Below are positions 1 to 33,203 of a stretch of 33,203 bases of DNA, in pieces. Each line of letters begins with the position of its first letter. Within the stretch, counting starts at the first letter, position 1. The stretch covers positions 1 to 33,203 of IMG/VR virus record IMGVR_UViG_3300031277_000014. One strand, written 5' to 3'. Below the pieces are notes generated by a model, which saw only the letters and a list, made by a program, of their open reading frames with translations, did not search any database and had not been told where the DNA came from. The translations under genes were made by a program, and so were the position numbers. Source of the stretch: a virus.

Positions 1-201
1 GTCCGGTACGTGCAGGGCCTGCGGGCCGGGGACCTCGTGGTGCGGGCACCGGTGGGGCCGCCGGAGTGCCCGGAGCATCCGGGGCAGCCGGCGGGTCGGT
101 GTCGGGAGTGTGAGCGGGCGAGTGTGCCGGTGGCGTTGGTGGCTGGTCTGGTGGAGGGGCTCCGGGCGGCGGTGAGAACCTCCCACACCGTAAACGTATG
201 A
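1..201 (+). CDS. Partial zinc-ribbon-like hypothetical protein (5' end outside window)
   Basis: The reading frame is open from the first base and ends at TGA 199-201, so the true start is probably upstream; a GTG at 10 is the first possible internal start. The visible 60 or so residues contain a CPEHPGQPAGRCREC motif (Cys-x2-His then Cys-x2-Cys), a pattern common in small actinobacterial zinc-binding proteins and at protein C-termini. I cannot assign a function. The stop codon lies inside the TATGAT motif that appears to drive the next gene. Confidence 0.5.
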   Translation, partial: VRYVQGLRAGDLVVRAPVGPPECPEHPGQPAGRCRECERASVPVALVAGLVEGLRAAVRTSHTVNV

Positions 202-210
202 TACGATGTT
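190..210 (+). promoter_or_regulatory. Promoter-like motif copy 1 (GTAAACGTATGATACGATG)
   Basis: TATGAT at 198-203 is a good sigma-70-type -10 hexamer, preceded by GTAA-n-C. The same context (TAA, short gap, TATGAT, then ATGgT or ACGATG) recurs at about 895, 4035 and 4661. No convincing -35 is seen. The ATG at 214 lies only about 10 nt after the hexamer, so the transcript would be leaderless or nearly so. Confidence 0.5.
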
Positions 211-213
211 GCC

Positions 214-452
214 ATGACCACCACACAGATCGAATTGCCCAATAGGATCTCTATTACGGATTACGTCAAGAACTGGGCAAACGAGACAGAACTCGGGTTC
301 TCACCTGGCGTCTTTCCGGCCAGGTCCGGATCGCGTCGTCCGGGCCGATCCTCGCGGAGGACAGCGACGTCCCCGCGGAACAGATCATCCGGATCGTCGT
401 CGAGGCGGTGGAGGGCCTCGACCTCTTCGGGTTGGTTGACCCCGATGCCTGA
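214..452 (+). pseudogene. Small early gene, apparently frameshifted near position 290-300
   Basis: The ATG at 214 follows the promoter motif and opens a plausible frame for about 28 codons (MTTTQIELPNRISITDYVKN). From about 300 to the stop TGA at 450-452 the coding signal (nearly every third position G or C, reading EDSDVPAEQIIRIVVEAVEG) lies in the -1 frame, which has no usable ATG, GTG or TTG of its own near its beginning. The two halves therefore look like one protein of about 78 residues split by a -1 shift: a decayed gene, an assembly indel, or less likely programmed frameshifting, since I see no canonical slippery heptamer. The stop overlaps the next gene's ATG (445). Function unknown. 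Confidence 0.5.
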
Positions 453-897
453 GCAGCTGTCGCTGTTCGAGGACCAGGACGTCCAGGACGTCCCGTGCCG
501 GTGCCCCTGCTGCGGCGCCACCGGCACACTCCAGGACCTCATCGCCGGCCAGCATCTGTCCCTGCACGATCAGCGGACACATACCGGTGAGCTCGTCGCG
601 TGTCTGGCCCAGCGCCTCGACGCCGAGGCCGAGGCCCGACGCTGGGAGGGTCCGCTCCCGGAGGAGTACACGAGGTTGACCACGATCAACCCCGACGGCA
701 GTCGTGTCATCTACACCTACGAGGGTTTCACCGATGCGCCGGCCCGTGAGCAGCCGGGTTGGCGGTGTCCGACCTGTGGGCTCGTCGAGTTGAGCCCGGC
801 CCGACTCGCAGCACACCACGGCGTCCTACCAGGAGACCAAGCCTCATGGAGACGCGCGAGGTGCTGGTCCACGATAGGTACCCCCCTCACTGGCTAA
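445..897 (+). CDS. Small protein with two Cys/His clusters (zinc-binding hypothetical)
   Basis: The start ATG at 445 overlaps the end of the previous coding frame (ATGCCTGA), the tight packing usual in this phage. The 150-residue product begins MPEQLSLFED and has two metal-binding-like clusters: CRCPCCGATG near residue 15 and CPTCG followed by a His-His pair near residue 115. The centre is Glu/Ala-rich and probably helical. The last 17 or so residues use rare codons (AGA, AGG, ATA). An ATG at 846 in another frame overlaps a TCATGG where this phage usually has a TGATGG stop-start, so the original stop may have been lost by one base change. Function not recognised. Confidence 0.55.
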   Translation: MPEQLSLFEDQDVQDVPCRCPCCGATGTLQDLIAGQHLSLHDQRTHTGELVACLAQRLDAEAEARRWEGPLPEEYTRLTTINPDGSRVIYTYEGFTDAPAREQPGWRCPTCGLVELSPARLAAHHGVLPGDQASWRRARCWSTIGTPLTG

Positions 898-911
898 CAT
901 ATGATATGGTT
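895..911 (+). promoter_or_regulatory. Promoter-like motif copy 2 (TAACATATGATATGG)
   Basis: TATGAT at 900-905, preceded by TAACA and followed by ATGGTTACACCA, closely resembles the copies at 190, 4035 and 4661. It sits immediately after the stop of the preceding gene and about 50 nt before the ATG at 958, which has a GGAGGA ribosome-binding site. No clear -35 is visible. Confidence 0.5.
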
Positions 912-957
912 ACACCAGTGGGGGAGACACCACCCACCACACCCACCGGAGGACCCC

Positions 958-1386
958 ATGCGACCGACACCGAAAACGATCACCGCCATCCTCGACGAGT
1001 TGATGATCGAAGACCAGAAGCTCAACATGAAGTTCTTCGGAATCACGGAAACCAACATTCGAATCACGTCGGGAAAAGTCCCGACAATCCTGGATGCCCA
1101 CAGGGCAGCAAACAGCGACGGCGGCGGCCTCCCAGTGCTGAACTACACACGGGACGGCATCAATATCGTCATCTCCATCACCGATGACGAAGAAAGGCCG
1201 GATCTCTTTCCGGCAGAAGTCCTGAGAGTTATGGAATTCGTTCCACAGGAATTCGACGACGTTGAAGTGTACGCCGAGCGCGCATCAGATACATGCTCTG
1301 TTCGCAGAGTCAAATTCGACGTGTGGAACGCGGCGAACAAATGCATATTCTATGGGGGGCTCGGATTTGCTTCTCTGGGTCAGTGA
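958..1386 (+). CDS. Hypothetical early protein, 142 aa
   Basis: The ATG at 958 is chosen over the longer open frame from 901 because GGAGGA sits a few bases upstream and the frame upstream contains the promoter motif. The product (starts MRPTPKTITAILDELMIEDQ, ends near NKCIFYGGLGFASLGQ) is mixed acidic/hydrophobic and looks like a compact alpha/beta cytosolic protein without signal peptide or membrane segment. Its codons are less GC-rich than those of the structural genes, which is usual for early accessory genes. I do not recognise the family. Confidence 0.7.
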   Translation: MRPTPKTITAILDELMIEDQKLNMKFFGITETNIRITSGKVPTILDAHRAANSDGGGLPVLNYTRDGINIVISITDDEERPDLFPAEVLRVMEFVPQEFDDVEVYAERASDTCSVRRVKFDVWNAANKCIFYGGLGFASLGQ

Positions 1387-1399
1387 TGGTCGTGGCCAC

Positions 1400-1426
1400 G
1401 CCTGGGCGTGAGTCTCACGTCCGGGC
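1400..1426. repeat. 27-base imperfect inverted repeat
   Basis: GCCTGGGCGTGAG and CTCACGTCCGGGC flank a single T. All 13 positions pair when two wobble pairs are allowed. It lies just after the stop of the 142-aa gene in a 127-base gap; the rest of that gap (1427-1500) shows nothing else clear. There is no U-run, so it is more likely an operator or an RNA-processing hairpin than a classical terminator. Confidence 0.4.
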
Positions 1427-1513
1427 GGGGCACACGCCTTGGTTCTGACCACGTAGGTGGCACCTGGATCACGACCAGGCAGGACACGCACACCACAACC
1501 GAAAGGAACACCA

Positions 1514-1870
1514 ATGACCACCACCCAGATGTGTACCTGGCAGACAATTACCGGGTCGGCAACAATCGCCGAGACCGTGGAAAAGAAGCTCGCAGGATCT
1601 GCCAGCCCCGTCGAGCTTCGTGCGATCGCGGCCGCCTACGAGGCAGCGTGCGACTACGCCCTCAAAAGACAATGCCCGGTGCTCGAGACCGAGGCTTTTG
1701 TCCATCTCATCGGAGACGTCGTCTATAACGACCCCGATGATTACGAAACGACGGTCGGCGACGTCAAGTCAGTGATCCGTAGCGTGCCCATCGACAAGAT
1801 CATCAGATGTGTTCTCGCCGTGACGCGGCCGACGGTCTGTGACTGCCTGAAAGAACAGCCGGCTGACTGA
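1514..1870 (+). CDS. Hypothetical early protein, 118 aa
   Basis: The ATG at 1514 is preceded by GAAAGGAACACCA, a good ribosome-binding site, so it is preferred over the upstream in-frame start at 1457. The product begins MTTTQMCTWQTITGSATIAE, has a helical Ala-rich middle and ends with a Cys-containing tail (VCDCLKEQPAD). The first residues MTTTQ resemble the start of the broken gene at 214, but the rest does not. No membrane segment and no recognised domain. Confidence 0.65.
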   Translation: MTTTQMCTWQTITGSATIAETVEKKLAGSASPVELRAIAAAYEAACDYALKRQCPVLETEAFVHLIGDVVYNDPDDYETTVGDVKSVIRSVPIDKIIRCVLAVTRPTVCDCLKEQPAD

Positions 1871-1960
1871 CCGGCCCAGCTCGGCTGCGCGCAGGCGCCG
1901 CAGCCCCACGACCTAGCCGAGCACGCCGGAACAACCCGGCCCACACAAAAGGAGACCACC

Positions 1961-2314
1961 ATGGCCCTCTTCCGCAACCTCACCCCCCACTCCGTCACCC
2001 TGATCCAGGGCGACACCCGGACCACTTACCCCGTGGACGGGCCAGCTCCCCGCGTCACCACGATCGAAGAAGCAGACGCTCCCATCCACGACGACGTCAA
2101 CAGCATCGACATCGACGTCATCGTCAGTACCCTCAGCGACGAAGTTACGGACCTGCCGGACCCGCAGCATGGTGTCGTCCTGATCGTTTCCAGGATGACC
2201 GCAGAGGCCGCTCCCACGCGGACGGATCTGGTCTACCCCGAGGGCATCGTCCGGGGACCGGACGGTGTTCCCATCGGATGCCGGAAGTTCGGTAGGGTCC
2301 GGCCCACCGGCTGA
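1961..2314 (+). CDS. Phage/bacterial hypothetical of the 'NLTPH' family, 117 aa
   Basis: The N-terminus MALFRNLTPHSVTLIQGD and the central V(T)DLPDPQHGVVLIVSRM followed by a DLVYP segment match a family of small proteins I recall from bacteria and their phages: NLTPH at the start, a 'LPxPQxGVxxIVS' core, then 'R(D/T)D(L/V)V(A/Y)P'. Its biochemical role is unknown to me. The ATG at 1961 has AAAAGGAGA upstream. It is the last gene before the CRISPR array, whose first repeat begins 31 bases after the stop, so array transcription could come by read-through from this gene. Confidence 0.75.
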   Translation: MALFRNLTPHSVTLIQGDTRTTYPVDGPAPRVTTIEEADAPIHDDVNSIDIDVIVSTLSDEVTDLPDPQHGVVLIVSRMTAEAAPTRTDLVYPEGIVRGPDGVPIGCRKFGRVRPTG

Positions 2315-2344
2315 CCTGATGACTGAATGGGTAGTCTGGGTAGT

Positions 2345-2556
2345 GTTGTCCCCGCCCGCGCGGGGGTGATCCCGTCACCGAGGAGGTCTCCCGCGTCGTC
2401 TTGGCGTTGTCCCCGCCCGCGCGGGGGTGATCCGGAGATGGAGCAGTTCACCGCTGCCGTCACCGCGTTGTCCCCGCCCGCGCGGGGGTAATCCGTGGAG
2501 AGCTCTGATCGAGGCACGGACGTACAAGGTGTTCCCCGCGTAAGCGGGGGAGGTGG
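2345..2556 (+). CRISPR. Mini CRISPR array, type I-E repeats, 3 spacers, no cas genes nearby
   Basis: Three 28-base repeats at 2345-2372, 2406-2433 and 2467-2494 are identical except for one base near the end of the third (TGATCC to TAATCC). Each has a CCCCGC/GCGGGG stem, the hallmark of type I-E repeats. Period is 61 bases. Spacers are 2373-2405 and 2434-2466 (33 nt each) and 2495-2528 (34 nt). A fourth, divergent terminal repeat at 2529-2556 (GTGTTCCCCGCG, loop GTAA, GCGGGGG) keeps the stem. The degenerate end is on the right, so the array reads left to right on the plus strand. The leader side (2315-2344) is only 30 bases and not AT-rich. All three spacers can be read as coding sequence without stops (for example WRALIEARTYK in spacer 3), consistent with protospacers in genes. 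No protospacer is seen in this window. Confidence 0.93.
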
Positions 2557-2558
2557 AG

Positions 2559-2588
2559 GGGCCCCGGTGAGAACCGGGGCCCTTTCTG
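2559..2588 (+). terminator. Terminator hairpin closing the CRISPR array
   Basis: A perfect 10-bp stem GGGCCCCGGT/ACCGGGGCCC with a GAGA loop (2559-2582) is followed by TTTCTGT. It begins 3 bases after the terminal repeat and insulates the array from the next promoter at 2602. The U-tract is short, as is common in high-GC hosts. Confidence 0.75.
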
Positions 2589-2601
2589 TGTAGTGGTGGA
2601 C

Positions 2602-2630
2602 TTGCCATGGTGCCTCACGTGAGGCATAAT
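2602..2630 (+). promoter_or_regulatory. Sigma-70-type promoter with palindromic operator between -35 and -10
   Basis: TTGCCA (2602-2607) and CATAAT (2625-2630) are separated by exactly 17 bases. The spacer is filled by a perfect 16-base palindrome TGCCTCACGTGAGGCA (2611-2626), which overlaps the -10 by two bases. A dimeric repressor bound there would block RNA polymerase. It drives the gene at 2662. Confidence 0.7.
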
Positions 2631-2661
2631 AGTGGCAACACCAACCACCACGGAGGACATC

Positions 2662-2982
2662 ATGGGTACTCGAACCGTGTACGGACACTTCAGCGACTTC
2701 GAGTTCAGCGCCAACACCCCCGCCGACGTCATCACCTCTTACATCAACGGCGCCGGCCCCGACTGGTGCGAGCGCGCTGTCGCGAACGGAGCCTTCCAGA
2801 ACATGGTGGACGACTACACCGCCAAGATCCAGGCCGCCCTTCCCGAGGGCGTCCTCCTCTCGGGCAGCGAGCTGACAGGCCCATACAGCTCGTGCAACGA
2901 CCCGGACCTGAAGAAAAAGATCATCACCGCCATCACCGAGGTGGACCTCGAAGAAATCGTGAAACGTCACGATTTCGAGTAA
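2662..2982 (+). CDS. Hypothetical early protein, 106 aa
   Basis: The start ATG at 2662 has GGAGGA at 2652-2657; an in-frame upstream start at 2632 lies too close to the promoter to be used. The product begins MGTRTVYGHFSDFEFSANTP and ends EVDLEEIVKRHDFE. It is acidic, soluble and probably mostly helical, with no motif I recognise. It is the first gene of a separately regulated unit: its own operator-bearing promoter upstream and a terminator hairpin on either side (2559-2588 and 3253-3291). That suggests a timed or repressible function. Confidence 0.7.
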   Translation: MGTRTVYGHFSDFEFSANTPADVITSYINGAGPDWCERAVANGAFQNMVDDYTAKIQAALPEGVLLSGSELTGPYSSCNDPDLKKKIITAITEVDLEEIVKRHDFE

Positions 2983-2994
2983 GGCACTGGTAAC

Positions 2995-3026
2995 GGCCCG
3001 CCTGACCCTCAGGGGCCAGACGGGCC
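2995..3026 (+). promoter_or_regulatory. Intergenic hairpin upstream of small DNA-binding gene
   Basis: GGCCCG(c)CTG and CAG(a)CGGGCC form a 6+3 bp stem, with an alternative inner stem CCTGA/TCAGG. There is no U-run. It may be an attenuator or mRNA-stabilising structure between the 106-aa gene and the 63-aa gene. Confidence 0.35.
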
Positions 3027-3045
3027 ATCACCATGAGGAGAAAAA

Positions 3046-3237
3046 ATGGAAGAGTGGAACTATCCGAAGATAGCCGAATTCCTGAAGACGCCGTCTCTGG
3101 GATCTACTCGGAAGACCTTGTCCCGGTGGGGTGTCCGCCCCCTCCGATACGTGCTGGGTCCCTCGGGGCGTCCCGAGGCCCGGTACGACGCGGCCGCGGT
3201 CCGAGCAGCACACGCCACCCGCCCCAGAAACCACTGA
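3046..3237 (+). CDS. Small helix-turn-helix protein, excisionase/MerR-like, 63 aa
   Basis: The start ATG at 3046 has GAGGAGAAAAA directly upstream. The sequence IAEFLKTPSLGSTRKTLSRW (residues 9-28) followed by GRPEARYDAAAVRAA near the C-terminus has the layout of short winged-helix DNA-binding proteins (excisionase, AlpA or MerR type), where a helix-turn-helix is followed by a 'GRxxxRYxxxxV' wing and helix. Such proteins in phages act as directionality factors or small regulators. It ends just before a strong terminator. No integrase was seen in the window, so an excisionase role is only a possibility. Confidence 0.6.
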   Translation: MEEWNYPKIAEFLKTPSLGSTRKTLSRWGVRPLRYVLGPSGRPEARYDAAAVRAAHATRPRNH

Positions 3238-3252
3238 CGACGTAGCCCCGAC

Positions 3253-3291
3253 GTAGCCCCGATCTCCGACGATCGGGGCTACACCCTTTTT
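3253..3291 (+). terminator. Rho-independent terminator
   Basis: An 11-bp stem GTAGCCCCGAT/ATCGGGGCTAC (3253-3263 and 3272-3282) is followed by ACACCCTTTTT. This is the best intrinsic terminator in the left region. The left arm is preceded by a second copy of CGTAGCCCCG (3241-3250), which could form an alternative stem. Confidence 0.85.
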
Positions 3292-3301
3292 GTCAGGACC
3301 C

Positions 3302-3517
3302 TCACATCCCGGTACTCCGGTAGGACCAGAAGACCATTTGGAATACGGCATTTCCCGCTGCCTCCCAAGATCTTCTGATCTCGAGACTGAGGCAGGACCA
3401 TGCCGGGAGTGACTCACCGGAAACCAGCGATACCCCGCCCGCCTCCTTCACGTACGCCTCGTACGCGATCTTGCCGAGCGCTACAGGAGAGAACACCGAA
3501 CTCGTATCACCGATCAT
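3302..3517 (-). CDS. Small phage protein of the 'YEAY...GGxSLVSGxxLPxW' family, 71 aa
   Basis: This is read on the minus strand, against all its neighbours. The segment IAYEAYVKEAGGVSLVSGES followed by LPAW, then IRRSWEAAGNAV matches a small actinophage family I recall (YxAY, GGxSLVSGxxLPxW, then xxRxAWxAAxxAV). Third codon positions are consistently G or C, supporting coding. ATG 3517 is preferred; ATG 3526 and TTG 3535 are alternatives, and none has a strong ribosome-binding site. Its start overlaps the plus-strand start at 3516 within the same CATG. Function unknown. Confidence 0.65.
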   Translation of the reverse strand: MIGDTSSVFSPVALGKIAYEAYVKEAGGVSLVSGESLPAWSCLSLEIRRSWEAAGNAVFQMVFWSYRSTGM

Positions 3518-3872
3518 GGGTTCCATGAGAATCAATCATGCCCGGGCCGCGGCCCGCACGGTCCTGCACGGTGTCCTCGTCGCGGCCGTCGTGATCGCCG
3601 TAACCGCGCCGCAGGTTGTCCAGACCCTCGGTCTTGAGGGGACCGGTGGGGTGGTCGGGGGCCTGGTGATGGCGTCGGTCGTCATCGCGCGGCTGATGGC
3701 GCTGCCGGCTGTCGAGGCCCTCCTGCGGCGCCTCGGGATCTCCGTGCAGGACATCCACGACGAGCTCGGGGGCGGGCCGGCCGGCGGTGAGGCCGGCGGA
3801 TCTCGGGGATCCGGTGGCAGGTCGGTGGAGGGACATGGTCCGGGGTCGGGGTCGTCCGGGTCGCTGCGGTGA
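3516..3872 (+). CDS. Holin-like small membrane protein, 118 aa
   Basis: Two hydrophobic segments (HGVLVAAVVIAVTAPQVV, about residues 19-36, and GGVVGGLVMASVVIARLMAL, about 45-64) are followed by a charged helix (VEALLRRLGISVQDIHDEL) and a long Gly/Ser tail. Two membrane helices and a hydrophilic tail in about 115 residues fit a class II-type holin. The amidase endolysin lies far away at 28.5-29.2 kb on the other strand, so this is not a classical adjacent lysis cassette. The start is uncertain: ATG 3516 or 3525, with an AGGAGA at 3485 too far upstream to decide. Confidence 0.55.
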   Translation: MGSMRINHARAAARTVLHGVLVAAVVIAVTAPQVVQTLGLEGTGGVVGGLVMASVVIARLMALPAVEALLRRLGISVQDIHDELGGGPAGGEAGGSRGSGGRSVEGHGPGSGSSGSLR

Positions 3873-4057
3873 CGACGGCGCGGAACCAGACGGGCATGGC
3901 GACGGCGTGGCAGGGGCAGTCGCAGCCGGTGCACACGTGGTGCTCTCCGGTGGCGCAGCATCTGGACACGGCCATGATCACAATGGTGACGTGTTGGGAG
4001 TGTCTGGTCAATGTGATACCCCATGGCCACCGTGGTAAGGCGTATGATATGGTGTAG
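3869..4057 (+). CDS. Small Cys-containing hypothetical protein, 62 aa
   Basis: A GTG at 3869 overlaps the preceding stop by 4 bases (GTGA), a translational-coupling arrangement used elsewhere in this phage. The product carries HTWC and CWEC motifs that might bind metal, and its third positions are GC-rich up to the promoter motif at its end. Caution: the opposite strand here also encodes a convincing zinc-finger-like motif (CCATGEHHVCTGCDCPCH on the minus strand around 3918-3972), so either strand could be the real gene. Confidence 0.4.
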   Translation: MTTARNQTGMATAWQGQSQPVHTWCSPVAQHLDTAMITMVTCWECLVNVIPHGHRGKAYDMV

Positions 4058-4066
4058 TCACACCAT
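4035..4066 (+). promoter_or_regulatory. Promoter-like motif copy 3 with inverted repeat
   Basis: GTAAGGCGTATGATATGG contains TATGAT at 4043-4048. It is followed at once by ATGGTGT-AGTC-ACACCAT (4049-4066), a perfect 7-bp inverted repeat, which could be an operator at the transcription start. It drives the 30-residue gene at 4081. Confidence 0.55.
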
Positions 4067-4080
4067 GAAAGGAGCCCACC

Positions 4081-4173
4081 ATGGGTGACAAGGACAAAGA
4101 CAAGGACACCAAGGACACCAGCAAGGACGACGGCCAGACCGTCGAGATTAACCCCTTCGGATGGATGCGCTGA
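4081..4173 (+). CDS. 30-residue charged miniprotein
   Basis: A short gene with all the signals: promoter motif at 4043, ribosome-binding site AAAGGAG at 4068-4074, ATG 4081, stop TGA 4171-4173 and a strong hairpin 15 bases later. The first 20 residues are almost entirely Lys/Asp/Thr (MGDKDKDKDTKDTS...), followed by a conserved-looking hydrophobic end, EINPFGWMR. The low-complexity charged leader and aromatic C-terminus suggest a disordered peptide that binds a partner through its tail, but no family is recognised. Confidence 0.6.
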   Translation: MGDKDKDKDTKDTSKDDGQTVEINPFGWMR

Positions 4174-4187
4174 GTTCCCTGTACGAC

Positions 4188-4211
4188 GTGCCCCCTCCCC
4201 GGAGGGGGCAC
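4188..4211 (+). terminator. Strong hairpin, possible terminator/attenuator
   Basis: GTGCCCCCTC/GAGGGGGCAC form a perfect 10-bp stem with loop CCCG. No U-run follows, and the next ribosome-binding site (AAAGGA) begins a few bases later. It may act as a factor-dependent terminator or limit read-through from the miniprotein gene into the 4232 gene. Confidence 0.5.
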
Positions 4212-4231
4212 ACCCATGAAAGGACGCACCG

Positions 4232-4663
4232 ATGACAGAGCTACTCGGCACACGCCAAGTAGTGGAGATGATCAACTCTTCGGGGTGGAAATCCCGGCAC
4301 GGGACTCCCATGACAGCAGAAAGGCTCCGCGTGGTCCGCGCGGAGGGCTCCCTCGGGGGGTTCCCCGAGCCCGACGCCTACGGAGAAACCTCCGGGTGGC
4401 CGCTCTGGGAACGGGCGTCGGTCCAGCAGTGGATCGACACGCGAGCAGCCCTGCGGGGGCTGCTGTCTACCAGTGAAGTGCGGGCCGCCGTACTCCGACG
4501 GCTCCGCGAGGAGCTGGGGGACGGGATCAGCGTCTCGAATAAGCGTCTACAGAAAGAGCTGAGAGCGCGCTACGGAGCTCCCCTCAGTGATGGGGGGGCT
4601 TATTGGTGGCCGGCGGAGGCGCCGGCGGTGGTCCTGCGGAGCGTCAGGGACACGCAACCGTAA
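4232..4663 (+). CDS. Helix-turn-helix DNA-binding protein, MerR/excisionase-like, 143 aa
   Basis: The start ATG at 4232 follows AAAGGACGCACCG. The N-terminal half, LLGTRQVVEMINSSGW then MTAERLRVVRAEGSLGGFPE and WPLWERASVQQWIDTR, has the MerR-like layout seen in many actinophage 'helix-turn-helix DNA binding' proteins: helix-turn-helix, wing, then 'W..xxVxxWxxxR'. The C-terminal half (AAVLRRLREELGDG, then a basic KRLQKELRARYG) is helical. Likely a phage regulator. It ends directly at the next promoter motif, which it could control. Confidence 0.6.
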   Translation: MTELLGTRQVVEMINSSGWKSRHGTPMTAERLRVVRAEGSLGGFPEPDAYGETSGWPLWERASVQQWIDTRAALRGLLSTSEVRAAVLRRLREELGDGISVSNKRLQKELRARYGAPLSDGGAYWWPAEAPAVVLRSVRDTQP

Positions 4664-4691
4664 CCGTAACCGTATGAGATGTGTTACCATG
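4661..4691 (+). promoter_or_regulatory. Promoter-like motif copy 4 (CGTAACCGTATGAGATG)
   Basis: TATGAG at 4673-4678 is preceded by tandem CCGTAA units and followed by ATGTGTTACCATG, matching the copies at 190, 895 and 4035. It overlaps the stop codon of the helix-turn-helix gene and precedes a 100-base leader for the recombinase gene. An ATG at 4689 opens a 17-codon frame ending TGA, which could be a leader peptide. Confidence 0.5.
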
Positions 4692-4704
4692 GGAGCACAG
4701 GAAA

Positions 4705-4730
4705 GGGCCGGGGCGGCAAGACCCCGGCCC
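4705..4730 (+). promoter_or_regulatory. Leader hairpin upstream of the recombinase gene
   Basis: GGGCCGGGG/CCCCGGCCC form a 9-bp stem around CGGCAAGA, inside the 5' untranslated region of the gene at 4769. With no U-run it is more likely an attenuator or stabilising structure than a terminator. It overlaps the possible 17-codon leader peptide. Confidence 0.4.
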
Positions 4731-4768
4731 CCCACCACCTGAAGACCACACTACGGTGAAGGAAAACC

Positions 4769-5584
4769 ATGACACAGAACCAGAACATCGACAACATCGA
4801 CAACATCGACACGGCGCTTGCGAGAGTGCAAGGAAGCTTGCCTCGGATCGTGAAAGCTGAAAAAGCTAACGCAGGAACGTACGGCTACACCTATGCCGGG
4901 CTGGCCGACATCCACGTCGTCATTCTGCCCATCCTCTCGGCCAATGGTCTCGCCTGGACCTGTACTCCCACCATCCGTGACGATGGCCGATACGTCCTGG
5001 TCGGGTCACTCCGCTACGGCAAGACCAGTGAGCGGATCGAGTGCGAGTTTCCGCTCCCGTCGCAGGCACGTCCACAGGAGCTGGGGTCAGCTATTGCTTA
5101 CGCCCGCCGCTACGCCATCTGCGCAGTCGTCGGGATCGCCCCCGATGACGAGGACGACGACGGTACGGCTGCCCAGGCCGCCACGGTCGCCGCCCCCCAG
5201 CGGCAGCGTCCGACCCCTCAGGACCACGCCCCCGCCGCCCGGACCCGCCGCCAGCAGCCCACCGAAACGGCACAGCCCCAGGAAATCATCGAAATCCTGG
5301 ACGAAGCGTTCAGAAAGAGCGATCGTGCCTGGCACGTTCGGACGTGGACCACGGCACCCCGAACGGCACCCCTGCCCACCGAGCACCTGACGGAGAGGGA
5401 CTGGAAGCTCCTCCGGGCCGCCGGCGCCGATCTGACCCGCCTTCGGACGCTCGGAGACGCCCTAACCGCGATCGGACTCGCGGTGAAGTCCACGGGCAAG
5501 TGCGTGGCCGAGCTCGTGGCCCCCGATCCCGATCCCGCTGTCGAGGAGATGGACTGGGCCGAGGCCGCGGCCGAAGGCCAATAG
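4769..5584 (+). CDS. erf: ERF-family single-strand annealing recombinase
   Basis: Residues about 15-130 carry the ERF core: TALARVQGSLPRIVKAEKAN, then YGYTYAGLADIHVVILPILS (39-58), QELGSAIAYARRYAICAVVG (103-122), and the acidic end DDEDDDG. ERF proteins anneal complementary single strands during phage recombination and genome circularisation. Length (271 aa) fits the family. The C-terminal 140 residues form a Pro/Gln/Thr-rich linker and a helical tail ending in acidic residues, as in other annealing proteins that recruit single-strand binding protein. The N-terminus carries a short NIDNIDNID repeat. Ribosome-binding site GAAGGAAAACC. No partner exonuclease is adjacent; two DnaQ-like exonucleases are on the far side of the window. 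Confidence 0.88.
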   Translation: MTQNQNIDNIDNIDTALARVQGSLPRIVKAEKANAGTYGYTYAGLADIHVVILPILSANGLAWTCTPTIRDDGRYVLVGSLRYGKTSERIECEFPLPSQARPQELGSAIAYARRYAICAVVGIAPDDEDDDGTAAQAATVAAPQRQRPTPQDHAPAARTRRQQPTETAQPQEIIEILDEAFRKSDRAWHVRTWTTAPRTAPLPTEHLTERDWKLLRAAGADLTRLRTLGDALTAIGLAVKSTGKCVAELVAPDPDPAVEEMDWAEAAAEGQ

Positions 5585-5608
5585 AGCCCTCCACCCCCCA
5601 GTACGAAC

Positions 5609-5650
5609 GTGGCCCTGGTGGCTTCCCTTGGGGGCGGCCACCAGGCCCAC
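5609..5650 (+). terminator. Long intergenic hairpin
   Basis: GTGGcCCTGGTGG and CCACCAGGcCCAC form a 12-bp stem with one C-C mismatch and a 16-base loop. It is followed by an A/C-rich tract of CCACCA repeats rather than a U-run. It probably marks the end of the recombinase mRNA or a processing site before the 5707 gene. Confidence 0.45.
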
Positions 5651-5706
5651 GGAAAACCCACCACCACCACAACCACCACCACAACCACCCGTCGGAGGGA
5701 CTACTC

Positions 5707-6321
5707 ATGGACGACACCAGGAAGAAGACAATGGCCGAGCTCACTGAACTGATCATCCAGGCCGACAAGGCCGTGACCGTGGCGAAGGCGCGCTCGGATG
5801 CCCTGCGCGCCCACACACTGCGGCTGCTCACCGAGCAGGCCGCGACCGACGGGGCCGCCCCGGCCTGGCGCACCACCGACGGCACGGTCTCCCTCGACGC
5901 CTGGGACGCTGAGGCAAAGGCACAGATCACGGACGAGAACGAACTCGTCCGGTTGCTGGCCGAGGTGACGTCGGCGGACGAGATCGACCGGTACGCGAAC
6001 GCGACCATCACAGTGCCGGTTTCGTACCTGGACGAGGTCCGCGAGGCCGCCGAAGGTGCGGTCGGTCCCTTCGGTGAGGTGGCGGTCAGCCGTAGCCTCA
6101 CGCCCGAGGGCCGTGACTGGGCCTTGTCCCAGACGGTCTGTAACACGGTCTGCGAGACCGTGGACCTGGTCGACGTCGAGACCGGGGAGGTCCTCACGGA
6201 GGACGCCCCGGGTCTGATGCCCGTCAGGGCCCGTCCCCGCCTGGTCTTGCGGAGGAAGGGCAAGGCGGCCGAGGCCAAGGCGGCAGCAGAGGCAGCCCTG
6301 GAAGAAATCGCCAACATCTGA
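5707..6321 (+). CDS. Hypothetical protein next to recombinase, 204 aa
   Basis: The start ATG at 5707 has GGAGGGA upstream. The N-terminal 45 or so residues (MAELTELIIQADKAVTVAKA...) look coiled-coil. The central region is acidic and the C-terminus is a basic Ala/Lys helix (RKGKAAEAKAAAEAALEEIA). Paired CNTVCETVDLVDVETGEV suggests a beta hairpin. The spacing behind the ERF gene suggests a replication or recombination accessory protein, but I recognise no catalytic motif. Confidence 0.65.
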   Translation: MDDTRKKTMAELTELIIQADKAVTVAKARSDALRAHTLRLLTEQAATDGAAPAWRTTDGTVSLDAWDAEAKAQITDENELVRLLAEVTSADEIDRYANATITVPVSYLDEVREAAEGAVGPFGEVAVSRSLTPEGRDWALSQTVCNTVCETVDLVDVETGEVLTEDAPGLMPVRARPRLVLRRKGKAAEAKAAAEAALEEIANI

Positions 6322-6349
6322 TCGAAACCCACAACCACCAGGGGAAGAC

Positions 6350-6544
6350 ATGAGCAGAAGGCAACGGTGCCCACGCTGCGACACGATTCTGATCGTCAGC
6401 GTCGGTGACGCCGACGGATGGTGCTGGTGGTGTAGAGCGAGGAGGGACATCGTCAACCTGAGGACGTACTGGCCACGCCGGATGGACCAGAGTCTCCGTG
6501 TTAACGAGCGCGCCCGCCGCGCTCTCCACCGCGACCTCGACTGA
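6350..6544 (+). CDS. Small zinc-ribbon protein, 64 aa
   Basis: RQRCPRC near the N-terminus and GWCWWC about 17 residues later give a Cys-x2-Cys / Cys-x2-Cys zinc ribbon, followed by an Arg-rich helix (NERARRALHRDLD). The start ATG at 6350 has AGGGGAAGAC upstream. It is a typical actinophage nucleic-acid-binding miniprotein, last in the left region before the terminase genes. Confidence 0.7.
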   Translation: MSRRQRCPRCDTILIVSVGDADGWCWWCRARRDIVNLRTYWPRRMDQSLRVNERARRALHRDLD

Positions 6545-6555
6545 CAGCACGAGTC

Positions 6556-6587
6556 CTGCCCCCGCCCAGCATCCCGGGCGGGGGCAG
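6556..6587 (+). terminator. Strong hairpin separating early and late modules
   Basis: CTGCCCCCGCCC/GGGCGGGGGCAG form a perfect 12-bp stem with loop AGCATCCC. It is followed by CATGACCCCATAGACCCCTGACCCCATA, which holds three TGACCCC/AGACCCC direct repeats. There is no U-run, but its position between the last early gene and the terminase genes fits a module boundary. Confidence 0.55.
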
Positions 6588-6642
6588 ACCCATGACCCCA
6601 TAGACCCCTGACCCCATACTGAAGCTGGAGGCGGTGATCAAC

Positions 6643-7062
6643 ATGACAGAAGCACGACGCCTCGACCGGGGCCACCTCAGAGCCCGCCTCATCCGCGAGA
6701 TCGCGGGCCGCACCGAGTCCTACGCCCAGATCGCCCGCCGTCACGGCGTCACCAGATCCGCCGTCAGCCAGTTCGCCGCCCGGCACCAGCTCGCGATCCT
6801 CGACGCCCGCCAGGCCCTCGACGACGACACCGCCGCCCTCTGGGTCAGCCGCCGACGAGACCGCCTCGCCGAGATCCAGCAGACCATCGAGGACCTCGAC
6901 GCCCAGCTCGACGCCCAGCCCGAAGACCGGGCCCAACTATGGCGTTTGCGCCTGCAGGCGATCCGGCAGGCCGCCGAGGAAACCGGACAACTCCGCGACA
7001 CCGCCCCCGTCCACACCGTCGAGATCCGCCTGAACGGCGTTGACCTCGATCAGCTCACCTGA
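6643..7062 (+). CDS. terS: Terminase small subunit
   Basis: The N-terminal 60 residues hold a helix-turn-helix (ESYAQIARRHGVTRSAVSQF), the DNA-recognition domain of small terminase subunits. The rest is a helical oligomerisation region with many Leu/Gln heptads (AEIQQTIEDLDAQLDAQ). The gene directly precedes the large subunit and overlaps it by one base (TGATG), the standard pairing. ATG 6643 is preferred, but GTG 6634 lies closer to the GGAGG and is possible (3 residues longer). Confidence 0.8.
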   Translation: MTEARRLDRGHLRARLIREIAGRTESYAQIARRHGVTRSAVSQFAARHQLAILDARQALDDDTAALWVSRRRDRLAEIQQTIEDLDAQLDAQPEDRAQLWRLRLQAIRQAAEETGQLRDTAPVHTVEIRLNGVDLDQLT

Positions 7063-8411
7063 TGGGCCTGTCTCTGGTCCACGAGTACTCGCCCTACGGC
7101 GCGGCCCGGACCCTCCTGACCGCTCGCGACGACGAGGTCCTCCTGTCCGGGCCGGCCGGGACCGGGAAATCGAGGGCCTGCCTGGAGAAGATCCTCGCGG
7201 TCATGCTGTCGGTACCGCGAGCGCGCGCGCTCCTGGTCCGCAAGACCCTGGCGTCTCTGTCGTCCACGGGCCTGGTCACGTGGCGTGAGCACGTGGCCGC
7301 CGAGGTCCTGGCCGCCGGCGTTGTCCACTACTACGGCGGGTCCTCCGTGGAGCCGCCGGCGTACATCTTCACCAACGGGTCCCGGGTCCTCGTCGGGGGC
7401 ATGGACAAGGCCACGAAAATCATGTCCAGCGAGTACGACCTGATCTTCGTGCAGGAGGCCATCGAGCTCACGCAGACGGACTGGGAGCACCTGACAACCC
7501 GTCTGCGCAACGGCAGGGTCTCCTACCAGCAGGTCATCGCGGACACGAACCCCGACAAGCCCTCCCACTGGCTCAAGACACGGTGTGACCAGGGCCGGAC
7601 CAGGCTCATCGCCTGTCACCACGAGGACAACCCCCGCCTCGTCGACCAGGACACCAGAAAGCCCACCCCCGAGGGCGCCGTGTACCTGGCGCGCCTGGAC
7701 AACCTCACCGGCGTCCGGCACAAGCGCCTGCGTCTGGGCCAGTGGGTCGCGGCCGAGGGCCAGATCTACGACGAGTGGGACCCGGACGTCCACGTCGTCG
7801 AACCTCGGCCCCTCCCGAAATCCTGGACCCGCCTGTGGTCCGTGGACTTCGGCTACCTGCACCCGTTCGTGTGCCAACGGTGGGCGGTGGACCCCGACGG
7901 CCGGATGATCCTGTACGCGGAGCACTACCGCACCGGGTGGACCATCGACCAGCACGCCGCCCAGCTCCTGTCCGAGGTCACCGACCCCAACACCGGCCAG
8001 TGGCTCGAACCCCGCCCCGCGGCGATCGTCTGCGACCACGACGCCGAGAGCCGGGCCCGCCTCGAAACCCTCCTCGGCCAATCCACCACCCCCGCCGACA
8101 AACGCGTCCTCGAAGGCATCCAGGTCGTCCAGCAGGCCCTGCGGGTCCCGGTCGATCCCACGGCCCACTCCGACCACCGGCCGCGGCCCATGCTCGTCGT
8201 CCACCGGGACGCCGTCCGCCACCGCGACCCCGCCCTCGTCGACGCCGTCGCCCCCACCGGTACCGCCGAAGAGATCCCCGGCTACGTCTGGGACGACCCC
8301 ACCAAACGCGAGCAACCCGTCAAACTTCTCGATGATGGTTGTGACGCGATGCGGTATGCGGCCATGTGGGCCCGGCAGCCACGGGGAGTACAGATCCGCG
8401 ACCTGTGGTGA
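7062..8411 (+). CDS. terL: Terminase large subunit
   Basis: This is the packaging ATPase/nuclease. The Walker A motif GPAGTGKS is at residues 30-37, and the Walker B-like YDLIFVQEA at about 125-133 ends in the catalytic Glu. IADTNP (about 159-164) fits the coupling motif. The C-terminal nuclease domain shows SVDFG (Asp262) and IVCDHDAESR (about 325), acidic residues expected of the RNase H-like fold, and LLDDGCDAMRYA near the end. Length 449 aa is normal. One-base overlap with terS. Confidence 0.95.
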   Translation: MGLSLVHEYSPYGAARTLLTARDDEVLLSGPAGTGKSRACLEKILAVMLSVPRARALLVRKTLASLSSTGLVTWREHVAAEVLAAGVVHYYGGSSVEPPAYIFTNGSRVLVGGMDKATKIMSSEYDLIFVQEAIELTQTDWEHLTTRLRNGRVSYQQVIADTNPDKPSHWLKTRCDQGRTRLIACHHEDNPRLVDQDTRKPTPEGAVYLARLDNLTGVRHKRLRLGQWVAAEGQIYDEWDPDVHVVEPRPLPKSWTRLWSVDFGYLHPFVCQRWAVDPDGRMILYAEHYRTGWTIDQHAAQLLSEVTDPNTGQWLEPRPAAIVCDHDAESRARLETLLGQSTTPADKRVLEGIQVVQQALRVPVDPTAHSDHRPRPMLVVHRDAVRHRDPALVDAVAPTGTAEEIPGYVWDDPTKREQPVKLLDDGCDAMRYAAMWARQPRGVQIRDLW

Positions 8412-8442
8412 CGTACCTCATCCGCGCCCGTAGGATCAGGAC

Positions 8443-10644
8443 GTGGCGATCACCTGGAGAAGCATCCTCCCCAGGAGACGCAACCCGTCCGCGCAGGCCC
8501 CCATCGCCTACGTCAACCCGACCCTCGGAGGCCTCCTCACCGGTGAGGGCGGAGCCAGCCTCGCCCACCGCGAGGAAATCCTCCGCACCTCGATGGGACG
8601 CTCCGGGACCCTCACCGCCGTCCTCGACGGCATCGTGTCCTCCGTCGCTGCCGTCCGCTGGCACCTCTACCGTTCCTCCCCCTCCGGGCTACCCGAGGAC
8701 CGCCTCGAAATCACACAGCACCCGGCGCTCGCCGTCCTGACCAGGCCGAACCCGCACCTGTCCTGGATGGACCTGGTCTCCACGTGGACCCTGCACTACG
8801 AGCTCGTCGGTGAGGCGTACGGGATCCTGACCAGGATGGGTCGTGTCCCGGTCGAGATCTGGCCAGCCCGCCCGGACCGCATGAACCCCGTCCCCTCCCG
8901 AGAGGACTTCATCAAGGTCTGGGAGTACCGGGGCCCGGACGGGTCGATCACTGAGATCCCTGTCGAGGACGTCATCTGCTGGCGTTCCCCAAACCCTTGG
9001 GATCCGTATCACGGGATCGGCGTCCTGCAGTCCATCCTGGTCGAGACCGAATCAGCCGCCTACAGCGCCGAATGGAACAGGAACTTTTTCCTGAATTCTG
9101 CGACGCCTGGTGGGGTCATCGAGTTCGACCGGGTCCTGTCCGATGACGAGTGGGCGACCCAGCAGAAGCGGTGGCGCGCCTCCCATAAGGGCGTACGGAA
9201 CGCCCACCGGGTCGCGACCATCGAGGGCGGCGGCAAATGGGTCAACGCCAGCTACAGCATGCGGGACATGCAGTTCACCGAACTGCGGAGAATCAGTAGC
9301 GAAGCGATCCGGGAGGCCTTCCGCTACCCGCTCCCGCTCCTGGGGACCACGACCGACGTGAACCGGGCGACCGCTCAGGCCGCTATCGCGATCCGTCAAT
9401 CAGAGATCACCCTTCCCCTCGTCGAGAGACTGAGGGGAGTCCTGAACCGCAGTCTCCTGTCCCAGTACGCCGGGGCCGAGCGCTTGGAGTTTGATTTCGA
9501 GAACCCGGTCAGCGCGGACGAGGAGCTGGAGAACGCTGGCTTGGCCATCCGCGCTACCGCCGCCCGGGCCCTCGTCGAAGCCGGCTGGTCCCCGGACGAC
9601 GTCCTGACCACGGTCGATCTGCCAGCCATGGAGTGGATCGGCCCCACAGCCACCACGACCGGGAGACAGACAGACACCACCACCGACGGGGACGGTAATG
9701 GTGGAGGCCCCTCTGCTGACGAGAGAAATACCGGCCGGCGACAACGTCCTACGGGGGTAGACACAGCACCAGCAGAAACAGCAGAGGGACCTCACCACCA
9801 CCATGCCACTACCCACCACACGGCGCAGGCAGATCTCCCGGAACCCCCCGAGGGCATCCCCGCCGAACTCTCCGAGGACCCCGACCTCGACGCCGTCCAA
9901 GCAGCATGGCTCCGACACCTCGACGACGTCCTCGACGAGTGGGACGAGGTCCTCGCCGCCCAGTACGCCGATCTGACCCGACAGGTCAGAGACGCCATCG
10001 ACAGCGGAGACCTCACCAACCTCACCAACCTCTCCACCCCTACCGGGCAAGCCCTCGCCGTCCTCATCGCGGCCCTGACCAGCATCGCTGAGACCGCTGC
10101 CAGCACCGCTGCCGACGAGGTCGAGGCCCAGGACGTCCCGGCCGACCCTGCCCCGGTCGACGAGACCTGGATCACCGAGCACGCCCAGGTCGTGGTGGCG
10201 CTCCTGGGCCTGGCGCTCGCGGTATCCGCTGCCCGGACCGCTCTGCCGCTGGCACAGTCCGGGATGTCCGGGGACGAGGTCGCAGCCGCCGTCCGCGTAG
10301 CCCTGAACGACCTGACCGACGCCCAACCCCGCCTGGCCCTCGGGGCCGCTCTGACCGCTGCCCAAAATCAATCACGGCTGGCGACGTTCGCGGCGGCCGC
10401 GGAGCAGCCGGATGCCCCGATCCCCGCGTACTACGCCTCCGAGGTCCTCGACAGCAATACGTGCCCGGCGTGTCGGGAGGTCGACCGGCGGTGGCTCGGG
10501 AACGATCTCACCCTGGTGCGTCGCCTGTACCCGTCCGGAGGGTACGTCGATTGTGAGGGAGGGCCACGCTGCCGAGGCACCGTCGTCGTGGTCTGGAGAC
10601 CCGGCGCCGACACCACCACCTGGACGGAGGGAGAGCCCCTGTGA
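8443..10644 (+). CDS. Portal protein fused to MuF-like minor head domain, 733 aa
   Basis: Residues 1 to about 400 form an HK97-type portal (EAYGILTRMGRVPVEIWPAR; DVICWRSPNPWDPYHGIGVL; NRNFFLNSATPGGVI; LPLLGTTTDVNRATAQAA), the dodecameric DNA gate of the capsid. After a low-complexity Thr/Asp/Gly linker with a His run, the C-terminus is a MuF-like domain ending CPACREVDRRWLG...GGYVDCEGGPRCRG. MuF domains associate with the portal in the prohead. The start is GTG at 8443. In the linker an ATG at 9803 opens a different frame (MPLPTTRRRQISRN) that looks like the usual start of a separate MuF gene and loses its coding signal near a run of six C. The fusion may therefore be recent or due to an indel. 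Confidence 0.92.
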   Translation: MAITWRSILPRRRNPSAQAPIAYVNPTLGGLLTGEGGASLAHREEILRTSMGRSGTLTAVLDGIVSSVAAVRWHLYRSSPSGLPEDRLEITQHPALAVLTRPNPHLSWMDLVSTWTLHYELVGEAYGILTRMGRVPVEIWPARPDRMNPVPSREDFIKVWEYRGPDGSITEIPVEDVICWRSPNPWDPYHGIGVLQSILVETESAAYSAEWNRNFFLNSATPGGVIEFDRVLSDDEWATQQKRWRASHKGVRNAHRVATIEGGGKWVNASYSMRDMQFTELRRISSEAIREAFRYPLPLLGTTTDVNRATAQAAIAIRQSEITLPLVERLRGVLNRSLLSQYAGAERLEFDFENPVSADEELENAGLAIRATAARALVEAGWSPDDVLTTVDLPAMEWIGPTATTTGRQTDTTTDGDGNGGGPSADERNTGRRQRPTGVDTAPAETAEGPHHHHATTHHTAQADLPEPPEGIPAELSEDPDLDAVQAAWLRHLDDVLDEWDEVLAAQYADLTRQVRDAIDSGDLTNLTNLSTPTGQALAVLIAALTSIAETAASTAADEVEAQDVPADPAPVDETWITEHAQVVVALLGLALAVSAARTALPLAQSGMSGDEVAAAVRVALNDLTDAQPRLALGAALTAAQNQSRLATFAAAAEQPDAPIPAYYASEVLDSNTCPACREVDRRWLGNDLTLVRRLYPSGGYVDCEGGPRCRGTVVVVWRPGADTTTWTEGEPL

Positions 10645-11471
10645 GACCGCGAGCGCTCGTCCGAGCAGGGGCACCACGCCCCCAGGCCCGGACCAGACCC
10701 ACCAACGAAACGACGTCGGAGGAGACTCTTGACCTGCTCCTGTACGGGGTCATTGGCTGGGGCATCTGGGTCGAGGACATTGTTCTGGAGCTCTCCCGCA
10801 CTACGGCCACCCGGATCCGGGTGGCCGTGAACTCCCCGGGAGGCGATGCTTTCGACGGGATCGCCTTGTACAACGCCCTCGTGAAGCATCCGGCGCATGT
10901 CCGGGTCGAGGTCGATGGCCTCGCAGCGTCCGCGGCTTCCGTGATCGCTATGGCGGGCGACGAGATCGTCATGGGGACCGGGGCCACCATGATGATCCAC
11001 GACGCGTCGGTGACGATGCAGGGGTCGGCGTCCGAGCTCCGGCAGGCCGCGGAAACCCTGGACACCCTGTCCGAGGGCATCGCGGCGGTCTACGCGCGCC
11101 GGGCCGGGGGTGATCCGGGAGTATGGCGGGAGGCCATGCTCGCTGAGACGTGGTTGTCCGGGGAGGAGGCTGTCGAGGCGGGTCTGGCCACGACTGTCGC
11201 TGCTCTCGATCAGCACGACGGCGATGGTAACGGCGGCGGCGCCGAGGCCGGGTCCGAGGATGAGGCCACTGACCAGGTTCTTGATCTTGACTCCAGTATC
11301 CGGGCCTCCTGGACCTGGGACGGTCGAGATGCTGCCCCGCCCCCTACCCGCCTGCTCCGCCACCTCCACAACCAGGACCGGGACCGGGACCATACGCCCT
11401 TCACCATCGACGACGAGACAGAGCAGCGGGTCTCGGACCTCCGCGCCGCGCTCGCCACCCTGAGGAGATGA
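10641..11471 (+). CDS. ClpP-like prohead maturation protease
   Basis: This has the ClpP fold: NSPGGDAFDGIALYNAL (about 64-80), catalytic Ser97 in DGLAAS, catalytic His120 in MMIHDAS, and ETWLSGEEAVEAGL. Such proteases cut the scaffold and capsid N-terminal region during maturation, and they are normally encoded between portal and major capsid genes, as here. The GTG start overlaps the portal stop by four bases. The C-terminal 80 residues are acidic and disordered, possibly a fused scaffold segment; no separate scaffold gene is visible. Confidence 0.92.
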   Translation: MRPRALVRAGAPRPQARTRPTNETTSEETLDLLLYGVIGWGIWVEDIVLELSRTTATRIRVAVNSPGGDAFDGIALYNALVKHPAHVRVEVDGLAASAASVIAMAGDEIVMGTGATMMIHDASVTMQGSASELRQAAETLDTLSEGIAAVYARRAGGDPGVWREAMLAETWLSGEEAVEAGLATTVAALDQHDGDGNGGGAEAGSEDEATDQVLDLDSSIRASWTWDGRDAAPPPTRLLRHLHNQDRDRDHTPFTIDDETEQRVSDLRAALATLRR

Positions 11472-11472
11472 C

Positions 11473-12837
11473 ATGCCGACCCGCACCCCCATCCCCACCA
11501 CCCCCGCCGAACTGGAAGAAATGCTCGGCGACACCACGCGCATGGCCGAGGTCCTGCGAGACCCCACCGAATTCCGGGCCTTCATCCGGGCCTACACCGA
11601 CGCGAGCATGACGAAGGACCTCCAGGCCCAGATCGACGAGGGTATCGAGGCCGGGATCGTCGATTTCCAGCAGCGGGCCGCGAAGACGGGGGGGATCCTG
11701 CCCGCGCAGCGCACGCCTCTGGACCTCCGGCCCTCTGCCGCGAAGTCCTCGGCGCAGCGCACCGCGTCGTACTGGCCCGACGCCCCCGGCGCTGCCCTCG
11801 ACAAGCACGACCTGTCGTTGGGCGACTTCGCGAGGATGTCCTCGCACCGGTTCGATTCCGACCCCAAGATCAACGAACTCCGTGGACGATACAAAAACGA
11901 TTACGGCAGCGTGGTGCCCTCGGAAGGCGGATTCCTCCTGCCGGAGACTCTGTCGTCGCAGCTGATGCAAATGTCACTGGAGACGGCGGTCGTCAGGCCG
12001 CGGGCCGTCGTGGTCCCCATGACGACACAAACGCTCGCATTCCCGGCCGTCGACGTTAACACTCATGTCGGCAGTGTGTTCGGTGGTATCACGACACAGT
12101 GGGCTGCTGAGGGTGAGACTCTCACCCCCAGCTCCGCGAAGTTCGGCCGGATCCTCCTGCAGGCCGCGAAGTTGGCGGCCTTCGCCGGGGTCCCGAACGA
12201 ATTCGTCGCCGATGCCCTGCCGGCGTTCGTCGAGTTCATCACCACCGCGTACCCGCAGGCCATCACTCACGCAGAGGACTCCGCGTTCCTGACCGGGGAC
12301 GGGGTCGGGAAGCCCCTCGGTGTCCTGAAGGCGTCGTCCCGGGCCACCGTGGCAAAGGAAACCGGCCAGGCAAAGAACACGATCGTCTGGGAGAACCTGG
12401 TCTCCACGTATGCGCGGATGTTCCCGTCGTCGTTGGGCCGCGCCGTGTGGATCGCGTCCATCGACACGTTCCGCGAGCTGTTCACGATGGGGATGACGGT
12501 GGGGACTGGAGGGGGCCCGGTGATGTTCGGGTATGGCGGGGGTACTGCCTCCCCGACACTGTCCATCCTCGGAAGGCCCGTGATCTTCACCGAAAAGACC
12601 CCGACGATCGGAAACGAGGGTGACATTTCCTTTGTTGATCTCGGGTACTACATCGTCGGGGATCGGAAGATGCTGATGGCTGAATCGTCAGCGCATTTCT
12701 CGTTCGGCACCGATGAGACGGTGTGGCGTTTCATCCAGCGGGTCGATGGACGTCCCTCGTTGATCTCGTCGATTATCCCGAAGAATTCTGGTTCGGCTTT
12801 GTCCGCGTACGTGACGCTCGCAGATCGTCTCGTCTGA
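11473..12837 (+). CDS. HK97-fold major capsid protein
   Basis: The first 140 residues are a charged helical delta-domain (ELEEMLGDTTRMAEVLRDPT...), expected to act as scaffold and be removed by the upstream protease. The mature region follows: GGFLLPETLSSQLMQMSLE, VVPMTTQTLAFPAVD, WAAEGETLTPSSAKFGRILL, AFLTGDGVGKPLGVL, and a C-terminal VGDRKMLMAESSAHF. These are hallmark segments of phage HK97-type capsid proteins. Length 454 aa fits precursor size. It starts two bases after the protease stop (TGA C ATG). Confidence 0.95.
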   Translation: MPTRTPIPTTPAELEEMLGDTTRMAEVLRDPTEFRAFIRAYTDASMTKDLQAQIDEGIEAGIVDFQQRAAKTGGILPAQRTPLDLRPSAAKSSAQRTASYWPDAPGAALDKHDLSLGDFARMSSHRFDSDPKINELRGRYKNDYGSVVPSEGGFLLPETLSSQLMQMSLETAVVRPRAVVVPMTTQTLAFPAVDVNTHVGSVFGGITTQWAAEGETLTPSSAKFGRILLQAAKLAAFAGVPNEFVADALPAFVEFITTAYPQAITHAEDSAFLTGDGVGKPLGVLKASSRATVAKETGQAKNTIVWENLVSTYARMFPSSLGRAVWIASIDTFRELFTMGMTVGTGGGPVMFGYGGGTASPTLSILGRPVIFTEKTPTIGNEGDISFVDLGYYIVGDRKMLMAESSAHFSFGTDETVWRFIQRVDGRPSLISSIIPKNSGSALSAYVTLADRLV

Positions 12838-12864
12838 GTCTGATCCCGAAAAGGAGAGATATCT

Positions 12865-13377
12865 ATGGATGCCCTCGGACGCCTCTACGATCTGAGCATT
12901 GGTTTCGCCCCGGTCGACATGCAGGCAGCCCAGACCGGCAAAAGGTTCCACATGCGGGACTGCCGTGCCGTCGACGTCGTCCTGTTCAAGGCTGCTGGGA
13001 CTGCTGGCGACGACCCCACCCTCACCCTGCAGGAGCACACCGCCTACACCAGCGGCACCAGCGCCAACCTCGTGGCGATCGACAAGTACTGGGTCAAGGC
13101 CGAAGCCACTCTCGATGGGGACGAGACCTGGACCGAGGTCACGCAGACCGCTGCCGCCACCATCGCCGACCCAGGCGGAGCCCTCACTTCCGCTGAAGAA
13201 CAGCAAATCGTCGTTTTCACCGTCGAGGCCACGGACCTCACCGACGGCTACGAATGGATCTCCGTCAACATGGCCGACACCGGGACGAACGCCCAGCTCG
13301 GCTGCGTGCTCTACCTCCCCCACGACCTCGACATCCAGCGGGCCCCCGCGAACATGCCCCAGTGGCTCACCGCCTGA
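12865..13377 (+). CDS. Virion-associated hypothetical, probable head accessory protein, 170 aa
   Basis: Strong ribosome-binding site (AAAAGGAGAG) and ATG 12865, directly after the capsid gene. The product is beta-rich (FHMRDCRAVDVVLFKAAGTA; EQQIVVFTVEATDLTDGYEW) and ends in QRAPANMPQWLTA. Position and composition suggest a capsid decoration or stabilising protein. It pairs in style with the next gene: both start MxxxxxLY/YLPGE and have a similar beta-sandwich pattern. Family not recognised. Confidence 0.7.
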   Translation: MDALGRLYDLSIGFAPVDMQAAQTGKRFHMRDCRAVDVVLFKAAGTAGDDPTLTLQEHTAYTSGTSANLVAIDKYWVKAEATLDGDETWTEVTQTAAATIADPGGALTSAEEQQIVVFTVEATDLTDGYEWISVNMADTGTNAQLGCVLYLPHDLDIQRAPANMPQWLTA

Positions 13378-13389
13378 CAAGGAGAAACC

Positions 13390-13851
13390 ATGTCCGTCTA
13401 TCTCCCGGGCGAGGTCTTCACCAGAGGTCTCCTGGGCCTGCACGTCGCCCGGGCCACCGCCACCCTGCCCGCCAGCACAGCCGGAGCACTATTCACCGTG
13501 TCCGGTGGAATCGTGGGCGTAACCGCCCTCATCGGCGAGGTCACCACCGTCATCCAGACCCAGGCAAACGACACCAAGATCGTCTCGAACCCCACCACCG
13601 GGTCGGATGTCGATCTGTGTGCTGTGCTGGACATCACGGCAGACGAGGTCGGCTGCCTGTACGGCATCACCGGCCTGACCTCCGATGCCCTCGTCGGTGG
13701 CGGCGCCGGAGCCACCGTCCTCCCCCGCAACCTCCTCGTGGTCCCCGAAGGAACCATCGACCTGAGCTGCGCAGCCACCAACACCGGCTCCGTGAAATGG
13801 GATCTGTGGTACGTCCCGATCGACAATGGTGCGTCCGTGGCTGCGGCCTGA
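13390..13851 (+). CDS. Virion-associated hypothetical, probable head decoration protein, 153 aa
   Basis: ATG 13390 has AAGGAGAAACC upstream. The protein is rich in Gly, Thr and Val with alternating beta strands (ARATATLPASTAGALFTVSG; GNLL-type PRNLLVVPEGTIDLSCAATN) and ends KWDLWYVPIDNGASVAAA. In actinophages, similar small beta proteins directly downstream of the capsid gene are often head-decorating. No specific family assigned. Confidence 0.68.
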   Translation: MSVYLPGEVFTRGLLGLHVARATATLPASTAGALFTVSGGIVGVTALIGEVTTVIQTQANDTKIVSNPTTGSDVDLCAVLDITADEVGCLYGITGLTSDALVGGGAGATVLPRNLLVVPEGTIDLSCAATNTGSVKWDLWYVPIDNGASVAAA

Positions 13852-13853
13852 CC

Positions 13854-14054
13854 ATGGACACCGTCACCTGCAGCAGGTGCGCCACGGTCTACCGCCGTGG
13901 CGCCCCAGCCTGCCCGACCTGCCGCACCACCTCCCGCGCCACCACCACCCAGACAGCCCTCACCACCAGCAAGGCAGGCCGCACAGCACGCGCCAGAACC
14001 CGCCGCTACACCGCCGCGAAACCCAGAGAGGGGACCAGTGGAGAAACGACCTGA
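13854..14054 (+). CDS. Small zinc-ribbon protein, 66 aa
   Basis: ATG 13854 lies two bases after the preceding stop. The product starts MDTVTCSRCATVYRRGAPAC and continues PTC: CxxC-x11-CxxC, a classic zinc ribbon. A Thr/Arg-rich basic tail (AGRTARARTRRYTAAKPREG) follows. The 3' end overlaps the next gene by 17 bases. A nucleic-acid-binding or structural zinc knuckle is likely; function unknown. Confidence 0.7.
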   Translation: MDTVTCSRCATVYRRGAPACPTCRTTSRATTTQTALTTSKAGRTARARTRRYTAAKPREGTSGETT

Positions 14055-14826
14055 CAGGTCCGCTGTCACAGCACACCTCGACCCCGACGGCGGCACCACC
14101 AACCACCCAGCACTCGCCGTCACCCAGACAGCCACCGCCGGCACCGGCAGCGGAGCCACCATCACCACCGAGAACACCGCTACCCCGGCCCTCGACGTCG
14201 CCGGTGGCACCGGCCTGGAGATCCGTGCCACCAGGGCCGACCGTGCTCCCCGCATCACTGTCGGCTCCGATGGATCCGTGACCTGGGGCTCCGGCAGCAG
14301 TACCGGAGACGTGACCCTCACCCGCACAGCGGAAGGAGTCATGGTCCTGTCCGGGGCTCTCACCACCACCACCGGTGACCAGGCCGTCATCAAGGACGCC
14401 GCCGAGACCATCAACAATGTCGACGTCCTCCAGGACGACGACGAACTCGTGGTCTCGGTGGCCGCGGGAGCGGTGTACTCGGTGGAGATCCGGTTGCTGT
14501 ACTCGGCGGCCGCCGCCGCTGATCTCCAGGTCTCGGTCACCGGCCCGGCCGGGGCCACTCTTCCTCTGATCGTCGAGGCGCTTCCTGCCGGGGCCTCGGC
14601 CGTCACGGACGCTCATACCGTGCAGATCGGGGCCCTCGGAGATGCCGCTGTGCTGACCATCGGAGCGGTGGCAGCTGGTACCCAGGTCGTCGCTCAGGCC
14701 CATGGTCTGCTCACGACAGCGGCGGCTGCTGGGTCCCTGCAGGTCCGGTGGGCCCAGGCCACAGCGAACGTCTCCGATGCCGTGGTCGATGCCGGATCCT
14801 GGATCAGGGTCACGAGGATCTCCTGA
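14038..14826 (+). CDS. Virion structural protein, possible head fibre, 262 aa
   Basis: The GTG at 14038 (GAGAGGGGACCA upstream) is chosen over a longer open frame whose N-terminal part is a low-complexity shadow of the zinc-ribbon gene. The protein is Thr/Ala/Gly-rich with repeated beta segments: ALDVAGGTGLEIRATRADRA and VGSDGSVTWGSGSSTGDVTL resemble fibre repeats ('itVdsdGsvtWGsG'). The C-terminal AHTVQIGALGDAAVLTIGAV plus WAQATANVSDAVVDAGSWIR recurs in actinophage head or tail fibres. Likely surface exposed. Confidence 0.7.
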   Translation: MEKRPDRSAVTAHLDPDGGTTNHPALAVTQTATAGTGSGATITTENTATPALDVAGGTGLEIRATRADRAPRITVGSDGSVTWGSGSSTGDVTLTRTAEGVMVLSGALTTTTGDQAVIKDAAETINNVDVLQDDDELVVSVAAGAVYSVEIRLLYSAAAAADLQVSVTGPAGATLPLIVEALPAGASAVTDAHTVQIGALGDAAVLTIGAVAAGTQVVAQAHGLLTTAAAAGSLQVRWAQATANVSDAVVDAGSWIRVTRIS

Positions 14827-15008
14827 TGACCAGCTCAGGATGGGGGACGCTCCGAGGAATAGTAGAAGAAGCCCGGTCCCTGCAGGCCGAGGAGGACGCC
14901 CGGGAGCGTGACCCCGTGGACTGCCCGCGCTGCGGTACCCCCCTGCGCGACGGCGGCCCCGACGGCACGATCAGGTTCTGTCCGTTCGACGGGTGGCGAC
15001 CACGATGA
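14826..15008 (+). CDS. Small zinc-ribbon protein of the head module, 60 aa
   Basis: The ATG overlaps the previous stop by one base (TGATG). The product has an N-terminal helix (GTLRGIVEEARSLQAEEDAR) and then DCPRCGTPLRDGGPDGTIRF followed by CPFDGW. This 'xxxARxxxxEEDxR...CPxCGxPL...xxxCPFDGWxP' pattern is a common small protein between capsid and connector genes in actinophages. The role is unknown. Confidence 0.78.
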   Translation: MTSSGWGTLRGIVEEARSLQAEEDARERDPVDCPRCGTPLRDGGPDGTIRFCPFDGWRPR

Positions 15009-15030
15009 TCCGGTCCCGTAGGATCCGGTC

Positions 15031-16119
15031 ATGACCACGTCCCGTCCCTGGTACGCGACCCGGGGCATGGTCATTCACGCGCTCGACACCACCCCCACCC
15101 CCCGCCTGGCCGCTGCGATCGACCGGGCCCTGACCGCAGCCTCGACCATCGTCGACGAACACGCCGGCGGAAAATTCTTCTACCCCCGGTGGGAGACCCG
15201 GTCGTGGGACTGGCCGGATGCCGAGGCCTACACGGGGCGCCGTCTCCACCTGTGGTCGGCTCCTCTCACCCAGGTCACTGCGATCACCGTCGCCGGTACT
15301 GTCCTCACGGCGGGCTCGTACCATCTGCGACCCCTCAGCGGGCCACCGTACGACACCGTCCTGCTCGACCAGGACACACTGCCCGGCTACTGGTCGACCA
15401 ACCCCACCACCGGTGTCGAGAACGCGGTCACGATCGAGGGCCTGTGGGGACACGGAGCAGACAAGACAACCCCCGCGGGGGCACTCACTGCTGCCGGGAT
15501 CACGGACAGCGCTACCACCCTGCTCCTGGGCGCCGTGTCCCAGCCGCTCCGGGTCGACGTCGGGGGCATCCTCGAGATCGAGGACGAGATCGTCCTGGTC
15601 ACCGAGGCGTCCTGGGTCGATACGACCATCGACGTGGGGGCCGGAGGCCTGGCAGCGTCCGTCCAGGCCACGGTCTTGCCTGTGACGTCCACGACGGGCC
15701 TGTCCCCCGGCCAGTGGATCATCATCGGTGGCGAGAAGCTCCTGATCGTCGACATCCTGGGGGCGGCGAGCCTGCTGGTGGCCCGGGCCCAGCACGGCAC
15801 GGTCCTGGCCTCGCACGCTGGTGGTGACGCCGTCCTGGCGCCGTGGTCGCTGACGGTAGAGCGCGGCGTCCTCGGGACTACCGCTGTGGCGCATGCCGCG
15901 TCCACGCCGGTCTTGGCGCACACTCCCCCGGGTCTGGTCGAGCAGGCCACTATCGCGTCCGCGATCGCGCAGGTCCTGGACCAGACCGCCGGCTACGCTT
16001 CCCCAGCGGGCCCGTCCGGGGGCGCCCAGAAAGCCGGCGTCACCGGGGCTGGGGCTGGTTACCTCCTGGACCTGGTTACCTCCACGTACGCCCTGTCCAC
16101 GCGGAGGGGGGCGATCTGA
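15031..16119 (+). CDS. Head-tail connector (adaptor) protein, 362 aa
   Basis: The N-terminus (AAAIDRALTAASTIVDEHAG then FYPRWETRSWDWP) fits gp6/gp15-type connectors, in which helices contact the portal ring. The central and C-terminal parts add repeated 'LLLGA...ILEIEDEIVLVTEA' beta modules, also seen in long actinophage connectors (GEKLLIVDILGAASLLVARA). The gene follows the small head proteins and precedes the tail completion genes. It is longer than typical connectors because of the inserted beta modules. Confidence 0.72.
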   Translation: MTTSRPWYATRGMVIHALDTTPTPRLAAAIDRALTAASTIVDEHAGGKFFYPRWETRSWDWPDAEAYTGRRLHLWSAPLTQVTAITVAGTVLTAGSYHLRPLSGPPYDTVLLDQDTLPGYWSTNPTTGVENAVTIEGLWGHGADKTTPAGALTAAGITDSATTLLLGAVSQPLRVDVGGILEIEDEIVLVTEASWVDTTIDVGAGGLAASVQATVLPVTSTTGLSPGQWIIIGGEKLLIVDILGAASLLVARAQHGTVLASHAGGDAVLAPWSLTVERGVLGTTAVAHAASTPVLAHTPPGLVEQATIASAIAQVLDQTAGYASPAGPSGGAQKAGVTGAGAGYLLDLVTSTYALSTRRGAI

Positions 16120-16514
16120 TGGAGATCAGTGTCGATGTCGACCCCTCGGGGGCCTTGCTGTCGGGAGTGGCGCGTCGGGTTCTCGATGAGGCCCTGTCCT
16201 ATGCCCTGACCCAGGCCGGGCAGGAGGCCTCCGAGCGGATCCACCGGATTCTGGATGAGCGGATTGTTCATCCGACGCCGTACTACGAGACCCAGATCAC
16301 GACCGATGTTGCTCCCGGGCATGTTCGGATCCATGACCGGGGTGTGTCCTACGGTCCTTGGCTTGAGGGGATCTCTCCGGAGAACGCCCGGTCGCGGTTC
16401 AAGGGCTACCGGGCGTTCGGGTCGACCCTGGATTATCTGGTGGAGTCGAACAGGGCTCAGGTCATAGTCCAGCAGGCCCTGGACCGGTACCTCGCCCGGA
16501 TCGGAGGCCACTGA
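16119..16514 (+). CDS. Tail completion protein, HK97 gp10-like, 131 aa
   Basis: The TGATG overlap with the connector supports ATG 16119. The product has an N-terminal strand, then a long helix (VARRVLDEALSYALTQAGQE), and ends RAQVIVQQALDRYLARIGGH. The YETQITTDVAPGHVRIHDRG and YGPWLEG segments match the layout of HK97 gp10/minor tail completion proteins. It is followed with one-base overlap by the tail terminator. Confidence 0.65.
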   Translation: MEISVDVDPSGALLSGVARRVLDEALSYALTQAGQEASERIHRILDERIVHPTPYYETQITTDVAPGHVRIHDRGVSYGPWLEGISPENARSRFKGYRAFGSTLDYLVESNRAQVIVQQALDRYLARIGGH

Positions 16515-16972
16515 TGGTGTCGTACCAGGTTCTGCGGGACACGGTGGAGTCGCATCTGCTCGCTACCGGGCTGTTTGCGTCGGTGAATGGGCATCAGCCG
16601 CTGGCGGCTCCGTCGGGGCCGGTGACGGCCAGTGTGTGGGCCGGTCCGATCGACACTGTCCGGGCTGCTTCTGGGCTGTCGACGGTGAAGTTGCGCCTGG
16701 TCCTGTATGTAACGTTATATGTGCCTTTGACCGATCCGCTGGATGAGGTCGAGGTCCTGGTCGTGGATGACAGCGTGGCCGTGATGGAGCTGGTGTGTGG
16801 TGATTTCGAGCTGGGGGGGGCGGCGGAGATGGTGGATCTGCTGGGGGCGTACGGGCAGCAGGTCGGCTCCCAGCTGGGGTACGTGCGGATCGGGGATGGT
16901 GACTATCGGACGTCGACGGTCACGATCCCGGTGATCCTCGCGGAGGCCAGTGACGTGACGGAAACACCCTGA
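16514..16972 (+). CDS. Tail terminator-like protein, 152 aa
   Basis: The one-base overlap with the previous gene, the gene order (connector, gp10-like, this, tail tube) and a compact alpha/beta protein of 152 residues (YQVLRDTVESHLLATGLFAS; LRLVLYVTLYVPLTDPLDEV; YRTSTVTIPVILAEASDVTE) fit lambda gpU-type tail terminators. The assignment rests mainly on order and size. Confidence 0.65.
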   Translation: MVSYQVLRDTVESHLLATGLFASVNGHQPLAAPSGPVTASVWAGPIDTVRAASGLSTVKLRLVLYVTLYVPLTDPLDEVEVLVVDDSVAVMELVCGDFELGGAAEMVDLLGAYGQQVGSQLGYVRIGDGDYRTSTVTIPVILAEASDVTETP

Positions 16973-16981
16973 GGAGGCACT

Positions 16982-17722
16982 ATGGCCAAGCAGTCCGGGC
17001 TCGGGGACGCCTTATACGCGGCAGGGTACGACCTGTCCGGTGACTCCAACAGCGTCGAGATCTCCTCGACAATGGACACGATCGATGTCACTGGGCTCCC
17101 GTCCTCCGCCATGGAGCGAACCGACGGACACCGGGACTCCAAAATCACCTGGAAGTCGTTCTGGAACCCGACCGGGGCCCACCCGGTTCTGAGTGCGCTT
17201 CCCACCGCGCAGACTCTCGCCACCTACTGCCGGAGCACGGTCCTCGGCGCCCCCGCGTTCGCCCACTGCTGCAAGCAGCTCGGGTACGACCCGTCCCGGG
17301 GGAGTGACGGGACCCTGACCATGGCCGTGGAGACCGTCGGGGACCAGTACGCGGGAGAGTGGGGTGTCCAGCTCACTCCCGGGGTCAGGGTGGATACCTC
17401 TGCCACGGACGGCGCCACCGTCGACGACATCGGAGCAGCCGGGGGCTCCCTCGGGGCCCAGGCGTATCTCCACGTGATGGCATGCACAGCAGTGGACTGC
17501 ACGATCACCGTGCAGGACTCCCCCGATGACTCCACGTGGGCTGATCTGACCGTTTTCACGCCGGTGGCGACGGGGTCGGCGCCGACGTGGGAGCGGGCCG
17601 TGACCGGTCCGACCGAGGACGTCGACCGGTACCTGAGAGTAATCACGTCCACGACAGGGGGAATGACCAGCGTCAGCTTCGCGGTGATGGTGGTCAGAAA
17701 CCTCACGGCCACGGCCTTCTGA
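16982..17722 (+). CDS. Major tail protein (tail tube), 246 aa
   Basis: ATG 16982 has GAGGAGGCACT upstream. The product starts MAKQSGLGDALYAAGYDLSG and contains DVTGLPSSAMER, YDPSRGSDGTLTMAVE and a C-terminal beta domain (VQDSPDDSTWADLTVF...) of the type fused to many tail tube proteins. It is related to the 136-aa protein at 18166, sharing MAKxSGLG, DVTGLxxxAMER and SRGSDGxLT. Either paralogue could form the tube; this larger one sits in the canonical position after the tail terminator. Confidence 0.75.
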   Translation: MAKQSGLGDALYAAGYDLSGDSNSVEISSTMDTIDVTGLPSSAMERTDGHRDSKITWKSFWNPTGAHPVLSALPTAQTLATYCRSTVLGAPAFAHCCKQLGYDPSRGSDGTLTMAVETVGDQYAGEWGVQLTPGVRVDTSATDGATVDDIGAAGGSLGAQAYLHVMACTAVDCTITVQDSPDDSTWADLTVFTPVATGSAPTWERAVTGPTEDVDRYLRVITSTTGGMTSVSFAVMVVRNLTATAF

Positions 17723-18162
17723 TGATGGGCCGAGGATTCGATCTTTCCCGGTACTACCAGGTGTTCTCGCTGCGTCAGCCGGTCGGAGACCGGTTCCGGG
17801 TCGTGGATTGCGAGGCGTTCGGGTGCCGATGGTGGCGGAACGGGTTCAAGGTCCGGGTGGATCTGGCGACCAGGATCGGCCAGGAGCGGGCCGTGTACCT
17901 GCGATCGGGAGTACACCGGCGCCAATACGTCGAGGAGCGTCCTCCAGGACTTCCCACGATCGTGATGTTCCGGTTCCCAGCAGGCACCCCGTGCTTCGAG
18001 CAGCACCGGGTCCTGCTGGAGCGGCCGCATTTCCACCTCATCCGGCAAGGTATGCCGGGTCGGCCCAGGGGAAATGCTCGACAGGTTGGCCCCGACCAGT
18101 GGCATGACGAACTCGGAGAGAATCAAGTAAAGCTTCTCGAGCTCCAACAAAGAGGATGGTGA
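17722..18162 (+). CDS. Tail-module hypothetical, 146 aa
   Basis: The TGATGATG junction allows ATG 17722 or 17725. The product is rich in aromatic and basic residues (SRYYQVFSLRQPVGDRFRVV; CRWWRNGFKVRVD; RRQYVEE) and resembles a small protein found between tail genes of streptomycete phages. It lies between the two related tail-tube-like genes. No catalytic motif is apparent; a tail accessory role is inferred from position only. Confidence 0.65.
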   Translation: MMGRGFDLSRYYQVFSLRQPVGDRFRVVDCEAFGCRWWRNGFKVRVDLATRIGQERAVYLRSGVHRRQYVEERPPGLPTIVMFRFPAGTPCFEQHRVLLERPHFHLIRQGMPGRPRGNARQVGPDQWHDELGENQVKLLELQQRGW

Positions 18163-18165
18163 ATC

Positions 18166-18576
18166 GTGGCCAAAACGAGCGGTCTGGGCTGGACAACCCT
18201 CTCGATCGATGACTCAGCCGGGGCACCACAGGCCCTGAAGAATGATTTCTTGTCGCTGGATGTCTCGACCCCGCGGGCTACATTCGATGTGACTGGCCTG
18301 GACAAGTACGCGATGGAGCGGCTCTTGGGACTCGCGGACGCCACTGTGTCCGGGGAGATGGCGTTCAATCCTGCGGCGACCATGGGGCATGCCGTTTTCC
18401 GGACGATGTCTTCGACGTCGGTTCCACGGACCGTGTCGCTGGAGCATTCCTCGCAGACCCTGGCGATGGAGATGCTGATCACCACGTACGACCTGTCCCG
18501 GGGGAGTGACGGGAAATTGACGTCGAAGGTGGAGCTTGTGCTTCAGGATGGGACGGCGCCGACGTGGGGTCCCTGA
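18166..18576 (+). CDS. Second tail-tube-like protein, 136 aa
   Basis: GTG 18166 follows AGAGGATGG. The protein shares MAKTSGLG, DVTGLDKYAMER and LSRGSDGKLTSKVEL with the 246-aa protein at 16982 but lacks that protein's C-terminal beta domain. The two are therefore paralogues. It may form the tube, with the other decorating it, or the reverse. It ends one base into the tail chaperone start (TGATG). Confidence 0.72.
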   Translation: MAKTSGLGWTTLSIDDSAGAPQALKNDFLSLDVSTPRATFDVTGLDKYAMERLLGLADATVSGEMAFNPAATMGHAVFRTMSSTSVPRTVSLEHSSQTLAMEMLITTYDLSRGSDGKLTSKVELVLQDGTAPTWGP

Positions 18577-18998
18577 TGGCCGAGGATCAGACGCCCCCGC
18601 CCGGGCGGTGGACCAGACGCAGCCCCGTCAAGGTCCTGCGTTTTGACGGTGACCTGGCCGGGCTCGTCATCCGGGTCCGCGTCATGGCCGTCGGAGCCCT
18701 CCAGGAGCTCCTGACCAAGTTGGACGAACTGTCCAACGTTGAGTCAATGCCCTACATCGCCCGATCTCTGGCCAATCACCTGATCGGCTGGAACGTCGAC
18801 GACGAGGACGGCAACCCCGTCCCAGCGACCTACGAGGGCATCCTGTCCCTCGCCCCGGCCGAGCTGGGCAAAATAGGCCATGTCTGGATGAAGTCACTGT
18901 CAGGGGCCGTGCCGGTGGACTCCCCTTTGGACGACAGCTCGCCGAGTGGCGTGCCCTCGGCGGGCAAGGAACCAGAACTTCCGATGGAGAGCCTCTGA
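18576..18998 (+). CDS. Tail assembly chaperone (gpG-like)
   Basis: ATG 18576 overlaps the previous stop. The product has a short N-terminal domain (VKVLRFDGDLAGLVIRVRVM; GALQELLTKLDELSN) and a C-terminal Pro/Ser-rich tail, as in gpG-type chaperones encoded just before the tape measure. The sequence C CCT TTG at 18923-18929 is a canonical -1 slippery heptamer in the correct frame, giving the extended protein annotated next. Confidence 0.85.
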   Translation: MAEDQTPPPGRWTRRSPVKVLRFDGDLAGLVIRVRVMAVGALQELLTKLDELSNVESMPYIARSLANHLIGWNVDDEDGNPVPATYEGILSLAPAELGKIGHVWMKSLSGAVPVDSPLDDSSPSGVPSAGKEPELPMESL

Positions 18999-19177
18999 CC
19001 CTCCCCCCCGGCGTGGCCATGGCCCGGACCATCCTGGCGCTGGCCGAGAGGTTCGGTCAGCTGCCCTCGACGATCGCCGCGGAACCCGCCGACGAGCTCC
19101 TCCCGCTCCTGGAGCTGGAGCGGCTCTCGACCATCCCCCCTGACGACGGCGGTGAGACAGCGTGGCCTCCGAGGTAG
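18576..19177 (+). CDS. Tail assembly chaperone, -1 frameshift product (gpGT-like), about 200 aa
   Basis: Slippage at C_CCT_TTG (18923-18929) moves ribosomes to the -1 frame, which reads PFGRQLAEWRALGGQ, then LPPGVAMARTILALAERFGQ and LLPLLELERLSTI to TAG 19175-19177. The -1 frame has no stop between the slip site and the end, and the segment after the gpG stop is typical helical gpT sequence. The product overlaps the start of the tape measure gene (19162). Long-tailed phages use this ratio of G to GT to build the tail around the tape measure. Confidence 0.85.
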
Positions 19178-21753
19178 AGATCGTCATCACCGGGCAGAAC
19201 CGGTCCGGGCCTGCCTGGGAGAGCCTCCGGCAGGAGGCACAGCAGACCATCCGTGGCCTGGTCTCTTCCATCCGGCAAGGCACCGAGCAGATCGACAATG
19301 ACCTGGGGAAGGTCGCGAACGATCTTTCCTCTGGGCTGTCGGACTCGGCGGCGGCCGGGATCGCCGGGATGCGCCCAGCCATCGACAAGGGCCTCAACAA
19401 CATCACCGCAGACTTCGCCGAGGCCGGGCAAGAGGCCGGGAAGATCCTGGCCGACCACCTGCGGTCCGGGGCCGCTGGAGTGGAGCAGGAGGCCGAGAAG
19501 ACCGGGAAGCACGCCGGGAATGCCCTCGTCGGCGGCATCTCCGGCGAGGTCCGTAAAGGCGGCTCAGAGATCGGATCGGCCACCGACCGGTCCCTGAGCG
19601 GCGTCGTCGGAGCCGCCGACGACGCCGGGAAGAAAGCCGGAAACAAGCTCCAGGACGGTCTGAAGGCCGGGGCATTGGCTGCCGGGGCCGCTGCCGGGGC
19701 CGCCCTGATCACGGCCCTAGACACCTCGGCCGTCCAAACGAGGCTCGCTGCGAGCCTGGGGGCCGAGGGGGACTGGGCCGCCAATCTCGGGAGAATCACC
19801 GGCGAGGTGTACTCCCGGGGCGTGGTGTCCTCGGTCGAGGAAGCGGGCCAGGCCGTCCAGGCCGTCTGGCGAACCGGCCTGATCCCAGAGGACTCTACGA
19901 ATGCCGCGTTGGAGTCGATCTCGGCGAAGGTCGCGAACCTCGGGACGGTTTTCGGTGAGGACCTGACGCCCCTGGCCGCGGCCGCCGCGAAGATGGTGAA
20001 AACGGGGCTGGCCGAGGACGGTGCGCAGGCCCTCGACATCCTGACCGTCGGCCTCGAAGGCTCAGCGAACGTCGCCGGCGACCTCGTGGATACTTTCACC
20101 GAGTACCCGACCCAGTTCCGTAAGCTGGGTCTGACCGGTGGACAGGCTCTGAAGCTGATCCAGCAGGCCCTACGGGGCGGAGCACGAGACTCCGACATCG
20201 CCGCCGACGCCCTCAAAACTTTTGCGATCGAGGCCATGACCTCGATCTCCGAGGTCGACTCTAAAGGCGGTACCAAGCTCACGGCTGTCGGACAAGCCTT
20301 CAAGGATGTTGGTTTGGATGGTGCCCAGGCTCAGGCCGAGCTCGCGAAGGGCGGAGTCCACGCGTCCACCGTCCTGGGGAAGGTCCTCGACGGCCTGCGT
20401 GGCATCAAGAACCCCGTCGATCGGTCCCAGGCGGCGGTCGCTTTGTTCGGTAGCCAGGCCGAGGATCTCGGGGACGCCCTGTACGCGATGGACCTCGACA
20501 GCACCACACAGGGCCTGGGACGAATGGCCGGAGCAGCGGACCGCGTCGGAGAAACGATGGAATCCTCGGCCTCAGCGCAGGTCACGAAATTCCGTCGGGA
20601 AGCCGAGCAGATGCTCACCAACGTCGCCGGCGGTTTCTTGAAATTCGCGGCGGACAATTCGGCGGTCATGGGGCCGCTGATCGCTGCGATCGGCGGTATC
20701 ACCATGGCCCTCCTGGGCGCCGCGGCCGCGATGGCCGTCTTCAACATGGTGACCGCTCTGAACCCAATCGTCCTGGTGGTGGCGCTCGTGGTGGCGGCTG
20801 TGGCTGGGCTCGTCGCAGCCCTGATGTACCTGTGGCAGACCAACGACGCTCTCCGGGCTGCTGTCACCGCGGGATGGTCGGCGATCGGCTCCGCCATCTC
20901 GTCCGCTGTGGGAGCCATCGGCCCGGCCCTGGCCAGCGTCGGCGCCTGGTTCATGCGGCTCCCGGGCCTGATCTCCGAGAACGCGGGGAGGATCCCGGGG
21001 ATCGTGAGCTCGGCGTTCTCGCAGATGGCGAATCTGGCCGCGTACTGGGCCGGGTACGCGGTCGGCTGGACCGTCCTGCAGCTCGCGCTGCTACCGGTCC
21101 GGGCCCTCTCGGCGATCGCTGCTCTGCCGGGTCTGGTCGGTCAGGTCCTGTCCTGGGCGGCGTCGCGTGGGCAGTCCGGGGGCGCTGTTGTCGTGTCCTG
21201 GGTCACGGCTCAGTTCCGTAGGATCCCTGGGGCGGTCGGGCGAGCACTGTCTGCCCTTCCTGGGACCGTGCAGTCCGCGGCTTCCGGAGCCGGGTCGTGG
21301 CTGTACCGGGCGGGGCAGGACATCGTCCGGGGCGCTATCCGTGGCGTGCAGTCCATGGCCTCCTCGGCATACAACTCCGTCGCGAACATCGGCGGCAACA
21401 TGGTCTCGGGGTTCCGGGACGCTATCGGCTGGCATTCTCCGGCGGCGGCGTTCGTTCCTGGTGGTCAGGCCATCGTGCAGGGGATCCAGCAGGGGATCGG
21501 CCAGGCGTCCTCTCCCGCTGTGATGGCGGTCTCCGGGCTGGGGACTCAGCTGGCCTCTGCCCTGCCCGGGCCGGCGGCGTCTTCCCCGGCAGCCCTGGCC
21601 TCGGGGGGGGGCGGGGCGACTCGGCTTCTCGTCGAGATCCGGGGCGGAGACGGCTCCGCCCTCGACGACCTGCTCGTCCAGATCCTGAGGAAGAGGATCA
21701 GGGTCGAGGGCGGGGGCAGCGTCCAGGCTGCTTTCGGCACGGGGGGATGGTGA
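19162..21753 (+). CDS. Tape measure protein, 863 aa
   Basis: The longest helical protein of the tail module. Its N-terminal 170 residues are coiled-coil (LRQEAQQTIRGLVSSIRQGT), the Ala/Gly-rich core contains a hydrophobic stretch (about residues 500-560: IAAIGGITMALLGAAAAMAV, VALVVAAVAGLVAALMYLW), and it ends in Gly-rich and charged segments. DVGLDGAQAQAELAKGGVH and NPVDRSQAAVALFGSQAEDL are typical of TP901/lambda-type tape measures. It sets tail length and is ejected with the DNA. The start is GTG 19162, within the chaperone frame. Confidence 0.92.
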   Translation: MASEVEIVITGQNRSGPAWESLRQEAQQTIRGLVSSIRQGTEQIDNDLGKVANDLSSGLSDSAAAGIAGMRPAIDKGLNNITADFAEAGQEAGKILADHLRSGAAGVEQEAEKTGKHAGNALVGGISGEVRKGGSEIGSATDRSLSGVVGAADDAGKKAGNKLQDGLKAGALAAGAAAGAALITALDTSAVQTRLAASLGAEGDWAANLGRITGEVYSRGVVSSVEEAGQAVQAVWRTGLIPEDSTNAALESISAKVANLGTVFGEDLTPLAAAAAKMVKTGLAEDGAQALDILTVGLEGSANVAGDLVDTFTEYPTQFRKLGLTGGQALKLIQQALRGGARDSDIAADALKTFAIEAMTSISEVDSKGGTKLTAVGQAFKDVGLDGAQAQAELAKGGVHASTVLGKVLDGLRGIKNPVDRSQAAVALFGSQAEDLGDALYAMDLDSTTQGLGRMAGAADRVGETMESSASAQVTKFRREAEQMLTNVAGGFLKFAADNSAVMGPLIAAIGGITMALLGAAAAMAVFNMVTALNPIVLVVALVVAAVAGLVAALMYLWQTNDALRAAVTAGWSAIGSAISSAVGAIGPALASVGAWFMRLPGLISENAGRIPGIVSSAFSQMANLAAYWAGYAVGWTVLQLALLPVRALSAIAALPGLVGQVLSWAASRGQSGGAVVVSWVTAQFRRIPGAVGRALSALPGTVQSAASGAGSWLYRAGQDIVRGAIRGVQSMASSAYNSVANIGGNMVSGFRDAIGWHSPAAAFVPGGQAIVQGIQQGIGQASSPAVMAVSGLGTQLASALPGPAASSPAALASGGGGATRLLVEIRGGDGSALDDLLVQILRKRIRVEGGGSVQAAFGTGGW

Positions 21754-21754
21754 G

Positions 21755-24700
21755 ATGGCCTGGCCGGAGGAGCCCCTCCCGATCCAGATCGATCTGGACG
21801 TAGCCGGCACTACGACCGACATCACGTCGTTCCACTATTCTCCGCGGGGTACTCCGCGGGTGGTGCGGGGTCGGTCCGATGAGCAGACCTCTCCGTCTCC
21901 GGCCCGGATCGAGGGCCTGGTCCTGAACAACCGTGATGCCCGGTTCTCTCCGAGGGTTCCGGGGTCGCCGTGGTACGGGCTGATCGGGCGAGGTACTCCT
22001 CTGGCCATCGGTCTCCAGGGAGCTCCGACGCGCCTACTCCTACCGGGGACGAAAGGCGACGTGATCGACACTCCGGACTCGGCATCGCTGTCGATCACCG
22101 GGGACATCGAGGTCCGAGTAGACGCCCATCTCCTCCTGTACCGACCTCAGGTCTGGTACCTGGCCTCGAAATGGGACTCAGCCGGGAACCAACGATCCTG
22201 GCTCCTGCGCGTCGAGTCCGACGGGATCCTGCGCTGGTATTGGACCGCTGACGGCTCAACCCAGCTCTACGCAGCGTCCACCGTCCCCCTGGAAACCAGT
22301 ACCGGTCGCCTCGCGCTCGCCGTCACCCACGACGTGGACAACGGTGCCGGGGGGAACACGGCAAGGTTCTGGACGGCGCCGACCATGGCGGGACCCTGGA
22401 CCGAGCTGGGAGACCCCGTGGTCACGGCGGGGACCACGAGCCTGTACGACTCCACCGCCGGCACAGAGATCGGAGGAGCGTCCCAGATCGTCTACCCGGA
22501 TGCGGTCGGGGCCCTGTACGGGTGGGAGCTCTGGTCGGGGATCGCGACCGCGGGCGGGACCCTGGTCTCCGGGATGGACCTGTCCGGACAGGCACCGGGC
22601 GCCGGGACGGTTTCGGATGGGACCCGGACCTGGACCCTCCAGGGAGGGACCTCTCTGGTCGATGTGGATCCCCGCGGGACCGCGGAGGTGGCGTCTTTGC
22701 CTCCCCGGTGGGATGTCACCGGACGGGACGCCACGGTCCTCCCGGACGTGGCCGGGGTCCTGCGGCGTCTGGGGACAGGGGGGTCGTCCCTACGGTCTGC
22801 TTTATACCGGTCGATCATGGGACAGGACCCGGACGCCTACTGGCCTTGCGAGGACGGGACCGACGCTACCTCCCTGGGATCACCGATACCTGGGGTCGAG
22901 CCGATGCAGATCACCGGGACTCCGTCCCTGGCCTCGGACTCCTCGATCGTAGGATCCGAGCCGCTGCCGGTCCTCAAAGATGCGCAGTTCACGGGGTGGA
23001 TGCCGCTTCCGTATTCGGCGACGGGTCAGTGTTCCGTGCAGTGGGTGATGCACGTCGACACCACCTCGGTGGCCCCGGGCGGTGGGCAGACCATCATGAG
23101 CGCGTACCTGACCGGAGGGACCGTCAGCCGGTGGGAGCTGTCCTACCGCACGGGCGGAGGACTACGCCTCCTGATCTACGACACCGCAGGGACGATCGTG
23201 GATGACTCCGGGTCCATCGCCTTCGACCTGGACGACAAGATCGAATTCGTGCAGGTCAACCTCGTGGACAACGGGGCTGATATCGACTGGCGGATCATCG
23301 TGATCTTCTCCGGTCAGGTGGTGGCCCTGTACTGGGCCGATACTCTGGTCGGCTACTCCACGGGCGGGGTCCGGGTCGTCCGCGTGAACGAAGGCGGCGG
23401 TCTGGTCGATGTGACCGTCGGCCACGTGTATATCCGGTCAGCGGAGGTGACGACCGAGCACGACCTGGGGCTGTCCCTCGGTGGGTGGGCCGGAGAGACA
23501 GCAGCAGAGCGGATCCTGCGACTGTGCGACGAAGAAGGCCTCCTCGGAGATGTCCGGGGAGATCCCGGACGGACCCCGGTGATGGGTCCTCAGCCCCGAG
23601 GGACTCTCCTGGCAGCGCTCACGGAGTGTGAGACCGCGGATGGGGGGCTGCTGTACGAGCCGCGGCACTGGGTCGGGATCGGGTACCGGACCCTACGGTC
23701 GATGCTCGACCAGGCCCCGGTCGTGTCCCTGTCGTACGCCGGACATCAGCTGGCCCCTCCTTTCGAGCCTGAGGACGATGACCAGCGGGCTCGGAACGAC
23801 GTGACGGTCCGGCGCACGGAGGGATCGCTGGCCCGGGTGGTGGACGTGACGGGTCCGGTAGGGACGACAGAGATCGGCGTGTATGCCGAGGACGTCCAGG
23901 TCAATATCCAGACGGATGGGCAGCTCGCTGACCTCGCTGGATGGCGTCTCCGTCAGGGGACCGTGGCTGACCCGCGTCTCCCGAGGCTGAAGGTGGATCT
24001 GGCGACTCCTGAGGTCCTGGCTGATCCCGTGGTGTCCGAGGACATCCTGGCAGTGGACATCGGGGACATCGTGGAGGTAACCAGTCCGCCGGCGGAGCTG
24101 TCTGCGAACCCGCTGCGGTTCCGTGTCACGGGGCTGGCGGAGACGATGGCCCAGTACCAGCATTCGGTGGAGGCTTCGGGAGGGCCGGCTGCCGGCCTGG
24201 ACACGATGATCTGGCAAACAAGCGTTACTTTCGGTGACGATTTCGAGTCGGGGGGGACGGCGGCGTGGCCGACGGTCACGGGGGCGGTGTCCGTGGTCGC
24301 GGCCGCGGCCCGGGCCGGGTCGTACGGGCTACGGCTCAGCCCCGGCGGGGGGGCCGCGGCCACGGTCGCGACCTCGACCGTGAAATGGGACCAGGACATG
24401 GTCTGGGGACAGGTCGCGTTGCAGTTCCGGCTCGGGACACTCACCGCATCCGGGACGTCAATGGACCTGGTGACGCTCCGGAACACCGCCGGAACCGGGC
24501 ACCTGGACTTCTTCGTCCATTCGACGGCGAGGACGTTCTGGGTTGATCTGGTGGGGGGGTCCAGTGAGCTCGACACGGGGGTGACCGCGGACACGGGGGT
24601 CTGGCACGACCTGCAGCTGCGCGTGTTTTACGGGCATACGCAGTGGTGGGCGTGGGTCCAGCTCGATGGGGTCGAGTACGGGCCGATCACCCAGGCCACA

Positions 24701-25114
24701 GCAACGCCCTCGTTCGTCCGGTCCTTCCACCTGGGGACCACGTCAACCACGAAAACGTACGAGGTCGATGTCGACTCGGTAGCCATCGTGGTCGGGGATC
24801 AGGAGCCGGACTCGTGGTGGGAGGTGTGCTCCCGGTGGGATACGTCTGTGGCAACGCTCACGGCCGGGGTCACGGCGGACGCGACGACTCTCCAGGTCAC
24901 AACCCCGGCCGGAGACCCCGTGTGGACTACGAACGAGGAGGATCTGCCGTTCGATGTCGGTGTGGGGGGGGAGCGGATCCGGGTCGAGGCCGTGACCGGG
25001 GCGACATCGCCGCAGACCATGACCGTGGTCCGGTCCGTGAACGGCGTGACCCTGACCCACGCCGCGGGGGACCCGGTCAGTTTGTGGAAGCCCTCGTACT
25101 ACGCGATCAACTAG
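21755..25114 (+). CDS. Minor tail protein / tail tip protein with lectin-like (LamG-type) domains, 1,119 aa
   Basis: The N-terminus (MAWPEEPLPIQIDLDVAGTT; HYSPRGTPRVVRGRSDEQTS; SPARIEGLVLNNRDARFSP) is a conserved start of actinophage minor tail proteins. Two concanavalin/LamG-like beta-sandwich regions follow: SGLA-type DAHLLLYRPQVWYLASKWDS to about residue 290, and VTFGDDFESGGTAAWPTVTG near residue 830, ending around residue 1,020 in a 'SVAIVVGDQEPDSWW' segment. A distal-tail-like core lies between. These domains probably bind host surface carbohydrate. It starts one base after the tape measure stop. Confidence 0.85.
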   Translation: MAWPEEPLPIQIDLDVAGTTTDITSFHYSPRGTPRVVRGRSDEQTSPSPARIEGLVLNNRDARFSPRVPGSPWYGLIGRGTPLAIGLQGAPTRLLLPGTKGDVIDTPDSASLSITGDIEVRVDAHLLLYRPQVWYLASKWDSAGNQRSWLLRVESDGILRWYWTADGSTQLYAASTVPLETSTGRLALAVTHDVDNGAGGNTARFWTAPTMAGPWTELGDPVVTAGTTSLYDSTAGTEIGGASQIVYPDAVGALYGWELWSGIATAGGTLVSGMDLSGQAPGAGTVSDGTRTWTLQGGTSLVDVDPRGTAEVASLPPRWDVTGRDATVLPDVAGVLRRLGTGGSSLRSALYRSIMGQDPDAYWPCEDGTDATSLGSPIPGVEPMQITGTPSLASDSSIVGSEPLPVLKDAQFTGWMPLPYSATGQCSVQWVMHVDTTSVAPGGGQTIMSAYLTGGTVSRWELSYRTGGGLRLLIYDTAGTIVDDSGSIAFDLDDKIEFVQVNLVDNGADIDWRIIVIFSGQVVALYWADTLVGYSTGGVRVVRVNEGGGLVDVTVGHVYIRSAEVTTEHDLGLSLGGWAGETAAERILRLCDEEGLLGDVRGDPGRTPVMGPQPRGTLLAALTECETADGGLLYEPRHWVGIGYRTLRSMLDQAPVVSLSYAGHQLAPPFEPEDDDQRARNDVTVRRTEGSLARVVDVTGPVGTTEIGVYAEDVQVNIQTDGQLADLAGWRLRQGTVADPRLPRLKVDLATPEVLADPVVSEDILAVDIGDIVEVTSPPAELSANPLRFRVTGLAETMAQYQHSVEASGGPAAGLDTMIWQTSVTFGDDFESGGTAAWPTVTGAVSVVAAAARAGSYGLRLSPGGGAAATVATSTVKWDQDMVWGQVALQFRLGTLTASGTSMDLVTLRNTAGTGHLDFFVHSTARTFWVDLVGGSSELDTGVTADTGVWHDLQLRVFYGHTQWWAWVQLDGVEYGPITQATATPSFVRSFHLGTTSTTKTYEVDVDSVAIVVGDQEPDSWWEVCSRWDTSVATLTAGVTADATTLQVTTPAGDPVWTTNEEDLPFDVGVGGERIRVEAVTGATSPQTMTVVRSVNGVTLTHAAGDPVSLWKPSYYAIN

Positions 25115-25122
25115 GAGTTGAC

Positions 25123-25560
25123 ATGGTTCTTGCTGGTGAGAGGGCTAAAGCCTCGGATCTCGCGGCGCTGGAGTCCGTGGCCTGGACTTCCTTCCTACCG
25201 ACGTGGACGAACCTGACGATCGGGGCCGGGGGGGTCGGCACGTACTCGTACTGCAAGATTGGGCGCCTGATCGTGGCGTCGTACGAGTTCGTGCTGGGGA
25301 CGGGGTCGGCGGTGGGGACGGGGCCGTACGTGACGCTCCCGGTCCCGGCGTCCTCGAACCAGCTGATCGCAGCGGTGTCGGAGTACCGGGATTCGGCGCC
25401 AGCGGGCGTGTACTGGGGGGTTGCGCTGCAGTCTGGGTCGGTGATGCTGATGTGTCGGATGAGTGCGGAGGCTCGGACGGCGGTTACGGCGACGACGCCG
25501 TTCACGTGGGCCACCGGAGATAGCATCCGGTTCACCATCACGTACCAGTCAGCAAGCTGA
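25123..25560 (+). CDS. Small tail fibre/tip protein, 145 aa
   Basis: ATG 25123 has TAGGAGTTGAC upstream. The product begins MVLAGERAKASDLAALES, a common phage fibre N-terminus ('aGqkirAsDl'). It continues as a beta-barrel-like domain (TWTNLTIGAGGVGTYSYCKI, RLIVASYEFVLG, FTWATGDSIRFTITYQS), as in the C-terminal domains of actinophage receptor-binding proteins. It is the last plus-strand gene. Confidence 0.78.
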   Translation: MVLAGERAKASDLAALESVAWTSFLPTWTNLTIGAGGVGTYSYCKIGRLIVASYEFVLGTGSAVGTGPYVTLPVPASSNQLIAAVSEYRDSAPAGVYWGVALQSGSVMLMCRMSAEARTAVTATTPFTWATGDSIRFTITYQSAS

Positions 25561-25565
25561 TATGT

Positions 25566-25665
25566 CCCGTAGGTCGGATTCGCACCGACGTCCTTGCCCT
25601 GGGGTGGATTGTCCCCAGCTGTAGGTCCACCGACGGAGCACGCTCTACTGCTGAGCTACTACGGG
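25566..25665 (-). tRNA. tRNA-Pro-like gene 1 with 36-nt anticodon loop
   Basis: On the minus strand the 100-nt element has a perfect 7-bp acceptor (CCCGTAG/CTACGGG), TA at positions 8-9, D-arm GCTC/GAGC, anticodon stem TGCTC/GGGCA (one G-U), 5-nt variable loop AGGAC, and T-arm GTCGG-TGCGAAT-CCGAC. Everything is standard except the anticodon loop, which is 36 nt instead of 7 (25601-25636 on the plus strand) and can form its own hairpin (CTGGGG/CCCCAG or GTGGA/TCCAC). UCGG near the loop's 5' side, C1:G72 and discriminator A73 are proline-like features. The D-loop lacks the usual GG. No encoded CCA. It could be degenerate, an intron-bearing tRNA or a tRNA mimic. Confidence 0.6.
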
Positions 25666-25691
25666 CACCCCGGTGCTCGTCCCGGGGTGAT
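25666..25691 (-). repeat. Hairpin immediately 5' of tRNA-like gene 1
   Basis: On the plus strand CACCCCGG-TGCTCGTC-CCGGGGTG forms a perfect 8-bp stem. The same arrangement and loop (TGCTCR) recur beside tRNA-like gene 2 with different but still paired stem bases. The two tRNA-like units therefore look like diverged copies of one hairpin-plus-tRNA element. Confidence 0.6.
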
Positions 25692-25811
25692 GTCCGCTTC
25701 TCCCGTGCTGAGCGATCACGCCTGGCGGCGTGCACCACGGGCCACGGCCATGACCAGTACTCTATCTCTCGACCGCTGAGCTCGGCCGTCGCCTGTGGCC
25801 GGGCTCGACAG

Positions 25812-25888
25812 ATAGTCCCCACCCGCGTGGGGGTGGCCCGGTGTAGGTGAGCCGTAGCGAGTTTTCCCCGCCCACGCGGGGGTAGGAA
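25812..25888 (+). repeat. Pair of degenerate type I-E CRISPR-like repeats, 21-nt gap
   Basis: Repeat A (25812-25839) and repeat B (25861-25888) align over 28 bases to the array repeats at 2345-2494. Repeat A has CCCCAC/GTGGGG where the array has CCCCGC/GCGGGG: two substitutions that preserve pairing. Repeat B keeps CCCCGC/GCGGGG with CCAC in the loop. The flanks (first 4 and last 4 bases) have diverged. The gap is 21 nt (25840-25860), too short for a normal type I-E spacer of 32-33 nt. This resembles solitary repeat units rather than an array. Confidence 0.75.
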
Positions 25889-25894
25889 ACAGTT

Positions 25895-25922
25895 GAGCCC
25901 CCCACCATGAGGTGGGGGGCTC
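25895..25922 (+). terminator. Perfect hairpin after the repeat pair
   Basis: GAGCCCCCCACC/GGTGGGGGGCTC form a 12-bp stem with loop ATGA, starting 7 bases after repeat B. A strong hairpin directly downstream of the repeats mirrors the arrangement at 2559 after the array. No U-run follows on the plus strand. It also lies between the two tRNA-like genes, so it could separate their transcripts on the minus strand. Confidence 0.6.
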
Positions 25923-25936
25923 GCTGGCGTTGTTGT

Positions 25937-26021
25937 CCTGTCGGACGGATTCGAACCGTCGTCTGCCCACGGCGGACGTGAGTCCCAACGTGGGTCCTCT
26001 TGGCCACTGAGGTACGACAGG
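25937..26021 (-). tRNA. tRNA-Pro-like gene 2 with 19-nt anticodon loop
   Basis: The 85-nt minus-strand element has a 7-bp acceptor (CCTGTCG/CGACAGG), TA at positions 8-9, D-arm CCTC/GAGG with GG in its loop, anticodon stem CCCAC/GTGGG, 5-nt variable loop CAGAC, and T-arm GACGG-TTCGAAT-CCGTC. The anticodon loop is 19 nt, 12 more than normal, beginning GTTGG. U33 followed by UGG, C1:G72 and A73 are what a proline tRNA (UGG) would have, with an insertion after position 37. An inner stem GGAC/GTCC can form in the loop. No encoded CCA. A long-variable-arm reading was tried and gives no anticodon stem. Confidence 0.65.
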
Positions 26022-26046
26022 CACCTCCAGTGCTCACCTGGAGGAG
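26022..26046 (-). repeat. Hairpin immediately 5' of tRNA-like gene 2
   Basis: CCTCCAG-TGCTCAC-CTGGAGG (26024-26044) forms a 7-bp stem and is homologous to the hairpin at 25666-25691, with conserved flank CACC and loop TGCTC and compensatory stem changes. On the minus strand its base lies about 2 nt before the tRNA 5' end. Confidence 0.6.
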
Positions 26047-26158
26047 GGACTGCTGGTCACGGTTGAGCCTCCCGGTACCACTGCTGTCCACCAAGAACAC
26101 CGATACTACTAGGCAGCAAACAGAGAGTCATACCGATTAAAAACCTCCATTCTTTAGG

Positions 26159-26989
26159 CTATTCGATCGAGTGACGGGGGCATTGCTGGTACCGGGCGGT
26201 GTCCGGGCAGGTTCGGCCTAACGCGAGCAGCATCCCATGGTGTCCCTCCCGTAGCGGGACTCCCTTAGGGACCGGGACAGCCTTTACGTAGACGAGCTCA
26301 TGACCGGTGTACTGGCACTCGGACAGGGTCGCGAACAGGTCGTTCGCGGTGATGGGCACGGCCGGGTAGTCGACCCCGCCGACCGCGTACCCCGTGGACT
26401 CGGCCATGCACGCGATCGCGTACGGCGCCCCAGGCTGGAGCGACCGCAGGAACGAACACACAGCGGCCGCGAACTCTGCCCTGGACGAGGTCATGGACTC
26501 AGCGACGAAACACATCGTCCCAAGATCGAAAGCCTGTTCCATCCCCAGGGACAGGAGGTCTGCCCGTGACGTGTTGAGCGCTGTCCGGGCCATCGCCCAG
26601 GTCAGGGTGGTATTCAGCCAGGGGTTCCCTGCTTCCCGAGCCCGGTCCCAGTACGGGTCCCACCGTTCGAGGGCCTCACGGTCCCCGGAGCGCAGCAGTC
26701 TTATTTCTGATTTCAACCAGTCCAGGTTGGCCTGACCGGGGTCGATGAGGACGATTTCGGCGGTTAGGGGCATCATCGTCATCGCCGGGTACAAGTTCGA
26801 CCCGGCACCCATGTCCACACCGATGGGATAATCCTCTGTCTGAGGATGCTCCAGGAAATGTTTCTTGAAATGATTGGCGCACGCCAGGATGATCCGCGCG
26901 TCATCGTCGCGGACCTGTGGTGAGTAGTTCTTTTCCTGGTATGGGACCGGGTCGAACCGGTCCCAATCGATGGAGGAGTTTTTTTCCAT
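26159..26989 (-). CDS. SCO2525-family SAM-dependent methyltransferase, 276 aa
   Basis: The product begins with IDWDRFDPVPYQEKNY, has SAM motif I GVDMGAGSNLYP (residues 57-68), then EIVLIDPGQANLDWL, the family-specific DLGTMCFVAESMTSS, and GAPYAIACMAESTGYAVGG followed by YPAVPITANDLFATL. These match the SCO2525 family of actinomycete methyltransferases (NNMT/PNMT-like class I fold), which are small-molecule or amine methyltransferases by fold; the natural substrate is not known to me. It is the last gene of a minus-strand run. Its ATG overlaps the stop of the exonuclease gene (TGATG). Confidence 0.78.
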   Translation of the reverse strand: MEKNSSIDWDRFDPVPYQEKNYSPQVRDDDARIILACANHFKKHFLEHPQTEDYPIGVDMGAGSNLYPAMTMMPLTAEIVLIDPGQANLDWLKSEIRLLRSGDREALERWDPYWDRAREAGNPWLNTTLTWAMARTALNTSRADLLSLGMEQAFDLGTMCFVAESMTSSRAEFAAAVCSFLRSLQPGAPYAIACMAESTGYAVGGVDYPAVPITANDLFATLSECQYTGHELVYVKAVPVPKGVPLREGHHGMLLALGRTCPDTARYQQCPRHSIE

Positions 26990-27663
26990 CAGGGGATCTC
27001 CTCCAGGGCTTCGGCGGCGGCCTCCCAGATACCATGCTGCCAGTGCTGGGAGAGCACACGGGGATCACCCCGGTGCACGGTATCCCATATCTCCGCCGCC
27101 CATCTGGCGTCTCCGCCGGCGGTGTGCCTGACCCCCGGCCCGGGAGGCTCGACACCGACAGCCAGCGATAGGGCCGTTGAGTTGTATGGCGGTGTCAGGA
27201 TGCGGCGGAGCGCGTCCCGCTCAGGAGCCGTCAGCACGGTTGTCTGCTCTAGGGCCCGCAGATAGCCGACCGCCAACGTTTCCACATCCTGGACGTGGTA
27301 ATGCCAGGGGGGTTCGAAACCGGGGAGCGACTGCCGGATGATCCGGTCGTCGAATCCTGGCACGGCCCCGACAAGAATCGGCTTCGTCCCGTCTGGATTG
27401 GGGGTGAAGGTTTTCTTCAGCCAGGCAGCTGCCTCCATTCTGTCGAGGGCTGCGACCGAGTCGTACCGGGCCTCGTAGTCCTTCCGGAAATCTTGGGACA
27501 GTCTCAGATAGTCGTAGGGCCCGAAGGGCTGGACGAAGACTGCCGAGACCTCTCCTGGCCCAGTGCTGAGACAGGGGCAGATTCCGATCTCCCAGATGGA
27601 GGCCCGGGAGTCGAGACCCGTGGTCTCGGTGTCCAGGGCAATGATGCGGGTCACAGGGGCCAT
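26989..27663 (-). CDS. DEDDh 3'-5' exonuclease (DnaQ-like) 1, 224 aa
   Basis: The start ATG at 27663 gives MAPVTRIIALDTETTGLDSR; the longer upstream open frame is a shadow of the next gene. Catalytic motifs: ExoI LDTETTGL (Asp and Glu), ExoII GFDDRIIRQ, and ExoIII HTAGGD (His-x4-Asp). It is a proofreading-type exonuclease without a polymerase in the window. It overlaps the second exonuclease gene by 13 bases and the methyltransferase by one, so the three are probably co-transcribed. Confidence 0.85.
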   Translation of the reverse strand: MAPVTRIIALDTETTGLDSRASIWEIGICPCLSTGPGEVSAVFVQPFGPYDYLRLSQDFRKDYEARYDSVAALDRMEAAAWLKKTFTPNPDGTKPILVGAVPGFDDRIIRQSLPGFEPPWHYHVQDVETLAVGYLRALEQTTVLTAPERDALRRILTPPYNSTALSLAVGVEPPGPGVRHTAGGDARWAAEIWDTVHRGDPRVLSQHWQHGIWEAAAEALEEIP

Positions 27664-28436
27664 CCTCGGGACAGGACCTCGGCGGCGTCCTTGGGCCGGC
27701 CCTGACGCCTGAGCCACCCAGCGAACGAGCTGCGCTGGGCAGCAGCCCACGTGATCTGCCGCTCGTGCAGCTGCACAGGCGTCAGGGTGGCCAGGCGCAT
27801 GTTTCTCAGCTGCCGGAGGGCGACCGCGCAGGACGCGGCCGCATCCGCCGCCGAGGAATGCGCGTCCACCAACTCGATCCCATAGTGCTCTGCCTGAGCA
27901 GTGAGGATCCGTTTGCCCTTCCGGTAGGGGTCCAGGTGCTTGTCCAGGACCAGGGGGTCCAGGATCCGTCCGCGCTGGGGCATCTCCCAGCCCAGACCGC
28001 AATGACGGCGGGACTCAGCATCCAACAGACCGAGGTCGAACGGGGCATTGAACACCACGATGGGAAGCTGCGTAAGCATCCGGTGGTGCTCCGCCGCGTA
28101 CAGCAGCGACAGGACCCCGTCAAGGGCCACGTCCGTGCTGGTGCCGTCAGTGGCGGCCTGCTGGGTGGTGATCCCGTGGACTGCCGTAGCAGCCTCCGGG
28201 ATCTCGACGCCCGGGTTCACGAGCCAGGTGGCCTCCCAGAGGAGTCCTCTGCTGGCGGAGACCAGGACCAGGCTGATCGTGACGATTCGGTCGGTTTCCG
28301 TGTCGGTACCGGTGGTCTCGGTGTCGAGTCCGAGGACGGCGTGCTCCTCGGAATGCTGACATGTCCAGGTGTCCTCTACGAGGGTTTCTGCGGCCCGGAA
28401 CAACCGCGAACGAGCATCTTCGAGTTGGTTTACCAT
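27651..28436 (-). CDS. DEDDh 3'-5' exonuclease (DnaQ-like) 2, 261 aa
   Basis: Start ATG 28436 with GAGGGC upstream. Motifs: GLDTETTGTD (ExoI), VVFNAPFDLGLL (ExoII) and AHSSAAD (ExoIII His-x4-Asp), with AVHGITTQQA between the first two, a segment typical of the DnaQ epsilon family. An N-terminal 35-residue helix and a C-terminal extension (QITWAAAQRSSFAGWLRRQG) flank the core. It is only distantly similar to its neighbour, so this is probably not a recent duplication. Confidence 0.87.
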   Translation of the reverse strand: MVNQLEDARSRLFRAAETLVEDTWTCQHSEEHAVLGLDTETTGTDTETDRIVTISLVLVSASRGLLWEATWLVNPGVEIPEAATAVHGITTQQAATDGTSTDVALDGVLSLLYAAEHHRMLTQLPIVVFNAPFDLGLLDAESRRHCGLGWEMPQRGRILDPLVLDKHLDPYRKGKRILTAQAEHYGIELVDAHSSAADAAASCAVALRQLRNMRLATLTPVQLHERQITWAAAQRSSFAGWLRRQGRPKDAAEVLSRGWPL

Positions 28437-28458
28437 GCCCTCAATCTTATGATACTTG

Positions 28459-29226
28459 TCATTCTTTCTGCAATTCCGTCAGCAGGTCTTTCACTTCCTG
28501 TAGGCGCTTCAACATCGTTGCCGAATCGTACTTGAACTTTTCAACGTCCTGCTTCAGGCTTCTCATGTCCTCTCTCATCCTGTTGACAGTATTGCGGATC
28601 TCCAGGGGCGTCAGGTAGGCGCCGCGGACGGCGGACGCCGCAGTGAAAGGATGGGCCGGGTCCCCGGCCTTGGAGACGATCTGATCGTTGAGCACGTCAT
28701 CCTCCGGTGTTGTTTTCCGTAGGGCGATCGCCCTGCGGACGATCTCATGTCGTTGTCCGGCTCGGATTGGTCCGGGGCAGGCGTGCCCGCCCCACGCTGC
28801 CCCTCCCATGGAGTGGGTCCCGATCCCCTGACCCTCCACGGAGTCGGTGACCCTGTCGGCGGCCCCGCACCAGACGTGCCATTTGGCGAGCTCGGTCAGC
28901 TGGGCATCGGTGAGCTCTTCATCTGGTGTGCCCTCGGTCTCTACCGAGATCCATCCGGAGTTTCCCGCTCCCTGTGCCCAGGACCACCGATTCAGCGGCA
29001 CATACTGCTCGACATCGCCCTTCCGGGAGACCCACAGGTGCGAGTTCTTCCTGTTTGGGTATTTCAGGTCCCGGAACCATCTCAGGGATCCTTTCCCTGC
29101 CTGGCAGTGGAGGACCCACCGTGTGGGCTGGGTCGCGAACCTCGGGACGGTCAGGGAGCCGTTCTTACGCCGCTCCTTCAGGTACGGGACTAGGTACAGT
29201 GTCGCTGGCGTGTAGCGGGCTCTCAT
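28459..29226 (-). CDS. Endolysin: N-acetylmuramoyl-L-alanine amidase (Amidase_2 fold), 255 aa
   Basis: The catalytic domain covers about residues 15-165: RWVLHCQAG (first zinc His), SHLWVSRKGDVEQYVPLNRW, WAQGAGNSGWISVETEG, then GTHSMGGAAWGGHACPGP (zinc His and Cys), the pattern of actinophage amidase endolysins. The C-terminal 60 residues are a coiled-coil (IRNTVNRMREDMRSLKQDVE...LQEVKDLLTELQKE), not a cell-wall-binding domain, suggesting oligomerisation. ATG 29226 is preferred; GTG 29256 would add 10 residues. It cleaves host peptidoglycan at lysis. Confidence 0.87.
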   Translation of the reverse strand: MRARYTPATLYLVPYLKERRKNGSLTVPRFATQPTRWVLHCQAGKGSLRWFRDLKYPNRKNSHLWVSRKGDVEQYVPLNRWSWAQGAGNSGWISVETEGTPDEELTDAQLTELAKWHVWCGAADRVTDSVEGQGIGTHSMGGAAWGGHACPGPIRAGQRHEIVRRAIALRKTTPEDDVLNDQIVSKAGDPAHPFTAASAVRGAYLTPLEIRNTVNRMREDMRSLKQDVEKFKYDSATMLKRLQEVKDLLTELQKE

Positions 29227-29245
29227 GGTGGTCACGATACGAGGC

Positions 29246-29279
29246 AGGGCCAGCACCGAATATCAACGGTGCTGGCCCT
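29246..29279 (-). terminator. Hairpin between secreted-protein gene and endolysin gene
   Basis: AGGGCCAGCACCG/CGGTGCTGGCCCT form a perfect 13-bp stem around AATATCAA. It lies after the stop of the 29330 gene in the direction of transcription and just upstream of the endolysin start. No U-run on either side; it probably reduces read-through into the lysis gene. Confidence 0.6.
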
Positions 29280-29329
29280 GCCGTTCCCAGCGCGTAGCCA
29301 GAGGGGGGGATTCTGACTACGCCACGAGG

Positions 29330-30601
29330 CTACTTCACTGTGACAGTCAGACTCTGCTCAGCCGGGGTGTACCCGGTCTTGGTCACACGGGCCGTGAACG
29401 TCGCAGTGCCCCGGACCGTCTTCTTGGCCCAGGACAAGTACGACCCATAGCCACTGATAATGCGCTGCCCGTTCCGGTAGATCGTCCAGTTGCCCTTGGT
29501 GCCCTGGACGTGGACGTAAATCGCCCCCTTGGCAGCGGACTTCGCGGTGAAAACGGTGATCTTGGCCTGCGGGGTGGGCAGGCTGGACAGGACGCGGGTC
29601 GTGTTGGCACCGGTGGTCCGGGTCAGCTGCTCGCCGGAGGCGAACGAACCGTTGCCGTTGGCGTCGAATCCCGCCAGAGCAGCGAATTTCCCGGTGTGGC
29701 GGATGACTTTGTATCCGCGGTGCACGGCGGGGACGTCACGGGTACCGGTCACGGTGATAGGCTTGAAGATCCCGAGCTTGTCAGCGCCGAAAACCGAGGC
29801 GCGGTTGAGGTCCTTGTCCAGGGCGTCACCCGGGTCCACGGACGCGAACCGCAGGCCGATCAGCTTCGCGGTGGCGGTCTGCAGGATGCCGACTCCGCTG
29901 CTGCTGCCCCGGGCGTCGACCTGGGTCAGGCCGTGGGCGAGCTTGCCGGTCGCGGAGCCACCCACGGCGATCTGGCCGGGGTCCGTGGTGAGCCGAGGCT
30001 TCCAGTCATCGGACAGAGCAGACCGGGTGGCCTGGTAGGCGTCCTGCACGGTGATGGTGACGATCTGGGATTTCACGTCGTCGTCGGTCCCGGCGCTCTC
30101 GCCGGGGTTGACGAACTGAACCCGAAACACGCCCGGGACCGTGGCGGACAGGCACACGTTCCTTCCGTTTGCGCGGAGCACGGATCCGGTGTTGACCGGT
30201 GCCGGGGTTCCGGCGACGGGCAGGTCCAGGGGACGCCACCCCGAGGAGGGGACGGTCGCGGAGTTCGAGCTGACCTGACGGTAGGTCAGGCGGGCGTAGC
30301 CGGGGAGCGCGGACGGGTCGACGTCCTCGGGTTCGGTGTAGGACAGGTAGTCCAGGCGCAGGCCCCTGATCTTCCGGGATGCGGGGACTCGCAGGCAGGG
30401 TGTGGCGTTGGCGAGGCGCTGGGGGAGGGTGTTGCCTCCGTTGCTGATCCGCGCGTAGTTCAGGGTGGTCATGCTGGTCACATTCGGGGTGACCGTGATG
30501 GTGTCGGCTGCGCTGGAGGACAGCTGGGCCGCGGCGAGGGCCCCTGCTGCGAGCGCTGCTACTGCGCCGCCGGCGATGACCTTGGTTCGCGTGCTGGTCA
30601 T
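29330..30601 (-). CDS. Secreted protein with C-terminal Ig-like domain, 423 aa
   Basis: ATG 30601 has AGGAGC upstream. A clear signal peptide (basic MTSTRTK, hydrophobic VIAGGAVAALAAGALAAA, cleavage near SSSAADT) is followed by a large extracellular region. This contains beta-rich segments with two Cys (ATPCLRV, RNVCLSA), a short 'DANGNGSFASGE' segment resembling a dockerin/EF-hand calcium loop, and a C-terminal Ig-like module (KITVFTAKSAAKG, ...ATFTARVTKTGYTPAEQ). I recognise no enzyme motif. A phage gene exporting a protein could alter the host surface or interact with bacteria outside; the real role is unknown. Confidence 0.7.
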   Translation of the reverse strand: MTSTRTKVIAGGAVAALAAGALAAAQLSSSAADTITVTPNVTSMTTLNYARISNGGNTLPQRLANATPCLRVPASRKIRGLRLDYLSYTEPEDVDPSALPGYARLTYRQVSSNSATVPSSGWRPLDLPVAGTPAPVNTGSVLRANGRNVCLSATVPGVFRVQFVNPGESAGTDDDVKSQIVTITVQDAYQATRSALSDDWKPRLTTDPGQIAVGGSATGKLAHGLTQVDARGSSSGVGILQTATAKLIGLRFASVDPGDALDKDLNRASVFGADKLGIFKPITVTGTRDVPAVHRGYKVIRHTGKFAALAGFDANGNGSFASGEQLTRTTGANTTRVLSSLPTPQAKITVFTAKSAAKGAIYVHVQGTKGNWTIYRNGQRIISGYGSYLSWAKKTVRGTATFTARVTKTGYTPAEQSLTVTVK

Positions 30602-30637
30602 GGGTGTTGTTGCTCCTAGACTAGGTGTGCAGAGTTT

Positions 30638-30668
30638 CGGCCCCGTACCCTCGGTAGGTGCGGGGCCG
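30638..30668 (-). terminator. Hairpin upstream of secreted-protein gene
   Basis: CGGCCCCG/CGGGGCCG (30638-30645 and 30661-30668) form an 8-bp stem, extendable inside by TACC/GGTA with a bulge. It lies between the stop of the 81-aa gene and the start of the secreted-protein gene, so it may end the small-gene operon or shape the leader. No strong U-run; AAACTC follows on the minus strand. Confidence 0.5.
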
Positions 30669-30698
30669 TTCCTCATCCTGCCACGTGCTGTGTGGTGG

Positions 30699-30944
30699 TC
30701 ATGTCCAGTCCGGTGGGGTCCATCCGATGCTCCTCAAGACCGCGTGCGTGGTCTCGTCGATGTTGATGGTGGCGTCTGTGCTGATGTTTAGGATCTTGGG
30801 TGAGACGTTCAGGATGACTTGTGGACGCTCCATGGCCTGCAAGGTGATCACTATGCCGGTCAGGATGTCGGTGATGTTCTTGTCACCGATTGTCACTTTC
30901 GCTGATGATTCTGTGGCTTCGATGGTGATGTGATTCTCGGTCAT
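30699..30944 (-). CDS. Small hypothetical protein, 81 aa
   Basis: ATG 30944 has GAAGAGGAGACACC upstream, a strong ribosome-binding site, and overlaps the stop of the previous gene (CCATGA). The product (MTENHITIEATESSAKVTIG...; ends VLRSIGWTPPDW) matches a small phage family I have seen: beta strands, then 'xLxxxGWxPP' at the end. Probably cytosolic; function unknown. Its base composition is lower in GC than that of the structural genes. Confidence 0.75.
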   Translation of the reverse strand: MTENHITIEATESSAKVTIGDKNITDILTGIVITLQAMERPQVILNVSPKILNISTDATINIDETTHAVLRSIGWTPPDWT

Positions 30945-31117
30945 GGTGTCTCCTCTTCAGCATTGTCACTTTCGTCGAATCCGTCGAGTACTTGTTGCAG
31001 CATCTCTTCGGGTATCTCGAAGGTTATGGTCTTACCACCAAGCAACAAATCCTGTGAGTATTCGTCTTGTTCACCTTCCGTATCGAACTCGATTCCGATG
31101 ATGCGGTATTCGCACAT
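30941..31117 (-). CDS. Small acidic hypothetical protein, 58 aa
   Basis: The frame runs from ATG 31117 (minus strand) to TGA 30941-30943. GAGGAGACACACA upstream is a clear ribosome-binding site almost identical to that of the following gene. The product begins MCEYRIIGIEFDTEGEQDEY and is strongly acidic, ending in DNAEEETP. Its stop overlaps the next gene's start by 3 bases. The spacing and repeated ribosome-binding site support a real gene; no family recognised. Confidence 0.75.
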   Translation of the reverse strand: MCEYRIIGIEFDTEGEQDEYSQDLLLGGKTITFEIPEEMLQQVLDGFDESDNAEEETP

Positions 31118-31137
31118 TGTGTGTCTCCTCAGGATGG

Positions 31138-31560
31138 TCAGAAATTTCCTGGCGCGACTTGCGCACAGAAAATACCTTGGTCACGCCACATTTGTACGCA
31201 CTGATCACGGTCGTCCAGTACCCGCAATTTGATTGGTTTCTCCTGAATCTGCAGCAGATACACTATGGAGCTCAGAAACGCGTTCTTCACCGCAGCGTCT
31301 TTCTGGCGGATTCCATCGGGACGCATGTAGAGCTGCGAGAACGGCACCTTGTGATCGGCGAGCCATTGGAGAGTCTGAGGTCGGCAGCATTCCATGCGTC
31401 CGGACACGACGATGATCTTGTGACCGGCTGCTGCCAGGGCCTGCACGATCTCGATCGTCGGAGTATTTGGCTGGTCTTCTCCGACGCGGTCCCAGTCGTA
31501 GGGGCCGCGCTCGCCGCGTAGGGCGAGCGTTCCGTCTATGTCAACGATCCAGGTACTCAT
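31138..31560 (-). CDS. HAD-superfamily phosphatase, polynucleotide 3'-phosphatase-like, 140 aa
   Basis: HAD motif I is VDIDGTLA (DxDGT, Asp7 and Asp9), motif II is IIVVSGR, and the C-terminal acidic motif is VLDDRDQCVQMWRDQG. The order and small size match the phosphatase half of T4-type Pnkp, which removes 3' phosphates (including 2',3'-cyclic) from nucleic acid ends. Directly upstream in the operon lies the separate kinase half, so the pair is a split Pnkp. Ribosome-binding site AGAGGAGATC. Confidence 0.8.
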   Translation of the reverse strand: MSTWIVDIDGTLALRGERGPYDWDRVGEDQPNTPTIEIVQALAAAGHKIIVVSGRMECCRPQTLQWLADHKVPFSQLYMRPDGIRQKDAAVKNAFLSSIVYLLQIQEKPIKLRVLDDRDQCVQMWRDQGIFCAQVAPGNF

Positions 31561-31627
31561 GATCTCCTCTGTTGTGGTCTGCGACGACGTGGCCCACGTA
31601 CAGGGCCGCGAACACCGTGCCGAGCAT
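31541..31627 (-). CDS. Possible 28-residue membrane-like peptide
   Basis: ATG 31627 overlaps the kinase stop (TGATG) and the frame ends at TGA 31541-31543 inside the phosphatase start. The peptide begins MLGTVFAALYVGHVVADH. This resembles the N-terminus of a longer streptomycete protein type I recall ('ALYVGHxVADHWVQT'), so it may be a truncated remnant kept for translational coupling between kinase and phosphatase. Confidence 0.4.
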   Translation of the reverse strand: MLGTVFAALYVGHVVADHNRGDHEYLDR

Positions 31628-32166
31628 CAATCGATCCACTTCCATTGGACGGTCCATCCCGGGGCGGTGGCCATCTTCCGAATGACGTCCTCGCCGACGC
31701 TGTCTGCGCGCAGGGCGTCACGCGCAACGCATTCTTCGACGTGAGTGTCGAGAGTGATTACGGTCGGCATAACGCCGAGATCGACCGCTAGCTCGGCCAG
31801 CCTTTCGATGCTGGTCTGGTAGAGGTTTGTCGAGTCCTCGACGACATAGTTAACCCCCGCCGCGAAGGCTGCGCGGATCATCGTCTCCTCCACCATCGTC
31901 ACAGTGTCTTCCTGGTCGTGGGTGCCAATACATTTCTCGTGGGGGTTTGGTCCCAGACACAGGAGATTGCGGGCATCGTCTCGTCCGATCCGGAGAGCCG
32001 GGATTCGGCACATTTCAGTCACTGTCTGGCGTGTTCTCATCACTGTGACGAGCCTGTGGGCGAAAGTTGTCTTTCCGGCGGCGGGGAGTCCCCGCAGGAT
32101 GACCAGACACCGATCGGTTTCGGCGAGGATCTCGGCTGTGGTCTTGTCCGGGTCGTAGTAGGTCAT
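31627..32166 (-). CDS. P-loop polynucleotide kinase (5'-kinase half of Pnkp), 179 aa
   Basis: The Walker A motif is GLPAAGKTT (residues 26-34), followed by a T4 Pnk-like helical region. RIGRDDARNLLCLG supplies the Asp/Arg typical of the kinase active site, VVEDSTNLYQTSIERL is a lid/Walker-B-like segment, and VITLDTHVEECVARDALR ends it. It transfers phosphate from ATP to 5'-OH ends. In T4 such an enzyme repairs tRNA cut by anticodon nucleases. ATG 32166 overlaps the DUF2637 gene's stop by four bases (ATGA). Confidence 0.82.
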   Translation of the reverse strand: MTYYDPDKTTAEILAETDRCLVILRGLPAAGKTTFAHRLVTVMRTRQTVTEMCRIPALRIGRDDARNLLCLGPNPHEKCIGTHDQEDTVTMVEETMIRAAFAAGVNYVVEDSTNLYQTSIERLAELAVDLGVMPTVITLDTHVEECVARDALRADSVGEDVIRKMATAPGWTVQWKWID

Positions 32167-33161
32167 GCTGTGTGCTCCTGTCGTGTGCAGCGCCGGAGGG
32201 CGCGTTTGGCGGTGGATTCGGAGACGGTCCGGGGGATGGGCCCGGCTCCGTCGAGGGGGTCACCGGTCATGGCCGCGCGGATGACCTGTGACCTGGTGGC
32301 CCTAGTGGTGAGCGCCTGGGTGACCCAGGCGTCGATGTCTGCCGTGGGACGGGTCAGGGGGGTCACGACCCCTGGGGTCACGGGGTCAGGGGGGTCACTG
32401 ACCCGGAGGGTCACGGGGTCAGGGTCAGGGGTCACGGGGGTCACCGGGTCCTGACCCCCTGGGGTCACGGGGTCAGGGGGGGGCACTCGGCCGTGACCTC
32501 TGGGGTCACCCGGGTCACGGGTCACGGGGTCACTCGGGTCACGGGGGTCAGGGGGGTCACTGACCCGGGGGGTCACCGGGTCACGGGTCACGACCCGGGG
32601 GGTCACCGGGTCACTGACCCCCCGGCCATGGGTCACCGGGTCACCGGCCACGTGATCCCCCGCAGGGTCAGTCAGACCCAGCACAACCCTCCTCCACGAC
32701 CTGACCGTCGACACCGGAGCCAGGACCACCCGCACAACCCTGGGCCACGGGACCGGCACCGGAGCCGGCAGACCCCGGCGCCGCATCACCTGCCGACGCA
32801 GCTCCCCCAGGATGACCTCCCACGCGAGGTTCGCCGCGACCGGGATTCCCGCGGCGATCGCGAGCGCGATCCGGTCCCGGGGGGACTCGGTGCCCAGGCG
32901 TAGGGCGGCGGCGGCGAGGTTCGAGGCTGCGCTCGCGGTGACGGCGAGCGCGGTGCCGAGGCGTGCTCCGAGGGCTGGGCGGCCGTCGAGGGAGGCGGCG
33001 AAGGCCACGGCGGCGAGGGCGGCGGCCAGGCCGTCGAGGACGACCGGCAGGATCCAGGGGACGTCGAAGCCAAGGTCACGGGCGAGGTCGGTCTGTTCGC
33101 GGAACGACCAGACGTCGCCTGAGATCACGACTACTAGGACTCCGGTGAGGGCCAGGGCCAT
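32163..33161 (-). CDS. DUF2637 membrane protein with repetitive linker and C-terminal helix-turn-helix-like region
   Basis: The N-terminal 90 or so residues are four hydrophobic segments of the DUF2637 type (MALALTGVLVVVISGDVWSF, WILPVVLDGLAAALAAVAF, ALAVTASAASNLAAAALRLG, ALAIAAGIPVAANLAWEVIL), a family found in actinomycete plasmids and phages. A basic segment (RRQVMRRRGLPAPVPVPWPR) follows, then a 100-residue low-complexity linker of DPVTPR/VSDPPDP repeats. The C-terminal domain (TRATRSQVIRAAMTGDPLDG; SESTAKRALRRC) is helix-turn-helix-like and could bind DNA. ATG 33161 is the first start, but the frame stays open to the window edge, so the N-terminus may be longer. Confidence 0.75.
   Translation of the reverse strand: MALALTGVLVVVISGDVWSFREQTDLARDLGFDVPWILPVVLDGLAAALAAVAFAASLDGRPALGARLGTALAVTASAASNLAAAALRLGTESPRDRIALAIAAGIPVAANLAWEVILGELRRQVMRRRGLPAPVPVPWPRVVRVVLAPVSTVRSWRRVVLGLTDPAGDHVAGDPVTHGRGVSDPVTPRVVTRDPVTPRVSDPPDPRDPSDPVTRDPGDPRGHGRVPPPDPVTPGGQDPVTPVTPDPDPVTLRVSDPPDPVTPGVVTPLTRPTADIDAWVTQALTTRATRSQVIRAAMTGDPLDGAGPIPRTVSESTAKRALRRCTRQEHTA
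32340..32640. repeat. Imperfect GGTCACGGGGTCA-type repeat tract
   Basis: About 300 bases composed largely of GGGTCACGGGGTCA, GGGGTCACCGGGTCAC and related units, in several orders and lengths. It encodes the DPVTPR/VSDPPDP linker of the DUF2637 protein on the minus strand. Such tracts change length easily and can mislead assembly. Confidence 0.85.
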
Positions 33162-33203
33162 GACCGGGGAGATGACCCTGGGTCTGGGGGGGGTCGTGGG
33201 GGG

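Follow-up and report, generated by a model that had tools for sequence, protein, structure and literature searches.

The phage genome described here carries a cas-less, phage-borne type I-E mini-CRISPR array that probably puts a type I-E system of its host to use in superinfection exclusion. The array lies in an IMG/VR virus record of 33,203 bases (the window, G000), an actinophage-like contig with the gene set of a tailed phage: terminase, portal, head protease, major head protein, tape measure, and endolysin.

Three 28-nt repeats, with starts spaced 61 and 61 nt apart, alternated with spacers of 33, 33, and 34 nt (Table 1). The repeat had a CCCCGC..GCGGGG stem of the type I-E kind, which together with the 61-nt period marks a type I-E array, and the short run of near-identical repeats and regular spacers was flanked by phage genes, as in a mini-array. 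In dinucleotide shuffles of the window, the expected mean number of sites within three mismatches of the repeat was 0.00. The earlier note, made from the sequence alone, had described these repeats, their period, the spacer lengths, and the degenerate terminal repeat, and it was right on all of them and on all coordinates. The leader block contained a weak −35-like ATGACT, with a TAGTGT overlapping repeat 1, making a possible weak promoter; a promoter scan of the window scored none at the leader block, and a terminator scan scored none at the hairpin that follows the array. In the active type I-E system of Streptomyces avermitilis, the PAM is AAG and a −10 box overlaps repeat 1 (PMC4762764). 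No Rfam family matched in the window. The gene directly upstream of the array (1961-2314, +) matched PADLOC Unk_01, an “unknown small protein, sometimes fused to CARF”, and also falls in phage families of unknown function.

Table 1. Parts of the mini-array and the hairpin behind it, in coordinates of the window.
Feature	Position	Strand	Remark
Leader block ATGACTGAATGGGTAGTCTGGGTAGT	2319..2344	+	leader and repeat 1 54/54 identical in sibling phage
Type I-E repeat 1	2345..2372	+	
Spacer 1	2373..2405	+	29/33 to L064:6516-6548 (+), major tail protein gene
Type I-E repeat 2	2406..2433	+	identical to repeat 1
Spacer 2	2434..2466	+	33/33 to L064:3715-3747 (+) and to L063
Type I-E repeat 3	2467..2494	+	one substitution, GTAATCC for GTGATCC
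Spacer 3, 34 nt	2495..2528	+	same sequence in sibling phage
Degenerate terminal repeat	2529..2556	+	keeps CCCCGC-NNNN-GCGGGG stem
G+C-rich hairpin, then TTTCT	2558..2587	+	terminator-like

Two of the three spacers matched another virus. A 20-mer search of viral contigs with spacer 2 recovered two contigs, L064 and L063, both identical to it over the full spacer. L064 (14,496 bases) is an actinophage-like contig with its own terminase, a fused portal/protease/major-head open reading frame (ORF), a major tail protein, and a tape measure; its portal/head ORF shared about 28% identity with the counterpart in 15.5-kb Arthrobacter phages. The spacer 2 protospacer fell in the protease/major-head part of the fused ORF with the flank GCCGAA/G, giving the canonical AAG PAM. 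For spacer 1, a 20-mer and a codon-wobble pattern found nothing in viral_contigs, and its match came only from a direct scan of L064, where the protospacer lay in the major tail gene on the same strand as the spacer 2 site, with the flank GGTGAA/C. The first 19 nt of spacer 1, the PAM-proximal ones, matched perfectly, and all four mismatches fell beyond that stretch. Among 2000 shuffles of spacer 1, the best match to L064 had 9 mismatches; of some 2000 33-mers drawn from the carrier phage, a single one came as close as 4 mismatches in L064, and it probably comes from a segment common to both phages. The carrier itself had no match to spacer 1 or 2 within 10 mismatches. The base following the 28-nt repeat was G before spacer 2 (target AAG) and C before spacer 1 (target AAC), so that an AAG-type PAM stands 5′ of the protospacer with its last base in the repeat end, as in type I-E systems.

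Spacer 3 gave no comparable result: its 20-mer and wobble pattern matched only the sibling phage in viral contigs, and nothing lay within 9 mismatches in 30 relatives of the target phage. Searching phage and plasmid collections with all spacers by blastn returned only weak or 19-nt matches, which we discarded. The suggestion in the earlier note that protospacers lie in genes thus holds for spacers 1 and 2 (major tail and protease/major-head, respectively) and found no match to stand on for spacer 3. Likewise, of the two uses that it had offered for the array, against rival phages or against host targets, the former is backed by the matches of spacers 1 and 2; a role against host genes was considered, and no match supported it. 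The PAM that it had proposed looking for was present as AAG beside the protospacer of spacer 2, and AAC stood beside that of spacer 1.

Outside the spacers, carrier and target shared a 59-bp piece and a segment of the replication-initiator gene, in which one stretch was 74% identical and the proteins were 65% identical over 103 residues. This suggests that the hosts of the two phages overlap and that the competitor is no close relative.

An exact-repeat scan of the whole viral contig collection identified one other viral contig, G001 (also L004), of 36,739 bases. Its exact 127-nt end repeat indicates a closed genome, of 36,612 bases when closed, and it shared 89-97% identity with the window across the larger aligned blocks, with other patches more divergent. 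In the same place, this sibling phage had only the 26-nt leader block, one repeat, spacer 3, and the terminal repeat. An independent contig thus has the array, in a one-spacer form, in the same place, which rules out an assembly artefact. Leader block and first repeat were identical in the two phages (54/54), the sequence just upstream differed, and repeats 1 and 2 of the window were identical to the sibling's own first repeat. As the sibling has spacer 3 only, the window array differs from it by exactly two leader-proximal spacer-repeat units, both aimed at one target phage. These extra units look like a recent directional acquisition, and gain is mildly favored by the third repeat of the window, which ends in GTAATCC where the sibling has GTGATCC.

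The earlier note had placed the array in a region without cas genes, and this was borne out for the three families covered: models for Cas1 (PF01867), Cse1 (PF09481), and the Cas6e family (PF08798) had no matches in the window or in closed G001. Tyrosine integrase and resolvase models likewise had none in either, and control genomes did give matches. The lack of an integrase match suggests, as an indication and no proof, that the carrier is lytic or otherwise non-integrating. Its nearest terminase was that of Thermobifida phage P1312 (58% identity), which had no repeat of this kind. Elsewhere in the window, two neighboring genes, 31138-31560 (−) and 31627-32166 (−), each matched one of the two parts of a single polynucleotide kinase family (phrog_505), and this pair lay near tRNA-like sequences. 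A tRNA-like sequence with a long inserted piece at 25560-25670 (−) was not called by ARAGORN and was close to a called tRNA-Thr (cgt) at 25935-26021. A second type I-E-like repeat pair at 25812-25888 (also L065:4870-4946), again with tRNA-like sequences close by and with 99% conservation in the sibling, differed from the array repeat by 6 and 7 mismatches, with 21 nt between its repeats. Its second repeat had 2 mismatches over the first 23 bases, and for this 23-nt core, 200 Markov simulations gave no site within 2 mismatches. The 21-mer between the repeats had no self target, and the pair may represent a decayed array, a decoy repeat, or an ectopic unit with a short spacer.

The repeat had no exact counterpart in genome_contigs, where a degenerate repeat pattern recovered 53 loci, the nearest with 2 mismatches, and related repeats made long arrays of 61-nt period in Actinomycetota; none of 396 genomes of the phylum had the repeat within 1 mismatch. 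The comparison with actinomycete repeats suggested in the earlier note therefore yielded related repeats and not the identical one. With the identical repeat found in no bacterial genome, we infer the host and its Cas proteins. G125 had a two-repeat unit, but in a chromosomal setting and not in a phage, and comparing the repeat with phage records gave no comparable isolate phage. None of 689 spacers from the degenerate-pattern arrays matched the carrier within 7 mismatches; an apparent 20-nt spacer match to the carrier failed to extend across the spacer.

From expression and processing to interference, and for how and in which order the spacers were gained, we infer the following course. The array would be transcribed during infection of the host, and its RNA would be cut by host Cas6e and loaded into host Cascade. 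A co-infecting small actinophage resembling L064 would then be recognized in the genes for its major head and major tail proteins, next to an AA-type PAM, and its DNA degraded by host Cas3, amounting to superinfection exclusion by borrowed immunity. In the simplest history, spacers 1 and 2 would have been gained one after the other at the leader end and spacer 3 would be older, the route plausibly being host Cas1-Cas2, primed by the first spacer gained. Type I-E adaptation is marked by insertion at the leader end, by spacers that fall on one strand, and by a last repeat base that derives from the PAM (PMC3338789; PMC4762764), and the leader-proximal, same-strand spacers with their G and C repeat-end bases fit this signature. 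Against the use of the array for superinfection exclusion count the missing identical host repeat, the unscored promoter, the mismatches and AAC flank of spacer 1, and the targetless spacer 3.

The same weapon might have been assembled elsewhere, the two spacers having been acquired by an array on the host chromosome and brought into the phage through recombination between repeats. This route has been proposed for phage mini-arrays on the grounds that their leaders are unlike host leaders (PMC6858448, PMC7099407), and a pair transferred from a host array would likewise share target and strand. However, transfer requires a host array with an identical repeat, of which genome_contigs held none, and the exact match of repeats 1 and 2 to the first repeat of the sibling also speaks against it; we regard this origin as somewhat unlikely. 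Alternatively, it may be the sibling that changed, losing spacers 1 and 2 by repeat recombination, so that the window array would be the older, longer form with no recent gain. Spacer loss between repeats is common, and the comparison rests on two genomes, but recombination in the 23 bases common to repeats 1 and 3 would leave GTAATCC in place of the GTGATCC found, a mild argument that makes loss, in our judgment, unlikely. The targeting of L064 is unaffected by it.

Decay of a non-functional array captured from a host would explain why no promoter was scored, why the terminal repeat is degenerate, and why no identical host repeat was found. We consider it very unlikely, because leader and first repeat, spacer 3, and the terminal repeat are identical in the sibling despite differences upstream and elsewhere, and because a recent change in spacer content speaks against a decayed array. 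It is also highly improbable that the repeats act as an RNA anti-CRISPR (Racr-like), serving as decoys that sequester Cas proteins of the host, with the spacers incidental. Solitary repeat units in phages do inhibit I-E and other systems (PMC10651486), and the array here is likewise without cas genes, but a decoy would not be expected to have two correctly flanked spacers against one foreign phage; that near-perfect repeats occur several times here, and with normal spacers, also speaks against it.

Relatives of the target phage differed at the spacer 2 site. L069 was 94.5% identical to L064 over 4.4 kb with two indels relative to it, one of them a 3-nt in-frame insertion in the seed of the protospacer (within L069:5755-6055), which also had three adjacent substitutions near the end away from the insertion. 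L070 was 91.5% identical to L064, and its largest insertion, 12 nt and in frame, fell at the PAM/seed junction (within L070:3600-3900) of a protospacer that otherwise kept 31/33 bases. Escape from spacer 2 is an only suggestive reading of these insertions, because they lie in a linker of the head protein, where more distant relatives vary as well.

Arrays of this kind are already known. The Saccharolobus portogloboviruses SPV1 and SPV2 have short cas-less viral arrays with a leader, spacers matching a competing virus, and spacer turnover between siblings, and superinfection exclusion by host Cas proteins has been proposed for them (PMC6858448). Those viruses are archaeal and non-lytic, target each other as close relatives, and have leaders and repeats matching a known host, whereas the array here is a type I-E array of a bacteriophage with a distantly related target. 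Mini-arrays of bacteriophages and prophages (reviewed in PMC11656645) are similarly cas-less, sit in phage genomes, and are aimed at other viruses. As described, they have one or two spacers and repeats identical to those of the host, are directed mostly against related viruses, and occur mostly in temperate phages (PMC7099407); here there were three spacers, a distant target, no integrase match, and no host repeat found. The arrays of huge phages and landfill viruses (PMC7162821, PMC10076291) also direct phage-encoded spacers at structural genes of other phages, but in huge genomes, often with cas genes, or as survey-level matches, whereas here a 36.6-kb phage offers PAM, strand, and sibling comparison for one target. 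Racrs and other solitary repeat units (PMC10651486), with type I-E examples among them, share the phage-borne repeats without cas genes; unlike these solitary, Cas-inhibiting repeats, the array here has several repeats and targeting spacers. Less usual in our case are the growth or difference at the leader end between siblings, the distance of the target, and the fact that no integrase was detected.

Attacker and target are here a concrete pair, and PAM, strand, and the polarity of the array are all in agreement. Two siblings differing by two rival-directed units at the leader end make a stated open point testable, namely whether mini-arrays of bacteriophages lengthen through canonical adaptation or solely by recombining with host arrays. 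The pair suggests that such arrays may serve against largely unrelated competitors and not only close relatives, and that they occur in phages without a detected integrase as well as in prophages. More tentatively, we consider it possible that in a non-integrating phage the cas-less array is itself a substrate of host type I-E adaptation, recording spacers from a largely unrelated competitor during mixed infections, with primed same-strand gain and immunity inherited by the progeny. If true, this would be a phage with heritable adaptive immunity by borrowed enzymes.
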